From Sulfuricystis multivorans (GTDB lineage: Bacteria; Pseudomonadota; Gammaproteobacteria; Burkholderiales; Rhodocyclaceae), in contig NZ_AP018719.1 in assembly GCF_003966565.1 (NCBI RefSeq), positions 62,001 to 126,000 on the forward strand: a DNA stretch of 64,000 bases, read 5' to 3'. Every line of letters starts with the position of its first letter. Position 1 is the stretch's first letter. The notes below the pieces were generated by a model that was given only the letters and a program-made list of their open reading frames with translations, made no database searches and was not told the origin of the DNA. The position numbers were made by a program, and so were the translations under genes. Positions 1-64,000 of this stretch are shown in pieces.

Positions 1-301
1 CGGTCTTGGGAACCCTGCGCCTTTTGGGTGCGCAGGACTTCGCGGCCAGAGCCGCCGGGTTGCCGCCCGCCTCCTTGAGGGCCCTCTTCCAGCGGTAGAG
101 GGTTCTGCGCGACACCCCGAAGGCATCGACCGTGGCGGCCAGGCCGTGTTTGTCAAAAAACCGCAGAATCTTCAGTCGTTCTTGGGCATCTTTGGGGATC
201 ATCCCTGCCTGTGCGTTGCACGCAGACAGGTCCCAAAGATGCCCCAGCTTCGCTATCCGGTAAAACCCCCGAACTCGGTATCCAACGTGCTGAACCCGCA
301 T
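1..301 (-). CDS. IS transposase/integrase, N-terminal part, runs off left edge
   Basis: Reading leftwards from ATG at 301 gives 100 residues with no stop before the window edge. The stretch from about residue 36 on (KDAQERLKILRFFDKHGLAA, then FGVSRRTLYRWKRALKEAG) is a typical helix-turn-helix of integrase-core (IS481/IS3-like) transposases, which binds the element's terminal repeats. The following AALAAKS and CAPKRRRVPK stretch is the basic linker before the catalytic DDE domain, which lies outside the window. Family assignment beyond 'integrase-core transposase' is uncertain. It marks this end as a site of insertion or an element boundary; no terminal inverted repeat could be confirmed to its right. 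Confidence 0.75.
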   Translation of the reverse strand, partial: MRVQHVGYRVRGFYRIAKLGHLWDLSACNAQAGMIPKDAQERLKILRFFDKHGLAATVDAFGVSRRTLYRWKRALKEAGGNPAALAAKSCAPKRRRVPKT

Positions 302-597
302 GGCGCTCCTTCCTCCACAAAGGAGTGCCAAAGGTTTCTGAACTTATGCAGCCTTTAATTCGCTCTTTTTGATCAGTTTCATCCATCCATCGCGGACGGG
401 GACTTGGCGGGATGGTCGATCGGTACTTTTTTCAGAAATGCCCTGATCGGTTCCATAAGCTGCCAAGGCATGGACACATCCGCATTCATCGACAAAGAGC
501 TGCGCAACCTGGAGATTCATGGCCGTCTGGCCCTTAAGGATCTGCCCACGTCATCGCGGAACCTGGCACCATCATCCACTCGTAAGGATTTTCAACC
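302..597. other. Intergenic stretch next to the transposase
   Basis: About 300 bases with no convincing gene. Short frames run through it but lack ribosome-binding sites. The right end of the insertion sequence must lie somewhere here, but no second copy is available to define its terminal repeat. Confidence 0.4.
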
Positions 598-840
598 ATG
601 GCTATTGTGATCAAGGCGTTCATCCTCTGCTCTACCGACAATCCAGAAGAAGCGGAAAATGCTGTGTTCGCGGCCCTCAACAGCGGCGTATTCGAGTCAG
701 CAAATCCAATTCTGGATTTCGTCACTGGCATCGAGCAGACCGTACCGATTACCGACAACTACGAAGAAGGCACCTTCGTGCGCATGGTTCCCTCGGCGTC
801 CCTCCTTCGCACAGCCAATTCCATGCAGTTGCCCTGCTGA
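598..840 (+). CDS. Small protein of unknown function, probably cut short by IS200/IS605 debris
   Basis: ATG at 598 is preceded by AAGGA with a 9-base gap. The 80-residue product starts MAIVIKAFILCSTDNPEEAE and has acidic, well-formed sequence up to about residue 62 (NYEEGTFVRM). The last 18 residues look less natural. The same frame continues past the TGA at 838 to a TAA at 966 and ends with THYKEFVDLVGRMATGSLE, which looks like a genuine C-terminus. Between the two lies a hairpin typical of IS200/IS605 right ends. The simplest reading, an inference, is a roughly 120-codon gene interrupted by a remnant. I do not recognise the family. Confidence 0.5.
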   Translation: MAIVIKAFILCSTDNPEEAENAVFAALNSGVFESANPILDFVTGIEQTVPITDNYEEGTFVRMVPSASLLRTANSMQLPC

Positions 841-857
841 TCGAAATGCGCGACAGA

Positions 858-887
858 CCCCGCCGTTCAGGGCGGGGAGGGTGTCAA
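858..887 (+). mobile_element. Orphan IS200/IS605-type right-end hairpin
   Basis: CCCCGCC (858-864) and GGCGGGG (871-877) form a stem with loop GTTCAG, followed by AGGGTGTCAA. This arrangement is what is usually seen at the right end of IS200/IS605-type elements downstream of tnpB, where it also forms the 3' part of the guide RNA. No tnpA or tnpB reading frame is present nearby, so this would be a relic. A plain terminator is the alternative, but no T-run follows. Confidence 0.45.
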
Positions 888-1087
888 TCAAGCATGCGCA
901 CCCGACACGCACTACAAGGAATTCGTGGATTTGGTTGGTCGAATGGCTACCGGGTCCCTCGAGTAAGGCCGGTCAAAACCCCAGGGCCTTTTCGAGCCGT
1001 GGATCGCCGCCCCGGCTGCGGTTGATTTGAACGATTACTACGCAGAGTAGAACTTATTCCAAACGCGCCTAGGTCAGATCGGTAGTC

Positions 1088-3277
1088 TTGAAGACGGATC
1101 TGAAATCACTGACCGACGTCATGCTCACCGAAGACACCAAACAAGAAATCCGCGACAAGCTGGCTGCCATTTCCAAGGCCATCCCAGGTTTCCGTTCGCG
1201 CCCGGCACAGAGAGTGATGATCGCTGAGGTGGCGAAGACTCTGGCCCGCTGTCCTGATCCGGGACTGAGTGTCAGCAAGCCAGTCCCTGGGCAGACCATT
1301 TTGGTCATTCAAGGTGGCACCGGTACCGGCAAGTCCCTGGGGTATGGACTGGCCGGCATGGTCATGGCCAAGCGCAAGGGCAAGAAGCTGGTCATTTCCT
1401 CGTCGACCATCGCTTTGCAGGAGCAACTGACGATTCGCGATCTCCCCCTCTTCAGCCAGGCAGCAGGTCTCAACGTATCGATCGAGCTCGCCAAGGGCAG
1501 GACCCGTTACGTATGTCAATACAAGCTCAATCAGGCGATTGGTGATATGCAGCAGATCGCCATGTTCGACCACAAGGAAGAACGTGCTGGCGCGACTGGC
1601 GACGTCGATTCCGACTCGATCCGGAAGGATATCGAGGCTATGGCAAAGGATCTAGCGGAAGGCCGTTGGAATGGCGATCGTGACTTACGGGATGCTGTAA
1701 CTGATGAGGTATGGAAGTCGATTACTACCGACCGTCATGGCTGTCTCAACCGGATCTGCCCGTTCTACAAAAGCTGCACCCAGATGGCCGCGCGCAAGCG
1801 CTTGCGCGATGCTTCGGTGATCGTTGCCAACCACGATCTACTCCTCGCCGACCTTGCTATGGGCGGCGGCAAGATCCTTCCACCTCCGGAGGAATGCTTC
1901 TACGTCATCGACGAAGCTCATAGTCTCCCCGAGAAGGCTGTCTCGAGCTTTGCCTCTGGCCACTTCATCAATGCCGAGCGCCGGTCGGCCGAAAAGCTGA
2001 TCAACCTGGCTACCAATCTTCAGGTAGCACTGGGGTCCGCATATGAGCATACATGTGAGCAGATCCATGATGAGGCTGATCGGCTGCGTTCCGATCTCAC
2101 TGACGCCTACGGTTTCCTCTCGAGCCTTGCACAGCTGCAACCGTCCATCAAATGTCCTCGTCCAACGATTGAGTTCGAGGATTCTTGCCTCCCTGAGGAG
2201 TTCTTCGAGATCGGCGAGAACATCAAGAGCTTGACGAACAGCTTGTCTGGCCTCCTTGACGAGTGCCAGCGCGCCCTCAACGACCAACTCGGCACTGATC
2301 GCAGTAAGCAAGCGTTGTTCGAAAAACTGTTGGCCGAGGTCGGCTTCCAGTTGGGTCGGATGGAGGAAGTGCACACTACTTGGAACCTCTTCCTTAAGGA
2401 GCCAGGCGAGAACGCCCCGCCGGTGGCCAAGTGGATCGAGGCCATCAGTTTCAAGAAGAACAGCGTCGACTACCAGATCAATGCTTCTCCGGTTTTCGCC
2501 GGCGACTACCTTCGCCACCTCCTTTGGGAAAAAGCTGCAGGCGTGGTGTTGACCTCCGCTACGATTACCACCCTGGGGACCTTCGATGATTTCCTTCGTC
2601 GAACAGGCCTGGATTCCTACGAAGTTTCGTGCGTAGACCTACCCAGCCCGTTCGACTACGCTACCCAGGGCCTCATCGACATCCCGAAGATGCCGAGCCC
2701 CAAGCACTACGAGGCCCATACCAAGGCGGTGGCTGATCGCCTGATCACCGACATGGCTAAGCAGGGCCCTGAAGGGATGTTGGTGCTCTTCACCAGTCGG
2801 CGCCAGATGGAAGACATCGCAGGTCGGTTGCCGAAGGATTTGCGTGCTCGGGTCTTGGTTCAAGGCGAGCAGTCTAAGGCCGCGATTATCTCCGCCCATT
2901 GTGCTGCCATTGATGCCGGCAAGCCTTCCACAATATTCGGCTTGGCGTCTTTCACGGAGGGCGTTGATCTGCCCTCGAGCTACTGCACCCAGGTCGTGAT
3001 CACCAAGCTACCGTTCGCTGTCCCCGACAGCCCGGTTCTTCGTACGTTGGCCAGATGGATCGAACGCCGCGGCGGCAATCCCTTCATGGAGATATCGGTA
3101 CCGGATGCCGCGCGCAAGCTCGAGCAATCCGTCGGTCGCTTGATCCGTAATGAAACCGACCACGGACAAGTGGTTGTTACTGACCCTCGTCTCTGGGAAT
3201 CCCGCTTTGGTCGCGCGATGCTGCGCGGATTGCCGAACTTCCGCGTAAAGGCGATGGGCAAGGAGGTAAGACTGTGA
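1088..3277 (+). CDS. DinG/XPD-like ATP-dependent DNA helicase with iron-sulfur cysteines
   Basis: The 729-residue protein belongs to the Rad3/XPD/DinG superfamily-2 helicases, 5'-3' enzymes that unwind forked or R-loop DNA. Walker A GGTGTGKS lies at residues 76-83 and the DEAH box at 275-278 (VIDEAHSL). Four cysteines between them (143, 219, 224, 230; CLNRICPFYKSC) fit the Fe-S cluster. Motif VI (QSVGRLIRNE) is near the C-terminus. The TTG at 1088 gives the longest frame; ATG at 1121 is an alternative and neither has a strong ribosome-binding site. The stop overlaps the GTG of the next HTH gene. Size and motifs match DinG, but an accessory paralogue carried for element maintenance is likelier than the chromosomal gene. 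Type IV CRISPR systems also use DinG, but no csf genes or repeats are present. Confidence 0.85.
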   Translation: MKTDLKSLTDVMLTEDTKQEIRDKLAAISKAIPGFRSRPAQRVMIAEVAKTLARCPDPGLSVSKPVPGQTILVIQGGTGTGKSLGYGLAGMVMAKRKGKKLVISSSTIALQEQLTIRDLPLFSQAAGLNVSIELAKGRTRYVCQYKLNQAIGDMQQIAMFDHKEERAGATGDVDSDSIRKDIEAMAKDLAEGRWNGDRDLRDAVTDEVWKSITTDRHGCLNRICPFYKSCTQMAARKRLRDASVIVANHDLLLADLAMGGGKILPPPEECFYVIDEAHSLPEKAVSSFASGHFINAERRSAEKLINLATNLQVALGSAYEHTCEQIHDEADRLRSDLTDAYGFLSSLAQLQPSIKCPRPTIEFEDSCLPEEFFEIGENIKSLTNSLSGLLDECQRALNDQLGTDRSKQALFEKLLAEVGFQLGRMEEVHTTWNLFLKEPGENAPPVAKWIEAISFKKNSVDYQINASPVFAGDYLRHLLWEKAAGVVLTSATITTLGTFDDFLRRTGLDSYEVSCVDLPSPFDYATQGLIDIPKMPSPKHYEAHTKAVADRLITDMAKQGPEGMLVLFTSRRQMEDIAGRLPKDLRARVLVQGEQSKAAIISAHCAAIDAGKPSTIFGLASFTEGVDLPSSYCTQVVITKLPFAVPDSPVLRTLARWIERRGGNPFMEISVPDAARKLEQSVGRLIRNETDHGQVVVTDPRLWESRFGRAMLRGLPNFRVKAMGKEVRL

Positions 3278-3576
3278 GCCTGATATTCCCTGTCACCTGG
3301 CGACTGCGTGAATGCATGGAGGCTGCCAATATCCATACTGTCACCGAGCTGCACCACCGGATCATGGCTATTGCCCCCGATACAATCAAGTATGCCCAGC
3401 TCGCCCGGATCGTACAATCCCCCCCGGCGCGTCTCAACTTGCAAACACTGGCGGTACTGACCATCGTTCTTGGCTGCCGCCCGGGCGACCTCCTGGATCC
3501 GCAACCGAACAATCTGGTGACGCGTAATGTGACACGTCAAAGAAAAAAAAGAAACACACGTAGAGGACTGGTATAA
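3274..3576 (+). CDS. XRE/Cro-type helix-turn-helix protein
   Basis: GTG at 3274 overlaps the helicase stop (GTGA), so the two genes are translationally coupled. The 100-residue product reads RLRECMEAANIHTVTELHHR followed by LARIVQSPPARLNLQTLAVL and VLGCRPGDLLDP, the pattern of small Cro/C1-like regulators (HTH_26 type) that end in 'GCxPGDLL'. The C-terminus is strongly basic (RQRKKRNTRRG), coded partly by a run of eight A residues. It probably binds DNA and may autoregulate the helicase pair; the target is unknown. Confidence 0.75.
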   Translation: MSLIFPVTWRLRECMEAANIHTVTELHHRIMAIAPDTIKYAQLARIVQSPPARLNLQTLAVLTIVLGCRPGDLLDPQPNNLVTRNVTRQRKKRNTRRGLV

Positions 3577-3789
3577 GTGAGTCATCCAGCGGCAAAGTTG
3601 CTCCGTACCTTACGGACGGCTATGCTAAACAATTTCTTAACCTGCTACTTGCCGATCCCGACAGGGATTTGCTGTGGCCATCAACTAGGAGCACGCTCAT
3701 GCTAAAGCTGAATACCCGCAGCTCGCTCGCATTGCCTGACCTGCCCACGAGGAGGATTCGCATGCGTTTTCGTAAAAGGAAAAAGAATC

Positions 3790-4302
3790 ATGGACTTTCT
3801 GGATAGATTCTTCGGCGCTGTGGTGTCCCACGAGGACGCTGCTCCTGCCCCATACATCGTTCCTCTGCAACGACGTGATTATGCTGCGGCTGTGCCGCTG
3901 CTGAAAGCGGCCATGAATAGGGGCGATGCCTGCGCAATGGGTTTTTTTGCTGCCCTGTCTGCCCTCGGTCGCGGTGTCGAGAAGAACCCGCAAGACGCCT
4001 GTGCCTGGTTCCGTCAGGCGGCCATTCGGGGTCACGTTCCGTCCCAGGCGGCACTTGGCATGTGCCTGGCCGGAGGCCTCGGCACCTTGGAGGACCGCAA
4101 GGAGGCCGCCTATTGGCTGTACCGTGCCGGCAAGGCTGGCAACATGCAGGCCATCGAGGTACTGGGCGCTCTCGCCTATAAGGACAACTCAGTGGTCGGT
4201 GAGCATTTCACCGAAGATGAGCTGTGCAAATTGGTAATGCAGATGCGCAAGCAGTCCAAGTGGGCCGGTGCCGCGTCGGCTGTTCCGGCCCAACTACATT
4301 GA
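3790..4302 (+). CDS. Sel1-repeat protein
   Basis: This 170-residue protein contains two to three Sel1-like (TPR-related) repeats from about residue 30 to 125: GDACAMGFFAALSALGRGVE, DACAWFRQAAIRGHVPSQAA, then AAYWLYRAGKAGNMQAIEVL. Sel1 repeats form alpha-solenoids that mediate protein-protein contact. No signal peptide is seen, so it should be cytoplasmic. A purine-rich stretch precedes the ATG. A small membrane-protein gene follows after 15 bases, probably in the same transcript. The partner protein is unknown. Confidence 0.7.
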   Translation: MDFLDRFFGAVVSHEDAAPAPYIVPLQRRDYAAAVPLLKAAMNRGDACAMGFFAALSALGRGVEKNPQDACAWFRQAAIRGHVPSQAALGMCLAGGLGTLEDRKEAAYWLYRAGKAGNMQAIEVLGALAYKDNSVVGEHFTEDELCKLVMQMRKQSKWAGAASAVPAQLH

Positions 4303-4317
4303 GCAGGTGGAGCCGAA

Positions 4318-4488
4318 ATGATTGCTGCAAATACTGCTGAGGTCGTCCAACTGACCATTGGTGCCGTGCTCGGTATCGCGGTTTCTTTTAACCTTGACCG
4401 GTTCCGTTTGTCCGGGTGGAAGGCGGCGAGCATCGTCGCTGCCTTCCTCTTCACCTTCCTGGTCCTCTCTGATCTGCTGATCAACTAG
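4318..4488 (+). CDS. Small membrane protein, 56 residues
   Basis: ATG at 4318 follows GCAGGTGGAGCCGAA, which offers a ribosome-binding site, 15 bases after the Sel1 gene stop. The product has two hydrophobic stretches (VVQLTIGAVLGIAVSFNL and ASIVAAFLFTFLVLSDLL) joined by a short basic loop (DRFRLSGWK), a two-helix hairpin membrane protein. Its stop overlaps the convergent gene on the other strand by 8 bases. Function unknown. Confidence 0.55.
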   Translation: MIAANTAEVVQLTIGAVLGIAVSFNLDRFRLSGWKAASIVAAFLFTFLVLSDLLIN

Positions 4489-5158
4489 CGCGGGACGCTT
4501 CTTCCAGGCCTTTGTTGTCCTGGCAGTGGCAGTCCCCGCTTTTCCCATCCATGCCGAAACGGCAGCGTCCTAGGCGGACGCATTTCTGGCTACAGAAGAC
4601 CATGGGCGATCGACAGTCTAAGAGCCAATAGAACACGATCATCACGAACGGCGGGCCGATCAGCAGCGCATCTTTCATGCACGCACCCCCGAGCTGCCAG
4701 ACCTTGCCGGACGCCGCCGGCGTCATCAAAGCAATCCCGATATCCGACAGCAATAGCGTCAGCGTGGCCACCAAGCCAAAACGTGGCCACGGCCAGTTCT
4801 CCAGCGGCTTTTGCCCAGATAGCCGCCAGACGGCATACCCTGCTAGGAAGATCATGAAGGGTGCGAGGAGTGCGTAGCCCGGGAGCCCTGCAGCTCCGTC
4901 GGTGACCATCCTGGTTTTCAACACGGCAAGCTGCCCAGCGACTAGCCCCAACACAATGAGTGGATCCATCCAGCCGATCGTCCGCCTCCGAATGCAATGC
5001 ACCAGGCAGACGAGCAGGTAGAGTGGGACTGCCAGCATCGATGGGATCGAGCGCGTAGTGATGGCTAGATCGCCATGTAAGAACAGGATGAGAGGAGGAG
5101 CTTCGCAAAATACCATCGGGCCATTATGCAACAGCTCTGTTGCCATGACCGGCGGCAA
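4481..5158 (-). CDS. Multi-pass membrane protein of unknown function
   Basis: The frame codes for up to 225 residues with five or six hydrophobic segments, among them MLAVPLYLLVCLVHCI, LIVLGLVAGQLAVL, LLAPFMIFLAGYAVWRL, LVATLTLLLSDIGIALM and LLIGPPFVMIVFYWLL. A short polar tail carries several cysteines (CSQKCVRLGRC). The start is unclear: ATGs at 5158, 5146 and 5116 are all possible and none has a clear ribosome-binding site. It stands alone on its strand, convergent with the Sel1 pair. I do not recognise the family. Confidence 0.55.
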   Translation of the reverse strand: MPPVMATELLHNGPMVFCEAPPLILFLHGDLAITTRSIPSMLAVPLYLLVCLVHCIRRRTIGWMDPLIVLGLVAGQLAVLKTRMVTDGAAGLPGYALLAPFMIFLAGYAVWRLSGQKPLENWPWPRFGLVATLTLLLSDIGIALMTPAASGKVWQLGGACMKDALLIGPPFVMIVFYWLLDCRSPMVFCSQKCVRLGRCRFGMDGKSGDCHCQDNKGLEEASRAS

Positions 5159-5328
5159 CCGGACGGAATTTAAGTGGCCCGTCCGCGCCGGACAGGCTCA
5201 GCGATGGACGTGGAATTCTGCTGTTCTGAGCGGTTTCGCGGTTCCGTAGAATTTCCAGAAATGGCTATGCCTCCTGCGTAGGATGGGCAGCAGTTACCGA
5301 CTGCACCGAACCGACGAAGGAGAATCCC

Positions 5329-5943
5329 ATGGTCATTTGTCCGAAAAAAATCAGCCCGGATGATGCCGACTGGCAGCAGGCCTGCGCCCTTATGCAGGTC
5401 CTCGCCCTCGACCCGCGCCGCCCACAAAACCGGGCCGCTCGCCATCTTGGACGATATTTCGAGTCAGCTGATGACATTCTCGAACGCCCCAATATCTGGG
5501 TCAATCACAAACTGATCCCTGCTCCCTACTTCAGCTATTACTTGCAATTCAACGTGGCGGTCTCTGTCATCGGACAAATTCCTATTGACGACGAACAACA
5601 AATTACAGAATTCAGGCGAGTAGTGAATTCGGCCCTGCGCAACGAACTGACCACAGCGATACGCAAGTCCTGGGAAGCCAACGAACAGCGCCTTGTGGTG
5701 CTGCGGAAAGCGTATAACCAGTACCCGCAACCCGATGATGCTACTGCAAACGATAAAGTCATGGAGCTTCTTGCGGTAGCTGCCGCTGAATCAGCGAAAG
5801 CCCAGCGTTACTACATGGCCGTTCGTGATCAGATTGAAGCTCCTCGCCGTTACGATGGAGTTGCACGGCCTAGCCTATCCCGGCATGAAGAGGTCTTGGC
5901 AGGTTTAATTCGGCTGGGAACGATGTTCCTGCAGGCTGCCTGA
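5329..5943 (+). CDS. Hypothetical protein, 204 residues
   Basis: ATG at 5329 has a good ribosome-binding site (GAAGGAGAATCCC). The protein is soluble, mostly helical and rich in charged residues, with the stretch TELRRxV-like EFRRVVNSALRNELTTAIRK and a long helix at residues 120-170. No catalytic motif was recognised. It begins a three-gene plus-strand operon with the next two genes; the following start lies 1 base past its stop. The operon ends with a DUF4942 protein, so a mobile-element house-keeping role is plausible, but no function is assigned. Confidence 0.65.
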   Translation: MVICPKKISPDDADWQQACALMQVLALDPRRPQNRAARHLGRYFESADDILERPNIWVNHKLIPAPYFSYYLQFNVAVSVIGQIPIDDEQQITEFRRVVNSALRNELTTAIRKSWEANEQRLVVLRKAYNQYPQPDDATANDKVMELLAVAAAESAKAQRYYMAVRDQIEAPRRYDGVARPSLSRHEEVLAGLIRLGTMFLQAA

Positions 5944-5944
5944 A

Positions 5945-6298
5945 ATGATGAGCGCATCCCAATCTGTCCCTGTGGTCAGCAAACCATCCCTGGGCGCTAC
6001 AGCCTTGGAGGTCTGGCGCACCTGGCGGTCCCTCGGCTGGCAAGGTCTGCCGTGCTACGGCAACGCCCTTGGCTTGGGCGAATTTACTTGGATGCAGGGT
6101 GGCCAGCTGCACAAGGTTCTGAATGTCTATCTGACCCGTCCCGCTACCCAGTCCGAGGTAGATGAGGTGTGGGATTGTTTATTGTCGGGCGCACTACGTA
6201 TCTACACCCGCCGCAACAGGGTCGGCGTGAGTTGCTTGCCAGTGACCATCCTGCACGAGATGACGGGTAATCCATTGCCATCAGGACTATCGGAATGA
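5945..6298 (+). CDS. Hypothetical protein, 117 residues
   Basis: The start ATG follows the previous TGA by one base and the stop overlaps the next ATG (ATGA), so it is translationally coupled on both sides. The product is a small globular protein with the stretch LEVWRTWRSLGWQGLPCYGN and no membrane segment or signal peptide. I do not recognise it. The tight packing between its neighbours is the best support that it is a real gene. Confidence 0.6.
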   Translation: MMSASQSVPVVSKPSLGATALEVWRTWRSLGWQGLPCYGNALGLGEFTWMQGGQLHKVLNVYLTRPATQSEVDEVWDCLLSGALRIYTRRNRVGVSCLPVTILHEMTGNPLPSGLSE

Positions 6299-7380
6299 GC
6301 CAGGAAACCGAGGTTCTTGCCCTTCTCGACGACGAGACAGCGGCGCTTGCCCTCTATACGCCCCTCAACGCTCTATTCGCCGAATACCAGAAGTTGCGAG
6401 CCGACATTGAGCAGATCTCCGGCTACGTTGCAGGCGCGTCGGATGTCATGTGCTATTTCCTCGCGGGGGCGCAGAAGGAACGTAGTGTCGGGCATTACAC
6501 GGCAACGGAGCTGTTTGCCGCCGGTCCCGCTATCCGCGCCTTGGATTCGTATTTCTGGTCCCGCGCAATGAAGCTCACGGACGTCCTGGACTTGATGCCG
6601 GCAGAGGTACGCAACGAATGGACTCGCCAGATACGAGCGCACGAAACGCCTCCATTCGAGCCTGCCAGTGTTCGAGCTACCTTGCAGACCATGATCGCCA
6701 GTCGTGCCAAGTTCTTTGCGGACAGGGTGGAAGGTCTTTTCTACAATCTCAGCGACCGCCATGCCACGAACAGTCCAGAGGGATTCTGCAAGCGAATGAT
6801 CCTCTCGGGGATGTTGACCTACTTCGGTTCGCTTTGTTACGACCGCTGCAATTTGGTCCATGACCTACGGTGCGTGATAGCCAAGTTCTCAGGCCGCGGA
6901 GAGCCGCCGGCGATGCTCACCGCTCGGGCGATGGAAGGCATCTACCGGGCTGGCAACTTCGGCGTCTGGTACGAGTTCGACGGCGGCGCAATCAGAGTAA
7001 GACTCTACAAAGTTGGCACTTGCCATATTGAGATTCATCCGGATGTTGCCTACCGATTGAATATGGTCCTAGCCTGGCGCAATCCTACTGCCATCCCCGT
7101 CCGGTTTCGCAAGGTACCTGCCAGAGATAAAGTCGATCGCCCTCTGCACCATGGGCTAGCTCACTTTGACGTTATCTCCAGCATCGGCGATGGGGTATTC
7201 TCCCCGGACGGTCGGCGGGTATTTTTTACATCGCCAGTGCCTGCAAGTGTTGCAGATTTTCTGTGCCGTCATGGAGGGCAGCAGACCGAGAACAGTTGGC
7301 AATTCCACTACGACTTTAGGTCTGCCTTTCACGAAATGGAGCGCACTGGACGGATGCCAAAAGCTTCCTCTAACGGGTAA
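6295..7380 (+). CDS. DUF4942 domain protein
   Basis: The 361-residue protein matches the DUF4942 family as I recall it from plasmids and ICEs. Features include an N-terminal helical region, then LDSYFWSRAMKLTDVLDLMP, ASRAKFFADRVEGLFYNLSD, TNSPEGFCKRMILSG, LVHDLRCVIAKFSGRGEPP, and the core GGAIRVRLYKVGTCHIEIHP with VAYRLNMVLA. In many homologues this domain is fused to a C-terminal SAM methyltransferase; here the protein ends soon after the DUF4942 core, so the methyltransferase half is absent. Its function is unknown. It ends the three-gene operon starting at 5329. Confidence 0.85.
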   Translation: MSQETEVLALLDDETAALALYTPLNALFAEYQKLRADIEQISGYVAGASDVMCYFLAGAQKERSVGHYTATELFAAGPAIRALDSYFWSRAMKLTDVLDLMPAEVRNEWTRQIRAHETPPFEPASVRATLQTMIASRAKFFADRVEGLFYNLSDRHATNSPEGFCKRMILSGMLTYFGSLCYDRCNLVHDLRCVIAKFSGRGEPPAMLTARAMEGIYRAGNFGVWYEFDGGAIRVRLYKVGTCHIEIHPDVAYRLNMVLAWRNPTAIPVRFRKVPARDKVDRPLHHGLAHFDVISSIGDGVFSPDGRRVFFTSPVPASVADFLCRHGGQQTENSWQFHYDFRSAFHEMERTGRMPKASSNG

Positions 7381-7543
7381 GCACGAAACGGACCGAGGCA
7401 GACAGATTCCCGAGGGGAGACGCCCGAAAGGGCGCGTAACGAGGCCCGTAAGGGCACTGGCAAGAGAAAAGCAGTATTTGTATGCTTTAAATAGATGCCG
7501 CCATATTTGCTGCTTTCTTGATCAAGGCCGAGCTCCGATGGCG

Positions 7544-7825
7544 TCAAGACAGTGCCTCCCAAGGCACGACGACAACAACCCCTGCGAGGTAATCGTCCGA
7601 TTGAATGGACTCAGCTTCTCGTGCAATCACAGTAGCGATTTCATTGATGAGATGCGGGCTATCCTTGACCTCTTCCCAAAAGACCAGGTATTTGGCGCCC
7701 GGCACGGGCACCACTTCGAGGTGGCCGCCCACGAGATCCTTAAGCAGTTGAAGGCGCTGTTTCTCGTCATCCGGCAATTCGCGGCTATTGATTTCGCCGC
7801 CCGGGTAAAGGATGATTGCCTGCAT
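7544..7825 (-). CDS. DUF3846 family small protein
   Basis: The start chosen is ATG at 7825 (MQAIILYPGGEINSRELPDD), with GAGGGCAAG just upstream; the frame remains open to 7930 but that extension looks random. The 93-residue product has the DUF3846 pattern: a short beta strand MxAIIxYPG, then LLKDLVGGHLEVVPVPG, common in mobile elements and phages. The rest (YLVFWEEVKDSPHLINEIAT, VVPWEALS) fits. Role unknown. Confidence 0.7.
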   Translation of the reverse strand: MQAIILYPGGEINSRELPDDEKQRLQLLKDLVGGHLEVVPVPGAKYLVFWEEVKDSPHLINEIATVIAREAESIQSDDYLAGVVVVVPWEALS

Positions 7826-7991
7826 CTTGCCCTCGTCAGGCAAAGACGTACTGTCCGGACGCATCCTTAATAGGACGGAAGCCCCGTATTTTCGGAAAGA
7901 CACTTCGGGAAGTGAGCTTGTCCTTAACAACCGTTAAGCCTTGGCGAAGAAAGATTCTCGTGTGGTTTTTCATAAACACCTCGCTAGGAAA

Positions 7992-8020
7992 CCCGCGACT
8001 TCAGTCGGGGGGTAATTGAC
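7992..8020. mobile_element. Second possible IS200/IS605-type end, or terminator
   Basis: CCCGCGAC (7992-7999), loop TTCA and GTCGGGGGG, followed by TAATTGAC, looks like the right-end hairpin of IS200/IS605 elements. It lies just downstream of the ERCC4 nuclease gene on the minus strand, where the same hairpin followed by TTTCC could serve as its terminator. No transposase or tnpB is nearby, so the mobile-element reading is tentative. Confidence 0.35.
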
Positions 8021-8025
8021 GGCGG

Positions 8026-8715
8026 TTACGAGAGGGCTGATATGATGGTGTCTGCGCTCTTCGGGCCAAGGCCTTTTACTTGAAGCAACTCCTCTCTGGT
8101 TGCAGAAAACACGGCGCGTGGCGTGCCGAAATGGGCAAGTAGCGCCTGGGCCAGCTTTGGCCCGACACCAGGGAGGCCCTCCAGGATGTACTGGGCCGCT
8201 GTCAGTCCTTTCGGTTTGGCTCGAAGGGGTATCTCGTAACCCAGTCCGTTCTGAACATGGAGCGCCATGCGGTGAAGGATGAAAGGGGTTCGCGCCAGGG
8301 ACGGCGAGTGGATCAGCGATGCACCCGAGAGCAAGGAAATGTAGGACAAGGCGCCATCCAGGGATTCCGGGCTGATTGCCGAGCGCGTCTCGTAGATGTT
8401 GCCTTCAACCAGGACGATTGCCCGCTCATACTCGATGACCATGCGGGCCAGTTGATCAAACAGCCTCCCCTCCATGAGACTGATCACGAAGTCGCTGGCA
8501 GCCTTGCGCTCGACAGCGACGCTCGTTCCAATGAGATAGTCGCCGCTGGTCAGTTCTGCCTGCTCAAGAGACACGCCGGGGATGTTCTTTAGCTTGAGGG
8601 CAATACCAGAACGTGTTTCCCGGCTGTCGACGGTGATGATGACGGGCTTGATACCGTCCTTTGTTGATTTTTCGATCATGCGAAAGAGGCGTACGTCCTC
8701 GCCGTGCAAGGACAA
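8026..8715 (-). CDS. ERCC4/XPF-type structure-specific nuclease with HhH domain
   Basis: The 229-residue protein joins an ERCC4 nuclease domain (residues about 24-150) to a double helix-hairpin-helix (about 175-228). The nuclease motif GDYLIGTSVAVERKAASDF (58-76) contains the ERKxxxD metal-binding core, and VDSRET (29-34) is the first acidic motif. The C-terminus (LEGLPGVGPKLAQALLAHFG, then LLQVKGLGPKSADTIISAL) binds branched DNA non-specifically. Relatives are XPF, Mus81 and archaeal Hef, which cut flaps and forks; bacterial copies are seen mainly on plasmids and phages. ATG at 8679 (MIEKSTKDG) is an alternative start. A role in repair or processing of the element's DNA is inferred. Confidence 0.85.
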   Translation of the reverse strand: MSLHGEDVRLFRMIEKSTKDGIKPVIITVDSRETRSGIALKLKNIPGVSLEQAELTSGDYLIGTSVAVERKAASDFVISLMEGRLFDQLARMVIEYERAIVLVEGNIYETRSAISPESLDGALSYISLLSGASLIHSPSLARTPFILHRMALHVQNGLGYEIPLRAKPKGLTAAQYILEGLPGVGPKLAQALLAHFGTPRAVFSATREELLQVKGLGPKSADTIISALS

Positions 8716-8863
8716 TCGATTATTTTGGGATTATCGTGGATGGAGCTGCCTTGCTCTATACGGAAATGCAGTTTGATTCCGCAGGTTAGACGGAGGAATG
8801 GATCTGCTGGCCTATAGGACAGCAAACAAACGCATCTCGTGCAATGGCACGCCACGCTATCTA

Positions 8864-9208
8864 TCAGGCTTTACCCTCCGTTGCCGCCGTGTAGCCCCAA
8901 CCTAGATCACGAAACATCTTTATGCCGCGCTCGGTGACGCGCCAGCCGCGCTTCTTGGCGCGAGGCTCATATTCTTCGACTAAGAATTCCGGTACAGGCC
9001 CCCAGTGGCCAAGCGGAATCATGCTGAATTCGGTTTTGCCGATCAGTTCATCGTTGAAGAACTCAACCAGCATTTCCTTGCCAATGCGGTTGATGATCTT
9101 GCCGACACGACCGGCGTCTGGATGGTTGCTCTCTGGATGCAGCACAACAAAGCATCCTGGCTGGAACAACGCTTCCTGTTCATTCGTGAGTTTGAGATCA
9201 GTTTCCAT
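8864..9208 (-). CDS. Hypothetical protein, 114 residues
   Basis: ATG at 9208 is preceded by GTGGAGCGCACT, a better site than the upstream start at 9259. The N-terminal half (CFVVLHPESNHPDAGRVGKI and MLVEFFNDELIG) resembles a small SH3/KOW-like barrel that describes a surface 'height/variation' motif. The C-terminal half (YEPRAKKRGWRVTERGIKMF) looks like a winged or helical DNA-contact region. No family was recognised; the description is structural guesswork. Confidence 0.5.
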   Translation of the reverse strand: METDLKLTNEQEALFQPGCFVVLHPESNHPDAGRVGKIINRIGKEMLVEFFNDELIGKTEFSMIPLGHWGPVPEFLVEEYEPRAKKRGWRVTERGIKMFRDLGWGYTAATEGKA

Positions 9209-9332
9209 AGTGCGCTCCACATTCAAAAGGGCACTGCTCCAACGAGTGGCAGAAACCATTAAGTTGATGATTATTTACAGGTTAATCCTATCAGGTCGCA
9301 TGACAGCATTCTGGTTTTTTCTGATCTCTTTC

Positions 9333-9944
9333 TCAGTAACGGATCTGGTAATCCTCACCATGAGAGAAGCGTCTGTTCCAGTGCTCCAGGTAGCCTTTAG
9401 CTAGCTCGGTGTTCCTCCAAATCACCATTACGTTCTCGCTGTTCTTGCCCGCGGCGGCATCGCTGTAGTTGAAACTTCCCGTTTCAACGGTTTCCCTATC
9501 TACAATGATTACCTTGTCATGGTGGATGGGGTAGAGCGATATCGTCCTGACACGACAGCCAGCATTTACTAGGGCGGAGAGGGCAGCGCGTGCCTTGCCT
9601 GACTTGTCTTCGGCGACATTGCTCTTGTAATCGGAGACGATAGCAACATCAACGCCCCTATGACGTGCAGCGATTAAAGCCCTTACCACCTGCGCTGAAG
9701 TCAAAGAGTAGGTCATCATGCGGATTTCGGAGCGAGCCGAGTCAATGACCTTCAGGACCAATCTTTCGGCTCCCTCATGCGGGCTAAATGCGTATTCGAT
9801 TGTTCCATTATGCTGAACCGTTGAGGAATGATCTCCGATTTCCTGGGCAGACTTTTCGACTACCTTCAGCCAGTTGGCTGCGCTGGCCTGGACAGCGAAG
9901 AGGACGAATGTAAGGGCGGCTGCCCTGAGTACGGCATGCTTCAT
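9333..9944 (-). CDS. Secreted phospholipase D-type endonuclease (Nuc-like)
   Basis: ATG at 9944 follows AAAGGTAACAAC and opens a signal peptide (MKHAVLRAAALTFVLFAVQA, cut after ASA). The mature protein has one HKD motif: HHDKVIIVD with GSFNYSDAA following, the catalytic signature of Nuc/EndA from plasmid pKM101, a periplasmic dimeric non-specific nuclease. The first part (RLVLKVIDSARSEIRMMTYS and RGVDVAIVSDY) is the typical PLD fold. The longer frame to 10058 is not needed. Periplasmic nucleases of this type are common cargo of conjugative plasmids; effect on transfer is unknown. Confidence 0.88.
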   Translation of the reverse strand: MKHAVLRAAALTFVLFAVQASAANWLKVVEKSAQEIGDHSSTVQHNGTIEYAFSPHEGAERLVLKVIDSARSEIRMMTYSLTSAQVVRALIAARHRGVDVAIVSDYKSNVAEDKSGKARAALSALVNAGCRVRTISLYPIHHDKVIIVDRETVETGSFNYSDAAAGKNSENVMVIWRNTELAKGYLEHWNRRFSHGEDYQIRY

Positions 9945-10085
9945 GTTGTTACCTTTCGAGATGGCACCATTTGCGTGGCGGAATGGTTTCGCTCCTTGCC
10001 ATTGGCTTTGCGGAGGGTGATCAGGTCTTGGTGCCAGGCGACCACTTATGTCGGCCATCGCCAGGCTGACCGATGACGGAGATCC

Positions 10086-10113
10086 TTCACATCTCTTTTC
10101 GTGTGTATATAAT
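10086..10113 (+). promoter_or_regulatory. Predicted sigma-70 promoter for the 10218 gene group
   Basis: TTCACA (10086-10091, five of six matches to the -35 consensus) and TATAAT (10108-10113, perfect -10) are 16 bases apart in an AT-rich stretch. It points towards the three small plus-strand genes starting at 10218. Confidence 0.5.
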
Positions 10114-10217
10114 TAAAAACGAAAGCACTTCACTTTGGCGCCCTCCCTGGCCTCTGGCTACCAGCGCCGTTAAGCATCATTACCACTCGAAATTCAAAAT
10201 GAGAAGGGGTAAGTCAC

Positions 10218-10394
10218 ATGAGAAAGAGTAAGACACATCAGGTTCTCGAAGCGATTAAGGCGGGTGGTCTCAAGGCTGGCGAGCAGAAAGCCACCGAACT
10301 CGGTCTCGGCTTTTACTACAGCCAGTTCCCCGGACACTTCGAGTTGTGGGCCGTCCGTAATGGCAGGTGGGTTCGCCAGATATACGCATCGTGA
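10218..10394 (+). CDS. Small protein, 58 residues
   Basis: ATG at 10218 is preceded by GAAGGGGTAAGTCAC and lies about 100 bases after a predicted promoter. The product begins MRKSKTHQVLEAIKAGGLKA and ends GRWVRQIYAS; it is basic and soluble, with LKAGEQKATELGLGFYYSQF in the middle. It heads a run of three small genes. Function unknown; coding status rests on the promoter, ribosome-binding site and protein-like composition. Confidence 0.5.
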   Translation: MRKSKTHQVLEAIKAGGLKAGEQKATELGLGFYYSQFPGHFELWAVRNGRWVRQIYAS

Positions 10395-10431
10395 CACCTA
10401 CCCTGGCTCGGCCTGGATTTTTTCTTGAGTC

Positions 10432-10680
10432 ATGCGTATGGTCAATCACTCAAACCGAGGTTGGCGCTCTCGCTGGTCCGTTGACCTGGAAACTGCCACA
10501 GCCACGCACTGCGATGGCTGGGTGTTCAAGTTCTTCCCAGCTACTGACCAGGCAGGTGCTTTCGACGGCCAATGCGTCGTTCAACCATCGCCACTGACCA
10601 AAGAGCACGTAGCGCAAGCATCACGCATCGCCAGGGAAGCCGGGGAGATATACATCGAGGCACGTAATGCCAGGCACTAA
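10432..10680 (+). CDS. Small hypothetical protein, 82 residues
   Basis: The product (starting MRMVNHSNRGWRSRWSVDLE) ends with a helix, THEH-like KEHVAQASRIAREAGEIYIE. ATG at 10438 is an alternative start. Its end overlaps the start of the next gene by 14 bases. No motif was recognised. Conserved-looking amphipathic helices and tight packing support a real gene. Confidence 0.5.
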   Translation: MRMVNHSNRGWRSRWSVDLETATATHCDGWVFKFFPATDQAGAFDGQCVVQPSPLTKEHVAQASRIAREAGEIYIEARNARH

Positions 10681-10864
10681 GCGACCGACTGAGAAGTGCC
10701 CTGTCGGCCGCCCGGCCTATGTTGGTGGAAAGCGCGTCCAAGTCTATCTTGATGCCGAAAGTCTTGTCATTGCCGCCGAGTTTGGCAACGGCAACGTCAG
10801 CGATGGTATCCGAAAGGCGCTCAAGCAGATTAGACGAACAGTGCTCCGCTCTGACACAGGCTGA
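10667..10864 (+). CDS. Small ribbon-helix-helix-like protein, 65 residues
   Basis: The sequence GRPAYVGGKRVQVYLDAESL followed by FGNGNVSDGIRKALKQIRR has the beta strand then two-helix pattern of CopG/Arc-type DNA-binding proteins (RVQVYLD strand, then NVSDGIRKAL). It could regulate the small gene group it ends. It overlaps the preceding gene by 14 bases and, at its 3' end, the convergent DUF3268 gene by 35 bases. Confidence 0.55.
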   Translation: MPGTKRPTEKCPVGRPAYVGGKRVQVYLDAESLVIAAEFGNGNVSDGIRKALKQIRRTVLRSDTG

Positions 10865-11297
10865 CGACTCGTTTGCACTCCGTTACATCCATCCAGGAGA
10901 TGTGGACGTAGCGAACTCCCAAGGCCTTGGCGAGTGCCTTGTACGCCTGAGAACGATGCCACGAGGTCTTTCCTCGCCACAGCTGGTCAAGAGCGTCATG
11001 AGCTTCCCGACGGGCCTGCATGGTCGGGCCATCGGCCAGCGTGCCCAAGGGTATGTCGGTGCCTGGATGGCACCCCACGCGCGCCCCGCAGGACGAGCAG
11101 CAATACGCCAAGGGCCAACCATACTCACGGCCATTGTAGAAATCGGCGTTGTTGACCAGCTTCACTTCGCCATTGCAGAAGCGGCAGGAACCTGGTACGG
11201 ATGCTGTTGCACCTTTCACACGCGCAACTGCTTCAGGCAGATTCACCGTCCGTCCGAACAGCTCATATGGCTTGAAGCGCCTGCGCTTACCGGCCAT
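10830..11297 (-). CDS. DUF3268-type zinc-finger protein
   Basis: ATG at 11297 (MAGKRRRFKPYELFG) gives 155 residues. The family pattern is clear: a first pair CRFCNGEVKLVNN, then YCCSSCGARVGCHPGTDIPL, the PLGTLAD loop, a helical stretch with ALDQLW and a closing YVHISWMDVTECKRVV. This DUF3268 family is widespread in phages and ICEs; four or more cysteines likely hold zinc. Function unknown. Its start lies inside the end of the upstream membrane-protein gene (11 bases of overlap), so it is probably the last gene of that transcript. Confidence 0.8.
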   Translation of the reverse strand: MAGKRRRFKPYELFGRTVNLPEAVARVKGATASVPGSCRFCNGEVKLVNNADFYNGREYGWPLAYCCSSCGARVGCHPGTDIPLGTLADGPTMQARREAHDALDQLWRGKTSWHRSQAYKALAKALGVRYVHISWMDVTECKRVVSLCQSGALFV

Positions 11298-11634
11298 GGC
11301 ATCCACTGTTCGAGTAAGGTTGCCAGTCCCGGGACTGACATATGACCTGTTGCACCGGGAACATGGCCAGTTCATCACAGTAGTTCCTCGATCGGCTCAG
11401 GCGAGGCAGTACAAGCCACCGCCAAACACCCAAGAGCGAGGTTCCTGTAAAAACGATTTGCATGGCGACCATCCCGAAGGTGTGCGTCATCAGGCCATAG
11501 GCTATCCAGGCGGCGTTGGACACCAGAAAGAGGACGAACCCATACCCCGACCAGCGATTGTTTAAGGCCAAGAGGAGCGCACCCGCAGCGCCCCCGATGG
11601 CTCCGATCCATTCAAGCATGCCCAGGCTCAGCAT
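11287..11634 (-). CDS. Small membrane protein, PnuC/SWEET-like half unit
   Basis: The real start is ATG at 11634, which overlaps the upstream gene's stop by 7 bases; the frame remains open to 11979 but that part is the shadow of another gene. The 115-residue product has three hydrophobic segments (WIGAIGGAAGALLLAL, YGFVLFLVSNAAWIAYGLM and GMVAMQIVFTGTSLLGVWRWL). The SNAAWIAYGL and LLGVWRW pattern recalls three-helix units of PnuC or SWEET-type transporters. That assignment is weak; a C-terminal cysteine-containing tail is not typical. Confidence 0.55.
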   Translation of the reverse strand: MLSLGMLEWIGAIGGAAGALLLALNNRWSGYGFVLFLVSNAAWIAYGLMTHTFGMVAMQIVFTGTSLLGVWRWLVLPRLSRSRNYCDELAMFPVQQVICQSRDWQPYSNSGCHGR

Positions 11635-12068
11635 GATGCCTCCTCCTGCTTGACCACTGGCAGCCGCTCCTGGTAGGCCTTCCTGCCCGGGCACGGCATG
11701 GACACCCAGCGATAGATGCCTGCGACCGTCGCGTCCAGCGCTAGCACCAGCCCGAGGGCGACCACCCCGGCGGCCTTGAACGAGGCCAGGGTCAGGATTA
11801 CAGAGATGCCCACGCCATCGACGGTATTTGCGATCCAGCCGACCGCACCGGCGATCATCAGCATGCCGACGAAAAACTGGATCAGCGCGCGCTGACTGAG
11901 AGTGCTGCTGAGCGCTTCCGGTGGGGTGTCCACCACCCAACTTCCGGTATAGCCACAAACGACGATGGGGCGATGCCACGCAGCGTAGCGCCAGGTGGGC
12001 ACGTCGATGTCGCGCTTCACCAGCAGAAGAAACAGGGCGAATTGGTAGTTCAGGTAATTGCTGATCAT
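11628..12068 (-). CDS. Membrane protein of unknown function, 146 residues
   Basis: ATG at 12068 follows GGAGTTGTCACC, a strong ribosome-binding site. The product begins with an amphipathic stretch (MISNYLNYQFALFLLLVKRD), then has two or three transmembrane segments (ALIQFFVGMLMIAGAVGWIA and VILTLASFKAAGVVALGLVL) and a charged tail. It is translationally coupled to the next membrane protein, so the two may act together. Family not recognised. Confidence 0.55.
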   Translation of the reverse strand: MISNYLNYQFALFLLLVKRDIDVPTWRYAAWHRPIVVCGYTGSWVVDTPPEALSSTLSQRALIQFFVGMLMIAGAVGWIANTVDGVGISVILTLASFKAAGVVALGLVLALDATVAGIYRWVSMPCPGRKAYQERLPVVKQEEASC

Positions 12069-12335
12069 GGTGACAACTCCATAGTGGTTGGCATCAGCTT
12101 CCTCCGATCTTTTTCCATCCGGTTTGGTAGACCGGATCGAAAAAGAGGCCTCCCAGGGAGGGAAGGAGGCCTAAAGCCTCAAGGTGAGGCAGTGGAGGAG
12201 AACCGAGACCAGATTACATAGGTGGCACAGGCGGTTCTGGAAAAAAATCGGCCTGTGCCCTGGGTGTTTCGGGGTCCGTAAGGGATGCGCTGTGCGCAAC
12301 CTTTGCCCTCTGCTATCGATATCCCGTAGGGTCAT
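12069..12335 (-). other. Leader with a 15-bp hairpin; no gene
   Basis: No reading frame is convincing here. CTTTTTC...ATCCGGT (12109-12123) and ACCGGAT...GAAAAAG (12131-12145) form a 15-pair stem with one mismatch and a 7-base loop, 41 bases upstream of the start at 12068. A second possible stem is AGGCCTCC with GGAGGCCT (about 12146-12170). The first has no T-run in the direction of transcription, so it looks like a leader structure rather than a plain terminator. Confidence 0.5.
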
Positions 12336-12958
12336 TCAGGAAGCCGCGGTGAAGGCGTCCTTCAGCTCGGGCAGGCGGCCGATCTCGGCCAACTTGCCCT
12401 GGAAACGGCCACGCTCGATGGTGGGCACCATGAACCGTTCTTCGCGGCGGATCACCAGGCCATCCTCGGACAGCACGTCGCGCAGCTCGACATCGCGCTT
12501 GGAGCCTCCCCAGTCCGGAGCCAGCACGTCCATGCGCGGCTGCACCTTCACCGGAGGCATGCCGTTGTAGCAAAGCGGCCAGCGGGAATGCCAGTTGCCC
12601 AGGCTCTCGCAGGTGGCGTACCTGAGGGTCATGTCGTCGCTGACCGAATCGAAGTGTCCATCCAGGACAACATGCTCAACCCGGTGGTTCAGCACGGTGT
12701 CGGCCTTGATCGCCCAGCACGTCACCACGGTGTAGGACTCCAGGAACTTCTCGTTCTCGATGAAGAGCCCGGCCACGGCCTTCTGGCCGACCTTGCGGCA
12801 GCCCACCCAGTAGCACTTGTTCGGTAGGGACGGCAGATCGTCAGGTCCTGGTCGCCCTTGAGTACCAGGTCCGTCTCATCGATGGTCAAATCGACAAGAC
12901 GAACGGCGGCATCCAGTCCGCCAGGGACGTACAGCTTGGGTAGAACGTGGATCAGCAT
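12336..12958 (-). pseudogene. Frameshifted gene of unknown function, about 207 codons
   Basis: ATG at 12958 has a strong ribosome-binding site (AAAGGAGCTTCAA). Frame 1 reads well for 38 codons (MLIHVLPKLYVPGGLDAAVR to DLVLKGDQDL), then turns into random-looking sequence and stops at 12722. Another frame, open down to 12336, then carries the natural sequence (SLPNKCYWVGCRKVGQKAVA, YNGMPPVKVQPRMDVLAPDW). The switch lies at about 12836-12844; adding one base (reading CTG ACC GAT CTG) restores a continuous protein. Either a recent pseudogene, a sequencing error or, less likely, programmed frameshifting. Downstream GTG at 12806 might give a separate short product. Function unknown. Confidence 0.6.
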
Positions 12959-12984
12959 TTGAAGCTCCTTTGGTGCGATAACGG

Positions 12985-13026
12985 GTTCTTTTCAGGATGC
13001 GCTCGGCAGAACGTCCTGAAAAGAAC
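12985..13026 (-). repeat. Perfect 13-bp inverted repeat in a leader
   Basis: GTTCTTTTCAGGA (12985-12997) and TCCTGAAAAGAAC (13014-13026) are perfectly complementary with a 16-base loop. The hairpin lies 27 bases upstream of the start at 12958 and 33 bases below the stop of the preceding gene. No T-run follows, so it may be a leader structure, an operator or a recombination site rather than a terminator. Confidence 0.6.
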
Positions 13027-13059
13027 GCCCCCAGTGGAGGCGAAGGGAACTACATGGGT

Positions 13060-13455
13060 TTAATGGCCCCGTGGATAGAACTTCACGGAGGCTTTCTGCA
13101 GCTTGATCAGCCGTGCGTTGCAGCCATGAACAGGATCTGTCGCTGGCATGCCAAGCATCTCGATGGAACGACGTGCCCGCGCATAGACCGCATCCGAGCC
13201 AGCCATCTCCCCCTCATAGACCGGGGTTTGCTCGATGATATCGTCGCCGTAGGTGAAAACGGCGGTTCCGATCATCACGGGCTTCTCAGCGACGGCCTCG
13301 CCCCTGGCGATCCGCAGCAGCGCATCGGCAAAGCAGGTATGTCCAGGCATTCCGGACCAGACCTTCCTTACCGCTAAACGCTCAGCGTCCGTCATGGACA
13401 GTTCCCCAGAGGCAAGTCGGGTGTCCCAGATTTCCTGGGCACGCTGCGGGCTCAC
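13060..13455 (-). CDS. Hypothetical protein, 131 residues
   Basis: GTG at 13455 overlaps the upstream stop (GTGA), so translation is coupled. The soluble product begins MSPQRAQEIWDTRLASGELS and contains LAVRKVWSGMPGHTCFADAL, VFTYGDDIIEQ and a basic end. No family recognised. It shares an operon with the zinc-ribbon protein upstream. Confidence 0.6.
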   Translation of the reverse strand: MSPQRAQEIWDTRLASGELSMTDAERLAVRKVWSGMPGHTCFADALLRIARGEAVAEKPVMIGTAVFTYGDDIIEQTPVYEGEMAGSDAVYARARRSIEMLGMPATDPVHGCNARLIKLQKASVKFYPRGH

Positions 13456-14084
13456 GACACCACCTCTGTCTCTTCGTCAGGGACAGCGATGAAGCTGTGA
13501 TTGCAACGGCAAACATGGACTTGCCAACCATCGCGGGGCAGCTCACCAAACTCGGTGCGCGAACCGCATAGCGGGCAATGGACCATCTCTTCACCGTAGC
13601 CATACATTACGAGCTCGCCGCTGGCGCTGGCCGGAACAGCAACATGAATCTTGCTGCCCGGGTGGGCTTCGGCACAGATCTCCATCGCCTCCTCCCGGTC
13701 ATCCGCTTCACAACGGAATGCCTGCGAGCAGTCACCGTGGAAGACGAACCAGACCTTCGGTACGTCCGATGCGGCAACCTCGTCGAGGATTACTTTGGTT
13801 TCGTCAATGAGAATTGCGAGGTTAGGCCATTCGAGCGTGACACCCACGCCTTCATGACCGTATTCGCAATCGCCCGTCCCTTGGAAACCATCACCGTCAT
13901 CCACGCGCAGGGCGGAAACGTCGGCATGCAGGCTCTTGAGCATCAGGATCGCGCGACGAGCGAGCGACAACTGGGCTTCAACTTTTCTGCGACGGCGAAG
14001 GATTTCACGTTCGGCAGACTTATCAGCGCCTTCCGGAATAACAAGGCCGGCAAGAGCGGCTTCGTGCAGATACTTCAACATCAT
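13452..14084 (-). CDS. Hypothetical protein with C-terminal zinc ribbon
   Basis: The start is set at ATG 14084 (MLKYLHEAALAGLVIPEGAD); ATG 14096 and 14087 are alternatives. The N-terminal 55 residues form a charged helix (EREILRRRRKVEAQLSLARR), the middle is an alpha/beta region with KVWFVFHGDCSQAFRCEADD, and residues about 180-210 carry CPLCG and CRC, a likely zinc ribbon. The middle part may be a small domain modifying or binding nucleotide or protein, but nothing specific can be said. A structured leader repeat lies directly upstream (14107-14302). Confidence 0.6.
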   Translation of the reverse strand: MMLKYLHEAALAGLVIPEGADKSAEREILRRRRKVEAQLSLARRAILMLKSLHADVSALRVDDGDGFQGTGDCEYGHEGVGVTLEWPNLAILIDETKVILDEVAASDVPKVWFVFHGDCSQAFRCEADDREEAMEICAEAHPGSKIHVAVPASASGELVMYGYGEEMVHCPLCGSRTEFGELPRDGWQVHVCRCNHSFIAVPDEETEVVS

Positions 14085-14111
14085 GGATACCTCCAATCAA
14101 AGGGCATCCAC

Positions 14112-14213
14112 CCCCGGTCGGGAGGAATGCCCGACACGGGAATCCCCACCAGAAGGCAGGGGCAAGAGCAGGTCATAACGCAGACCAGCAGGCGTTTTCG
14201 ATCACTCGGGAAA
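14112..14213 (-). repeat. Leader repeat, copy A
   Basis: Upstream of the start at 14084 lies a hairpin (CCCGGTCGGG with CCCGACACGGG, about 14115-14143) and then a 47-base core (14167-14213) beginning AGCAGGTCATAACGCAGACC and ending GATCACTCGGGAAA. The core recurs at 15237-15283 with only three differences, and the hairpin recurs in position but with different bases, suggesting a conserved RNA structure. It is transcribed on the minus strand. Confidence 0.65.
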
Positions 14214-14253
14214 TCTTTGTGCTTTTCGGCCAAGCCTCATCGAAGCTGGGCTG

Positions 14254-14278
14254 AAAAACCCCCTCCAGCCGGAAGGGG
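14254..14278 (-). terminator. Intrinsic terminator after the 14303 gene
   Basis: On the minus strand CCCCTTCC, loop GGCT and GGAGGGGG form an 8-pair stem followed by TTTTT. It lies 25 bases past the stop of the 14303-15148 gene, a textbook rho-independent terminator. Confidence 0.8.
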
Positions 14279-14302
14279 AAACCGGAAGTCCGGTGTGGAT
14301 CG

Positions 14303-15148
14303 TCAGGCGGCCACCAGTAACTGACAGGCCTTGTGATTGCGGGCGGCAGCGATGGCCGCATCTCTATCACGGAAGTAGCCCAGGTAGTCACGGTCGTCGT
14401 TGGGATTCCCTCCAGGCGGCAGGACGTAGTAGCCTTCAACATCCACGCCCCGTTTTGAGATGACGTATCCGGGAAGATCTGGGACCGCCAACCGATCAGG
14501 GGCATCCTTCACCAGCTTGAAGCTGGCCTTCAAAGCGGAGAGGACGGTCACCCAGTCCAGCGCGACTGCTGTTGCTTGGGACTCTGCATAGGCCTGACCT
14601 TCCCAGCTGCGGTCATCGAGCACAAGGCCCGAGGCAGTGGAAACCAAAACCTTGTCCATGCCGGACAGAATGGTGATTTCCTCCGTGAGGGATGTCTGAC
14701 GATGCCAAATGTACTGGCGAGGCACCTTGTCGGCCATGGAGACCAACTCGGGCACCTCGTTCCAGAATATGATCGAGTTGAGCGCCGCATCGATCGCTCG
14801 GGCGATTGCCCAACACTCATCGGCAGAACCGAAGCTCTTGATCCAGGTGAGGCTTTTGAAGACATCCCCACGCAGGTACAGCATCACCTCGATGATCCGG
14901 CCTTCGTTGGCACCTTCGCGCACATAGCACGCGACGTGATGCACACAGTCGTCTGCGACGCCGGCGCCGGGAACGCGATCATTGCGTTGCAGTGCCCGCC
15001 CCCGTCCGAACTGGTTATCGGCGAAGTATTCGATGCCGTTCTCCGGGAAGAGAACATTCACGAACTTCTCCAACCAGGCGACGAGTGCGCCAACAGTGCC
15101 ATCGCCAACCGCGTCGGCTTTGCAGGTTGCATTGAAATACGACTTCAT
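14303..15148 (-). CDS. Hypothetical protein, 281 residues
   Basis: ATG at 15148 follows GAGGAGCTTGTCCT, a good ribosome-binding site. The soluble product begins MKSYFNATCKADAVGDGTVG. It includes the stretches GRIIEVMLYLRGDVFKSLTW, WNEVPELVSMADKVPRQYIW and a C-terminus GYYVLPPGGNPNDDRDYLGY. I do not recognise the family. It is flanked by a leader repeat (copy B) and an intrinsic terminator, so it is probably a single-gene transcription unit or a regulated cassette. Confidence 0.6.
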   Translation of the reverse strand: MKSYFNATCKADAVGDGTVGALVAWLEKFVNVLFPENGIEYFADNQFGRGRALQRNDRVPGAGVADDCVHHVACYVREGANEGRIIEVMLYLRGDVFKSLTWIKSFGSADECWAIARAIDAALNSIIFWNEVPELVSMADKVPRQYIWHRQTSLTEEITILSGMDKVLVSTASGLVLDDRSWEGQAYAESQATAVALDWVTVLSALKASFKLVKDAPDRLAVPDLPGYVISKRGVDVEGYYVLPPGGNPNDDRDYLGYFRDRDAAIAAARNHKACQLLVAA

Positions 15149-15179
15149 AGGACAAGCTCCTCAAATGCGGTGGAGCCAG

Positions 15180-15283
15180 TCCCCTGTGGGGAATGGTCCC
15201 CACCAGGGTCGAAATCCTGCCGGACAGCGCAGGGGTAGCAGGTCATAACGCAGACCAGTAAGCGTTTCCGATCACTCGGGAAA
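15180..15283 (-). repeat. Leader repeat, copy B
   Basis: The hairpin CCCCTGTGGGG with TCCCCACCAGGG (about 15181-15208) sits about 32 bases upstream of the start at 15148, followed by the 47-base core at 15237-15283 that matches copy A except at three positions. The order hairpin, GCAGGGG, core, CTTTTCG, terminator stem is shared with copy A, so the repeated unit is about 170 bases. Confidence 0.65.
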
Positions 15284-15322
15284 ACTTGGCTTTTCGACGT
15301 CGCCTACGGACTGGCAACACGG

Positions 15323-15347
15323 AAAAGCCCCCTCCAAGCGGAAGGGG
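15323..15347 (-). terminator. Intrinsic terminator after the 15357 gene
   Basis: Minus strand CCCCTTCC, loop GCTT and GGAGGGGG, then CTTTT. Same design and nearly the same sequence as the terminator at 14254, placed 10 bases past the stop of the 15357-15824 gene. Confidence 0.75.
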
Positions 15348-15356
15348 AAGGCAGGA

Positions 15357-15824
15357 TCACCGACGAGCGATGTTCTCGATCGCGCGGATTTCCTTGGCGA
15401 TATCGTCCAGCAGCTGGCGGCCGCGGGACATCAATTCGCTTTCGGGGGGAAGCACTTCGCCTTCCAGCACCTGTCCCGGCAGGACCGGGTGAAGGAGCCG
15501 GGCGGCGTAGCTCGAACCAATCCGCATCTCCGCCTCGACCAGATAGGCGTCGATTTTCATGGCGACGAGCCTCTGGTCCATATCGAACGGGATGAAGAGG
15601 TCCATGGCGGCCAAGACGTTGTTGCCTTCGCTCCTGTACTCCCCATTCACCCACCAGCTGTCGCTCGATCCAGCATCGACACGAATCTGAGCTTCCTTGC
15701 GACCCACCGCGGTCGCGAAGAACTTGTTCATCACCTGCGGCGCGGTGTCGAGTTCTTTCCATCCAGCATCGATCATCTTGCCGACGATGATGGCGAGGAC
15801 CTGCAGTTTCAGCTCTTCTTTCAT
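15357..15824 (-). CDS. Hypothetical protein, about 155 residues
   Basis: ATG at 15824 (MKEELKLQVLAIIVGKMIDA) is chosen, with GAAGAA just upstream. A 15-base tandem duplication (ATGGGATGTGAAGAA) has produced a second identical start context at 15839, so a form with five extra residues (MGCEE) is possible. The protein is soluble, with NKFFATAVGRKEAQIRVDAG, VLAAMDLFIPFDMDQRLVAM and a helical C-terminus. No family recognised. Confidence 0.55.
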   Translation of the reverse strand: MKEELKLQVLAIIVGKMIDAGWKELDTAPQVMNKFFATAVGRKEAQIRVDAGSSDSWWVNGEYRSEGNNVLAAMDLFIPFDMDQRLVAMKIDAYLVEAEMRIGSSYAARLLHPVLPGQVLEGEVLPPESELMSRGRQLLDDIAKEIRAIENIARR

Positions 15825-15861
15825 TTCTTCACATCCCATTTCTTCACATCCCAAAAGGAAC

Positions 15862-15887
15862 GCCCCCAAGCCTTTCGGCAAGGGGGC
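15862..15887 (-). terminator. Probable terminator after the 15895 gene
   Basis: GCCCCC (15862-15867) pairs with GGGGGC (15882-15887); the inner GCC/GGC pair extends it across two mismatches. It lies 8 bases past the stop of the 15895 gene. A weak CCTTTTGG run follows on the minus strand, so the terminator call is reasonable but not strong. Confidence 0.55.
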
Positions 15888-15894
15888 ATAAGTC

Positions 15895-16494
15895 TTAACG
15901 CAGCATGCTGATGTTCACGTAGCAGCACTCACCGTTCGGTTTGTCCGGGTCAAAGCCGAAGTAGGCCTTGAGTCCGAAGTCACCGACCAGCATCGTGTCG
16001 CCGACGGTCACACCGCGCGTGGTCTCGAACCAGGCGAGCACCCGATCCAGGCCGACCTTGTGGACCAGAGGCAGAGCCTCGGGTGCCAGGTTGAATCGAC
16101 CCGACAGGCAATGCCGGTCGAGCGCGGACTGGGGAACCGGCCACCAATCTTCGGCAACCGGATGAACGACTGCCCCGCAAGCGGGACATTCACCCACCGG
16201 CATCGGCTCGCCAGGGGCGACCCGTTGCTCCAGATCCAAGACGGGCTTGAGCTCGTCCTGCTTCCGATAGCCGGCATCGCAGTTGTCACACCGGTAATGC
16301 ACGATGTACTCAGCGATGTCGTCCAGTACGGACGGCGCTTTTTCCATGAGCAGCGCCTTGTGGGCGTCGCTCAATTCCGGGGCAGGATCACCAGCTTCCA
16401 GGTTCTGGAAGTCGATGACCACCACATCCACCTCTGGGCTCGCAACGTGCTCGACGATACCGCCCTTGGTCAGCCACACGACCACGGCGCTCAT
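15895..16494 (-). CDS. Hypothetical protein with zinc-finger cysteines, 199 residues
   Basis: ATG at 16494 (MSAVVVWLTKGGIVEHVASP) overlaps the stop of the 50-residue gene upstream (ATGA), which fixes the start. Residues about 65-120 hold two cysteine pairs, YRCDNCDAGYRKQDE and VGECPACGAVVHP, likely a zinc finger. The C-terminal part (HKVGLDRVLAWFETTRGVTV, YFGFDPDKPNGECCYVNIS) is not recognised. It is coupled to the small gene before it. Confidence 0.65.
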   Translation of the reverse strand: MSAVVVWLTKGGIVEHVASPEVDVVVIDFQNLEAGDPAPELSDAHKALLMEKAPSVLDDIAEYIVHYRCDNCDAGYRKQDELKPVLDLEQRVAPGEPMPVGECPACGAVVHPVAEDWWPVPQSALDRHCLSGRFNLAPEALPLVHKVGLDRVLAWFETTRGVTVGDTMLVGDFGLKAYFGFDPDKPNGECCYVNISMLR

Positions 16495-16643
16495 ACCTGA
16501 CCTCCCCATGGAAGGAACATGCCGATGACGCCGCAGACGAGGGTGACCTTGAACACCAGAGCGTCTAGCTTGTCCGGGTTGTTCCAGATGGAGTCCTGCG
16601 TAAAGATGTTGCGATTGAAACGCGAATTAACGACTGCTTGCAT
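16491..16643 (-). CDS. Small protein, 50 residues
   Basis: ATG at 16643 follows GAGGTGCAACC. The product (MQAVVNSRFNRNIFTQDSIW, then DALVFKVTLVCGVIGMFLPW) has one hydrophobic segment near its C-terminus, so it may be a small tail-anchored membrane protein. Its TGA overlaps the ATG of the next gene, a coupling that supports both starts. A hairpin of the leader-repeat type lies 34 bases upstream. Confidence 0.6.
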   Translation of the reverse strand: MQAVVNSRFNRNIFTQDSIWNNPDKLDALVFKVTLVCGVIGMFLPWGGQV

Positions 16644-16677
16644 GGTTGCACCTCACTCAAAACGGGGCGCAATCAGC

Positions 16678-16706
16678 CCCTGTCGGGGTTGTTGGCCCCA
16701 ACAGGG
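16678..16706 (-). repeat. Leader hairpin, third member of the family
   Basis: CCCTGT and GGGG (16678-16688) pair with CCCC and ACAGGG (16696-16706). Position (34 bases from the start at 16643) and layout match the hairpins of copies A and B. The sequence behind it (GACCGCAGACCGCCAAGGCGG) only partly resembles their 47-base core (AACGCAGACCAGCAGGCG). Confidence 0.5.
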
Positions 16707-16897
16707 AAAGACCGCAGACCGCCAAGGCGGTACCGCGATAGATGCCTGCAACAAACTTCGCTGCAGGAAGTCCCGGCCAGACAGCACCGGAAGGAGTCGG
16801 GATAAATCGGGGCGTATCCCGCGACACCACAGAACATCGTTTGCACCAAGGCGCTTGCCTTGATCGACCGACCAATGTAAGAGCCTTGATAGGGCTC

Positions 16898-17218
16898 TTA
16901 CTTTGCTTGGGACTGAAGTAAAGAGGCCTCCTCAAGCACCTTCGCCTTCAGGGTTTCGCGCTCATTCGCCCAGATCAACTGAAAGTGCTCCTTGATCCTG
17001 GCTATCCTGACTGCACCCTGTGGGTCGTTCTTGCAATACAGCTCACAGGTAGCTTTGAACTCTTCGATTGCGGCATCTTTGCCATCCAGAAGCCGGGTCC
17101 TGATGTACTGCTTCACTATGGCCACAGCCTCGCAGTAGGCCATCCACTCGATGCCGTTTCGATCGACCGTGGCTTTCCAGGCATCGTCAAAGGGATACGG
17201 CTTGTGGCTGGTAACCAT
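16898..17218 (-). CDS. Hypothetical protein, 106 residues
   Basis: The product is a small helical soluble protein (MVTSHKPYPFDDAWKATVDR, VAIVKQYIRTRLLDGKDAAI, EEFKATCELYCKND). Its start lies 32 bases inside the end of the upstream gene. The stop codon is buried in a 9-10-pair hairpin (GTAAGAGCC at 16877-16885 with GGGCTCTTAC at 16892-16901). It is probably the last gene of the recombinase operon. Function unknown. Confidence 0.6.
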   Translation of the reverse strand: MVTSHKPYPFDDAWKATVDRNGIEWMAYCEAVAIVKQYIRTRLLDGKDAAIEEFKATCELYCKNDPQGAVRIARIKEHFQLIWANERETLKAKVLEEASLLQSQAK

Positions 17219-17549
17219 GGCTTCCCTCTTCGGAAAGACCTAAATCGTGCGATGCGGAGAAGGATCCGACTGCAAGAACTTGCCCTCTCCGATAGAACGT
17301 CTCGAAGATCGAGCGTGGAACGCCCATCAGAAAACGCCTGTGGAATGGGTTGGGCGTCTCGTGGCGGTCTTCTAGGAAGTCCTCTTTCCCTAGCTCGTAG
17401 GCTTCATTCATGGTGAAGTTGGCGATCGCATCGAGATCCGTTTTGGTCAGCTCATAGATCGACTTTCCCGACCAAGCGGGAGGTAATCCGGAATCGGGGA
17501 TGTAGATTGGGGCGTGCTCCGGATCACCACTCAAAAGAATGGCAGGCAT
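17187..17549 (-). CDS. Hypothetical protein, 120 residues
   Basis: ATG at 17549 (MPAILLSGDPEHAPIYIPDS) is preceded by GGAGACAGCACT and lies 11 bases after the recombinase stop; the frame start at 17576 would overlap the recombinase. The sequence contains YELTKTDLDAIANFTMNEAY and RRFLMGVPRSIFETFYRRGQ. No family recognised. It belongs to the recombinase operon. Confidence 0.6.
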   Translation of the reverse strand: MPAILLSGDPEHAPIYIPDSGLPPAWSGKSIYELTKTDLDAIANFTMNEAYELGKEDFLEDRHETPNPFHRRFLMGVPRSIFETFYRRGQVLAVGSFSASHDLGLSEEGSHGYQPQAVSL

Positions 17550-17560
17550 AGTGCTGTCTC

Positions 17561-18655
17561 CTAGCAAAAAGTACAAACTCCATTTCCGTCTTTCTTCTTT
17601 TCCTTACTCTGCTTGTCCGTACTGGGCATCGAGATCGGTTTGAATGTATAGGTCATGCTTACCGGGTCCTGGCGCAGGGCGTGTCCATAACTGCCGTAGT
17701 AACTGGTGGTGACATCGATCCGGCCGTGGCCTAGCGCACGGGACACGGTGATGCTGGCTGCCCGGTGCGTCTCGCGCTCAATCCGGCCAATGGCGCCGCC
17801 CTTGATCGGACTGGGCAGACCGCCGGTCTCTTCCTCATAGGCGCGTTGAGCATAGCCGTGACGCAAACCGTGAGGAGTAACGCCGGCTGTCTTGCCAGAG
17901 ATCCCGAGTCGGTTCCTGACGTAGTGATAGAACCGCCCTTGGGCCTGCGTGAAGGTGCAATCCGGCCACCTCAGCCGCTTGGTGTTGCCAGACTCAGCAA
18001 CCTGACGAGCCCAGGCAATTATTTCCCGTTGCTGATCCGACTTGATCGGTACGCGACGGACACGGCCCCCCTTCGTGCCCTCGTGGATCTCCAGCATCCT
18101 TCCGCCATCGACCACAGCATTAGCCGGACGCAACTCAATGCTCTCTTTAACACGCAGACCAAAGTAGTGCTGCATGGCCAACATGACGGCGAGGCGCTCA
18201 TCAATCTGCTTTGCTAGCTGGATGATCGTCAGCGGATCAATGTCTTTCGCGTCCCAGGCCTTCGAGACCTTAGCAACGGTGTGTCTCCGAACCTCCTCGG
18301 CCGGCAAGTAGGCGGTGATGCCCTTCACAACGTTGAACTTGCCCAACCAGCTGCAGAGGACTTTGATCATCGAAAGCCGTGTGTGCAGAGTTCCGGCGAC
18401 GATGCCCTTCTCATGCCAGTAGGCCATGAGTGTTTCGACGTGCTTAGAGGACAGGGATTCCAGTTTGCGGATGCGGTATCCCAGTTCCCACAGCTCTGCG
18501 ACCATCAGCAGTATGAACTGCCGGCGCTCAGTACGCATCTTGGCTGAGCAGACGCGATCGCCTTTGGCACGAAGCCGCAGGTAAGGTTCGATAGTGCGAA
18601 GAACTCCGTCGATTATGTACTTCGGCAGCACTCGTTCGGCAAGGGATTTAGCCAT
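17561..18655 (-). CDS. Tyrosine recombinase / site-specific integrase
   Basis: The start is ATG at 18655 (MAKSLAERVLPKYIIDGVLR), overlapping the small gene upstream by 8 bases; the longer frame to 18805 is that gene's shadow. The 364-residue protein has a SAM-like core-binding domain (about 30-140) and a catalytic domain with the full set: R in YFGLRVKESIEL, K in EGTKGGRVRRVP, HGLRHGYAQR, GHGR in SRALGHGRIDVTTSYYG and the tyrosine nucleophile there. It resembles the Integrase_1 group (PF12835) found on large mobile elements. Such enzymes either integrate an ICE or resolve plasmid multimers; no attachment site could be identified. C-terminus is basic (SKEKKKDGNG). Confidence 0.88.
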   Translation of the reverse strand: MAKSLAERVLPKYIIDGVLRTIEPYLRLRAKGDRVCSAKMRTERRQFILLMVAELWELGYRIRKLESLSSKHVETLMAYWHEKGIVAGTLHTRLSMIKVLCSWLGKFNVVKGITAYLPAEEVRRHTVAKVSKAWDAKDIDPLTIIQLAKQIDERLAVMLAMQHYFGLRVKESIELRPANAVVDGGRMLEIHEGTKGGRVRRVPIKSDQQREIIAWARQVAESGNTKRLRWPDCTFTQAQGRFYHYVRNRLGISGKTAGVTPHGLRHGYAQRAYEEETGGLPSPIKGGAIGRIERETHRAASITVSRALGHGRIDVTTSYYGSYGHALRQDPVSMTYTFKPISMPSTDKQSKEKKKDGNGVCTFC

Positions 18656-18827
18656 ATGCCACCTCGCGAACTGGAATGGCCGGAGGAGATGCGCACTCCA
18701 GGAAGACAACCTGGGATGCTTGCGTGATGCACTCGATCGCTTCCGCTTCGACTTCAATGCCGTAGCGGAGCAGATCGTTATAGACGTCTTGCGGCAGATA
18801 GCCACGCTTTGTCGATTCGTTGCTCAT
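18648..18827 (-). CDS. Small protein, 59 residues, leading the recombinase operon
   Basis: ATG at 18827 follows CTGGAGACCAGAC. The product starts MSNESTKRGYLPQDVYNDLL and ends PVREVAYG; it is acidic in the middle (RYGIEVEAEAIECITQASQV). Its stop overlaps the recombinase ATG by 8 bases. It could be a small partner or regulator of the recombinase, comparable to an excisionase by position only. Confidence 0.55.
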   Translation of the reverse strand: MSNESTKRGYLPQDVYNDLLRYGIEVEAEAIECITQASQVVFLECASPPAIPVREVAYG

Positions 18828-19737
18828 GTCTGGTCTCCAGGTGTTGAATGGAAAACCGACTCGGTCTTGTCGGTGCGCAGATGTGCGCAGTCCTCATGCG
18901 GAGCCGCGCATGAGGAAAGTTCGGGTACAGCAGGAATGGCGAGAGTGTTTAGAAAGGTGAATCAGGTGGCGACGGCAGGTTCCATTTCTGCAACCCGGCG
19001 TCAGCGGCGGCGCATCACAGCGCGGCACGCCCAAGTCCGGTAGCCCAATCCGCTCGCAGCGGTTGGACCCATTGGTGTCGAATCGCATTCGACGGGAGCA
19101 CCCCAGAGGAATACCCCCCAGGCGGATTTTTACCCGCACCGGTCCTGTCCATCTGCGACCACGAGCCCCATGGACTCGCTTCGCAGTCCGATCGTTTTGC
19201 CTAACCAGGCAAGGTGGTCATCCGTGGATGACTCGATCGCTTTTCTGAAGAAATTGCTCCGGCCCCGAAGGGATTTTTGCCTCCTGCCACCAGAGGCCTC
19301 GGTTGCGCCGTCCAGCTAGACGATCCGGCCTCTACCGGATTTCTACACCGGGGGTCCATGAAGGACGCTCACGCTGCAATTTCTTTGTTCGAGTGTCGGC
19401 CAGTGGGTGAAGTGCAAAAGAGTCAGGGACCGCCCTGCTCCTGCAACGACATGCCAAAAGGCCCAGGAAAGTTGTCCTCCAGTGAGGAGAACGATGATGG
19501 GAGTTGCACAACAACTCGGTAACGCCCGTCTAAGAGCGGGATGTCCCACAGGACATCGAAGGCCGTAGCCAGTTCTACCAGCTACGGGATTCCGGCGCGG
19601 CTCGCACCGAAATAGCAACGGCTTTGTTGGTTTTGACAACACCAACTCCAGGAGGCCGTCGTGATCCTGGGTGGTCCATCACGGACACACAACGGGGCGC
19701 ATTTTGATCGCTTTTACCGGTCCGTGTCAACCCCTCA
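18828..19737. other. Gene-free, hairpin-rich region
   Basis: About 900 bases with no believable gene. At least a dozen short perfect stems occur in a row. Examples are CCTCATGC/GCATGAGG (18892/18908), CCGCT/AGCGG (19050/19058), GTCGAAT/ATTCGAC (19077/19087), TTGCCT/AGGCAA (19197/19207), GTCATCC/GGATGAC (19217/19226), ATCCGG/CCGGAT (19323/19335), GAGTTG/CAACTC (19501/19512), ATGTCC/GGACAT (19541/19551), CCGTAGC/GCTACGG (19563/19581) and CGTGAT/ATCACG (19660/19678). Possible roles are a structured RNA, a single-strand origin, leading-region promoters or an oriT; none can be proven from sequence alone. Confidence 0.5.
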
Positions 19738-19858
19738 GGGCATTCAATATCCAATCAGGTGATTATTCTGTTCGAATTTAACCCCTCAAACCTAGTCCAG
19801 AAGCGGAAATCGATCCCCGTCAGGTTTGAGTCGAGTTTTGAATGGATATTGAATGCCC
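19738..19858. repeat. Long interrupted inverted repeat beside the centromere region
   Basis: GGGCATTCAATATCCA (19738-19753) is perfectly inverted at 19843-19858, and an inner pair CTCAAACCT (19785-19793) / AGGTTTGAG (19822-19830) is nested inside. The 121-base palindrome-like unit lies between the hairpin-rich region and the TGGCGACAC array, so it may be a protein-binding or replication element. No gene crosses it. Confidence 0.7.
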
Positions 19859-19944
19859 CCTTCTGGGAGGGGGAGTGCCGCCGCCGAAATTCACCCCCTC
19901 CACAGCCAGCCATTTCAGCTGGTTCTTCGGCAGAGCCGTCCTCC

Positions 19945-20087
19945 GTGTCGCCACCCTTGCTGTACCGGAAGATCTCACGTTGTTTTGGCGACACTGCGGT
20001 GCCACTGTGTCGCCACCCATGCCGCACCAGAGGATCCTCCGTTGTTTGGCGACACTGCGGTGCCACAGTGTCGCCACTGTGTCGCCA
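19945..20087. repeat. TGGCGACAC box array, probable parC-like centromere
   Basis: Six copies of the 9-mer occur: GTGTCGCCA at 19945, 20007, 20068 and 20079, and the inverse TGGCGACAC at 19986 and 20047. Two pairs form palindromes with 12-base spacing (19986-20015 and 20047-20076) around a conserved TGCGGTGCCAC. The array lies directly upstream of the parM-parR operon, where actin-type systems keep the ParR-binding centromere, which usually doubles as the operon's operator. Confidence 0.75.
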
Positions 20088-20224
20088 CCCTTGGGATTTA
20101 CGCAAAAAAGTTTGCGCTACCTGTCCATTCCTACCTCTAATCCCATCGATTCGGCAGTATTTCCGACTTCCTTCCACCCATCCGGATGCCGACAATCACC
20201 TCTCCCATATCAGAGAGGCCTTCC

Positions 20225-21289
20225 ATGTCACTTTCCATCACTACCCGTGCGATCGACGTCGGCTACGGCCACATCAAGTTTTCCGACGGCCGCCACCCGA
20301 CGAGCCAAATCATCCGCACCGACTCCATTCCGTCTCAATCTCCCATCGCCAGGCCTAGCGTTAAGCTTGGAGCCGGCGTTATGAAACAGCGGGATACTTT
20401 TCTAGTCCCTGTCGGCGGGCGCCTGTTCGAGGTTGGCCGCGACGTCCATTTGGCCCTCCATGGAAAACAAGAGACCGAGGTTATGGACGAAAACTTTTGC
20501 CTTGGCGATGCCTACGCCGCGAGGCTCTTTGGCGCAATCAACTACATGGTTCCGAACTTGCCAGCCGACGTGATCGATGTCTTGGTCTTGGGTTTGCCAC
20601 TCAATACCTATCGGAAGCATCATGCTGCACTGGCGAAGCGCTTCGTCGGGGAACACGAAATCAATGAGCGTGGTTCCAAGATCCAGATCAAGACCTGCCA
20701 CGTTTATCCTCAACCGCTTGGGAGCTACATGTGCTACCTAGCGACCAACCCCTGCCACGAAAAGGCTCCGTTGGCTCTGTCGATCGACCCTGGCTACAAC
20801 ACTGTCGACTGGTTCGTCTGCCAGGGAATGTCCGCCAACGATTCGTTGAGCGATGCCGTGCCGCGCGGCATGGGCGCTGTGCTTCGCGCAATCGCGGACG
20901 ACATCATCAAAACGCACGGATTTGATGCAACACCCGTGGAACTCGTCCGAGCCATCGATCGTTCCCTCACCACCAAAACACCGTTCGAGCTTTACGGGCA
21001 GCGCTTCGACATCGAGAAGCACCTTGCTGCAGGTGATGACGTGGTGTACGAAGCCGCCCAGGCGATCAAGAACTCAATCGGGTCGGGATCGGATATCAAC
21101 GTGATCATTCTCACCGGCGGCGGAGCTTCGTTTTATGCGAAGGCTATCGCAGAGAAGTTCCCGCGCCATAAGGTCGTGACGCTTGAAGAACCGGCGCTAG
21201 CCAATGTGCGTGGATTCCACATGATCGGCGAAAAGCTGGCGAAGTCGCTTGGGCAGGCACTTAAGATGAGCGCCGTAGCAACAGCATGA
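20225..21289 (+). CDS. parM: ParM/StbA-type plasmid segregation actin
   Basis: ATG at 20225 is chosen (GAGAGG ribosome-binding site, 6-base gap); the start at 20186 is less likely. The 354-residue protein has the actin-fold nucleotide motifs: phosphate-1 AIDVGYGHIKFSDG at the N-terminus, phosphate-2 ALSIDPGYNTVDWFV in the middle and the adenosine motif VIILTGGGASFYAKAI near the C-terminus. ParM/StbA proteins polymerise with ATP and push plasmid copies apart through ParR bound to a centromere. The overlapping ParR-like gene follows and a box array lies upstream, completing a type II partition locus. Confidence 0.87.
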   Translation: MSLSITTRAIDVGYGHIKFSDGRHPTSQIIRTDSIPSQSPIARPSVKLGAGVMKQRDTFLVPVGGRLFEVGRDVHLALHGKQETEVMDENFCLGDAYAARLFGAINYMVPNLPADVIDVLVLGLPLNTYRKHHAALAKRFVGEHEINERGSKIQIKTCHVYPQPLGSYMCYLATNPCHEKAPLALSIDPGYNTVDWFVCQGMSANDSLSDAVPRGMGAVLRAIADDIIKTHGFDATPVELVRAIDRSLTTKTPFELYGQRFDIEKHLAAGDDVVYEAAQAIKNSIGSGSDINVIILTGGGASFYAKAIAEKFPRHKVVTLEEPALANVRGFHMIGEKLAKSLGQALKMSAVATA

Positions 21290-21627
21290 GCGACAAAGAC
21301 GATTCGTCCTTCCGCGTTCATGCGCGCTTCAATCGGGTCGAGTATGCCGACCTGGAAGAGGACCTGAACCGCTATTCACCGGGCGCCGATCGCTCCGGAC
21401 GGATACGCTTTCTGATACGCCTAGGACTGGAAGTTTCCAAAGGGCGGATTCCTTCGCTTCCCACGGAGGAGCAAGCCTGTCCCTCGCAACAAGGCACCCG
21501 AGAGAATACGGAGCAAGCTGCACCCATGGCCGTCTCGCCCAAGCCAATCCATCAGCCAGAACCCGACGATATTCTGGACTCCCTGGGTATTGATCCCGCC
21601 TCGTTTCAATTTGGCAGCCAAACATGA
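21286..21627 (+). CDS. parR: ParR/StbB-like centromere-binding protein
   Basis: The ATG overlaps the parM stop (ATGA). Residues about 8-52 (FRVHARFNRVEYADLEEDLN, SGRIRFLIRLGLEVSKG) form a ribbon-helix-helix with strand, helix, turn and helix in order; the rest is a flexible acidic tail ending DDILDSLGIDPASFQFG. By position it is the adaptor that binds the TGGCGACAC boxes upstream and caps the ParM filament with its C-terminal tail. Sequence similarity to any one ParR is low, as is usual for this family. The stop overlaps the next gene. Confidence 0.7.
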   Translation: MSDKDDSSFRVHARFNRVEYADLEEDLNRYSPGADRSGRIRFLIRLGLEVSKGRIPSLPTEEQACPSQQGTRENTEQAAPMAVSPKPIHQPEPDDILDSLGIDPASFQFGSQT

Positions 21628-22604
21628 AGCTATCGATTGTCGTCCCCTGCTATAACGAGGAAGCCACGATCCCAGTCTTCCTTTCAACAGTCACACCGAT
21701 CGTCCAAAGCACCGGCCTCGATTACGAGATCATTTTTGTGGACGACGGCTCTCGCGACACCACAGTGGCCACCATCGTTGCCCTATCCAACCTCTATTCC
21801 AAGGTGCGACTGGTTGAACTATCACGCAATTTTGGGAAAGAAGCCGCGATGACCGCCGGTTTCTCTTATGCGACGGGGGATGCCATCATCCCAATGGATT
21901 GCGATCTTCAAGATCCGCCAGAATTGATTCCTGAAATGATCGCGAAGTGGAAAGCTGGCTTTAAAGTCGTGCATGCAGTCCGCAGATCCAGACAGACTGA
22001 CACTTGGCTGAAGCGTATCACGGCCAGCGCCTTCTACCGGATGATGGAAGGCATCACCGACGTCGCGATCCCACCCAACTGCGGTGACTACCGGCTCATG
22101 GATCGCACTGTGGTCAATGCCATTCTGTCCTTTCCAGAACGGAACCGATTCATGAAAGGGATCATGGCTGCTGCCGGGTTCAAAGCTACCCAAGTCGAGT
22201 ATGACCGGCCGGAGCGCGCCGCCGGCGAAACTAAGTTCAACTTCTGGAAGCTCTGGAACTTCGCACTCGACGGCATTACCGGATTTTCTACCGTCCCCCT
22301 CCGAATATGGACCTACATCGGCGCCATAGTCGCGCTGTTTTCGTTCTCCTACGCCGGCTGGATCATCATCAAAACCATAGTCTGGGGTGTCGTTACGCCT
22401 GGGTTTGCAACCTTAACCAGCGTCATCCTTTTCCTCGGCGGGATACAGTTGATTGGCATTGGCGTTCTCGGCGAGTACATCGGACGTATCGTGGCAGAAA
22501 CCAAGCGCCGCCCTCTTTTCCTAGTCGGAGCACTGTATGGCTTCGAGGATCGCAACACCGTTGTCCAGCTTGATGCGGCATCTGCTGATCGAGGAGCTCT
22601 TTGA
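21624..22604 (+). CDS. gtrB: GtrB-like family-2 glycosyltransferase (undecaprenyl-phosphate sugar transferase)
   Basis: The 326-residue protein is a GT2/DPM1-type transferase: LSIVVPCYNEEATIPVFLST at the N-terminus, VDDGSRD, the metal-binding DCDLQDPPELI (the GtrB 'DxDLQDP' motif) and a CGDYRLMDR loop. The C-terminus has two transmembrane helices (YIGAIVALFSFSYAGWIII and LTSVILFLGGIQLIGIGVLG). GtrB moves glucose or a similar sugar from UDP-sugar to undecaprenyl phosphate at the cytoplasmic face. The start overlaps the parR stop (ATGA). With the GtrA gene two positions on, it makes a gtr-type surface-modification cassette. Confidence 0.88.
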   Translation: MKLSIVVPCYNEEATIPVFLSTVTPIVQSTGLDYEIIFVDDGSRDTTVATIVALSNLYSKVRLVELSRNFGKEAAMTAGFSYATGDAIIPMDCDLQDPPELIPEMIAKWKAGFKVVHAVRRSRQTDTWLKRITASAFYRMMEGITDVAIPPNCGDYRLMDRTVVNAILSFPERNRFMKGIMAAAGFKATQVEYDRPERAAGETKFNFWKLWNFALDGITGFSTVPLRIWTYIGAIVALFSFSYAGWIIIKTIVWGVVTPGFATLTSVILFLGGIQLIGIGVLGEYIGRIVAETKRRPLFLVGALYGFEDRNTVVQLDAASADRGAL

Positions 22605-23356
22605 TGTCTGCCGCCGAACTACGTCAAGAACATATCGCCTTCCAGGCAAACCTTTACGAATCCAACAACCCGACACGCCGCTGGCTACACAATGTCCGGC
22701 GCGATTGGGTCATTCAAGCCCTCGATCATGTAACGCCGTCACAGGCGCATTTCCTCGAGATCGGCATTGGGTGCGGTATCTACACCCATCTGATGGCTTC
22801 ACGCGGCAAAGTATTCGCGATCGATATCAACTCTGCCTTCGTTGAAGCGGCCAACCAAATCCCCAACGTGGTCGCACAGGTTTCCGATATCACCATCGAC
22901 CGCTTCGATCCAGTACACGACGTTGCTCTCTGCTCTGAAGTGCTCGAGCACGTCCGAGACTCGGCATCCGCACTCAAAAACATCTATGCAAGCCTTAAGC
23001 CGGGGGGCTACCTAGTGTTGACAACCCCGAACTCCTATTCGACGGTTGAACTGACCGCACGGTTGCTCTCATTCGGTCTGGTCGTAAAACTCGCCCGCCT
23101 GATCTACGGCGAGTCTGTCGACGACCTGGGACACATCAACCGCATGACCCGCTCCCAACTTAGGACCCAGATTGACGCCGCCGGCTTCGAGGTCGTGCGC
23201 CAAGAAAACATTGCTTTCTACCTGCCAGTGATCGCCGAGTTTTGCGGAGATCTCGGGGTCCGGATCTGCCAATGGTTCGCACGGCGACTAGCTGGGTCCA
23301 GGCTCGCTCCCCTGCTCTGGACGCAGTGCTGGGTTCTTCGTCGTCCGAAACCATGA
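22601..23356 (+). CDS. SAM-dependent methyltransferase
   Basis: The 251-residue class I methyltransferase has motif I FLEIGIGCGIYTHLM, an acidic residue in KVFAIDINSAFVEA, the post-motif region VALCSEVLEHVRDSASAL and LKPGGYLVLTTPNSYS. The 'CSEVLEHV...LKPGG' signature matches UbiE/Coq5-like (Methyltransf_11/23) enzymes, many of which act on sugar or lipid acceptors in polysaccharide clusters. It starts inside the end of the GT2 gene (4 bases) and its stop overlaps the GtrA start. Acting on a lipid-linked sugar made by the GT2 protein is an inference from context. A hydrophobic stretch near the C-terminus could touch the membrane. Confidence 0.82.
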   Translation: MMSAAELRQEHIAFQANLYESNNPTRRWLHNVRRDWVIQALDHVTPSQAHFLEIGIGCGIYTHLMASRGKVFAIDINSAFVEAANQIPNVVAQVSDITIDRFDPVHDVALCSEVLEHVRDSASALKNIYASLKPGGYLVLTTPNSYSTVELTARLLSFGLVVKLARLIYGESVDDLGHINRMTRSQLRTQIDAAGFEVVRQENIAFYLPVIAEFCGDLGVRICQWFARRLAGSRLAPLLWTQCWVLRRPKP

Positions 23357-23736
23357 TCGACCGGACATTGGTCCGGTTCCTGGCCGTCGGCGCCGGGAAT
23401 ACCGCTCTCGGACTGGCAGTTATTTTCAGCTCTCGACAAATCTTCTCGGATGTTGCGGCCAACCTGATCGGCTATCTCGTCGTGGTGCCAATCTCGTTTC
23501 TAGCGCACCGCGACCTTTCCTTTCGCGACCGAGGTAACCGGCTGAAAGCCTTCGTACGCTATATCCCAACCATCCTAACTGGCTATTGCGCCAACTTCGC
23601 CATGCTCACCGTGGCTATGCAGTCCGGCACCAACCCTTACCTGGCACAGACGGCAGCCATTGCTTGCCATGTACTGGCCACCTACATCATGTCCAGGATC
23701 TTCGTGTTCCCGTCCCATGAAGAAAGGAAAGAATGA
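23353..23736 (+). CDS. gtrA: GtrA-like flippase
   Basis: ATG at 23353 overlaps the methyltransferase stop (ATGA); the longer frame back to 23242 is not needed. The 127-residue product has four transmembrane helices and the family features: RFLAVGAGNTALGLAVIFSS at the start and FLAHRDLSFR in the second loop, ending YIMSRIFVFP. GtrA proteins flip undecaprenyl-phosphate-linked sugars across the inner membrane. The trio with GtrB and large membrane transferases downstream is the usual layout of O-antigen-modifying cassettes in phages. Confidence 0.85.
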   Translation: MIDRTLVRFLAVGAGNTALGLAVIFSSRQIFSDVAANLIGYLVVVPISFLAHRDLSFRDRGNRLKAFVRYIPTILTGYCANFAMLTVAMQSGTNPYLAQTAAIACHVLATYIMSRIFVFPSHEERKE

Positions 23737-23924
23737 CTCCTCCAACTCCCGGAACGACTCCTCCAACTCCCGAACAGATCATGGCCGACCCTTCCGCCTC
23801 CTTCTGGCTGAAAGAGGCTTTGCGGAAGTCCATTACACGCGACCCGGTAGATGCGCTCAATGACGCGGAAGTTCTAGTAGCCGTGCTGAAGGGCCGGCTC
23901 GACCGTATTCTTTCTGGAGGTTGA
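23733..23924 (+). CDS. Small protein in the gtr-like cassette, 63 residues
   Basis: It overlaps the GtrA stop (ATGA). The N-terminus holds a duplicated PPTPG/PPTPE stretch, coded by two near-copies of a 17-base segment 21 bases apart (23735 and 23756). The rest (SFWLKEALRKSITRDPVDAL, NDAEVLVAVLKGRLDRILSG) is an amphipathic helical region. No membrane segment. Function unknown; it is tightly packed between cassette genes. Confidence 0.55.
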   Translation: MTPPTPGTTPPTPEQIMADPSASFWLKEALRKSITRDPVDALNDAEVLVAVLKGRLDRILSGG

Positions 23925-23928
23925 TGGC

Positions 23929-25443
23929 ATGATGGTATCGATTCCCTTCATTGTCCTCGCGTGCCTATTCGCCTACAGAGCCCCTTCCCTTGCTGGCGCC
24001 GGCATCACGGACCCGGACTACTACTGGCATGTGGGTTATGGTGAATGGATCCTGAACCACGGGAGCCTTCCGACGGAGGACTTCTGGTCCTGGACATTCG
24101 ACGGACACGCTTACCGCCTAACGCAATGGCTCGGCGAGGTCTGCATGGGGTTAGCCAATCAAGCAGCAGGACTGACAGGAACTTCCATGCTGGCAGCTCT
24201 TCTTGTCAGCCTGACCATGGCAGCCTCCTATCGAGCTGCATGCTGCTACCTCGACAACCGCCTCGCCGCCCTGGCTGTCGCGATTGGCTGCAATTCGGCT
24301 TTGATTTCCCTGGCTTGCCGCCCGCATCAATTTACCCACTTGGGGCTTGCAGCCCTGACCTGGATTCTCGCCGCCTACCAGACGGGAAATCGCCGCGCCC
24401 TGTATTGGCTCCCTCCCCTCTTCGCTCTCTGGGTGAATCTGCATGGCGGCTATGCCTTCGGCCTGACGTACCTGGGCATGATGGCCACCTTTGTGTCTAT
24501 CGAAGCCTATATGCAGCGCGACATGGCAAGGCTTCGAGCCTCTGCCGTGCCCCTTTTCATCGCCACCAGCGTCAGTCTCCTGGCTACGCTCCTGAATCCT
24601 TACGGCTGGGGCGCCTGGCAATACGCTATTCAAATCGCGGCCTTGAAATCCTCGTCCGCCGGCATCGTTGACGAGTGGGCGGCTACCAGCATCAAGACCG
24701 ATGCCGGCCTCAGCTTCTTCCTGGTGACCTCTGCGGTAGCGGCCGCGATGTCCGCCACAAAACAGCGCCCCTCGATCAGCCAAGTTTTGACGGTATTGGC
24801 CCTGGGTGCCATCGGTTGGTCTGCGGTCCGGTTGTCGCTGATGGCTACGGTTCTGATGGTTCCGCTTCTCGCCGCGGCCGTTCGCGGAACCGCCTTCTAC
24901 GACCTTGCCTTCGCCGGAGAAGCCAGGCGCTATGATCGGACCGTCCATATCGCCATAGCTCTTGGCGCAATTGCCCTAGTCTTCACGGCCTCCCTTGGCT
25001 TGTCCAAGATCGAAAGAACGACGGCTCAATACATGGCCACCAAGTTCCCTGTCGAGGAAGTGGCTTTTATGAAGGCGCATGCCATCGCCGGGAAAATCCT
25101 CAACACCCCTGAGTCCGGTGGCTATCTGATCCGCCAACTCGGAACCCGTGTTTCGATCGACACCCGCCTTGACCTATATGGGGACCGCGCCCTCTTCGAA
25201 CTGCTGTTTGCCATGCGGGGAGATGCGGGTTGGAAAGAGTACATCGCCCGCCTCGACCCCGATGTCGTTTTACTCAATAACCCTTCGCCGCTCCGATATC
25301 TGTTGGCTGACAGTGGGGAATACCGTGCAGTATTTGAAGGGCCGGCCTATACGGTATTCGTTCGTCAAGGGCAGTACAGCAACCTACCGACCGTCCAGAT
25401 GAAACCGACGAATCGTGCCATCCTCGATCAGCTCACTTCGTAG
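23929..25443 (+). CDS. Large membrane protein, putative GT-C-type glycosyltransferase
   Basis: The 504-residue protein has about ten transmembrane helices and a luminal DPDYYWHVGYGEWILNHGSL near the N-terminus, the type of acidic first loop seen in GT-C (PMT/ArnT-like) transferases that use undecaprenyl-linked sugars. A polar periplasmic C-terminal domain of about 130 residues follows (VSIDTRLDLYGDRALFELLF). Its place after GtrB and GtrA is where the serotype-specific transferase of gtr cassettes sits, so it may attach the flipped sugar to a surface glycan. The GT-C assignment is an inference; no family name was recalled. It is a paralogue of the next gene. Confidence 0.6.
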   Translation: MMVSIPFIVLACLFAYRAPSLAGAGITDPDYYWHVGYGEWILNHGSLPTEDFWSWTFDGHAYRLTQWLGEVCMGLANQAAGLTGTSMLAALLVSLTMAASYRAACCYLDNRLAALAVAIGCNSALISLACRPHQFTHLGLAALTWILAAYQTGNRRALYWLPPLFALWVNLHGGYAFGLTYLGMMATFVSIEAYMQRDMARLRASAVPLFIATSVSLLATLLNPYGWGAWQYAIQIAALKSSSAGIVDEWAATSIKTDAGLSFFLVTSAVAAAMSATKQRPSISQVLTVLALGAIGWSAVRLSLMATVLMVPLLAAAVRGTAFYDLAFAGEARRYDRTVHIAIALGAIALVFTASLGLSKIERTTAQYMATKFPVEEVAFMKAHAIAGKILNTPESGGYLIRQLGTRVSIDTRLDLYGDRALFELLFAMRGDAGWKEYIARLDPDVVLLNNPSPLRYLLADSGEYRAVFEGPAYTVFVRQGQYSNLPTVQMKPTNRAILDQLTS

Positions 25444-25450
25444 GTCAAAC

Positions 25451-26962
25451 ATGTCCATTCGATTTCCCACTACTCTGCTTGTGTTCCTTGCCGTTCTCTG
25501 GGTGAAAGCTATCTACCCGCCTTCATCTGGGATTGCCGATACAGACTTTTACTGGCATCTGACCTACGGACAATGGATCGTAGATCACGGTGAGCTTCCC
25601 ACGAGCGACTTCTTCAGCTGGACGTTCGCAGGCCAACCCTATCAGCTGACTCAATGGCTTGGCGAAAGCGCCATGGGTATGGCATACAAAATTGCTGGGC
25701 TTGACGGCACCAAGTTTCTGTCCGTTGTTCTTTCAGCGATTACGATTGGATTTGCCTGGCTGGCCGCTTGCCGCTACGTTCACACGTCGGTGGCCCTGGG
25801 TTTGGCGCTGATGTGCAACCTGGTGCAGATCGTCACACCGATGCGTCCTCAGTTGTTCTCCTTCGCTTTGCTATCTGTCGCTACCTACCTGGTTGTGAGC
25901 TTCTTGGAAACCCGGCGCATTCGATTCATCATTGGATACCCGCTGCTAATGGTGGGCTGGGTTAATCTACATGGAGGCTTCATAGTAGGCCTCATCCTCA
26001 TCGGGCTCATGGCCACCGGTATGACTGCGGAAGCTGTCCTCGCTGGACGGCTGAAATCATCGGTACGGGACCTATTGCTTACCTGGGGTGTGGTGGTTGC
26101 GTCTACACTAGCAACCCTCGCTAACCCGTACGGCATCAACGCGATCCTCGCAGTGATAATGATTGGCGGTCTCAGGAGCTCGTCAGTGATCTCCGAATGG
26201 ATGCCCGTCAATCTGACCACTGAGCTTGGCTGGTTCTATCTCCTCAACTTGGTCCCCTTTGTTGCCTTGATGGCGGTGTCTGGCTGCAGGCCGAGACTGA
26301 CTCACGCGATGGTAGCCGGGTTCTTCCTGATATTTGGGGTAATGGCAAACCGGCAGGTCGCCATGTGTGCGGCCGTCATGGCGCCATTGACCGCGGCCTT
26401 GCTCGCCCGCGCCCCGCATTACGCGAAGATGCTGCCAACCATTTCCGATCCAAGCCGCCCTGTCTTGTACATCCTCATCCTAGCCGTTCTGGGCGGATCA
26501 TTTCCCGCCATCGCAGCCAAAGGTAATGGCACGTGGGAGGCGACCATGAACCTTCAATATCCACTGAAGGCGACCGACTACCTTCAAGAGCACCACCTGA
26601 CCGACCGCGTGCTATCGGACACTCTTGAGGCCAGCTATCTGATCCACCGTGGCATTCCGGTATTTGTCGATGGCCGTATGGATCTGTACAAGGATCAGCA
26701 CTTTTTCGAGTGGTATTTGGCCAGCCGTGCAGCTCCGGGATGGGAAGCGTTGCTCGAAAAACACAAGCCAACCGCTATGCTGCTTCGCTTGGATATGGCA
26801 ATCCGTCAGGCGGCTCTGGCCAGCCAGCAGTGGAAGCAGGTCTATGAGGATGAACGGTACTCAATCCTGGTTCCCGCCAACAGTCCCCTTCCTTCTGTGG
26901 ACGTCAAAGCCGTAGCTTACCTAGATGGGCAGGGACGGATGATCCGCCCCTACATGCCATGA
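25451..26962 (+). CDS. Second large membrane protein, paralogue of the preceding gene
   Basis: ATG at 25451 begins MSIRFPTTLLVFLAVLWVKA; the frame extends to 25415 but that overlaps the previous gene. The 503-residue product shares the layout of its neighbour: DTDFYWHLTYGQWIVDHGEL, then FFSWTFAGQPYQLTQWLGES, about ten helices and a C-terminal domain with VFVDGRMDLYKDQHFFEWYL. Tandem duplication followed by divergence is likely. Each may add a different sugar or act at a different site. GT-C-type function is inferred only. Confidence 0.6.
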   Translation: MSIRFPTTLLVFLAVLWVKAIYPPSSGIADTDFYWHLTYGQWIVDHGELPTSDFFSWTFAGQPYQLTQWLGESAMGMAYKIAGLDGTKFLSVVLSAITIGFAWLAACRYVHTSVALGLALMCNLVQIVTPMRPQLFSFALLSVATYLVVSFLETRRIRFIIGYPLLMVGWVNLHGGFIVGLILIGLMATGMTAEAVLAGRLKSSVRDLLLTWGVVVASTLATLANPYGINAILAVIMIGGLRSSSVISEWMPVNLTTELGWFYLLNLVPFVALMAVSGCRPRLTHAMVAGFFLIFGVMANRQVAMCAAVMAPLTAALLARAPHYAKMLPTISDPSRPVLYILILAVLGGSFPAIAAKGNGTWEATMNLQYPLKATDYLQEHHLTDRVLSDTLEASYLIHRGIPVFVDGRMDLYKDQHFFEWYLASRAAPGWEALLEKHKPTAMLLRLDMAIRQAALASQQWKQVYEDERYSILVPANSPLPSVDVKAVAYLDGQGRMIRPYMP

Positions 26963-26981
26963 CACCTTTGCGGAGAAAACA

Positions 26982-27311
26982 ATGTCTAAATCATCAATCA
27001 TCAAGAAGGTCCGCGTCCCCAAATTACGCCCTCCGGAGCCGACACCCAAGGAGCGTGCTGCTTGGCAGCATTTCCTTGCCATGGCCCAGGAACTACAGGG
27101 GGAGTTAGCAGAGATGTCCCCCTTAGTCCGGTATGAATTGGAGCGCCTGGTTGCAAAGGGAAATCCACTTGCGATCAACTTGCAGCGCAGAATCGATGCG
27201 TCCGCGTACAAACCCCGCGCTGCCGAAGATCAGCCACTTCCCCCTCCGACGCCCCGCAGGATTAGCAGGCTTCAGTGGGGATGTCCGAAACAGGCGAATA
27301 ATCGAAAGTGA
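26982..27311 (+). CDS. Small basic hypothetical protein, 109 residues
   Basis: ATG at 26982 lies 19 bases after the membrane-protein gene, with GGAGAAAACA as ribosome-binding site. The protein is basic at both ends (SSIIKKVRVPKLRPPEPTPK, PTPRRISRLQWGCPKQANNR) with a central helix (MAQELQGELAEMSPLVRYEL). It could bind nucleic acid. Family unknown; probably the last but one gene of this plus-strand run. Confidence 0.55.
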   Translation: MSKSSIIKKVRVPKLRPPEPTPKERAAWQHFLAMAQELQGELAEMSPLVRYELERLVAKGNPLAINLQRRIDASAYKPRAAEDQPLPPPTPRRISRLQWGCPKQANNRK

Positions 27312-27377
27312 GCTGACACCGTTCCATCAGATTTACCCAAACCGAACGGGTAGCGGGTTTCAAATTGAACCGCTGGG

Positions 27378-27794
27378 ATGGTTTTGATGGGAATGAGTAG
27401 CAGGTTTGGTCTGGAATATGCAGGTTTACCAGAACGAGACGAAGCAGTATGCTATTTTTCCATTATGAAAACCGTTTTCCAGTTCCTCTCTGCCACCTTT
27501 CGGCTCTTGATCCTCAAGCCGTTCGACTTCCTGCTTTTCGGAGGGTCTGGCGTGCTGACGATCTCGCGTGCTGAATGGCAGAAGATGATTCAGAACGACG
27601 TCCGTTCTGCAGGGCCATATAAAGAACAAGTCGGCACAGACGATGGAGTCGTATATGCAACTGACAATGCCTGGTGGTTACCTGATAAGATCATCCCGAC
27701 CATACCAACGTGGCTAAACACCCACCTGCCGACCATCTATGATGGTCCGGGGGGCGATGCGGTCTTCTTGCACGACGAGAACGAGAAGTACTGA
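27378..27794 (+). CDS. Hypothetical protein, 138 residues, possible membrane anchor
   Basis: The ATG at 27378 gives 138 residues; ATG at 27465 (MKTVFQFLSATFRLLILKPF) would put a hydrophobic helix (FLSATFRLLILKPFDFLLFG) at the start instead. The rest is polar: ISRAEWQKMIQNDVRSAGPY, VVYATDNAWWLPDKIIPTIP. No family recognised. It is convergent with traG, 45 bases away. Confidence 0.45.
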   Translation: MVLMGMSSRFGLEYAGLPERDEAVCYFSIMKTVFQFLSATFRLLILKPFDFLLFGGSGVLTISRAEWQKMIQNDVRSAGPYKEQVGTDDGVVYATDNAWWLPDKIIPTIPTWLNTHLPTIYDGPGGDAVFLHDENEKY

Positions 27795-27839
27795 CGGTAC
27801 CGACTTTGACGGGTTGAAGGCACCAGGCGGATCATTACG

Positions 27840-30800
27840 TTACTTCCCGATCCAGTAATCCTTCGCGCTTTGGAGGGCATTGTTTAATGTCTCGCCTGCT
27901 CTATCAAAAAACCCGTCATCTCGATGCTCACTAAAGAACTGCTTGTCATCCTCGGTGACTCGCCCGTGGCGACCAATTTGCTCCAGGCGAGCGTTGAACG
28001 CCGGATTGGAATCCGCCAGCTTCTGAATGGCAGCACGGTTTTCATCATGCGTTTTCGTCCCAATGCCAAATCCCAGTGAAGCACTAAGGAGCCGTCCGAA
28101 TCCCGCTTGGTCTGCAAACGCGGCCTCCAACAACCGGTTGATCCCTGCTTCGCGAGCAGCACTGTGCTGGCCCGAATTCAAGCCGCGTTCTGTAGATCCC
28201 TTGATCGTGTCGAAAGCCTTCTGGGCAGACGTTAGGTCTGGCATATCAACGGAAGGTGGTGCTCCAACCTGTGTTCTTTGTTTTTCTGCCATTTGCAAGT
28301 AGCCTTGGCCGGCGGCAGCGGCAGCTTTCTGGTCTTTACCGCGCTGATTCTTAACCGCTTCTTGGCCGTCAAGACGTTGTTTGTCAACGCTCTTGGGAGC
28401 CTCGATTGGCTGGCCATCCATTCCATACGCCGAGCCACCAAGAGGTGCCACCGCTCCGGCAACGCGCCGAGCCACGGTGCTGGCAACCTGCTCGCGAAAG
28501 TTTGGATTTGTCACTGCCTGTTCAATGGCACGATACCCACTTCCACCAGCTAGGCGCAGCGCTTCGGCCCCGTAGAGACCATTGTCGTTGACTTCGACCG
28601 ACGCTCCGTTTGCATCGGTGCGTGAGCTGGCTTTGCTCGCAGTCTGCGTATAACTCTGGCTGACATTGGTTTGGTATGTTGCGTCTGTAGCTCTGGCCAA
28701 CGAGCCGAGGAAACTTTGCATTGCGGCACGTTCCCCGGAATTGCTCGTCTTGGACATCAGCCCCTCGATCGCCCTAGCCGCTTTATCGAAGTTCTTTTCT
28801 GCGCGCTGCTGAATCTCAGCGGTATTGCCCCGATCGCTAGACCAACTCTTCTGCTCAGTATCTCGAGAAGAGAAGCCATAAGTGGCGTTTGGCCCATATG
28901 ACGATTGGCTTGGAGCCTGGCCGAGTTGTTGCGCTGCACGATTGGCCTTGCCCTGTAGATCTTCTGCGGCGCCTTTCGGCATTGGCGATCCATTCTGACC
29001 GCCACCTGCCGGATCACCTACCGCCGGAACACCAGAAGATCCGGAAGCCGCCCCAGTCGTTGCACCCGGTGCCGAAGCACCTTGTTGCGCGACAGCCGGG
29101 GGAACATTTGAACCAGACGCCGCCTTGTACGGGTCGCCGTTAAGGACGTGTGCGGCACCCTGAGCATTCTGCTTGTTTTTTGCGTCATGTACAGGATTTT
29201 TTGCTGTCTGCGCTGCGCCCGCATTGATTCCAGCACGCCCACCGAGCTCAATGTTGCTTGTGTGAGCTGTGGCGGTAGTTGTGCCACTTCGGTCGCTGGC
29301 TGTGGTGGCTTTCCCGGAACCATCGCGGGTTAGCCATGACCAGTCACCCCCAAGGCTGTTCTCCAAAGCCTTCTGGATCTTCGCTGCCGCCGTCGCGCCT
29401 TCTTGATGCGTAAACTGCCCAGAGGTCCTTTGGGCCAGACCCGATGACGTACCACTGGTGAATTCTGCCCGATCGCCGCTGCTGCCAATCTTCGCAGCCT
29501 CCACACGCGCGCCATGGCTACCAATGACCCCAATATTGCCATATTCGCCCGTAAGATTCCCGACCGCATTAGGTGTGCCGGCTTGGCTCCCACGAAGGGT
29601 CATCGAGCCGAATTCGGTTTGGACATCGCCGCGGCTCAGCATTGCGTAAGCAAAGGCCGTATTCGAGTGGTTTGCAGCCGCATTGTTGGCGTTGTAATTG
29701 CCCCAAGAAATGTTGCCAGCATTGACGTTGCCGGACCCTACCTGTCCGCCCACATTGGTTGCTGCTCTATCAGCAGGTCCGGTAATGCCGGACGTAATCC
29801 CTGAAAGAGCAATTTCACCCCCCTTGATTATGGCCAGGGCAATCAAAGGAACACTGATGGTCAGAACCCCTGCTACGGCTTCGGCGGAGATTGTGCTGTT
29901 CAGCAATGCAGCCGCATTGTTCACCGCTACCCCATCGATACCCGCGAGGGCGGCTTTGAAATTTTTCGCGCCGGCCATTGTGCCAACATAGTTCACAATT
30001 GCATACAGCGGAGCCCACAGCTGAACCCAGAGCATAGTCATTACATAGGAACGGAGAACCAACCCCCCTTTGGAGCCGGCGATGATAATCAGGATGAGAA
30101 CTATCGGGAAAATGCCGAGCACCACAAGTTCGATCGCGTTCCGTACAAGAGGAAGCGTTTCTTGAGCCAGTCGGGCCAAGACCGAATAGGCCGTATTGGC
30201 ATTGGACGTTGCCATTGCAGTACCTAGAGCAGTTTGCGCGGCCGTAGGATCGTTCATGATCTGTGCCATGTTCGACGAGGTATCGTTGAGCATGTTGATC
30301 ATCATTCGCTGTCTGATGGCATCGGTAGTAGACGCACTGGCGGTCATGATCAATCCTTCAGCAGCCGGCAGCAGGGAAGCGAGCATCGTGTTAGCCGTTG
30401 CAGGACTCGCATTCGGAGATAGGATCTGTGCGATACGAGCAAATTCGCTCGCTGCCGCCGGAGCCAGTCTGGGCCCGATCTTGTTGGTATAGGCATCGTC
30501 GCATTGGACGGAGCCAGTGTTGCCAGAGAGCGTGACCATTCGGCCAGGGTTGAGGACGCCGATACCCGATGGCCCGAGATCTGTCCAGATATCCTTCGAG
30601 ACGAGCAGCGCATTGACCAGCGCCGGAGATACCACCAGCTCTGGATTGATGCACTCTCGCATAAAGTTGGTAACATCCTGAGCCAGGATAGGATCAGGCA
30701 TGGCCGCGGACTGTGCCAGCCTGAGGGCCCTTGCCCCCCCCATCAGACCATGCGAACTCAGCCGCAACGATGTATCGGGAAGGGAGAAGAATGTCTCAGT

Positions 30801-31172
30801 CTTCTCCGTAAGCCAGTATCCAATGTGACTAGTGGTCGATGCGAAGAATGCCAGGCCAATGGGCACGTGGTCGACAACAATGGGGGCGCCCCCCCCAGCT
30901 CCGCCGTGGTCTTCAATCGTTACGCTCACCCGCGGAATGAACAAGGTAGTGTAGAAGATCGCCATCAAAAGCAAGTAGTGGGCAGCGTCTTCCCCGCGCG
31001 CGCGGAGGAATCCGTAACAGACCGCCATGAAGGATCCAAGTAATGCGGCTACACGGACAAGGCTGAGATAGTCTCCGTCGACGCCGCCTGAGCCCATCAG
31101 CATCACTACAGCATTAAGGACTCCCTGAATCTGGTCGGCGTTGAAGTAGCAGTAGATCGTGTAGGCGTTCAT
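27840..31172 (-). CDS. traG: TraG, F-type mating-pair assembly/stabilisation protein
   Basis: The 1110-residue inner-membrane protein starts MNAYTIYCYFNADQIQGVLN and has N-terminal helices (YLSLVRVAALLGSFMAVCYG, AAHYLLLMAIFYTTLFIPRV) and a further membrane block around residues 360-480 (ELVVLGIFPIVLILIIIAGS, AVAGVLTISVPLIALAIIKG). A long, polar periplasmic C-terminus rich in Gly, Ala, Ser and Asn follows. This matches TraG_N. In F, the N-terminal part is needed for pilus assembly and the C-terminal part for mating-pair stabilisation. It is the last gene of an operon with traH and traF; the ATG is at 31172. Somewhat longer than F TraG (about 940 residues). Confidence 0.9.
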   Translation of the reverse strand: MNAYTIYCYFNADQIQGVLNAVVMLMGSGGVDGDYLSLVRVAALLGSFMAVCYGFLRARGEDAAHYLLLMAIFYTTLFIPRVSVTIEDHGGAGGGAPIVVDHVPIGLAFFASTTSHIGYWLTEKTETFFSLPDTSLRLSSHGLMGGARALRLAQSAAMPDPILAQDVTNFMRECINPELVVSPALVNALLVSKDIWTDLGPSGIGVLNPGRMVTLSGNTGSVQCDDAYTNKIGPRLAPAAASEFARIAQILSPNASPATANTMLASLLPAAEGLIMTASASTTDAIRQRMMINMLNDTSSNMAQIMNDPTAAQTALGTAMATSNANTAYSVLARLAQETLPLVRNAIELVVLGIFPIVLILIIIAGSKGGLVLRSYVMTMLWVQLWAPLYAIVNYVGTMAGAKNFKAALAGIDGVAVNNAAALLNSTISAEAVAGVLTISVPLIALAIIKGGEIALSGITSGITGPADRAATNVGGQVGSGNVNAGNISWGNYNANNAAANHSNTAFAYAMLSRGDVQTEFGSMTLRGSQAGTPNAVGNLTGEYGNIGVIGSHGARVEAAKIGSSGDRAEFTSGTSSGLAQRTSGQFTHQEGATAAAKIQKALENSLGGDWSWLTRDGSGKATTASDRSGTTTATAHTSNIELGGRAGINAGAAQTAKNPVHDAKNKQNAQGAAHVLNGDPYKAASGSNVPPAVAQQGASAPGATTGAASGSSGVPAVGDPAGGGQNGSPMPKGAAEDLQGKANRAAQQLGQAPSQSSYGPNATYGFSSRDTEQKSWSSDRGNTAEIQQRAEKNFDKAARAIEGLMSKTSNSGERAAMQSFLGSLARATDATYQTNVSQSYTQTASKASSRTDANGASVEVNDNGLYGAEALRLAGGSGYRAIEQAVTNPNFREQVASTVARRVAGAVAPLGGSAYGMDGQPIEAPKSVDKQRLDGQEAVKNQRGKDQKAAAAAGQGYLQMAEKQRTQVGAPPSVDMPDLTSAQKAFDTIKGSTERGLNSGQHSAAREAGINRLLEAAFADQAGFGRLLSASLGFGIGTKTHDENRAAIQKLADSNPAFNARLEQIGRHGRVTEDDKQFFSEHRDDGFFDRAGETLNNALQSAKDYWIGK

Positions 31173-31181
31173 TACTGTTCC

Positions 31182-32645
31182 TTACTGGCGCTTGCCAAAG
31201 CGAGCATTAGCGGCGAGCATCGTGTTCAGGTTGGCATACATGGCGCGCTCTACCTTATCCAGCTGATCGATCTTCTCGTAGGGATTACCCTTTTGTTGGT
31301 AGAAGTGGGTGATCTTCTGATGCATATCTACTCGTATCGCCTTGATGCGCTCACGCATCTCCTGGTAGGGAGCCATAAGGATTTGAGGTACTTTGGCCGA
31401 GATCCCATTGAGAGCCTTGTCGGCGGTATTGAGGTAATAGGTCATCATGTTGAACGCGGCATCAACCGCAGCGTAGTCAACAAGGTCATAGACTAGTTGG
31501 TCAGCAACGATGGCCGCCACACCAGAACTTTCTGCCATCGCTGCCGCACGATAAAGCGGCACGGAAGACATTTTCAGAACGAGCAGTTCGTCGGGCGTCA
31601 GGGTATTCCCTGAAGTGCGATTAACGATGTTCTGGCGAATGTGTGTTACCGCTCCCATAGCGCGAGCGGAGAAGGGCATGAATGTCTTCGTGGTGTCTGT
31701 CACGGTGGTGCATTCCGCATCAATACACGTCAGCACCTTGAGGGGTTGCAGAACTGAAGCGGTCAGGGCGTCATCGCCCACCAGATGCGAGAAGTCGATG
31801 GTTCCTGGACGTCCAGCATTGAAGTCGGGGGCCTCGTTACCATCACTATCAGTGCCTTGAGTGACGATCACGGTTGGCCCGACGATGGACATGATCAAAT
31901 CCTTCTCATCGTCATTCAGATTGACTGCATTGTTATGATCAAGCGCCCAACGCAAGAGGTTCACATACACCGGTATTGCCTTGCCGTTATCGGCAGCAAT
32001 GACAGCAGACCTGGGCTTGCCATAGTTCTGCATGTATTTTTCCTGCATTATCTTTTGCCCGTTTCCTTGGATGCCGAACATCGCGTCGAATTCGTCGACA
32101 AATTCGCCTGCCGCTCGAGCGTAGCCCGTTGCATCGCGGGCATTGGCCTCCATCCAGTCTCCTGCCAGGTAATTGACGGCCTTCTGGGCCGCGCGGCAGG
32201 AATTCATCGAGAACTGATTGATCCGGTTAGCCAAGTCATTGATCACGTCGAGGGTAACCGCGATTTCCGGCGCCATCGTCCGCAGCGCTAGCTCGAAGAA
32301 ATACCCGAGCGCAGCCTGGCCGAAATTTCGGAGAGCCTGAACAAATTCTGCCTTGTTCGGGAAGCTGAACCCTCCAAGGTAAACATCGATGCCACCACAA
32401 CCAGCTTTAAGCGACGGAGGAGTGATCATCAAGGGCTGGAAATTCTTGTTCGGAACCCGCCAGCTCAAACCTCCACCACTGTAGCCGACCACAGACTGAG
32501 ACGCAATGGCCTGGGGAGCCGTCGTGTTCACAGCAGCGCCTGCGGAATTGTAGAAATCGCCAATCCAATCTGCGTAGGCTGTTACAGATGACAAAGCCAG
32601 TGTGGCGGCTACGGCAGCAGCTGTAATACGCAATTGCAATCTCAT
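31182..32645 (-). CDS. traH: TraH, F-type pilus assembly protein
   Basis: The 487-residue protein has a signal peptide (MRLQLRITAAAVAATLALSS, VTAYA) and the TraH features: WRVPNKNFQPLMITPPSLKA, GCGGIDVYLGGFSFPNKAEF, QALRNFGQAALGYFFELALR and NSCRAAQKAV. A coiled region at the C-terminus (MRERIKAIRVDMHQKITHFY) is typical. TraH acts in the periplasm with TraF and TraG for pilus extension. It sits 3 bases after traF and 9 before traG. Confidence 0.92.
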   Translation of the reverse strand: MRLQLRITAAAVAATLALSSVTAYADWIGDFYNSAGAAVNTTAPQAIASQSVVGYSGGGLSWRVPNKNFQPLMITPPSLKAGCGGIDVYLGGFSFPNKAEFVQALRNFGQAALGYFFELALRTMAPEIAVTLDVINDLANRINQFSMNSCRAAQKAVNYLAGDWMEANARDATGYARAAGEFVDEFDAMFGIQGNGQKIMQEKYMQNYGKPRSAVIAADNGKAIPVYVNLLRWALDHNNAVNLNDDEKDLIMSIVGPTVIVTQGTDSDGNEAPDFNAGRPGTIDFSHLVGDDALTASVLQPLKVLTCIDAECTTVTDTTKTFMPFSARAMGAVTHIRQNIVNRTSGNTLTPDELLVLKMSSVPLYRAAAMAESSGVAAIVADQLVYDLVDYAAVDAAFNMMTYYLNTADKALNGISAKVPQILMAPYQEMRERIKAIRVDMHQKITHFYQQKGNPYEKIDQLDKVERAMYANLNTMLAANARFGKRQ

Positions 32646-32648
32646 TTC

Positions 32649-33473
32649 CTAGAATTCCTCCCCGGGTTTCGTCATGGTCATTACACGGATGCGCTCGGCC
32701 AGCTCCTCGCCGGCGACAACACCAGTACCCAGTGGCGTGACTTTCTGTGTCTTTCGGTCAATTAGATAGATAGCCGGAACTATATTGATGCCATTCCCGC
32801 CGGACGCAAGCATCGAAATCCCGTTGTCAGGCTTGGCGTCTGGAAATAGAGGTATGGGACCCGAGTCCATGGAGATCGTCAGTATTGGTATGCCCGTCTT
32901 CATGCTGAAGGCTTTGAGGATTGGCGCCTCGTCGTGGCAGTAGTTACAATCGGATCGGGCGAAAAAGAGAATGCCGTGCGTCTCGGACAGGTTCTTCAGA
33001 TTGTCCTCTCGCATTTTGTCTTTACGCATCCTGTCTCGATCCCGGGCATAGCTCACTACAGACGATCGCGCCGAGTAATTCACATCCGGATTGGCCCAGA
33101 CAACGCGGCGGGAGACATCAGCGAACATCGAGGCCTTGTCCATGACGAAATGCTGAGCCCTCAGGAAGGCCAGGACATTCTCCTCGGTGGGATTGACGAC
33201 CGCCTCGCCCTTCAAGCGCGCCAGTTCCTTCTGGATCTCCTCGAGGGTCGTCATCTCATAGATGGTCTTGGGCTTTACCTCCGGCTTTAGCTTCTGCTCG
33301 TGGTGTTCTTCCTTTGGGTCGGGGTACCAGTTGAAGCCGCGGTCTGGATTAACCCAAGGTGTTTCGTCCCACCAGCTGCGAGTTTCATTCAATATATCTC
33401 CGCTCGTAGCATGGACTGTAATAGCCCAAAAGCAGCAACCAAAGGCTGCCAGATATTGATTTGCTCTAGGCAC
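32649..33473 (-). CDS. traF: TraF, thioredoxin-like pilus assembly protein
   Basis: The 274-residue protein starts with a signal peptide (MPRANQYLAAFGCCFWAITV, HATSG). The early part WWDETPWVNPDRGFNWYPDP fits TraF. A thioredoxin-like C-terminal domain has SDCNYCHDEAPILKAFSMKT, so the CxxC active site is present (F TraF lacks it, while many relatives keep it), plus IVPAIYLIDRKTQKVTPLGT. It probably helps disulfide formation in the cysteine-rich Tra proteins of this system. The start lies 8 bases inside the upstream lipoprotein gene. Confidence 0.9.
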   Translation of the reverse strand: MPRANQYLAAFGCCFWAITVHATSGDILNETRSWWDETPWVNPDRGFNWYPDPKEEHHEQKLKPEVKPKTIYEMTTLEEIQKELARLKGEAVVNPTEENVLAFLRAQHFVMDKASMFADVSRRVVWANPDVNYSARSSVVSYARDRDRMRKDKMREDNLKNLSETHGILFFARSDCNYCHDEAPILKAFSMKTGIPILTISMDSGPIPLFPDAKPDNGISMLASGGNGINIVPAIYLIDRKTQKVTPLGTGVVAGEELAERIRVMTMTKPGEEF

Positions 33474-34662
33474 TTACTTTGCTCCGGTATGGGCAAGCGA
33501 AGGGCTCGACATCGATTCCAGAGAGCATGGTCATGACTTTAGCGGACACGTCACCTAGGCGCCCCTGGTTTAGTTGCTCCTTAACGAAATCCGAATCGCC
33601 CAAGGCGATCAGGCCCTTCGCAGAAGCAAGCTTGTGTTGGCGTATAGTTGCTTGAAGGAGGACTTTCCTAAGCTCCTCCTTTGCACCTGGTTGTTTGCGG
33701 CAGACAATCACGTTGGCGGCCACGAATGGCACCTCGCCAAGAATCGCAGAGGAGACCGTTGTTTGGGCACCAGGTCTGAGCATTTTCGCAATACCAGCGT
33801 CGAGGATGGTTCTAAACACATCATCCGGCTCGGCGTCATCCTCAACGGACGCTAGCGCACGTAAGAGAAGGTGGTCAGCCCTTTTCCAGTCTGTAAGAGC
33901 CTGGTGTGTGTCTTTCAGAGGAAGAATTCGTCGTAGGTCGGCAGCCAGATCGGAGGCATGGTGTTTTTCAATCCAAAATGCCGCGGCTCGCATCTGGACG
34001 ACATCGATAGCGGAAGTAACAGGAGTAGCTAGGCGTGCGCGTATGGTCTCTACAGAAGGTTCTACAAATTTGATCGCCCAGCCGTCCATGTGCAGTTTGC
34101 GGTTCTGATTGAACCAGCCATCGACATCCGTGAAGACTGCCGACTCGTGGTCGAAAATCACTCCGTCCGCTCCAACCAGGCGATCGTCAGATTTGTCCCG
34201 GAATTTCCGGTGGAAGACGCCAGCGCACTTCAAGGCAGCTTTGTCTCCGGTGTATTCTCCGCCAGCGTAGTATCTCGGCCGGTTGATAATCATGTCGGCA
34301 TTCATCAACTGCAGGTACAGCCAGTCGTCGCAGTCCGCGCGACCGATGACTTCGAAATACTTCGTCGGCGGAACTTGGCCAGTGAAGGCGATGTAGGCGC
34401 CCGACTTCGGATCCGAACGCAGCACCTCCACTGGAGCTTGTCCGATCAGAGGCGCTTTGCCTGGAGTTGGGGGCAGGCCCACCGCAGGATGCGGGTTATC
34501 CGGGTCCGGAGGCACGGTATTATTTACGTCCTTGCCCATGATCGATGCGGCTGCTGTCCGCATCTCTGGAGGTGACAACGGTATATACGGCTTTGCCGAT
34601 CCGAGACCGGTACAAGCCGTCAAAGCGCAGACAAGGGGGAAGATACAGGACACGCGTAGCAT
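33466..34662 (-). CDS. Putative outer-membrane or periplasmic lipoprotein, 398 residues
   Basis: The signal peptide ends in a lipobox (CALTACTGLG). The mature protein has two parts: a region with KYFEVIGRADCDDWLYLQLM and a helical C-terminal half. I do not recognise a family. It leads the traF-traH-traG operon and is preceded by one of the four 49-bp activator boxes, so it is a transfer gene by context. A role in pilus or mating-channel assembly is inferred only. No clear ribosome-binding site; see the leaderless finding. Confidence 0.6.
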   Translation of the reverse strand: MLRVSCIFPLVCALTACTGLGSAKPYIPLSPPEMRTAAASIMGKDVNNTVPPDPDNPHPAVGLPPTPGKAPLIGQAPVEVLRSDPKSGAYIAFTGQVPPTKYFEVIGRADCDDWLYLQLMNADMIINRPRYYAGGEYTGDKAALKCAGVFHRKFRDKSDDRLVGADGVIFDHESAVFTDVDGWFNQNRKLHMDGWAIKFVEPSVETIRARLATPVTSAIDVVQMRAAAFWIEKHHASDLAADLRRILPLKDTHQALTDWKRADHLLLRALASVEDDAEPDDVFRTILDAGIAKMLRPGAQTTVSSAILGEVPFVAANVIVCRKQPGAKEELRKVLLQATIRQHKLASAKGLIALGDSDFVKEQLNQGRLGDVSAKVMTMLSGIDVEPFACPYRSKVSA

Positions 34663-34695
34663 GCCCTGAGGATAGTCCTCGCACTCAAGTTACGG

Positions 34696-34744
34696 CAATG
34701 CAGAAATGCAGCCGAAAAAGTGGAGTTAGGTGCAGTTTTGGATT
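34696..34744 (-). promoter_or_regulatory. Activator box 1, in front of the lipoprotein-traF-traH-traG operon
   Basis: Read on the minus strand the 49-bp box carries AATCCAAAACTGCACCTAAC, then TCCACTTTTTCGGCTGCATT and TCTGCATTG. It is the most divergent of four copies but keeps the CACCTAA, TTTTTCGGC and CATTTCTGCATTG blocks. It lies 33 bp upstream of the start codon. Confidence 0.75.
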
Positions 34745-34837
34745 CCCGCCCTTAGGGAAACACTGAAAAAGTCGTCGTATCCAGCCGGAGAGCAAGACGC
34801 TCAGAGCGCAGGATGCGAGACAATTCGGTTGCACCGG

Positions 34838-35293
34838 CTACTGTTGCGCTGCTGGCTGCTGAATCGGAGAACCCAGATCTGGCTTGAGGCCAGAGTCCTT
34901 CACCATCCTCTCTTCTAACTCGTATTCGCTATCTACTCCGGGCGGCAAGCCATTTTGGCACATGTTCAACTTGACGCTCATGTCAAGCATACGGGTTGAA
35001 CCATCCGTCATGGGTAACAAGGTACCAGGAGTGTAGTAGCGAATGTTGAACCGCTTGCACCCCTCCTGCTTCAGGTTGGCTACAGTGGTCACCTCGGCAA
35101 CTACTCGGGCATTCGGACGATTGATCTGTTGGCGGATCATCTCGGCGGTTCTCCCTGTCACCTCCACCGAGGCTTTGCCATCTTTGGCGTTCATGGCCTT
35201 CATCAGCAGATCACGGTAATCGGTTCCGTCTCCGGCGGCGAAGGTCATCGCCGGCAAGAGCGCGAGCAGGCTAACAATACCTTTAGCGTTCAA
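34838..35293 (-). CDS. Periplasmic hypothetical protein, 151 residues
   Basis: A signal peptide (MNAKGIVSLLALLPAMTFAA) is followed by a small soluble domain with SVEVTGRTAEMIRQQINRPN, VANLKQEGCKRFNIRYYTPG and two cysteines. It overlaps the preceding gene by 4 bases and is the last gene of the traW operon. No family recognised. Confidence 0.6.
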   Translation of the reverse strand: MNAKGIVSLLALLPAMTFAAGDGTDYRDLLMKAMNAKDGKASVEVTGRTAEMIRQQINRPNARVVAEVTTVANLKQEGCKRFNIRYYTPGTLLPMTDGSTRMLDMSVKLNMCQNGLPPGVDSEYELEERMVKDSGLKPDLGSPIQQPAAQQ

Positions 35294-36021
35294 GACTCAT
35301 TGCTCCCTTGGACTGCTGCTGGCTTTTTCACGTCATAGAACGGCTTCAGGACATTTTCAATGGCGTCGCTAATAACCATGTCAAGAACTACCTTGGAGTC
35401 CTGTGCCTTTTCCATTATCCACCAGTGTCCGCTGTCGCCGTTGACACTCAATATGACGGAACTGGTGAATTTGTTGCATTGGTCGCCATAACAAAACCCA
35501 CGGGGATCGCCGGTGAGCAGTTCATTGAAGCGACCCGCGATTCCGGTCTTCTGGCCAATCCATCGAACCATGTCAGTGACGGACAGCATAGATGCCACGC
35601 CTGTGGCGGCTACAGACACGCCAATCTGCAGCAGATCCACGTTCTGATGGTGATAGTCTGGATTGCTGGGTTGAGCGACGCCAACAGCGGACTCCAACAA
35701 CTCTCCAAGCCTACCGCGAACTTCCTCTTTGCCAGCACCGGAAATTAGGAATATGCCGTCGAAATTGAACTTCGCATCGGCATCTTCCAGCTTCTCAGCT
35801 ACGGTGAAGCCCATCGCCCTCATTTTTTCTTGGAGGATGCGTGTCATCTTCGGGCTGTGTTTGAAAGAAACGTACAGACGCTTTTCTGCAATTCCGGCAT
35901 TTGGCAGGGAATTGAAATGCGGTTCGCGCTCGATCTCGACGCTCGTCGTGGAACCAGTATCTGCCAGAACCACAACTGCTGAAGTCGCAAGAGTCAAAGC
36001 AAGAATGAATTTACGGACCAT
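35290..36021 (-). CDS. Periplasmic protein, second copy of a TraN-partner family
   Basis: ATG at 36021 (MVRKFILALTLATSAVVVLA) opens a signal peptide; the start overlaps the traN end by 11 bases. The 243-residue protein has RLYVSFKHSPKMTRILQEKM followed by GFTVAEKLEDADAKFNFDGI, matching AGAVYAQFVGSPSITDTIRR and GFAVAWNKADAKQYLTLKGS of the 37900 gene. Both also share a C(x3-4)C element and a conserved C-terminal beta region. Each follows a TraN-type gene, so they look like paralogous partners. One hydrophobic segment (IGVSVAATGVASMLSV) is present in this copy. Function unknown. Confidence 0.65.
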   Translation of the reverse strand: MVRKFILALTLATSAVVVLADTGSTTSVEIEREPHFNSLPNAGIAEKRLYVSFKHSPKMTRILQEKMRAMGFTVAEKLEDADAKFNFDGIFLISGAGKEEVRGRLGELLESAVGVAQPSNPDYHHQNVDLLQIGVSVAATGVASMLSVTDMVRWIGQKTGIAGRFNELLTGDPRGFCYGDQCNKFTSSVILSVNGDSGHWWIMEKAQDSKVVLDMVISDAIENVLKPFYDVKKPAAVQGSNES

Positions 36022-37903
36022 AGTAACTCGCAGCTTTTTGTTGCAACCGCTCGACTGCATAGGTATTTGTCTTAGGGTCGGGTTGGATGCTGTTGAAGAA
36101 TTCTGACAGATCCATCTCGTCGAATTTCAGAAGCTTGAGCTCTTCCAGGGTAAAGCCCGAGCAATCCGGATTTTGCGCCGATCCCCAGCTCTTGCCGATC
36201 TGAGCACGACCTTGTTCATTGACGATACGACCGAGCTTTGAGGGGAAGCAGCACCATCCCTCTTTTTTCTCAACACATACCCCCAGAACTTTAGAACTGC
36301 AGTATGAACCAACCTGGTGGCATAATCCCTGCCCTCGCTTCATCCCCAGGATTTGATCCTGTTGATCGCAGCTCATCATATCCATAATGACGTAAATGGC
36401 AATAGAGGTTGCGAGAGACCATGGGTCAAATCCGACATAACTAATTCCGCCTGCGGTCGAGATTGAAAACTCTGCGCCCCAGATAGAGAACGTGCTCGAT
36501 GTACTCAGGAGGTTGCCAGCGGCCTGTAAAGCGTATTCCTGAAGAATTTCGCTGCCAGTAGCCATCAAACCTTCGAAGATGTATTTGGAACCCCAGACGT
36601 AGATTTCTTCTGTGCCCACTTTGAAAACGGCCGTGCCGATCGCCTGGGCGATCACATCGTTCCTGCCGCCTTGACCTCCCCCTTTGGCTTTACAGCAGTT
36701 CTTTAGTAATTTTTTGGTGCAAGACTGCGACTCTCCATCGAAGATGTTGTAGTTGGTGGCTTCTCTGGCAAGCTCCATTTGCGAGATCGTCGCGGCGAAA
36801 TCCCTATCGGCGGGATGACCAGTATCGAAACACTGGCCATCCAGGCAGAAAGACTGGGTTCCACAGTCTGTCTGGGTGGAGGTGGAAACCGGCGCTTCAG
36901 CGCATTTGTACTGGTGCTCAAGTAATCCACACTGGCCTCCGGGCAAAGTATCAACGCAAGTCGATCCAGTTTCGACGCAAAGAGGATCGTTCTTTAGTTC
37001 ATCGCAGGTCGAGGTGAGGTTTGTAGAAGCGCAGGTGTAATCTTTCTTCCATTGCCAGCAGTCTTTGTAGACGTCCAGGCCATTAATATTTTTTGTTCCT
37101 GGGCCATCTACACAGGTTTGGGAAGCAACAGTGCAGTTCGGATTGTTGTCGAGCGACGTGCATTGCGACACATCTACCTGGTCATTGACGATCGTGTACG
37201 AGGTGTTGAGATATTGAACGTTCGTCGGAAGCGGCGTGATTTCCGAGCCGCAAAGATAGGTGAACTGCTTTTCGATGCAAACGCCAGTAAAGGCGACATT
37301 CGTACAGATTTCCGTCTGTTGCGTACATCCGGCTTGCTTCAGGGGCATGCAATAGTCGGCCGGGTTGCTGACCACGCAGTTGTAGTCCTCCTTCCACTGC
37401 CAGCAGTCCTTGTAGACATCGAGGCCGTTGATATTCTTTGTGGCGGGGCCATCGATACATATCTTAGCCGAGAGTTGGCAGCTTGGATTACTGGAGTAAC
37501 TGGCGCATGGGGATGTGTCGATCGTGTCCGAGACGATCGTATAGCTATTGCCCAGTTGAATGACCCCATTCCCCACTTGCGCAGCATTGTCGCAATGGTA
37601 GGTCTTCGTATAGCCGAGGCATGTCCCATTGAATGCAGTTCCGTTGCAGACTGAACTAACTTGGGAGCATCCAGGCGTGGCAGCGATGGCCGCACAGTAA
37701 TCGACCGGGTTGGGATCGACGCAGTTGTAAGTTGCTTGATAATCCCAGCAGTCGCGATAGATCATCGTACCGCCAATGTTTTTAGAACTGGGCCCATCCA
37801 CACATACCTCGCCCGTCTTTTGGCAGGTAGCAACTGCGTTGGCTCCTGTCGAGAAGGTAACAGCCACTAGGACCGACAGGATGTATCGGAAAATATTGTT
37901 CAT
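36011..37903 (-). CDS. traN: TraN, cysteine-rich mating-pair stabilisation protein
   Basis: A signal peptide (MNNIFRYILSVLVAVTFSTG, ANA) precedes three tandem units of about 85 residues, each with CxDGPxTKNINGLDVYKDCW and a closing CxxxxxxYxC pattern. In F and its relatives TraN carries the 'DGP...DCW' blocks. The C-terminal 250 residues hold KKLLKNCCKAKGGGQGG and a hydrophobic stretch, also TraN-like. The protein is exported to the outer membrane, where it contacts the recipient. The three units are close copies in DNA and protein. Compared with SXT-type TraN the N-terminal third seems to be missing and is coded separately at 38613. Confidence 0.9.
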   Translation of the reverse strand: MNNIFRYILSVLVAVTFSTGANAVATCQKTGEVCVDGPSSKNIGGTMIYRDCWDYQATYNCVDPNPVDYCAAIAATPGCSQVSSVCNGTAFNGTCLGYTKTYHCDNAAQVGNGVIQLGNSYTIVSDTIDTSPCASYSSNPSCQLSAKICIDGPATKNINGLDVYKDCWQWKEDYNCVVSNPADYCMPLKQAGCTQQTEICTNVAFTGVCIEKQFTYLCGSEITPLPTNVQYLNTSYTIVNDQVDVSQCTSLDNNPNCTVASQTCVDGPGTKNINGLDVYKDCWQWKKDYTCASTNLTSTCDELKNDPLCVETGSTCVDTLPGGQCGLLEHQYKCAEAPVSTSTQTDCGTQSFCLDGQCFDTGHPADRDFAATISQMELAREATNYNIFDGESQSCTKKLLKNCCKAKGGGQGGRNDVIAQAIGTAVFKVGTEEIYVWGSKYIFEGLMATGSEILQEYALQAAGNLLSTSSTFSIWGAEFSISTAGGISYVGFDPWSLATSIAIYVIMDMMSCDQQDQILGMKRGQGLCHQVGSYCSSKVLGVCVEKKEGWCCFPSKLGRIVNEQGRAQIGKSWGSAQNPDCSGFTLEELKLLKFDEMDLSEFFNSIQPDPKTNTYAVERLQQKAASYYGP

Positions 37904-38613
37904 CTCCCACCTCGGACCATGTCCATGGCGAGATACAACGCTCGGACGGTAAGTACATTCATGTTCACAAATTTGTCTTTCATCGAAGCAATCACTTTGC
38001 CCTTCTCCGTCCGCCCGTTTTTCGTGACCTCGATATCAATAATTGTCTGCTGTGTAATGATTTGTGCAACACGGCATCTTTCGGGGGGACATGAAGGATC
38101 GTTACCGATGCCCTTCTCAAACATGCGTTTGGAAAACCACCGTCCTTGATCCCCGAGATCAACGGGAATTGGGTTTCCCGTAACCAGGGATATGCCTTGT
38201 TGGGTATTAGGCTGCTGCCCGTGATCACCGATGGTGTAATGCCCTTCCGGAACATGGGCTGGAGTAGGCTTTTCCTTCACCGGGACAGACAAGGCCACTC
38301 GCTGGCCTTCCGCGATGGCGGCGATATCTTCCTGGGCAGCTTTGCCATTTGAAGACTTAATGCTCAAACTGCCCTTCAGAGTCAGGTATTGCTTCGCATC
38401 TGCCTTGTTCCACGCCACAGCAAAACCATGTGCGGCTAAATCACGGCGTATCGTATCCGTGATGGACGGGCTACCGACAAACTGAGCATAGACGGCACCA
38501 GCTTCGGGCCTAAGCGTAGCCACGCCCTCAACGCGACTTTCGATTCGGCCCAAATCCCCTGCAATCGCTAATGCAGCCAAGAAAGAGACCGCTATTCCAA
38601 TAATTATTCTCAT
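37900..38613 (-). CDS. Periplasmic protein, first copy of a TraN-partner family
   Basis: Signal peptide MRIIIGIAVSFLAALAIAGD, then a domain with VYAQFVGSPSITDTIRRDLA and VALSVPVKEKPTPAHVPEGH. It contains CPPERC and a C-terminal beta-rich stretch (IIDIEVTKNGRTEKGKVIAS). It resembles the 35290 protein. It overlaps traN (4 bases) and shares its boundary base with the upstream TraN-like gene. Function unknown; context suggests that it helps TraN fold, anchor or be exported. Confidence 0.65.
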   Translation of the reverse strand: MRIIIGIAVSFLAALAIAGDLGRIESRVEGVATLRPEAGAVYAQFVGSPSITDTIRRDLAAHGFAVAWNKADAKQYLTLKGSLSIKSSNGKAAQEDIAAIAEGQRVALSVPVKEKPTPAHVPEGHYTIGDHGQQPNTQQGISLVTGNPIPVDLGDQGRWFSKRMFEKGIGNDPSCPPERCRVAQIITQQTIIDIEVTKNGRTEKGKVIASMKDKFVNMNVLTVRALYLAMDMVRGGR

Positions 38614-39785
38614 CAGTACGTCCTACTGTTTAGCGTTGCGCACTGGTCGTTCCAGACATCGGTGTATGTAACCTGAGTGGGGAGGGAGAAGTTCGCTGAC
38701 CCGTAATACGAAAAGCCCAGGCACGGGTTGTAGAACCAGGAGCCCATAGTGCAAGTCGTAGCGTTACAGGTTTGGCTGTAGTAGGTTATGAAGCAGTACC
38801 CAGCTCCGGTATTCATATTGGTAATACCCTGGGTTTGCGGGATGTAGGCCCCAGGCGTTCCGGGAATGTTTGCCCAACCTAAGTCTACGTAGAATTGGTT
38901 GGTTCCGTGCACCTGCGTGTAGAAGTGCTGCTGGTAGTACCCGTTCTGGCAGTAGTAGTCGTATACCAGGTAATCGATGCAGTAAGGGCAGGGGTCGGCG
39001 ATTACTCTGACGATAAAGGCGCCCGGCGTACATCCTGGGATCGTGTTGATCTGGATGTTCAGCGTCTTATGGCAGGTGTGGGTATTGGTTTGATATTCGA
39101 TTTTCGTGCACTGGTAGTTGTAATCTACATCAACCACAACCACATCGCCGTAGGTACAGGTTCCGTGGTTGATGGTGGAGATGGTTTCCTTACAACTGTA
39201 GAGGTAGTCAGGATCGACGACGACGTTCTGACCTATTGTGCATGAGGCGGCCCCGTTTTCCGACCAGTCATCACATGTTTGCATGACAAAGTCTGGCGTT
39301 GAGGCTTGCTGTGTGGTAGTACAGTTCGAGTAATTTCCGTTAATCGCCCCAGCAATGGCTTCTGGATTAGCTGCGATCGCCTTACCCTGCAGCATGAGCG
39401 GGTCGCTGCGGGTAATTTGACTGTTCGCATTGAAAGACTGTGCATTAACTAATGAATTGACTGCCTCACAATGTTCCTTGTCTGCCGGATTCGTCGATGA
39501 CGTGCCTGCGCCGCATTCAGAAATCTTGGCTTGGCCTCCAAAATACAGTGAGTTCAATACTGTGTTTTGCCCTCCATAATAGGCAGATTGCGGCGGCGGT
39601 ATTTGGGAGTAGCCGCTGACCACGTTACCCGCTTGGGAATGACCAATGTTGTTGAAGATGTCTTGTGTGTGAGTGTTATCTCCAGCCGCTTTACCGTCCG
39701 CAAAAGCGGCCATCTGCTCTGGCGTTTGTGCGTAGGCAATTCCAAAAGATATTGCCAATGCCACGATTAGGGAACGGATGATCAT
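38613..39785 (-). CDS. Second TraN-like, cysteine-rich secreted protein
   Basis: ATG at 39785 overlaps the trbC stop (ATGA); the frame to 39857 is not needed. Signal peptide MIIRSLIVALAISFGIAYAQ. The 390-residue protein has many cysteines with patterns such as YSCKETISTINHGTCTYGDV, YQCTKIEYQTNTHTCHKTLN and a Tyr-rich C-terminus (YYSQTCNATTCTMGSWFYNP). The 'YxC...C...CxKTL' rhythm recalls the N-terminal region of larger TraN proteins from R391-type elements. It may be a split TraN half or a second adhesin. It heads a TraN-like/partner pair that is repeated downstream. Confidence 0.65.
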   Translation of the reverse strand: MIIRSLIVALAISFGIAYAQTPEQMAAFADGKAAGDNTHTQDIFNNIGHSQAGNVVSGYSQIPPPQSAYYGGQNTVLNSLYFGGQAKISECGAGTSSTNPADKEHCEAVNSLVNAQSFNANSQITRSDPLMLQGKAIAANPEAIAGAINGNYSNCTTTQQASTPDFVMQTCDDWSENGAASCTIGQNVVVDPDYLYSCKETISTINHGTCTYGDVVVVDVDYNYQCTKIEYQTNTHTCHKTLNIQINTIPGCTPGAFIVRVIADPCPYCIDYLVYDYYCQNGYYQQHFYTQVHGTNQFYVDLGWANIPGTPGAYIPQTQGITNMNTGAGYCFITYYSQTCNATTCTMGSWFYNPCLGFSYYGSANFSLPTQVTYTDVWNDQCATLNSRTY

Positions 39786-40474
39786 TGCCGAGTCCTTTCC
39801 AGACGCTGAAGGTAAATGTCGGCTTTCTCTCCGATCGGACCGCCTCGGCTCGACCACTGCTCCAAGGCGTACTCCAACGTGACATCGCCTGTGAGTGCGT
39901 ATGATTGGCTGTCACAGGTGTCTGAGGAACAGCCCTCTTCCTTGCTCGCAATTACAAACGTCGGAACGGCTTTGACGTTGTAGCGGGTGAAGGCCTCCGG
40001 GTCGATTTGAATTTGGGCACCCGTAGTGCCAACCGGCTGAAGGGCCTCCATCGTCTTCTGGATGGCCCCCCTGGTTCCCAGAGGTGCAACCAGACCGCGC
40101 ATGACCAGAACCGCACCAGTTGCCTTAGCCTGTTCCCCAAGCATGACCAGTGCTTTGGTAGGCATCGATGTCGAGATAAAGATCATCAGCTCCTGCTTTG
40201 CCGGCCCCTGTCCAACTCCAGATGCCTCGTACTTATTGGCGAGCGTCAACGGATCGACCCCTTTCATCTTTCGGACTTCCTCTACGCTCAGTCCTTGCTT
40301 ATGCCCTGTTTGCTTGTCGTTCTGCCGCATGGATTGAGCTTGGGCCATTGCGCGCTCGATAGCCTGCTGGGTGCGGAGGTAAGGATCTTGTTCCTGTGCC
40401 GAGGGGTTAATCTGTGCCAATGCAATTGCAGGGGGTATGGATAGCAGGGCAAGAGCTATTTGACGTTTCGTCAT
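39782..40474 (-). CDS. trbC: TrbC, F-type pilus assembly protein
   Basis: ATG at 40474 (MTKRQIALALLSIPPAIALA) starts a signal peptide; the longer frame to 40552 overlaps traU. The 230-residue protein has the TrbC_Ftype core: KQELMIFISTSMPTKALVML, VLVMRGLVAPLGTRGAIQKT, IQIDPEAFTRYNVKAVPTFV. The fold is thioredoxin-like without a CxxC. In F it works with TraW in the periplasm for pilus assembly and in some systems the two are fused. Gap to traU is 38 bases. Confidence 0.9.
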   Translation of the reverse strand: MTKRQIALALLSIPPAIALAQINPSAQEQDPYLRTQQAIERAMAQAQSMRQNDKQTGHKQGLSVEEVRKMKGVDPLTLANKYEASGVGQGPAKQELMIFISTSMPTKALVMLGEQAKATGAVLVMRGLVAPLGTRGAIQKTMEALQPVGTTGAQIQIDPEAFTRYNVKAVPTFVIASKEEGCSSDTCDSQSYALTGDVTLEYALEQWSSRGGPIGEKADIYLQRLERTRQ

Positions 40475-40512
40475 AGGTGTATATCGCAATATCAGGTGAC
40501 GGTTTAGGATGC

Positions 40513-41565
40513 TTACGGGGCCATGTAATTCAGCAAGTTTCCGGCGCAGCAATCCCTTTTCCGGAAGATTTGGTAGACGAAATCCTCGCCCTTAACCGGA
40601 AACTCTCTGCCTGACCCCCAGAGGGCGGTTGAACGCCCGAACGGCTGACAGCATTTCCCGGCGATTTTCTTGGTTTGAGGTATCGGGTAGAGCATCGTGT
40701 ATTTGTAGTCGGTTTTCTTCATTACTGGCTCAGGGTAATAGCCACACAAGCCGTCATCACCGGATGCTGCCCACATTAGAAGTTCTCGATGCAGTTTTGT
40801 GGCCATCCGCGCTGCGATGAGTGAAGAGGCCTGAACACCACCTACTTTCGAACCGACCCATCCGTCCAAAGGAAACATTGAGCCCTGGCAGCCATCACAC
40901 CAGAACAATTCATCACGCCCGAATCCGAATGCCGTGGCAGATACGCAGTCGAGCGCGCAGGCTGCTTGGGCTATAGGATTTCCCCACAACACAACGTCCG
41001 GATTGATGATGAAGGTCGATACGCTGTCAGACCACAACGGATCAATTTCAGTCAGGTATACGAGGTCAAATACACCTCTTTCAAGGCATTTGTCGTCCAG
41101 CAGCACCTCAAGCCAGAACATCAAGGGGTTGGTATACCAATGAGCGTGGTAAAACGCACTAGGGGAACGCGCTTCGCTCTTTCCTGTTTGTGCGTGTTTG
41201 GCTGTCTCAATACCAAAGTCCATACTGACGCCACCCATCCCGACGAAGCAGTAAGGTGTGCGTGTCACATCGACCATGCGTACTGGTTCCCAGAATCCCA
41301 TCTTCATGCCGATCTGCGGGGGGTCTGTGCAGGCACAAAACGGGTTGCTTGATGAGGCAAGACTAGACGTGTTTTCGTCTTGACCCATCGTGACTGCATT
41401 TGATCCGGCCAGCTTGATCGGAAAGGAGCAGGACCAACAGTAATCCGTGATCGGGTTGGCGAACGCGCCATGACAGTTCGGGTCAGCCATCACATGCAAG
41501 GAGAACGCCCCAGCCAGCAAAGCAGCGGTAGCAGCAATCATTCGTCGGTAGAACAAGAACATCAA
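40513..41565 (-). CDS. traU: TraU, F-type mating protein
   Basis: The 350-residue protein has a signal peptide (ATAALLAGAFSLHVMA) and the family hallmarks: DYCWSCSFPIKLAG, FCACTDPPQIGMKMGFWEPV, WYTNPLMFWLEVLLDDKCLE and SDSVSTFIINPDVVLWGNPI, then FWCDGCQGSMFPLDGWVG and CCQPFGRSTALWGSGREFPV. Cysteines are abundant, in line with dependence on DsbC. TraU is needed for DNA transfer more than for pilus extension. Starts 4 bases inside traW. Confidence 0.93.
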   Translation of the reverse strand: MMFLFYRRMIAATAALLAGAFSLHVMADPNCHGAFANPITDYCWSCSFPIKLAGSNAVTMGQDENTSSLASSSNPFCACTDPPQIGMKMGFWEPVRMVDVTRTPYCFVGMGGVSMDFGIETAKHAQTGKSEARSPSAFYHAHWYTNPLMFWLEVLLDDKCLERGVFDLVYLTEIDPLWSDSVSTFIINPDVVLWGNPIAQAACALDCVSATAFGFGRDELFWCDGCQGSMFPLDGWVGSKVGGVQASSLIAARMATKLHRELLMWAASGDDGLCGYYPEPVMKKTDYKYTMLYPIPQTKKIAGKCCQPFGRSTALWGSGREFPVKGEDFVYQIFRKRDCCAGNLLNYMAP

Positions 41566-42203
41566 TTCATCTCCAGCTCGTCAATTCGCAACCGTTTCCC
41601 TTCCTGGCTCACCAGTGAAGGAACGCGGATAATGCCCAGTTTGCGCACCAGCATTCCGCCTTGGTCGAAATAAACCTGAGTCTTCCATTGACGAGACATT
41701 TCTAGGGGCTGCCCATTGACCAAGACGGCCTTCATCTGGCCGTTGTATTGCTGCATCAAGGCCTCTGCTTTCTTCACTTGGGCAGGGTCGGTACCGTCGA
41801 AGAACAGCAAATTCTTCGGCAAGGTCACGTAGTCGAGTGGGTTGATAGTTTTTCCTGCTTCAGCGATCACGTTTCCGTTTGGATCCGTGATCGTTTTGGG
41901 GACCCGCACCGTTGGGTCCCAATAGAACACCCGCGCTTTTTCGACACGGGAGAGACCCTTAACGGGCTTAGGGTTCTCGATAGAGCGCTTCGCGCGGTCG
42001 ACAGCTTCCTTCTGCAACCGAGCTAACTCTCCGGACCTCTGCTTTTCTTTCAGGACCCGATAGATCTCTTGGAGCATGTCTGGTTCAACGATCGGATGTA
42101 CCGGGCCAATCTGCTCTGCGGCTTTACTTGGTATCACAACACCACAGGCGATAATCAGTGGAGTGAGTCGACGCAGCATGGAAGATATAAGGGGGATTTG
42201 CAT
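41562..42203 (-). CDS. traW: TraW, F-type pilus assembly protein
   Basis: The start is set at ATG 42203, preceded by GTG at 42206; ATG 42203 gives the same distance (32 bp) to the upstream activator box as the other tra operons. A signal peptide precedes a core with ARVFYWDPTVRVPKTITDPN, VIAEAGKTINPLDYVTLPKN and LLFFDGTDPAQVKKAEALM, typical TraW. The C-terminus has MSRQWKTQVYFDQGGMLVRK and IRVPSLVSQEGKRLRIDELE. It opens the traW-traU-trbC-TraN operon of eight genes. Periplasmic. Confidence 0.92.
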   Translation of the reverse strand: MQIPLISSMLRRLTPLIIACGVVIPSKAAEQIGPVHPIVEPDMLQEIYRVLKEKQRSGELARLQKEAVDRAKRSIENPKPVKGLSRVEKARVFYWDPTVRVPKTITDPNGNVIAEAGKTINPLDYVTLPKNLLFFDGTDPAQVKKAEALMQQYNGQMKAVLVNGQPLEMSRQWKTQVYFDQGGMLVRKLGIIRVPSLVSQEGKRLRIDELEMN

Positions 42204-42235
42204 CACGTTAAGATAACGAGCCCCCTTTGCTATGC

Positions 42236-42284
42236 CAATGGAGAAATGCCGCCGAAAATGTGGGACTAGGCGTAGAAATGGACT
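42236..42284 (-). promoter_or_regulatory. Activator box 2, in front of the traW operon
   Basis: Minus strand, in pieces: AGTCCATTTCTACGCCTAGT, CCCACATTTTCGGCGGCATT, TCTCCATTG. Three CATTT repeats start at offsets 5, 25 and 37 of the box (CATTTCTAC, CATTTTCGG, CATTTCTCC). It lies 32 bp from the traW ATG at 42203. Confidence 0.85.
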
Positions 42285-42332
42285 GGCAAAAAATACAGCT
42301 GGAGCTGCGGTTGGAGCCTGATAAGGGCCGAG

Positions 42333-42926
42333 TCAGAACAACGAAAAGGTCCGGCCGATGATTTCTTTCTCAGTAATCCATCCAACCATCGCGTAGCGTG
42401 AATCCAGACTGTCGGGGTGCGGAGCGTAAACGTAATATGAGCCCTGCGGGATCACCCCAACCGGCCCCGCCTCGAGCGGCTTGCCACTCATCGAGAAAGT
42501 CTTCGCTACCCCGATCGTGCCATTGCTACCAGGAATCATCGTTGCCATATTGCGTTCTCCAGGTGACATGACAGAGAACCCCCTGGCAGGCGTCATGCTC
42601 ACTATGTCACCACCAACACCGCCAATGATTTTGACCATATGAGCACCCTTACGAAATGGGGAAACCGGGTTTTCGGTCGGGAATTCGAAAGCCACATAGT
42701 CGCCTCGTTTGAGGCCCGTCTTCCATCCCTTCACGGTGATGAACACGTGATCCGGTAAAGAGTCCGTGTAGTTAACGTCGATACGAATCACGAGTTGAAG
42801 CAAGAACACCACAACCAATGGGATGGTGTAGTGCTTCCAATACCGCAGAAAGTGGGACTTACAGAGGTTCAGGTATTCCGGCAAGGAAAGGCGGCGAGCA
42901 CCGTTGGCTGGCGCAAGCAGGCTCAT
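42333..42926 (-). CDS. S26-type conjugative signal peptidase (TraF/TrhF-like)
   Basis: The 197-residue protein has one N-terminal membrane helix (YTIPLVVVFLLQLVIRIDV), then the S26 catalytic blocks: Ser in SLPDHVFITVKGWKTGLKRG and Lys in MVKIIGGVGGDIVSM, with PQGSYYVYAPHPDSLDSRYA as the third block. Such peptidases process pilins or other exported proteins in IncP, IncH and SXT-like systems. It is the last gene of the traA-to-traC operon, with its start overlapping trbI by 4 bases; it likely matures the TraA pilin. Confidence 0.87.
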   Translation of the reverse strand: MSLLAPANGARRLSLPEYLNLCKSHFLRYWKHYTIPLVVVFLLQLVIRIDVNYTDSLPDHVFITVKGWKTGLKRGDYVAFEFPTENPVSPFRKGAHMVKIIGGVGGDIVSMTPARGFSVMSPGERNMATMIPGSNGTIGVAKTFSMSGKPLEAGPVGVIPQGSYYVYAPHPDSLDSRYAMVGWITEKEIIGRTFSLF

Positions 42927-43465
42927 TTCTTGTCTCCTTCAATGATCGGGGTACGGCTACCGCCGCCCAGCGAACGCAATTGCTTGACGAGCTCATCCTG
43001 ATTGACGTTTTCCATTCCCAAGCGACGTTTGAGTTCCGGGGTTAGGTCCTCAGCGCCTGCCGGCTTAACTACGGCCGCTTTGACGAAGATGCTGCAGCCA
43101 CACTCCTGTTGGAGTTCGTTGAGGGCGACTCCCACATCCTTGCCAAATTTCGCCACGTCGTCGTAAGCCTTTAATTTTGCTTCCTCGGAGGCGTCCGGAC
43201 GCATCGCCGCAATGGTGACTTGGAGTTCCTTGATGTTCAGGACTTCTGAGAGATCAACGACAGCGTATCTCTGTTTATTCGGCAACACATAGAAGTAGTG
43301 GTAGGCAATCAGCACAATGACCACAATGAGAACGGTAGTAACGAGGCTGATCAACCTCCCCAACCAGACGCTCTCGCCCTTCTCAACATCGTCGGATGTA
43401 ACTTCTGCTTCTGAGATTCCCGGATCGACCTCGGCCAGGACCTCAGTGTTTTGGTTTTGGTTCAT
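42923..43465 (-). CDS. trbI: TrbI, F-type inner-membrane protein
   Basis: The 180-residue protein has an acidic cytoplasmic N-terminus, one membrane helix (LISLVTTVLIVVIVLIAYHY) and a periplasmic domain with VVDLSEVLNIKELQVTIAAM and KDVGVALNELQQECGCSIFV. This layout matches F TrbI, thought to influence pilus retraction. The ATG shares one base with the traC stop. Confidence 0.85.
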   Translation of the reverse strand: MNQNQNTEVLAEVDPGISEAEVTSDDVEKGESVWLGRLISLVTTVLIVVIVLIAYHYFYVLPNKQRYAVVDLSEVLNIKELQVTIAAMRPDASEEAKLKAYDDVAKFGKDVGVALNELQQECGCSIFVKAAVVKPAGAEDLTPELKRRLGMENVNQDELVKQLRSLGGGSRTPIIEGDKK

Positions 43466-46134
43466 TAAGCAGCTTTCCTTTGCAGCTTGTGGGTGTAGCC
43501 CGGCATGCCACGATCGGCCAGAACGGATTCCAGCGCCTCGACAATCGTGTAGCCTTGCTGGCGGTATGCTTTGACAGCCTCAAAGTCCTCGGCTTTGGAG
43601 GAAACCAGGAGCAGAGAGAACGGGTCAAATAAAACACGGCCGATGCCGTGCCCCATCTGACCTCCGTGTACGAAAACCTCGGAATAGACGCCCTGTACTG
43701 TCTTCACCGACATCAGCATGTCTCTCATGCCCTCGTCGATGACCAGCTTGTCTGATTTCTCTAGGGCGAGGATCGATTCGGGCTTTTGGCGCAATAGGAA
43801 CAGCCAATCAGCGTTGTTGAAGGCAGCCTCGGCGGCGCGGGACATGCTGAAGTCCCCTATCCCCTGTGTCGCAGCGCAAAAGCTTCCGTGATATTTCCGA
43901 GCGCGGCGATACCCTGTTTCGATGAAATCACCGCTGTTTCCGCTACCCAAGAGGGACCAGGCCTCGTCCAGGATGCATATTTTGGGACGATTCCGCGTCA
44001 AGTACATGTTCTGGGTGATGCGGTACATCAGCAAGAACATAATGACAGCCTGAAGGTCTTTCTTGGCAGCAAGTTCTTCCAATTCAAGGACAATCAGATC
44101 GCTTTCAAAATTGACGTTGGTTTCTCCATGAAAGTATCGTCCGTACGGACCATCGCTTGTGTAGGGGAACAACTGGATCCCAATGTCCCGGATCCGTGGA
44201 TCGCATAAATTCTGGCGCTCCTCATGCGGCAGTGCGCGAACCTTGGCGATCCACTCTGGATCGGCCCATTTGGAATTCGGACCACCTTTCTCGCAGTTGT
44301 TGATTAGCGAGTACGCGAGGTCGTCGACCGTTGCTTCGCGGCCCTTTTCGTACCACACGGACAGAATGTGCAGTCCAAGTTGCCGGCGACGATAGTCGTC
44401 CAATGGTTCGCTTGGCGAAACCATCTGTTCGAACAGGGGGACCAGCATTTCAAGGTCATCCTCGATGTCTTCAACCATCGTGAATGGATTCAGCCGAATA
44501 TCCGATTCCGGGGTGAATTCCAGATACTGGCCGCCAACCGTATGACACAGCTTTTCGAACGACCTACCAATATCGACGATCCATACGCGGCCGCCAATCC
44601 CCAGATATGACAGTGCGATCGAGTTCAGGAGGACGGATTTGCCTGAGCCACTGGTCCCTGCAATTACGGCGTTGAAGTTACCTGTCATGTTTGCAAACAG
44701 ATCGATGGACATCGCCTGGCCACGACGGCCCCACATCGGCACAATCGGACGGCCAACCCCGTGCCACTCCGCAAGCAGGGGTGCCATGTTTACTGCATTG
44801 GGGATCGTCTTGGTCGTCATGCGCTGAGCGGTACGGATATCCTTGGTCAGCGTTGGCGTCAGGGACATCGGCAAAGAACCGAGCAGGCCTTGGATCTGGA
44901 TGAAGGTGTCTTCGACGATCTCGAACTGACGTGACCGCCATACCGCCTGGGCAGATTGCTCTGCCCGGGCCATGTCTTCTGGGGCAGCCCACAGGATGAG
45001 TTGGTGGTACATGTGAACCGTGCCCTTGCCCTCGTCGAAGCTACGCTGGGCAATGTCCCAATCGTACTTGATGTCCTGCAGTTCAGGCAGGAATCTCGCC
45101 ATCGGGCTCTCCGCCTTTTGGGTGGCTCGGGCTGCTTTCATCTGAGTAGTTGCCCGAGATTCTTCAAAATCAAGAGTAGAAATGCCGATGGTGATCATGA
45201 ATGGCGAGGTGTAGCCGATCGCCGGCTGCATGTAGTCGCCAATCAACGAGCCCATGGCATTCAGCGTGCAGGCCTTCGGATAGCTCCGAACCGACATGCA
45301 CTTTGCAATGCACTCATTCTTTCTCTGTGGTAGGCCGTAAATCAACCCGTCCTCGGTGACGCGCATCACGGTGTTCGGGGCGATGATCTGCTCTTTGATG
45401 GGCCGGCCTTCATCGTAATTGATGTGGGGAGCGTTGCGCTTGAGAATGGCTTCCTGGGGATTCAAGACCACTGCACACCAATTGATGAGGTCTTCAGGAT
45501 CCCAGTCCCGCTCGTATTGGTAGTATGTTTTCAGGGTCGTTGCGCACGTTTCACGAATTGTTTCAATCTCATGTAGAAGATCTTCGTCCTCGTAGGAGGT
45601 AGCCGGAATGACGACGCTCATTACAATTCGGAAATCGCGCAGTAGGTATGGCTGGTTCGGCACCAGAGGATCTGTCGCACCCTTGCGAAAGTGCTCCGCT
45701 TGGCGTTGGGCCAGTGCGCGGAACAATTCGCGGCGTTCCCGCTCCTCTTTCGTGGGTGCTGTTGCCGGATCCAATCGAACGCCAACATATGCATCCAAAA
45801 AACGGTCAATGAGAGGCGTGGCAATCAGACTCCACTGGACACCGGAACCCTTGGGTAAATAGGTAAAGATCGTGGTGAGAAGATCCGCCATGTCTGGGGT
45901 TGCCCCGGTCTGCGGTGTCATCTCCAGGCAGAAGCCAATCGCGTCAACCTTTTGCGGAACGTCGCCTTCAAGAACGAAAAGGCGGCGCTCTGGTATCCAG
46001 GCGAGATATGGCAGCAAGTCCGAGAAGCGGTCATAGTTCACTTCTCGGGACGGATTGGCGATCGGAGACGGGGTGTAATGCTCTACCCCCCCTTCCTTAA
46101 AGATAGTTTTGAAGAAATTCTTAATGGTGCCCAT
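43465..46134 (-). CDS. traC: TraC, VirB4-family pilus assembly ATPase
   Basis: The 889-residue protein begins with the TraC N-terminal region (SDLLPYLAWIPERRLFVLEG) and has Walker A AGTSGSGKSVLLNSIALSYL near residue 490 and Walker B KICILDEAWSLLGSG near residue 723, followed by YRRARKYHGSFCAATQGIGD. It is the cytoplasmic ATPase that powers pilus polymerisation at the inner membrane. A ribosome-binding site, GGGGAG, lies upstream of the ATG at 46134... the neighbouring gene traV ends 18 bases before. Confidence 0.95.
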   Translation of the reverse strand: MGTIKNFFKTIFKEGGVEHYTPSPIANPSREVNYDRFSDLLPYLAWIPERRLFVLEGDVPQKVDAIGFCLEMTPQTGATPDMADLLTTIFTYLPKGSGVQWSLIATPLIDRFLDAYVGVRLDPATAPTKEERERRELFRALAQRQAEHFRKGATDPLVPNQPYLLRDFRIVMSVVIPATSYEDEDLLHEIETIRETCATTLKTYYQYERDWDPEDLINWCAVVLNPQEAILKRNAPHINYDEGRPIKEQIIAPNTVMRVTEDGLIYGLPQRKNECIAKCMSVRSYPKACTLNAMGSLIGDYMQPAIGYTSPFMITIGISTLDFEESRATTQMKAARATQKAESPMARFLPELQDIKYDWDIAQRSFDEGKGTVHMYHQLILWAAPEDMARAEQSAQAVWRSRQFEIVEDTFIQIQGLLGSLPMSLTPTLTKDIRTAQRMTTKTIPNAVNMAPLLAEWHGVGRPIVPMWGRRGQAMSIDLFANMTGNFNAVIAGTSGSGKSVLLNSIALSYLGIGGRVWIVDIGRSFEKLCHTVGGQYLEFTPESDIRLNPFTMVEDIEDDLEMLVPLFEQMVSPSEPLDDYRRRQLGLHILSVWYEKGREATVDDLAYSLINNCEKGGPNSKWADPEWIAKVRALPHEERQNLCDPRIRDIGIQLFPYTSDGPYGRYFHGETNVNFESDLIVLELEELAAKKDLQAVIMFLLMYRITQNMYLTRNRPKICILDEAWSLLGSGNSGDFIETGYRRARKYHGSFCAATQGIGDFSMSRAAEAAFNNADWLFLLRQKPESILALEKSDKLVIDEGMRDMLMSVKTVQGVYSEVFVHGGQMGHGIGRVLFDPFSLLLVSSKAEDFEAVKAYRQQGYTIVEALESVLADRGMPGYTHKLQRKAA

Positions 46135-46152
46135 GGGGAGGAAGTCACTCTA

Positions 46153-46728
46153 TTACTTGGTATCGGGTTTCTCGACCAAGTGTTCGTACTGCTGCTTTTG
46201 GATGAGCGGCTGAACTGTCTTGTCTGCCTGGGATTGCTCCTGGCTACTCTGAGTCGGTCGATTGAGCGGATAGATCGGTTTGAATTGACTACTGATTGAG
46301 TTCCGATTGACCTCGATCATCCACTTGCCGCTGTGGACCATCGTGTAGAGGTAGGACTGATCATGCAGATCGCCGTCTGCATCTTCGTACGGAGCCATCC
46401 AGATGCGAAGCACCAGTGGTGGTTGTCGCACGGGCATCCCCGAAAACGGGGCATTCATGTCCTTGGGCGAGACCTTGCTATCGTTGCGCTGTGTCCCATA
46501 AGGCTTTTTCTCTCCGTCCTGCGTCTTCGATGCGGCCTCCTCCTGGCGCTGGAAAGGAAGATTGCCAGCCATGGTGTTTTGATATACGCCAGTGATGGAT
46601 TGACAGTTCACACCCGGTGCTGCCTTACAGCTGAAGCTACTGGCGGCATCAAGGCCGCTCATCGAACCACAGCCCGCCAGGAACGCGGCGGTAAGCGCAG
46701 ATGCTGCGAGTAGGAGTTTGTTCATCAT
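46153..46728 (-). CDS. traV: TraV, outer-membrane lipoprotein of the core complex
   Basis: A lipobox (AAFLAGCGSMSG) follows the signal peptide. SSFSCKAAPGVNCQSITGVY is the typical TraV cysteine region, and the body ends with VLRIWMAPYEDADGDLHDQS and a Gln-rich tail. TraV is the VirB7-type lipoprotein anchoring TraK and TraB at the outer membrane. It overlaps dsbC by 4 bases. Confidence 0.92.
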   Translation of the reverse strand: MMNKLLLAASALTAAFLAGCGSMSGLDAASSFSCKAAPGVNCQSITGVYQNTMAGNLPFQRQEEAASKTQDGEKKPYGTQRNDSKVSPKDMNAPFSGMPVRQPPLVLRIWMAPYEDADGDLHDQSYLYTMVHSGKWMIEVNRNSISSQFKPIYPLNRPTQSSQEQSQADKTVQPLIQKQQYEHLVEKPDTK

Positions 46729-47471
46729 CTCTTGGCGACCTTGCCAGTGGCTTGATTGAGCATCTGTTCCAGCTTCGCGGCCGAGGGGGCACCCGGAATG
46801 ATCGAACCGTCCGGCAGGATAACTGTCGGCGTACCATTGATACCCAGGGATTCGGCCAGCGCCACGTTACGATCAATCGGGTGCTCGCAGGAGCCGGTGG
46901 GGATTTCATTGCGACGCATGAGACCTTCCCAAGCCTTGGCTTTATCCGCCGAGCACCAGACAGCCACCGCCTTTGTCTTGGCTTGTGGGTGCAGTTGGTC
47001 GATTGGGAACATGAAGAGGTAAATCGTCACGTTTGTCAGGTTGGCGATGTTATTTTCCAGTTGCTTGCAGTACGGGCAGTCCGGGTCGCTGAAGATGGCG
47101 ACCTTCCGGCTGCCGTCGCCGCGGACGATGGTAATTGCATCCTTCAAGGGCAAACTATTGAAGTCAATCTTGGCCACTTGTTCTGCCATGATCTTGCCTT
47201 CCGTCAAATCGGTCTGGGTCTGCATGTCAAAGAGATGGCCAAATAGGAAATACCGGCCGGATTCTTCGACATAGGCGACGTTCTTGCCCATGACTACTTC
47301 ATAGATACCCGGCAGGTTGGTGGCTGTTACAGACTTGAATACCGTGCTGGGATACTTCTGCCTCAGATTGGCCAGGACAGCGGTGTCCTTGAGTGTGTCT
47401 CCGGCTGCAAGCGAGGTACCGGTGCACAGTGCAGAAGCCAAGAGGGAAGTGATCAGTCTCGTCGTCTTCAT
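46725..47471 (-). CDS. dsbC: DsbC-type thiol:disulfide isomerase
   Basis: A signal peptide (MKTTRLITSLLASALCTGTS) precedes a dimerisation domain and the thioredoxin domain with SDPDCPYCKQLENNIANLTN and the cis-proline loop INGTPTVILPDGSIIPGA. A further cysteine pair (VWCSADKAK, GSCEHPI) is as in DsbC. It would rearrange disulfides in the cysteine-rich TraN, TraU and TraV proteins in the periplasm. Position between traB and traV is seen in SXT-like clusters with small order changes. Confidence 0.92.
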   Translation of the reverse strand: MKTTRLITSLLASALCTGTSLAAGDTLKDTAVLANLRQKYPSTVFKSVTATNLPGIYEVVMGKNVAYVEESGRYFLFGHLFDMQTQTDLTEGKIMAEQVAKIDFNSLPLKDAITIVRGDGSRKVAIFSDPDCPYCKQLENNIANLTNVTIYLFMFPIDQLHPQAKTKAVAVWCSADKAKAWEGLMRRNEIPTGSCEHPIDRNVALAESLGINGTPTVILPDGSIIPGAPSAAKLEQMLNQATGKVAKR

Positions 47472-47540
47472 TTCAGGTCCTTTTTCGAGGGTTGTGGTTG
47501 GGCCATTTTTCCAATTTGACCCGTGCTTTTCTGGAATTTC

Positions 47541-48794
47541 TTACTTGCGGGCGACGGAAATGCCTTTGGTTATCACAATGTCCACCGGCTGGCCTGCATC
47601 CACCTCAATGACTGGGAACATTTTGTCGGCGAGCTGGATGTAATACCGTGACAATTGCTGCAGGGCATTCCCGACACCCTGCCCAATGCCGGCCTGGAGC
47701 TGTTGCCCATCCTTCACTGTTTGCGTCGCGCCTAGGGGCGATACGGAGGTGGTCATTGCGCCCTGGGAGAAGGCAGTACCGATCCCCGATGCCACACCCG
47801 CCAAGAGAGCATTTGCAAGCACTTGGCCCTGCTTACTAACCAAGCGGCCCCGAATGCCGGCCTTCCCTGTCGAATCAGCTACGTAGCCTTTCACAGATAC
47901 ATCAAGCGCACCACCGTCTTCGGAAATGCAACTCAGTCTGTCAAGTCGGATCAATGCCCGCTCACTGCTCAGGTCGCCGGCACCGTTTGCCGTGAACCGA
48001 CAATTCTTGTAGTCAGCTTTGAACTTGTTCGGTAGCGATGCCATGTCCAAAACCTCAATCACAACAGGATGGGGATTCTGCTGGGCTTGGCCTCCGGTCG
48101 GGGCGTCAAGCCCAGCAAGCAAGACACCACGCATGAACGTGCCGGCCGGGATATATGTTTCGGCGTTTTGGTCACTAGTCGCTTTAGCAACTGCACCGTT
48201 ATTTTCATCATTGGCGTCATGGGTGATGTTGTTCTTGCCTGTCGGGGCTGGAAGGCCCTTGGATTGGCTATTACCCATATCCACGCGCATGATTCCTTTA
48301 ACAATCTCTGCTTTTGGCGCTCCACCGTTGAAGTCAGGTGGGCCCGGCTGACCGAGCGGCCCCGTCTGCATTGGCAGACCCGTCGCTGGCGGTGCCTTTG
48401 ATGCGCGGCGCTCGGCTTCTTCACGCTCGCGTTTTTTCTTCTCTTCCTCTTCTCGTTTAGCAGCAGCTTCCTGATCGCGGATCTTGGCGTCGGCGTCAGC
48501 CTTTTCTTTGGCTGCCAGCTTCGCCTGGATATCGGAGAGCTGCTGCTGAAGCTGCGAAATGCGAGCCCCTTCCTGCGTACGCCATATGTCGGCCTGATTG
48601 ATTTGCTCGCCTTGGGCGCCAAACGCCTTGCGGGTAGTTTCCTGGGCACGCGGCGGGGGCGCTTTCTTTTTCTCTCCAAGCATGGCAGCGCCAAAGGCAA
48701 TCAAGACAACAACAACTAGAAGACTGACAAGGATGATGATTTGCTTCCGTCGCACCTGGGATATTGCCTTGCCTTTCGCCTTGATACCAGCCAT
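47541..48794 (-). CDS. traB: TraB, VirB10-like core-complex protein
   Basis: The 417-residue protein has a basic N-terminus, one membrane helix (KQIIILVSLLVVVVLIAFGA), a coiled coil rich in Lys/Glu (residues about 70-135, DAKIRDQEAAAKREEEEKKK), a Pro-rich stretch and the TrbI/VirB10 beta domain: AETYIPAGTFMRGVLLAGLD, CRFTANGAGDLSSERALIRL, VKGYVADSTGKAGIRGRLVS. It spans the periplasm and links inner and outer membranes. It overlaps traK by one base. Confidence 0.93.
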   Translation of the reverse strand: MAGIKAKGKAISQVRRKQIIILVSLLVVVVLIAFGAAMLGEKKKAPPPRAQETTRKAFGAQGEQINQADIWRTQEGARISQLQQQLSDIQAKLAAKEKADADAKIRDQEAAAKREEEEKKKREREEAERRASKAPPATGLPMQTGPLGQPGPPDFNGGAPKAEIVKGIMRVDMGNSQSKGLPAPTGKNNITHDANDENNGAVAKATSDQNAETYIPAGTFMRGVLLAGLDAPTGGQAQQNPHPVVIEVLDMASLPNKFKADYKNCRFTANGAGDLSSERALIRLDRLSCISEDGGALDVSVKGYVADSTGKAGIRGRLVSKQGQVLANALLAGVASGIGTAFSQGAMTTSVSPLGATQTVKDGQQLQAGIGQGVGNALQQLSRYYIQLADKMFPVIEVDAGQPVDIVITKGISVARK

Positions 48795-49495
48795 CAGTTG
48801 CTCCTTACCACATAGATGGTGGTCGATTGGCCGGCCTCGAGGAGCATGTTCTCGATGGCCACAGCGACAACACCCTTGCGATACAGCTCCTGCTCAACAA
48901 GACGCATTGGAGTCTTTCCTGTATTGGTGAGGACATATTTCTCACCTACCAAGTCGCGCCCGTTATATACGGCCGTCATCACAAAACGGGTGTTTTCCCA
49001 GAGAGCAAATTCCTGATGGGTGACCCGCATCTCAACGCTGGTAGGTGGTTCTTCCAAGGCCATTGATGCGACCAGATTTCGAACCTGCTTTTCCAAGTTG
49101 CTGGAAGACCTCCGCTTCCCCTTGCTGTTCTCAGTAGTGCGGAAGGTGGATGGCTCTTTGATTACGATGTCTTCTTGCGGAATATCGACAGGCTGCATGA
49201 CTAGGTTATAGGTCGCACCGCTACCTGCAATCACGCGCACATTGATCGGCTTATTGAGAATCGCCGGCCGGATGAACAACTGACCGCGGTCTTCGTCCTT
49301 CTCGACGGTTAGTTCGCCATCCGTTGCGATCAGGGTACGAATCTTCCCTCCGTCGATGTACAGGCGCGTCGTCTCTTTGGCGCTGATCTTCACGAATGCA
49401 TTCTGGCCCTCGACTGGATTAACTTCCTGAAGCGCGAGAGTGTTGAAGGAGACGACAACAGCCGTCGCCGCAAAAAGCAGTTTCTTGATTACCAT
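48794..49495 (-). CDS. traK: TraK, secretin-like core-complex protein
   Basis: The start is ATG at 49495 (MVIKKLLFAATAVVVSFNTL), opening a signal peptide; the frame to 49678 overlaps traE. The 233-residue product has QEVNPVEGQNAFVKISAKET, TRLYIDGGKIRTLIATDGEL, EDIVIKEPSTFRTTENSKGK and a C-terminal domain with RFVMTAVYNGRDLVGEKYVL. This is the TraK (VirB9-like) outer-membrane pore component with its N-terminal secretin-like part. Confidence 0.9.
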   Translation of the reverse strand: MVIKKLLFAATAVVVSFNTLALQEVNPVEGQNAFVKISAKETTRLYIDGGKIRTLIATDGELTVEKDEDRGQLFIRPAILNKPINVRVIAGSGATYNLVMQPVDIPQEDIVIKEPSTFRTTENSKGKRRSSSNLEKQVRNLVASMALEEPPTSVEMRVTHQEFALWENTRFVMTAVYNGRDLVGEKYVLTNTGKTPMRLVEQELYRKGVVAVAIENMLLEAGQSTTIYVVRSN

Positions 49496-49505
49496 GCCGT
49501 ATCCT

Positions 49506-50246
49506 TTAACGGGAGATCGGGGCAGCAGGAGTCGCCGCTGGCGTAACAGGAGCGGTTGGCGCTGGTGTCGCCGGTGAGTGGAAGGTTCCAGCCTGTTGTT
49601 GGACAGCTGGTACGTCTTGGGCCGGTTGCTGATACAGAGATTCAGTCTCAGCGGTGGGTGGAGCGTTGGGGGGATCAAACGGACGAACCGGGCTTGTCTC
49701 CCTCAACTCCTTGATAAAAGTACGGCTGCCGTCGTAGTCGAAGACAACGAGATAGGCTTTCACTTCATCACCAGGGACGCGCTTGTCTGCGATGAAGGTA
49801 GACTGGGTACCAATCAGAGCGACTGCCTGGTCTTTTTCGCTAATCCGCACTTCACGAGGCATGAAAATCTTGCTCATGTTCTCCTGCTTCAGACGATTTG
49901 CACCCATCTTGAAGCGAACGGCCAGCTCACCATTAACGGACGGGTGAACTAGCTTGAGGAGGACGGAATTCTGATAATCGATGGACTGAGGAGAAACGGT
50001 CGCGTACTGGGAAATTACCCAAGAACCCATCTGTTCGAGCCATTCAGGACCAATGTGTTTTCCATCGACCCAAAAGGTCTTGTTGATTTCAGGGGGCACG
50101 AGGATGGTCCGCACAGTGCGGTCCATCGTGAAGAAGGCTCCTGCCATAAACACGTTGGTCAGCAGGGAAGCAATCAAGATCATCTGGAAAGCCTTGGTAA
50201 CGCCTGCGCGGGCTTCCACATCTGCCATCAATTTTCTGAGTAACAT
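49506..50246 (-). CDS. traE: TraE, VirB8-like inner-membrane protein
   Basis: The protein has one N-terminal membrane helix (MILIASLLTNVFMAGAFFTM), then VRTILVPPEINKTFWVDGKH and a VirB8-like periplasmic domain (SPQSIDYQNSVLLKLVHPSV, IFMPREVRISEKDQAVALIG). The last 60 residues are a Pro/Ala/Gln-rich tail (PAPTAPVTPAATPAAPISR) not found in short TraE proteins. Gap of 10 bases to traK. Confidence 0.92.
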   Translation of the reverse strand: MLLRKLMADVEARAGVTKAFQMILIASLLTNVFMAGAFFTMDRTVRTILVPPEINKTFWVDGKHIGPEWLEQMGSWVISQYATVSPQSIDYQNSVLLKLVHPSVNGELAVRFKMGANRLKQENMSKIFMPREVRISEKDQAVALIGTQSTFIADKRVPGDEVKAYLVVFDYDGSRTFIKELRETSPVRPFDPPNAPPTAETESLYQQPAQDVPAVQQQAGTFHSPATPAPTAPVTPAATPAAPISR

Positions 50247-50279
50247 CAGTACAGTCTCGTCGTCTCGGTGTTGGGATAA

Positions 50280-50573
50280 TCAGCCGATGAATTCACGTAT
50301 GGCTGATGGAGGGGTGATACGAAACCCGAAACTGGTAGGCAAATACCAGTAAAGGGCATGAAGCCCAAAGGCACGACTACGCCCGGACTTCAATTTCTGG
50401 TAGGACAAGGCGATAACTACGCCCAGACCAGAGAATGTCAGGGTCTGGTTCGTCATGATTCCAATGACGACACAGCCCATGAAGAGGATCGCCACGTCGA
50501 AGTCCCACCACAAGAACTTGGGTGGATCATCCAGACGGTGCGGGATGATGTACTTGTGATCGATATCCGACAT
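50280..50573 (-). CDS. traL: TraL, VirB3-like inner-membrane protein
   Basis: The 97-residue protein has the TraL pattern: IIPHRLDDPPKFLWWDFDVA, one or two hydrophobic segments (ILFMGCVVIGIMTNQTLTFS, LGVVIALSYQKL) and the closing LHALYWYLPTSFG. It assists pilus tip formation. Follows the pilin gene by 37 bases. Confidence 0.92.
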   Translation of the reverse strand: MSDIDHKYIIPHRLDDPPKFLWWDFDVAILFMGCVVIGIMTNQTLTFSGLGVVIALSYQKLKSGRSRAFGLHALYWYLPTSFGFRITPPSAIREFIG

Positions 50574-50610
50574 GGCGATTGCTCTACGCTTGTGGCCTGC
50601 TACGGCTGAA

Positions 50611-50907
50611 TCAGATCAGCGCGGAAGCGATGCCGTCAATGATGCCTGGGCCGATGGCGAACAGCACGGCGAAGATGATGCCGATCAGAGCGGGCATCGC
50701 GGTGGACTTCGCAAAGCCGACAATGGCGCCCACCAAGAAAGCGGCGATAGCCAGAGTGCGACCCAGGTAGCCTTCAGACCAGCCCTTCACCAGGTTGTAC
50801 AGGCCGCCGAACTCGGTGCCGGTGGTGCCAGCAAAGGCCGGGGCAGCAAGAACGAGGGAGGAAGCGGTGAGGCTAACGCGGTTGAACATCTTGGAAAGCA
50901 GTTTCAT
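50611..50907 (-). CDS. traA: TraA, F-type pilin
   Basis: The start is ATG at 50907 (MKLLSKMFNRVSLTASSLVL), preceded by GCCAAGGACAAAGAC; the longer frame to 51105 belongs to a neighbour. After a signal peptide ending APAFA comes a short polar part (GTTGTEFGGLYNLVKGWSEG) and two hydrophobic helices (TLAIAAFLVGAIVGFAKSTA and LIGIIFAVLFAIGPGIIDGI). This is the arrangement of F-like pilins. The S26 peptidase at the end of the operon may do the processing. Confidence 0.88.
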   Translation of the reverse strand: MKLLSKMFNRVSLTASSLVLAAPAFAGTTGTEFGGLYNLVKGWSEGYLGRTLAIAAFLVGAIVGFAKSTAMPALIGIIFAVLFAIGPGIIDGIASALI

Positions 50908-50948
50908 GTCTTTGTCCTTGGCAAAAGTTGAAAGATAAAATTGGATTT

Positions 50949-50976
50949 GTCTCGTCGTCTCGTCGTCTCGTCGTCT
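50949..50976 (-). repeat. Short tandem repeat in the traA leader
   Basis: Three units of the 9-mer GTCTCGTC-G run across 50949-50976, read as GACGACGAGAC on the minus strand. It lies between the stop of the small RHH-like gene and the pilin start. A related TCTCGTCGTCTC occurs just upstream of the traE start (50253-50264). Function unknown. Confidence 0.6.
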
Positions 50977-50980
50977 GAAC

Positions 50981-51235
50981 TTATGCTTCTGTCTTGCTAT
51001 GGATATCGCGAACAACCACCTCACGCGTCCGAGCAAGCAAACGGTAGAGAGCTTCTTTGCTCTTTCCTGCGTCTTCGATAACCAGCTCAAGAGCTGCAGT
51101 TGCAAGACGGCGTTCTTGAAATAGGTCGCGATCAGGAAGAGTGGAGCGAAGATCGCGAAGCGCCTTTTTGGTCTCTTCCCTGACGAGGACTGCTTTGTAG
51201 CCGTACTCGTGGTTTCCAGTAGTCTGATTGTTCAT
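50981..51235 (-). CDS. Small RHH-like protein, 84 residues
   Basis: The product (NHEYGYKAVLVREETKKALR, DLRSTLPDRDLFQERRLATA) has a strand followed by two helices with RLATAALELVI at the second helix, like Arc/TraY-type ribbon-helix-helix proteins. The position directly before the pilin gene fits a TraY-like regulator or oriT-binding protein, though this is only context. The start overlaps the OmpA-like gene by 4 bases. Confidence 0.5.
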   Translation of the reverse strand: MNNQTTGNHEYGYKAVLVREETKKALRDLRSTLPDRDLFQERRLATAALELVIEDAGKSKEALYRLLARTREVVVRDIHSKTEA

Positions 51236-51828
51236 TTGGTCGTGATCGTAATATCAATGTCTGTGCGTCTGAGTTCTTGCATGATCCTTTTTGAGGCACG
51301 CAAGTCACCATCACAGCAAGGGGCCTGGGCCACTGCCGTAATTGTTTCAACAGGAACCCCAGTCTTGACAAGCGCTGCCTTAACAGCCTGCGCACGCCGG
51401 ATGGCAAGTTTCTCGTTGAACTTGAGAGAGCCAGTCGGATCAGTTCGTCCTGCGACGACAATCGACTTGGCATTCTTGAGATGACCAGAGGAGATAATCT
51501 CGTCAACTTCTTTGAAACCGGAGGTGTCGAGGCGACCCCATCCCCAACGGAAATGCACTTTGAAGTGCACCTGCTTCGGCGTTTCAACAGCCTTAATGGA
51601 GGTAGGTGTTGAAGGTGGTGCTGGTGTTGGTGGTGCGGGCTTGGGGATAAATTTCGGAGTTCTCTGCGGGCAATTGTCTGTTTCGCAAAACACCAGTTCA
51701 GCGTTTTGCTTAGTGCCGACCTCGACGACTTCCAGCTTACTGTTTGGAGGCCGTTCGTCAGAGTTCTGAATGGAAGCGCAGGCCGACATCATCAGAGCCA
51801 GAGAGGCGCAGGACAATAACTTATTCAT
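51232..51828 (-). CDS. OmpA-like lipoprotein
   Basis: ATG at 51828 (MNKLLSCASLALMMSACASI) starts a lipoprotein signal peptide with lipobox MSAC. A Pro-rich linker (PAPPTPAPPSTPTS) separates it from an OmpA C-terminal domain with AKSIVVAGRTDPTGSLKFNE and KLAIRRAQAVKAALVKTGVP, which binds peptidoglycan. It overlaps the transglycosylase gene by 8 bases. It probably anchors the transfer machinery to the cell wall; gene order suggests co-function with the transglycosylase. Confidence 0.8.
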   Translation of the reverse strand: MNKLLSCASLALMMSACASIQNSDERPPNSKLEVVEVGTKQNAELVFCETDNCPQRTPKFIPKPAPPTPAPPSTPTSIKAVETPKQVHFKVHFRWGWGRLDTSGFKEVDEIISSGHLKNAKSIVVAGRTDPTGSLKFNEKLAIRRAQAVKAALVKTGVPVETITAVAQAPCCDGDLRASKRIMQELRRTDIDITITTK

Positions 51829-52522
51829 CGTCACGCACCTCTTCATAATTCAGGAAGCCGCCGCCAACAGAGAACGCCTGGAGATCGTCTTCCCCAGATG
51901 CTGTCGCGAGCTTCATGGACTGGTCGGACTCTCCGAGCTTTACGACCATGATCTTCTTCGGCTGAATAGCAGCGCTTGCGCTGTGAATCGGCATGTTGGC
52001 AGCTGCAGTAGCAACCTGGCCATAGGCTGAGGCAGCTAACACTTGAGTCGGCGCATCGATGTCACCACCTTTTTTCAGTGCTGCGTGGATCTTCCAGGCA
52101 TATTGATTGCGGCGGCGAACGCACTCGGCTTTGTCCAGCTTGGCGCAGCCCACGTTGTAGGCGCCAATCGCATTCCAGTTCCAGCCAAGCTTCTTGGCGT
52201 TGTTGGACAGAATCCATGCGCCGACTTTGACATTCGTGCATGCGTCCTTCAGGGACTCTTCCGTAACGCCGTACTTCTCGAGTTTAGGCAGCCAACTCGA
52301 ATTGATCTGCATGATACCGACATCATATGTCCCATCACTGTTGACGTTGCGAGCATTTGCATTGAAGCCACTCTCTGTTTTCGCAACTGCCTTAAGCACC
52401 TCAACCGGGATGCCATAGCTCTCGCTAGCAGCCTCCCAGCACGTTGCCCTTGCGACCATGGGTACTGTAACGGCCAGCCCACAAAGTGTGATCAACAGGT
52501 ATTTTGGGGTTGCGTTCTGCAT
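51821..52522 (-). CDS. Lytic transglycosylase (VirB1/TraL-type)
   Basis: The start is set at ATG 52522 (MQNATPKYLLITLCGLAVTV), which gives the common 33-bp distance to the activator box; the ORF start at 52546 is closer. After the signal peptide the SLT domain reads CWEAASESYGIPVEVLKAVA, KTESGFNANARNVNSDGTYD and VGIMQINSSWLPKLEKYG, with the catalytic glutamate in KTESG. It cuts peptidoglycan to make room for the secretion channel. It is the first gene of the traA-L-E-K-B-V-C operon. Confidence 0.9.
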   Translation of the reverse strand: MQNATPKYLLITLCGLAVTVPMVARATCWEAASESYGIPVEVLKAVAKTESGFNANARNVNSDGTYDVGIMQINSSWLPKLEKYGVTEESLKDACTNVKVGAWILSNNAKKLGWNWNAIGAYNVGCAKLDKAECVRRRNQYAWKIHAALKKGGDIDAPTQVLAASAYGQVATAAANMPIHSASAAIQPKKIMVVKLGESDQSMKLATASGEDDLQAFSVGGGFLNYEEVRDDE

Positions 52523-52555
52523 GGGCCAAATCTTGCCGGCTGACAAGAAAATCTA

Positions 52556-52604
52556 CAATGCAGAAATGCCGCCGTTTTGATGGGGTTAGGTGTAGAAATG
52601 GATT
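52556..52604 (-). promoter_or_regulatory. Activator box 3, in front of the pilin/core-complex operon
   Basis: Minus strand, in pieces: AATCCATTTCTACACCTAAC, CCCATCAAAACGGCGGCATT, TCTGCATTG. The outer CATTTCTAC and CATTTCTGC elements and GGCGGC are kept; the middle T-run is replaced by AAAA. It lies 33 bp from the ATG at 52522. Confidence 0.85.
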
Positions 52605-52607
52605 CAG

Positions 52608-53243
52608 TTACGCAGAATGTTGAATGTTCGAGATAACTAAGCGCACGAAAACGCCCATAAGCGTAATCACGACAGGGTAGAAAAAGACCGACAAAGGGGT
52701 CACTACAGCGAAGGCAACCATCGATGAAGCCGCCAAGGCGATAATCAGGTGCCATGAGACATTGTAGACTGTGGGAGATGTGTATTTGAATGAGGCCAGC
52801 TTTGCCTTTCTCGTCATCACTCCATCGAAAATAATGGCAGCTAAGAACGGTGTCAGATAAATCACCCAAGACCAGGAATGGGCAATCCTGAAAAAAAACA
52901 TCCAGATGTTGTAGAGAAAGTTCCCCCAGTATTCCATCAGGTGCTCAGCGTAAGGTGTCATCGCATTCGGTAGCATGACGCCTGGTGCCACTTCCTTACT
53001 CGGCATGGGCTTGACGAAATGCTTGCGAATGAGCGGATCAATTCCAGTACTGACCATCGCAACATCATAGAGCCGGTTCGTCCGATTAAGGATCGTCTGC
53101 ACTTCCTGGCCGTCATACCACTCCTCCGCGGTGGCCAGCTCCTTTTCTACGCACGACACATAGTCGGCTTGGTTAATCAGCAGTGGAGCGAATAGAAAGA
53201 TAACGATGATTGCGAACAGCCAAAGTAATCCGTGTCGGGTCAT
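52608..53243 (-). CDS. DUF4400 membrane protein
   Basis: The 211-residue protein has four membrane helices (LLWLFAIIVIFLFAPLLI, WSWVIYLTPFLAAIIFDG, WHLIIALAASSMVAFAVV and FFYPVVITLMGVFVRLVI). The pattern, with a polar periplasmic loop between helices 1 and 2 and RKAKLASFKYTSPTVYNVSW, matches the DUF4400 family that follows traD in SXT/R391, IncA/C and related elements. Role unknown. It is the last gene of the traI-traD operon. Confidence 0.8.
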   Translation of the reverse strand: MTRHGLLWLFAIIVIFLFAPLLINQADYVSCVEKELATAEEWYDGQEVQTILNRTNRLYDVAMVSTGIDPLIRKHFVKPMPSKEVAPGVMLPNAMTPYAEHLMEYWGNFLYNIWMFFFRIAHSWSWVIYLTPFLAAIIFDGVMTRKAKLASFKYTSPTVYNVSWHLIIALAASSMVAFAVVTPLSVFFYPVVITLMGVFVRLVISNIQHSA

Positions 53244-53253
53244 TATGGCTTTC

Positions 53254-53778
53254 CTACTGTGAGGGGCTCATGTGAAGCAAGCTCAGGTAATCAAGTCCAG
53301 CTACCTCGAGATCCTTTGTAGGACTGATAGCTGCCAGAAGCTTGATCATCACTGTGCTGGAAGCGACTGGAGTATCACGCTCTCGGATTTGTATCGCGTA
53401 GCGCTTATGGTTGGCAAGGTATCGCATCAAGGGCTCATCGTAGGTCCAGACTGACCAAAGTCCATCCTTGCCCTCAACAGACACGCGAATAGACGAAAGT
53501 GCCTTAGCACTTGCGGCGATTCGCTCGATGAACTTCCTGTGGCTTACTTCATAGCCTAAGAGCAATGTTTCGTCATAGGAAGCAATCGCATCCCGCAGCG
53601 TCTGTTCCGCAAGGTTCTCGCCATTCACGACCAGCCATGGTGACACGAAATAGATGAACTGGAACGCCACATGCTCCAGGGTAGGCCAATCAGTGAACGC
53701 CTTCACCGGGCCGGATGAGAATCCGGCGCTACTTAGAATTCTGTTGAGGCTTAATCTCACGAGGGTGTTAGCGTTCAT
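53254..53778 (-). CDS. Hypothetical protein of the traI-traD operon, 174 residues
   Basis: It overlaps traD by 4 bases and precedes the DUF4400 gene by 10. The sequence has LNRILSSAGFSSGPVKAFTD, FIYFVSPWLVVNGENLAEQT and LKLLAAISPTKDL-like IKLLAAISPTKDLEVAGLDY; it is soluble with no signal peptide. No family recognised, though its position is the one usually taken by a small unnamed gene in SXT-type traID operons. Confidence 0.6.
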   Translation of the reverse strand: MNANTLVRLSLNRILSSAGFSSGPVKAFTDWPTLEHVAFQFIYFVSPWLVVNGENLAEQTLRDAIASYDETLLLGYEVSHRKFIERIAASAKALSSIRVSVEGKDGLWSVWTYDEPLMRYLANHKRYAIQIRERDTPVASSTVMIKLLAAISPTKDLEVAGLDYLSLLHMSPSQ

Positions 53779-55700
53779 GCTTCTTCATGTGAAATGATTG
53801 GCAGACGGCCCTTGATAAGTCTGCCGCCTGAAACCATTGCGATGTATTGCCAGTTTGGCAGTTGCCCAAGTACGTCCGGCGGCAGAACATCTTCCAGAGC
53901 TTCAGTTACTCTCTCCTGTACAGAGCCGGTGAAATGTGTGATCGTCTTTTCTGTCGAAGAAGACGTCGCATGGATCTTCTGTTGCGTATAGACGTAGGTC
54001 TGACCAAAGGTTTCCGTAACGAAATCTTGAGTAACCCTGTCCTTGATTCGCATGGAAACGAGATTATTGAAGTTCCCGAGCATCTGTCTAGCCTTGTCCA
54101 TCGACTCGAACCGCGCAGCCAGGTCAGGAATCGTTTGGATGGCTGCCAGATTGATGAAGCCGGCACCGGCAGACTTGTTCAGCATTTGGATGTACGGATC
54201 GTTGACCACCTCTGCAGCCTCATCGACGATGAGGAATACCTTGTGGTTTCCGCCGTAGTTGTAAAAAGCTGCAGCAACCGAAGTTAGGTCCGATAGCAAC
54301 ATCGAGCCGACCGCAGAGCTGATTGTCTTATTTGCCAACGAATCCAGGCCAATGCTCACTACGCTGTTGGCGCGAATCAGCGAAGCTAGGTCTGTCATCG
54401 GCCGAGTATCTGCAACATCTCGCGGGTCAGGAGAAAGTAGATCTCCGAGCTCTCCGGTAGTGAGCATCCCCAGAATCGGCACAAGGTTTGCAATCATCTT
54501 GGTGTAGTGAGCGCTGTCATGCTTGTAGATGGTTGCCAAGGCCTCAATAGCTTCGTCTCGTATGCCACGCGGAACGATCATGTCCAGATAAAATTCCAGG
54601 AGAAGATTGAGAGACTGACGCACAAGGATCTCGCCATCTTCTTGCCCCTTCTTCCCCTTCACTTGCTTGAGCGTTCGCGCATACGCCGCCACTTCGGTTT
54701 CCCAATTCGGCTGTAGCTCCTCGTCGAAGAACTGAAGAATGACACGCATCAAGAGATCGGCAATCCCGTTGTCCACGTAGGAGCGAATGCGCACAAGTGA
54801 CGGCTTTTCGCCCGTTGCTAGCATGCCCATCACGATGGCGTTCAGCACCCCCCACGCAAAGTCTCGGAAGGAAGAAGACTTGTCCCCACCAGGCATCAGC
54901 GCGGCGATTCGCGATGCCAAGTCGCTTGGATTCGTATAGTTTTTCAATGGATCAATACGGGCGCTCTGCCCAGGGAATGCAAGATGGAATCTGACATAAT
55001 CATGTTCCCGGCCCGCCTGTTTGCACGCCGCACGCAGGGAGGCATCAAAGGGCTGGTCTCCCTTTGGATCAATGCAGATGACGGTGTAGCCAAGTTCGAT
55101 CGCCATTTCAGCAATGAGCTCTAAGAAGCGAGTCTTTCCGCACCGGGTTGTCCCGACCAGGAGGGTGTTACCTATTAAGTTCTGAATTGGCACATACAGA
55201 TCGTCCTCAGATCCATTCAGGCCGTGTATCCACGGGGCGCCAATATATTCAGTAGTATTTGCGCCCACCTGCTCACCGCTCCATTGTTCGATCATCCACA
55301 TGATCATCTTCGGTGGATAGAACTGTTCCGGGTCGGCCCGCTTGATTTCGTACACCCGCTGGGTATGAACCGGGGTCCAGTCGAAGCCCTTCCCAAACCA
55401 AAGCGCCCGCGAGTTTTCCTGCCCTTCTACGCTGGTGACTTTGGTTTTCAGTTCCTCGTCAGTGATGAAGCTGATGCCCTTACCACCCAGACTCCATTTG
55501 AGTCGCCAAATCTCCCATGCCCGAAGTAGGTTGAAGATCATGAAAACAAGAGCAGTCGCCCCAAGGTAGTAGAAGGGAAGGTCAGGGAAAGATGTGGTGT
55601 ACCATGCGTATGTCAGTCCTATCACGCAAAGGAACCACACGGCTGCAGAATAAGCCTCGTAGGCCTTCCGCCACGGCATTTCGAATTGGCGAAGAAGCAT
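53775..55700 (-). CDS. traD: TraD coupling protein (SXT-type VirD4)
   Basis: The 641-residue protein has two N-terminal membrane helices (AVWFLCVIGLTYAWYTTSFP and FYYLGATALVFMIFNLLRAW), a QFYPPKMIMWMIEQWSGEQV region, Walker A LLVGTTRCGKTRFLELIAEM near residue 183 and Walker B KVFLIVDEAAEVVNDPYIQM near residue 493. This is the SXT/R391 TraD subfamily of type IV coupling ATPases. It brings the relaxosome to the channel. Lies 5 bases after traI. Confidence 0.95.
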   Translation of the reverse strand: MLLRQFEMPWRKAYEAYSAAVWFLCVIGLTYAWYTTSFPDLPFYYLGATALVFMIFNLLRAWEIWRLKWSLGGKGISFITDEELKTKVTSVEGQENSRALWFGKGFDWTPVHTQRVYEIKRADPEQFYPPKMIMWMIEQWSGEQVGANTTEYIGAPWIHGLNGSEDDLYVPIQNLIGNTLLVGTTRCGKTRFLELIAEMAIELGYTVICIDPKGDQPFDASLRAACKQAGREHDYVRFHLAFPGQSARIDPLKNYTNPSDLASRIAALMPGGDKSSSFRDFAWGVLNAIVMGMLATGEKPSLVRIRSYVDNGIADLLMRVILQFFDEELQPNWETEVAAYARTLKQVKGKKGQEDGEILVRQSLNLLLEFYLDMIVPRGIRDEAIEALATIYKHDSAHYTKMIANLVPILGMLTTGELGDLLSPDPRDVADTRPMTDLASLIRANSVVSIGLDSLANKTISSAVGSMLLSDLTSVAAAFYNYGGNHKVFLIVDEAAEVVNDPYIQMLNKSAGAGFINLAAIQTIPDLAARFESMDKARQMLGNFNNLVSMRIKDRVTQDFVTETFGQTYVYTQQKIHATSSSTEKTITHFTGSVQERVTEALEDVLPPDVLGQLPNWQYIAMVSGGRLIKGRLPIISHEEA

Positions 55701-55705
55701 ATTTG

Positions 55706-57703
55706 TTATTCCTTGGGGGGGGTCATATCGAAGCCGAGGCTAGAAGCGATCTCTGGCTTCAGAATAATCATTCTGTGCGTCTTCCCATTGATCTCGACTG
55801 GATGAATTCGGCGACTTGCTCTGGTCTTGTCTTGCCAAAGCCACGCCTTCAGGCCAAGCTCTTCGAGAAGTTCCATCACAGGAATTCCGTGCCGGTTTAG
55901 TTCTTCGTGGCTAATTCCAAAGCCGTAAGGCAAAGCTGCAGTCACGCCGCTCATAGTTCCATTGCGATAGGCCTGCATAACCTCATTCAGCAGCCACGCA
56001 TTCGTGCGCTTTAGAGACCCGAGTAGCTTTGCAGCTGTTGGGCTCACGTCAGCTCCAAGCGAGGCGCCGCTGTCGCTTTCCTGATCTGGGTATCGTTGAC
56101 TCTTTGCTTGAACATCTTTCCCGGTGCCGCCATCCTTCTCTTCTTCTGCACTGATCCTGGGTTTCTTACGATTCGAGCTTTTAGGGGTTGCTGTCGCCGG
56201 CAGTTCCTTGTTTCCTTCAGGAAGAGGCTCGTTGCTTTGCACGCGGGACAGAATCTCTGCGGGCGGTGGCGCATTCAGTTCCTGCTTCGGCGCAGTCCAC
56301 AGCTTTTCATTTGCTGTACCGGCCGGAACATCCATTCCTGAAGGAGTATTCAGCGCAGAGGCATGAGCTATCGAAGCCTGCGTTGTACCGTTTGCCGCTG
56401 GAGCTGCTTGCTGATTCGCCTGAACCGTCGAAGTTGGCGAGAGTGCAAGTTGGATGTTCTTGTAAGGTTCGAAGTCGAAGCCCCGGGGGAAGATCACCTC
56501 TCCCTCTCGCAGCTTTACCATGCCCTCCTTCGCCTCGAATGTTCCCGGCAAAGCGATCGTCCAGTACCGAGAGCCGCTTTCGTTCAGCTGAAGAAGATTT
56601 GCGGATACCAGAAGGTCTGCCAAGGTATCCGGGTCTTTCGGGATGCCAGCAAACGAATCTCGAGCCAACAGGTTCGCTATGTCAGACGCTGCGACTGACC
56701 AGTCGATGTAAACGCCTTCCTTCCCCACCCAAAGACGACCACCTGATGCGACGTTGTTTGCGATCCACTTACCTCCTCGGACAAGGCGCCGCATTGCATC
56801 GACCAGGTGCATTTCAAGGTGGGTTCCGATTACCAAGTGCCCATAGTTCGTGGCGGACCGCTTCAAATCGTCCTCGATCACCCGGGTGATCACTGGAGCA
56901 ACCAGTCGACCGATCGGGTTCTCGGATGTATTGGTTTCGACACCAGCGATCGTTGCGGTCATTGCCGGTACTATTTGATTATTGTCGCTGGCGAGATACT
57001 CTAGAACGTCATGGGGGACTACTTGAGAAATTGAATACGCAGATGATGCTTGGGCACCGTGAACGTGCGTATCTTCCATCCAGCGGACAAAATAGACGTC
57101 TGCTTTCGTATTCGTGCACCATTGGAAAAGGGAGTGCAGGAGCGGAGACCACTGTTGGTTGTCCCTCGTCATAACCGCCATCGAATTGACTGTGCGGTAG
57201 TTCTGGCTGCATAGACCTGCTAGGAAGGTGGCCAACGTCCACTTTGGTTGCATGAAAAATCTGCGCTCAACCCCTCCTCCGGTGGGAAAGACTGCTGCAT
57301 TGGCTGATTGCAGCGAATTCAGTGCGATTTCGAGACTCATGCGGAAAAGCCCACCAGTTCCGCGGAAATAGGTAGTGCTCGTTGCCGGTAGTAAATGCAC
57401 GTGCTCCGCCATATTTCGTACGGCCGGCATGTAGAGGCGGTTGAAGTCGGCACGCGAGACGCCGGCGGTGCGGAAGATGCGGTCCAGCAACTCTTGTTGC
57501 GATTGCAGGATTTTCTCTACGGGGATGACAGGTATGCCTTTGTCGAATGGAGGATAGCGTGTTATCGCATAGTCGCCTGGATCCTCTTCGCCCGGATAGA
57601 CGTCCAAGCCGATCCCACGGGACTGGAGTTTCTGCGGGATCAACAATGGAGCAGATTGTTGCGTTGGAGTACGAGTCAGCAGACGGCGGATAAACTTGAG
57701 CAT
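55706..57703 (-). CDS. traI: TraI, MobH-family relaxase-like protein lacking canonical HD residues
   Basis: The 665-residue protein matches the TraI_2/TraI_2_C (MobH) family: YPGEEDPGDYAITRYPPFDK-type opening, MAEHVHLLPATSTT, GGLFRMSLEIALNSLQSANA, QWSPLLHSLFQWCTNTKADV and YFVRWMEDTHVHG, plus a C-terminal domain (LLNEVMQAYRNGTMSGVTAA, MELLEELGLKAWLWQD). In relatives the first blocks read roughly 'HHH...GGLLRHxLEVA' and 'LLHDxGK'. Here TYF (111-113), M122 and LCSQNYR (164-170) stand at those places, so the metal-binding histidines and the HD pair look lost. It either does not nick DNA itself or uses other residues. The start, 33 bp from box 4, has no good ribosome-binding site. Confidence 0.85.
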   Translation of the reverse strand: MLKFIRRLLTRTPTQQSAPLLIPQKLQSRGIGLDVYPGEEDPGDYAITRYPPFDKGIPVIPVEKILQSQQELLDRIFRTAGVSRADFNRLYMPAVRNMAEHVHLLPATSTTYFRGTGGLFRMSLEIALNSLQSANAAVFPTGGGVERRFFMQPKWTLATFLAGLCSQNYRTVNSMAVMTRDNQQWSPLLHSLFQWCTNTKADVYFVRWMEDTHVHGAQASSAYSISQVVPHDVLEYLASDNNQIVPAMTATIAGVETNTSENPIGRLVAPVITRVIEDDLKRSATNYGHLVIGTHLEMHLVDAMRRLVRGGKWIANNVASGGRLWVGKEGVYIDWSVAASDIANLLARDSFAGIPKDPDTLADLLVSANLLQLNESGSRYWTIALPGTFEAKEGMVKLREGEVIFPRGFDFEPYKNIQLALSPTSTVQANQQAAPAANGTTQASIAHASALNTPSGMDVPAGTANEKLWTAPKQELNAPPPAEILSRVQSNEPLPEGNKELPATATPKSSNRKKPRISAEEEKDGGTGKDVQAKSQRYPDQESDSGASLGADVSPTAAKLLGSLKRTNAWLLNEVMQAYRNGTMSGVTAALPYGFGISHEELNRHGIPVMELLEELGLKAWLWQDKTRASRRIHPVEINGKTHRMIILKPEIASSLGFDMTPPKE

Positions 57704-57736
57704 GTCCGGAATTATCCGGAGCGGCTCAGAAAGACG

Positions 57737-57785
57737 CAGCAGAGAAATGCCGCCGAAAATGCGGGACTAGGCGTAGGAATGGGCG
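57737..57785 (-). promoter_or_regulatory. Activator box 4, in front of the traI-traD operon
   Basis: Minus strand, in pieces: CGCCCATTCCTACGCCTAGT, CCCGCATTTTCGGCGGCATT, TCTCTGCTG. It agrees with box 2 over most of its length and lies 33 bp from the traI ATG at 57703, right after the FlhC-like gene. Confidence 0.85.
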
Positions 57786-57796
57786 AAGATGAGATA

Positions 57797-58441
57797 TCAA
57801 CCTTCGCAGGCGTGGCGAGATGCCGCAATACGCTCGGAGTTCTCAACCAATCTCTCGTAACGCTTCTGTATTGCGCACATTGGGCACGACTGGTTGTCCA
57901 GCTCCGCTTCGGTGATCACGAGGTAGCTAGCTCCACAATCTGGGCAGTCCTTTAATGTCAGTGACGCATACTTACGCCCATACCCATAGCCAAGGTGAGT
58001 CATCAGATCATAGGCGTTATTCAGTGTGATCCTGGACAATCTGGGAAGAGCTTGCTGGATGGGGTCGGTGAGGCGGTAATACGCCTGGAAGGCCGTGGTA
58101 AGCAACCAACCGCGGTTTGCAGGCTCATCTAAAGCAGCTTCGATCTTGAGGTAGATACTGGCAAATGCAGCAGCTTGTAGATTCCAGTCGAGTCCCCCGC
58201 GATTATGGGGTATCGCATAATGTTTCGGCTGGGCCTGCTGGAGCCTTCCGGCTGGCGCTTCTTGGCCCGTGAGGCGCTTATACCGCTCGGCGATAGCCTT
58301 CGATGATAGGCCAGTGTACCTGGCGATCAGTTTCGGTTTTCCTCCCAACAGGACCATGGTATTCGCAAGGTCCAGGAATCTACTGACCCAGATGGGGTCA
58401 TCGAACTGAGCCGATTCTGGAATGGGGGCGCCTGGATGCAT
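57797..58441 (-). CDS. FlhC-like transcriptional activator subunit (SetC/AcaC-type)
   Basis: The 214-residue protein follows FlhC: a first helical part (SRFLDLANTMVLLGGKPKLI), a HTH-like stretch ARYTGLSSKAIAERYKRLTG with the family's GQEAPAGRL, a helical middle (FQAYYRLTDPIQQ) and a zinc site CPDCG (166-169) with CPMC (186-189). FlhC with FlhD forms the flagellar master activator; SetC/AcaC with SetD/AcaD do the same for conjugation genes in SXT and IncA/C elements. It lies 10 bases after the FlhD-like gene. Confidence 0.9.
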   Translation of the reverse strand: MHPGAPIPESAQFDDPIWVSRFLDLANTMVLLGGKPKLIARYTGLSSKAIAERYKRLTGQEAPAGRLQQAQPKHYAIPHNRGGLDWNLQAAAFASIYLKIEAALDEPANRGWLLTTAFQAYYRLTDPIQQALPRLSRITLNNAYDLMTHLGYGYGRKYASLTLKDCPDCGASYLVITEAELDNQSCPMCAIQKRYERLVENSERIAASRHACEG

Positions 58442-58451
58442 GACGATTTCC

Positions 58452-58904
58452 TTACGCAGCCGCTGCCAACATGGCGGCGGAATAGTGAGGGATAGCCTTC
58501 TGATGCAACGGCCTAATGCTAAGAGTAGCGGCCCCTGATACGTCGAATATTGTTCCTGGCCAGCGACGTGAGATGTCAGAAATTTGCTGGTTTGTCAGCC
58601 GCGCCAAGACGCGCGCTTGTGCCATGTTGATACTCAGAATGATCAGGCCATCGAAGTATCCGCTCAGGACGTCGCGGGCTGTCTGCCGTGCGAACAGCAG
58701 GTATTCCTTGTTGATAGCGGTGACGTCCGGGGGATTTTGGTGATGCGAATGAGCAACAACGGTAGCAACTGTCGAAAGCTCAGATGCCGATGGTTTTAGT
58801 TTCCCAAGGCAGACGGTGAGGAGATTCAGCGTCGAGTGCAAGTTGACATTCGCAGGCCCCATTTGCATCAGGATACGTTTGTTCAAAGCGCGTAAATCGT
58901 CCAT
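58452..58904 (-). CDS. FlhD-like transcriptional activator subunit (SetD/AcaD-type)
   Basis: ATG at 58904 follows GAAGGGTCGCAA, a good ribosome-binding site. The second half matches FlhD: INKEYLLFARQTARDVLSGY, LIILSINMAQARVLARLTNQ and QISDISRRWPGTIFDVSGAA, corresponding to FlhD's 'YLLLAQRLI...LGI...LAALT...VKLAE...CHFR'. The first 60 residues are an extension relative to E. coli FlhD. It is expected to form a hetero-oligomer with the FlhC-like protein. Promoter with a perfect TTGACA upstream (58989-59018). Confidence 0.85.
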   Translation of the reverse strand: MDDLRALNKRILMQMGPANVNLHSTLNLLTVCLGKLKPSASELSTVATVVAHSHHQNPPDVTAINKEYLLFARQTARDVLSGYFDGLIILSINMAQARVLARLTNQQISDISRRWPGTIFDVSGAATLSIRPLHQKAIPHYSAAMLAAAA

Positions 58905-58978
58905 TTGCGACCCTTCTCTGTGATCTAGGGCCGCAAACTAGGTGGAATCCCGTATTGACAAGCCCTACGTCATGCGAA

Positions 58979-59063
58979 CGTATTGCGGATTATTGTGAGG
59001 TGCGCCATACTTTGTCAAGAGATATTTTCCGTGTAACGGAGTTTTTGTTTCCGTAATGCGGAG
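58979..59063 (-). promoter_or_regulatory. Promoter and operator candidates of the FlhDC-like operon
   Basis: On the minus strand a perfect -35 TTGACA (59013-59018) is 18 bp from AATAAT (58989-58994). Three related palindromes surround it: TCCGTGTAACGGA (59028-59040), TTCCGTAATGCGGA (59049-59062) and, over the -10, the TCCGCAATACG form (58979-58989). Such spacing suggests a repressor or autoregulation. The rest of the 440-base divergent region holds the response regulator promoter and nothing else recognisable. Confidence 0.6.
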
Positions 59064-59282
59064 GTTGTTGCAGCCGTATGCGAGAATTAGGTAAAGATGT
59101 TTTGCTAAGCACAAGACTACTGCGGCTTGTTCTGGCGCTCGAACTTTCCGATCACCTAAATAAAGTTTCTACCTTCGATAGGATCTATGTGGCACAATGA
59201 AAACGCACAATGAGAGATTTCCTGGCCGTGGTCTATGGCAGCACAAGTGCCATTACATTGCCTATCTATAACTAAGGACATA

Positions 59283-59320
59283 TATAATGCGATCCTTTTT
59301 GTCTTGACCAACCGGTCAAG
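59283..59320 (+). promoter_or_regulatory. Response regulator promoter and palindromic operator candidate
   Basis: TATAAT (59283-59288) has only a weak -35 at TTGCCT (59258, 19-bp spacing). Downstream, CTTGACC (59303-59309) and GGTCAAG (59314-59320) form a perfect palindrome with a 4-base centre, inside the expected 5' leader of the gene at 59345. It could be an operator or leader hairpin. Confidence 0.45.
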
Positions 59321-59344
59321 CTCAAGTGCTCAGAGAAAAACATC

Positions 59345-60004
59345 GTGCCGATTCGAGTATTTCTGGCGGATGATCACCGCCTACTGGTGGAGGGTTTCCG
59401 CCATGCCCTCAAGGACTACGACATCGATGTCGTGGAGGTTGCTTACAACCTTGATGGTTTGATTTCCCGTTACCTCGAGGTGAAACCCGATGTACTCGTC
59501 ATTGATGTCCGGTTTGACCGCAAGAGCGCGTCCGAGACTGGGCTAGATGTATGTGAGGAGCTTCTTGCTACGCACCCTGACGCGAAGATCATCGTCTTCT
59601 CTCAGTTCGACGACCAGTACATCATCGAGAAAGCCTATAAGATCGGAGTCCTGTCCTTCGTCCTGAAGGACGAAAGCATCGATGTCCTGAATCAAGCTAT
59701 CCGTACTGTCGCCGAAGGCAATGAGTTCTTTTCACCTAAAGTCGCACAACTACTTGCCCGATCCTCGGTAAAAGACCGGAATCCCACCAAGCTTCTCGAA
59801 GAGAAAGAACTTCGCGCATTCTTGCTGACTGCAGACGGAGCTTCTCTTGCTGACGTCGCCGAAACAATGGATCTGTCAACCAAGACCGTGGGCCATCTGC
59901 TGAAGAGCATCAAGTCCAAACTTGACATTGAGACGCAGGCTGATTTCACCAAGCTCGCGATTAGGTTCGGGCTTACTACGACCGAGTTGAAAACGAAAAA
60001 GTAA
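59345..60004 (+). CDS. NarL/LuxR-family response regulator
   Basis: GTG at 59345 begins MPIRVFLADDHRLLVEGFRH. The receiver domain has acidic residues D9-D10, phosphoacceptor D54 (VLVIDVRFD) and K108 (SFVLKDES). The C-terminal HTH (DGASLADVAETMDLSTKTVG, HLLKSIKSKLDIETQADF) is LuxR-like. No good ribosome-binding site precedes the GTG. It is convergent with, and overlaps by 29 bases, the histidine kinase gene, an unusual arrangement for a partner pair. Likely target genes include neighbours or the transfer activator. Confidence 0.88.
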   Translation: MPIRVFLADDHRLLVEGFRHALKDYDIDVVEVAYNLDGLISRYLEVKPDVLVIDVRFDRKSASETGLDVCEELLATHPDAKIIVFSQFDDQYIIEKAYKIGVLSFVLKDESIDVLNQAIRTVAEGNEFFSPKVAQLLARSSVKDRNPTKLLEEKELRAFLLTADGASLADVAETMDLSTKTVGHLLKSIKSKLDIETQADFTKLAIRFGLTTTELKTKK

Positions 60005-60920
60005 CCCGCGTTCCTGGGTGTTGAGCATTATCGGGGAACGCCGGTTGAATATTGAGATTTCCGCCGATCGCCCGGGCTCGCTCACGCATGTCGATAAGGC
60101 CAATGCCAGCGGGAATCCCTGCAGGCGTTTTGGCTCTTGACTTCAACCCTACCCCATCATCGGTAATCATGACTTCGATGAGGCGCTTCCGTTCATTCAA
60201 CTTCATGGATACAGAGATCTGCTTGGCATTGGAGTGCTTGATGGCATTGTAGATGGATTCACGGATGATTTTGTACGCCGTAATAGCAACTTCTTCATTG
60301 ATCTCCGGCCGTTTTGGTAGGTTGTGTTCCAAAACAATCTCGGGCTTATCGAAGAAATTGGTGTAGTGTGAGATCAAGGACTCAATCGCCACCGTAAAGC
60401 CTATCGAGTCGATCATTTCGATCCGAGCGCTCTTGATGATGTTACGTGTCTGGGAATAGGCATCTGCCAAGAGTTCCTGGATGGACGTAAGAATTTTGCT
60501 AGCTTCCGGATTGTCCTGGACGTAAGGCGCAAGGCGATTCAGTTCGTTTTTACAAAGCACAAGATTGGGATTTACATCGTCATGGAGGCGCCGAGAAATC
60601 ATCCGGCGCTCTTCGTCGATACGGCGATTCAGTTCCGCGAGAACGCGCCTGGTCTCCTCGTGTGAGACGTCGGTCTGGACGTTACTTTGTATATTTTCCA
60701 GGATGGACACATATAGCAGAAAGACTAAGGCCAGCACGGCTGGAAGGCTGGAAATGATATTCGATTTGATTGTGAATGGGAGCAAAACAACTAGGAACGC
60801 GGCCCATGTCCATAGAAAATATTTGGCCGTTAAGTTACCCCTAAATGCAAGGATCAGGTTGACAACGAAAGCCACCAACAGGAAAACGCAGATTGTTAGA
60901 AAGACGAAGCTTTCATCCAT
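59976..60920 (-). CDS. NarX-type sensor histidine kinase (HisKA_3)
   Basis: Three N-terminal hydrophobic segments (FLTICVFLLVAFVVNLIL, WTWAAFLVVLLPFTI and AVLALVFLLYVSIL) lack any sizeable periplasmic domain, so input probably comes from within the membrane or from a partner. The dimerisation helix has DEERRMISRRLHDDVNPNLV with phosphoacceptor H113, then an ATPase with RESIYNAIKHSNAKQIS (N box) and DDGVGL and GIGLIDMRERARAIGG (G boxes). It lies 26 bases after the DUF1805 gene in a three-gene operon and is the obvious partner of the convergent response regulator. Confidence 0.9.
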   Translation of the reverse strand: MDESFVFLTICVFLLVAFVVNLILAFRGNLTAKYFLWTWAAFLVVLLPFTIKSNIISSLPAVLALVFLLYVSILENIQSNVQTDVSHEETRRVLAELNRRIDEERRMISRRLHDDVNPNLVLCKNELNRLAPYVQDNPEASKILTSIQELLADAYSQTRNIIKSARIEMIDSIGFTVAIESLISHYTNFFDKPEIVLEHNLPKRPEINEEVAITAYKIIRESIYNAIKHSNAKQISVSMKLNERKRLIEVMITDDGVGLKSRAKTPAGIPAGIGLIDMRERARAIGGNLNIQPAFPDNAQHPGTRVTFSFSTRS

Positions 60921-60946
60921 GATGCGCCCATGCGCGCAGCTGCTGC

Positions 60947-61201
60947 TTACCGAAATCTGGCTAGGGCAGATTCGCCGGTGTCGCCCACCTTGATGCCCAT
61001 GGCTTCTGCTGCTTTGGAAACGGCAACGATCGAAGCTTTTTTCATATCCTCGAAGTCATTTACCCCAGATACGATGGCGCAGGCTTCTTCCGTCTTGTTG
61101 CAAGTTTCCGGATTGATATAGCCGCATGCCAGGAACCCTTTCGTCCCTTTCATCAATAGCAGTGGTCGCTTCAGCTCAAATCTCAGTGTCTCAATGCTCA
61201 T
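60947..61201 (-). CDS. DUF1805 (YunC-like) protein
   Basis: The 84-residue protein has LLLMKGTKGFLACGYINPET, CAIVSGVNDFEDMKKASIVA and AAEAMGIKVGDTGESALARF, the DUF1805/YunC pattern ('KGxxxCGxL...AxxVxGVxxxxxMLxA...A..xGIxxGMxGxEAL'). Ribosome-binding site GAGAGGTGGCAA precedes the ATG. The family's role is unknown. Its position between a PAS protein and a kinase suggests a ligand-binding or signalling accessory. Confidence 0.8.
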   Translation of the reverse strand: MSIETLRFELKRPLLLMKGTKGFLACGYINPETCNKTEEACAIVSGVNDFEDMKKASIVAVSKAAEAMGIKVGDTGESALARFR

Positions 61202-61236
61202 TTGCCACCTCTCAGAAATGCTATGTGGGAGAAACT

Positions 61237-62088
61237 TTAACTGCGTTTCTTGCTCTTCTGGATCATCTCGACAATCGTCTCGTTCTCGTTGATAGCCTTA
61301 AAGGCCTCAATGAATCGAGCTATAGCTGCAGGATCTTTTCCGTCCATCTTCGAGATATCGATGTTGAGGCAGATGAAGCCAATGAGTCCATAGGTGTTGT
61401 TGAAAAGCGGGATAGTCGTCGACTTGACCTGTCTTCCATCCTTCAAAGTCAATCCATAACTGACAAAAGACTGGCCAGTACCCCGTTCGATTTGGCTGTA
61501 GTTCTTGATCAACTGAATTCCGAAGTTGGTGTTAGGATCTCCTAGTCGCCGGCCGGAAATGGGGTTTTGAATGGCAACGATTGAATTCAGCGGATTGCGG
61601 GTATCGTGGAGAACGATTTCGATCGGCGTACCCGCAAAGGTCTGACCGATTCCATTCACGATGTCCTTATAGGTCTGGAGAAGCCTATCTTTCTGTACAT
61701 CCGCTTCTGCCACTGCAGCGTAATCCGGCAAGTTGCTGAGACTGATGTATTTGGACCTGGCAGACTCGCTGAGCATTAGCGTCACATGGTTGGAGTTACC
61801 AAGATAGATGAGGTCCGCGATCTCCCGAGGAGAAGGGTTGGCCGTGAAATAATCTATGGCCTTCTCGAAAAGATGCCTGTCGAGGTAGATCGCTCCAGTT
61901 TCATCGGCTCGAATTGGGTAGAACTGTTCGTAGGCTGCTAGTGGCTTGCCTGGAAGCACTCGGGCTTCTTCAATTATCTTCGGACGGAGGCTGAGCGCAT
62001 AGACGCTTAATGAGGCGATCAGTAGCGCTGGCACCACCACTGACATCAATGTCTTGAGATTTAGAGAGAATAAACCGCGCTGACTCAT
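61237..62088 (-). CDS. Membrane-anchored YheO-type PAS protein
   Basis: A membrane helix near the N-terminus (LMSVVVPALLIASLSVYALS) precedes a roughly 100-residue region that looks extracytoplasmic. The PAS_6/YheO domain follows (about residues 130-245): TPIEIVLHDTRNPLNSIVAI, QNPISGRRLGDPNTNFGIQL and VKSTTIPLFNNTYGLIGFIC. In regulators such as DauR this domain sits before a HTH; here no HTH is present. It begins the operon with the DUF1805 and kinase genes, so it may be the sensor feeding the kinase. Confidence 0.75.
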   Translation of the reverse strand: MSQRGLFSLNLKTLMSVVVPALLIASLSVYALSLRPKIIEEARVLPGKPLAAYEQFYPIRADETGAIYLDRHLFEKAIDYFTANPSPREIADLIYLGNSNHVTLMLSESARSKYISLSNLPDYAAVAEADVQKDRLLQTYKDIVNGIGQTFAGTPIEIVLHDTRNPLNSIVAIQNPISGRRLGDPNTNFGIQLIKNYSQIERGTGQSFVSYGLTLKDGRQVKSTTIPLFNNTYGLIGFICLNIDISKMDGKDPAAIARFIEAFKAINENETIVEMIQKSKKRS

Positions 62089-62190
62089 AGTAGGTTCCTA
62101 AGTTCATTGATTTCATGAAGTATATGTGACTTGCAGACGTTTTGTTGCATGATCCGGCAGCCTGTGCCACAAATCTGGCATCCTGCCAAA

Positions 62191-62224
62191 AGACCTTGGC
62201 CGTGCGGAAGCAGGGCCGCACGGC
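62191..62224 (-). terminator. Intrinsic terminator after the 62247 gene
   Basis: GCCGTGCGG (62199-62207) pairs perfectly with CCGCACGGC (62216-62224), loop of 8. On the minus strand it is followed by CAAGGTCTTTT. It lies 22 bases past the stop at 62247. Confidence 0.65.
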
Positions 62225-62246
62225 GACCCTGGAAGGGATTCAGTTC

Positions 62247-62990
62247 TTAGATACCAACCGCTGCTGGTGTATTTGTTGTGACCGCCCGAGCGTTTGCTTC
62301 CGGATGAACAACGGTGACCAAACGAGGCAGTCGACCAATTCGATCGGGCTCAGCGATGACCAACAAAACTTTCCTCTTCTCATCAATAGCATAGCGACCG
62401 GGCCGACGATGCTTGATGTCGTGTATAGCATTGCGGTTCAAAAGTACCGCTGGCTGCACGTCACGGGCGATCCTTGCCAGCTCTCGCCAGGCCTTCTCTG
62501 GTTTACGATCAAACCTGGCCACATACTGCTCGACAGCATGCGCGGTCAGTTCGACGGGGCCTATGCCGGAGACTTCGAGAACCGTTACAGACGGCTTAGG
62601 CACATCCAGATAGTCCACTTGGGATTCACAAAGTTCGTCGGCCCAGGGATACGGCGCTTCACAGTGCTGGACTTCCGCGCCAAGAAATCGTGTACGGAGA
62701 AAATTGGCATATGGGGCCAGGTAGCTTTTTGGCGAAATGCCAGCCATCAATTCTAGGATGGTGCTAGAGCTCGTATAAATTCTCAGCCCGGCACCGGCCT
62801 TATTGTGACCACAAACATTCTTAACTGTCAGCAGATACTGGGCAGCAGCTAATTCCGCCGCTGTGCGGGCATCATCCAGGAGCGGAACGGTGACGCGAAC
62901 CCGGCCCTTCTGGATGAGGCCTGTCATCCAGTAAGTATCGAAAACACGCGGATCAGCGGTTGGAGAAGTGGTGAGATGTAAATCGTTCAT
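62247..62990 (-). CDS. Hypothetical protein, 247 residues
   Basis: The start is ATG at 62990 (MNDLHLTTSPTADPRVFDTY) with GGAG 8 bases upstream; the ORF's first codon at 63002 is a TTG inside that site. The soluble protein has LDDARTAAELAAAQYLLTVK, SYLAPYANFLRTRFLGAEVQ and a C-terminal part with VEQYVARFDRKPEKAWRELA. The end of the protein (KRKVLLVIAEPDRIGRLPRL, VTVVHPEAN) recalls small toxin-like or phage RNase folds, but this is not firm. It shares its strand with the VWA gene upstream. Confidence 0.6.
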   Translation of the reverse strand: MNDLHLTTSPTADPRVFDTYWMTGLIQKGRVRVTVPLLDDARTAAELAAAQYLLTVKNVCGHNKAGAGLRIYTSSSTILELMAGISPKSYLAPYANFLRTRFLGAEVQHCEAPYPWADELCESQVDYLDVPKPSVTVLEVSGIGPVELTAHAVEQYVARFDRKPEKAWRELARIARDVQPAVLLNRNAIHDIKHRRPGRYAIDEKRKVLLVIAEPDRIGRLPRLVTVVHPEANARAVTTNTPAAVGI

Positions 62991-63129
62991 GTAGATCTCC
63001 AATAAGAATACCGCGGCTTGGGTATGTATTTCAGGGGATCTTGTTGGGTGCTTTTCGCTTGGTCCTCTCGTCTCTCGAGGGCCAGGTGAAAAGCACCCCC
63101 AACTTTCGTCGAGGGTGGAAAGAACTGTG

Positions 63130-63987
63130 CTAGTGCACGCGGTGGTGGTCTTTAAAAGCCGCCTTAACCAACTTCACCATCGAGGCTGACAGCTCCCCGA
63201 TGTCTTTGATGGTTGCAGCGTACCTGGAATCAAACACCTGCGAGGTGTCCACGCCGATGCCGAGCCCGACAACAGTGATACCATCTGCTCGAGTGCGATC
63301 GATGATGTACTTCGTGGCCTCGCGGTCATCCGGATCGCCGTCGGTGACGACCATCACGATTTTCAGCGTTTCCTCACGTCGCACAATATCGGAAGCAGCG
63401 AACAAGATGGCTTCCGCCATCGGAGTTCCGCCGTCTGTGGAGAGGCTTGCAACTCTGCCTGCCAGCTGCTTAGGACTTTCGTCCCAACGCTTGATCACGG
63501 CTACCCCTTCATCGCGATTTTCGCCATACCAAGGGAAGACCGTAACCTGCGTCTTCAATCCTGGTACGTCGAACGCCAGCATCGTGGCTACGGCTGCTTG
63601 CACAGCATCACTAATGGCATAGATCATGGAGCCAGATCGGTCGATGACGATTGATACCGCTGCATTGATGTCGATACCTTCATCCTCACGGCAAAAGATT
63701 GCACCACCGAAACGGCCTTGCCAGATGCGCGAAGAATCGATCTGCATCCCAGACCGGGAATACGAGACCTCTCCTTCAGCAACCGAAGACATCCACTGCA
63801 GCGTCCTGGTACGGATTGCATTGACGCTGGCGCGGAGTTGCGCCATATCAACGGGAACCGCACCGAGGTGCGCCTTGTGGACGTTGGGCATCAGCACATG
63901 GATGCCATCGCCTTCGGCATTTGCCGCGGCGTTGATGGCGTTTTGAAGCATCTCGCCCATATCCTCTTCCACGTCCTGATCGGACAT
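63130..63987 (-). CDS. CobT-like von Willebrand factor A protein, possibly extending past the right edge
   Basis: The VWA domain has MIDAS motif SIVIDRSGSMIYAISDAVQA, then STDGGTPMAEAILFAASDIV and KIVMVVTDGDPDDREATKYI. This pattern matches the CobT C-terminal domain. CobT works with the AAA+ protein CobS as a cobaltochelatase in cobalamin synthesis, but plasmids and ICEs of the SXT/IncA/C type carry a CobS-CobT-like pair of unknown job. The ATG at 63987 is possible, but the frame stays open to the window edge, and CobT proteins are usually much longer, so the gene may start outside. Confidence 0.75.
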   Translation of the reverse strand: MSDQDVEEDMGEMLQNAINAAANAEGDGIHVLMPNVHKAHLGAVPVDMAQLRASVNAIRTRTLQWMSSVAEGEVSYSRSGMQIDSSRIWQGRFGGAIFCREDEGIDINAAVSIVIDRSGSMIYAISDAVQAAVATMLAFDVPGLKTQVTVFPWYGENRDEGVAVIKRWDESPKQLAGRVASLSTDGGTPMAEAILFAASDIVRREETLKIVMVVTDGDPDDREATKYIIDRTRADGITVVGLGIGVDTSQVFDSRYAATIKDIGELSASMVKLVKAAFKDHHRVH

Positions 63988-64000
63988 GTTGAGTAGCTGT

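Follow-up and report, generated by a model that had tools for sequence, protein, structure and literature searches.

A module of four genes at positions 59345-62088 of the Sulfuricystis multivorans DNA analysed here (a stretch of 64,000 nucleotides, hereafter the window) is likely to be a mobile signalling cassette, in which a PAS–DUF1805 sensor, a kinase with three transmembrane (TM) segments and a response regulator (RR) switch the adjacent transfer promoter. The RR gene on the + strand faces a PAS_6–DUF1805–HisKA_3 kinase operon on the − strand (59976-62088). The RR and histidine kinase (HK) genes are convergent and lie tail to tail with a 29-bp overlap. Gene coordinates and layout are exactly those of the original prediction:

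59345-60004, + strand: response regulator of the NarL/LuxR type; D54 is invariant in relatives
59976-60920, − strand: HisKA_3 sensor kinase with three TM segments and short loops; the phospho-acceptor H113 is invariant, and the 3′ end shares 29 bp with the RR gene
60947-61201, − strand: DUF1805 protein, 84 aa, without signal peptide; Cys 26, 34 and 41 are invariant in module relatives
61237-62088, − strand: membrane PAS_6 (YheO-like) protein without HTH; TM 11-33, helical domain ~50-118, PAS fold ~131-250

The contig carrying the window is 149,340 bp long, in a genome of 2.81 Mb in three contigs, and we read it as a plasmid. Upstream of the RR gene lies a divergent FlhDC-like operon, which heads a MOBH/MPF_F transfer region:

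58452-58904, − strand: leading gene of the FlhDC-like operon; only its position makes it FlhD-like, and it has no Pfam match
57797-58441, − strand: FlhC-like transcriptional activator subunit, matched by FlhC profiles just below their cut-offs
55706-57703, − strand: MobH relaxase (TraI_2)
53775-55700, − strand: TraD coupling protein
27843-53243, − strand: remaining MPF_F transfer region, TraG to DUF4400, syntenic with the Azospira plasmid pAZI09

When the DUF1805 protein was used as a tblastn query against 72,556 plasmid records, 12 matched, and all 12 are conjugative and carry the other three genes as well. The conservation of the four genes together in relatives, on which the original prediction was to be judged, was therefore found, in these 12 plasmid records, in genome contigs and in one further genome; such recurrence is far above chance. 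Eleven of the 12 records are of the pAOVO01 kind (pALIDE201, pRK1-4, pYAZ2, pMSMB0852 and others), and those that we read were typed MOBF/MPF_F. The twelfth is pAZI09, a MOBH plasmid with the same FlhDC-like neighbour, in which the PAS gene is split from the DUF1805 gene by an ISL3-type transposase gene and restriction-modification genes. Host genera of module plasmids include Acidovorax, Alicycliphilus, Cupriavidus, Comamonas, Diaphorobacter and Aromatoleum; one paper lists pAOVO01-family plasmids without going further (PMC6357080). Plasmid pI of Denitratisoma has two copies of the module plus tra region in one linear record (L002 and L008), one copy with a split RR gene and the other with split TraL/TraE/TraB genes. 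The window and pAZI09 also have in common a PRTRC-type protein D gene with a glycosyltransferase gene after it (window 20225-22601), and each has a gene for a VWA-domain protein near the module: a CobT_C-like one at 63130-63987 in the window, and one near the PAS gene in pAZI09.

In the MOBF plasmids the RR gene and the tra operon diverge, and the PAS gene adjoins the mobF end. With either class of relaxase, the transfer region is headed by the divergent operon, despite the differing gene content. Between the window and pAOVO01, the RR is 73% identical, the HK 56%, the DUF1805 protein 61% and the PAS protein 66%. Most matching transfer proteins are only 31-55% identical, several of them over partial length, and the MobF relaxase and TraD gave no meaningful match in this comparison. 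Because the module proteins (56-73%) are more alike than the transfer proteins (31-55%), the module either moved as a cassette or has been under much stricter conservation than the transfer machinery.

The FlhC-like protein falls slightly short of the curated thresholds (NCBIfam FlhC 1.9e-7, below the cut-off; Pfam FlhC 26.0 bits against a cut-off of 27); its pAZI09 counterpart is annotated as FlhC family, and it has a weak DUF2857 match, as described for BisC. Among plasmids it was found only in pAZI09, and no FlhDC gene is annotated beside the module in the 11 pAOVO01-kind plasmids. The suggestion that the module borders an FlhDC-like operon and may control transfer thus stands in part: it adjoins that operon here, and control of transfer is very probable, but the link to FlhDC is not general, being without annotated counterpart in 11 of the 12 plasmid relatives.

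The RR (219 aa, GTG start) matches Response_reg above the Pfam cut-off (2.4e-16) and the GerE/LuxR HTH slightly below it (1.1e-4). The HK matches both HisKA_3 (2e-8) and HATPase_c (2.4e-8) above cut-off. H113, the ATPase domain and D54 are all conserved, and by these residues and profiles the two proteins are predicted to form a two-component pair. That the kinase would have almost no periplasmic part was borne out: three TM segments are predicted, with very short loops between them. Like intramembrane-sensing kinases, those examined have a short N-terminal TM region that lacks a sensory domain, and all kinases encoded beside this PAS protein have three TM segments.

The PAS_6 match of the membrane protein is clear (1.1e-25, 90.2 bits against a cut-off of 27). 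No Pfam HTH profile matched it; it has instead one N-terminal TM helix, as the original reading of a membrane YheO-PAS protein without HTH had it. Its structural model has this single helix and an extra helical domain ahead of the PAS fold. Compared with experimental PAS structures the model scores Z ~9, and the fold is related to many ligand-binding PAS domains; from the fold, the cue may be a small molecule. Sensing by a separate subunit had been proposed, and the PAS protein is most likely that sensor, given a kinase without an input domain of its own and the strict linkage of the PAS gene to it. Since the three-TM region is all that the HK has before its catalytic part, and a region of the same kind stands in front of a different kinase type in Marinobacter and behind the fused sensor in Moritella, the PAS protein is likely to be the input, coupled through the membrane. 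On which side the PAS domain lies is read differently from different members: the three-TM Phycisphaerae form and the DUF1805 proteins with signal peptides favour the outside, the leaderless plasmid DUF1805 proteins favour the inside, and the charges flanking the TM helix in the plasmid PAS proteins point to neither.

The intergenic regions beside the RR gene contain 15-bp inverted repeats that resemble TTCCG-N5-CGGAA, their consensus, and form pairs with a 22-bp spacing. The window has two predicted sites of this kind, which lie directly upstream of the −35 element of the FlhDC-like operon and ~280 bp from the RR start:

59027-59041, unstranded: predicted RR site 1, TTCCGTGTAACGGAG, resembling TTCCG-N5-CGGAA
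59049-59063, unstranded: predicted RR site 2, TTCCGTAATGCGGAG, 22 bp from site 1
58989-59018, − strand: predicted sigma-70 promoter of the FlhDC-like operon (TTGACA, 18 nt, AATAAT; 11/12 consensus)

TTCC-N7-GGAA is invariant in an alignment of eight MOBF intergenic regions. Single sites reached their observed score in ~0.1-2% of shuffles in most regions and in 17-19% in two, the consensus having been picked by eye in the same regions that were later scored, L043 (see below) excepted. Pairs were more telling. Over eight intergenic regions, spacing 22 gave the top summed pair score (129; next 116). No other spacing beat it in five of the regions; in the other three a longer one (40 or 45) scored higher. 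The observed pair was reached by none of 4000 shuffles for the window, pAZI09, L043 and Denitratisoma, by 1 of 4000 for M. rhizoxinica and by 10 of 4000 for pAOVO01. L043, a region fetched after the sites had been defined, has two 9/10 sites exactly 22 bp apart, which is the best out-of-sample support for the predicted sites. A 23-column weight matrix of the MOBF sites was rejected as a pointer to the flhD promoter; it was not specific, with site 1 only third in the 64-kb window, and the 22-bp pairing rather than the single-site matrix was the informative feature. Between the RR sites and the RR gene, every MOBF module checked, and likewise L043, has an identical 13-bp element, TTTCTGTCAAAAT (for example L004:8878-8890 and L043:10872-10884), which the window lacks; it is possibly an RR promoter element or the site of another regulator.

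From these features we infer the following order of events. The membrane-anchored PAS_6 protein, helped by the DUF1805 protein, would detect a cue, and the two would contact the TM region of the kinase, a protein with three membrane helices but without its own input domain. This kinase would phosphorylate the convergent NarL-type RR, and the RR would then bind the two inverted repeats in the intergenic region that separates its gene from the divergent operon, altering transcription of that operon. The target would be the operon running from the flhD-like and flhC-like genes through mobH and traD onward in the window, and the tra operon itself in the MOBF plasmids. Our preference is that binding activates, because the predicted sites lie upstream of the −35 element in the window; NarL-type regulators bound there usually activate. 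The same parts could work with the opposite sign, the RR repressing transfer at rest until the cue relieves it, or vice versa. With 11 of 12 consensus positions the flhD-side promoter might work without an activator, and inspection of the alignment places the MOBF plasmid site near predicted divergent promoters, but the usual activator position of the window sites makes repression rather unlikely.

The DUF1805 protein is well above its Pfam cut-off (1.6e-17, 64 bits against 29.5), and Foldseek relates its fold to 1qw2 (6.3e-4). The three Cys are kept in the DUF1805 proteins of all module members. No upstream start or hidden signal peptide was found for the window protein. A translational fusion with the PAS protein by frameshift was considered and dropped, as relatives do not share the open upstream stretch that the DUF1805 frame has in the window. 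The DUF1805 proteins of Herbaspirillum (L020) and of genome G635 (L031) have a predicted signal peptide and those of the plasmids have none. The G635 protein is solitary (L031:8501-8824, on the 663-kb contig C17), with the same three Cys and neither a PAS nor a module kinase gene nearby.

The DUF1805 protein had been expected to be a further accessory of the system. It is tightly linked, and a PAS–DUF1805 fusion exists, but it is not strictly essential, as its gene is a pseudogene in Marinobacter loci that keep the PAS and kinase genes. This loss, and the lone G635 relative with its signal peptide and three Cys, would also fit a separate enzyme or a metal or redox protein that makes or modifies the PAS cue and is no part of the sensor. 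We consider this unlikely in the face of the fusion of DUF1805 to the PAS domain in Moritella and of the order PAS–DUF1805–HK, which is kept in all intact modules seen.

A genome scan with a PAS alignment and profile searches yielded distant forms of the module from two contigs and from Moritella. RR–PAS–DUF1805–HK is colinear and complete in two contigs, one from a proteobacterial MAG (L019, with DUF1173 and ParA/ParB-like genes nearby) and one from Herbaspirillum (L020). In Moritella a single ORF fuses PAS to DUF1805; the ORF immediately after it (L026:1679-2188) likewise has three TM segments, and its soluble domain has no Pfam match. Marinobacter has conjugative MOBH plasmids that encode the PAS protein and a hybrid kinase, a different kinase type preceded by the same kind of three-TM region. 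Several related Marinobacter loci have in common a decayed DUF1805 remnant between these two genes (L021:8712-8976). The Mycetohabitans plasmids (L006 and L011) have kept the RR and lost PAS and DUF1805 together with TM1-2 of the kinase, leaving one TM segment. In genome G1337 (L043), which came from an order-level survey, all four genes are on a 4.2-Mb contig beside a serine recombinase gene, with no tra genes in the 18.5 kb read; the module can thus occur apart from a transfer region. The form with DUF1805 is rare, being present in 2 of 398 genomes of a phylum sample (the window's own included) and in 3 of 399 of an order sample, one of these a weak match with stops; no module relatives were found in viral contigs.

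It is improbable that the module regulates itself or host genes, adjoins transfer genes only as co-carried backbone and uses the sites for RR autoregulation: the chromosomal L043 module keeps the 22-bp site pair without tra genes, and the distant Herbaspirillum module (L020) lies beside a branched-chain amino-acid-type ABC transporter, but the divergent operon is always the transfer-region head in both relaxase classes, and the window sites abut the promoter facing the FlhDC-like operon, well away from the RR start. Beyond the transfer switch that we favour, a wider proposal is that the module is a self-contained sensory cassette, equipped with a 22-bp-spaced operator, that passes between plasmids whose relaxases are unrelated and serves them as an interchangeable transfer switch, and that PAS/DUF1805 is a general input for different three-TM outputs (the HisKA_3 kinase, the hybrid kinase and the Moritella protein). 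This double claim is plausible but tentative, and we stop a little short of calling it probable.

Single elements of this arrangement are known. On Agrobacterium Ti plasmids, VirA/VirG with the accessory ChvE is a plasmid two-component system that controls a type IV secretion system and has a separate sensing protein. VirA, however, has large input domains, and ChvE is a sugar-binding protein, not a PAS or DUF1805 protein. AcaCD and SetCD are FlhDC-like transfer activators on mobile elements. The Ti two-component system controls transfer genes, and RteA/RteB is a further transfer-controlling two-component system on a mobile element (PMC1976400). As proposed here, the RteA/RteB regulator acts on an element-borne activator gene, rteC, which controls transfer genes; that system is induced with tetracycline and belongs to another element class, and a separate PAS or DUF1805 subunit is not described there. 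The mobile element ICEclc encodes BisDC, which is FlhDC-like and activates transfer genes (PMC7423338); the BisDC paper names no two-component system, whereas the window has one divergent from the activator genes.

A parallel to the kinase is LiaFSR, where a kinase without its own extracytoplasmic sensor depends on a membrane partner (PMC7492735, PMC3543457). LiaFSR responds to envelope stress in Gram-positive bacteria, its accessory membrane protein is not of the PAS_6 family, and the module kinase differs in having three TM segments. LiaS has two. Campylobacter Cj1387c (YheO type) belongs to the same PAS_6 family (PMC4519771), but proteins of its type are PAS-HTH transcription factors, whereas the module protein is membrane-anchored, without HTH and encoded beside a kinase. 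YunC and TA1206 (PDB 1qw2) have the DUF1805 family and fold in common with the module protein; TA1206 has no Cys at positions 34 and 41, where module members invariably have one.

The original prediction knew of no described system with this set of genes. In the open-access literature searched there is essentially nothing on DUF1805 proteins, and we found no paper on a DUF1805 kinase system or on the four-gene set, nor any account of a sensor composed in this way or of its being shared by plasmids whose relaxases are unrelated. Two-component control of transfer, FlhDC-like activators and accessory-dependent kinases are already known; this composition and its sharing appear to be new, no description of either having been found.

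For environmental plasmids, little is known of what sets the timing of transfer, and descriptions of plasmid-encoded two-component switches are few. The module places DUF1805 proteins in a biological context and PAS_6 domains in a role beyond HTH regulators. Being small and conserved, with predicted operators, it makes the transfer cue of its host plasmids testable, and the plasmids of the endofungal symbiont Mycetohabitans offer a natural test of a signal-blind version. In its host plasmids, the module is the probable determinant of when transfer to another cell takes place.
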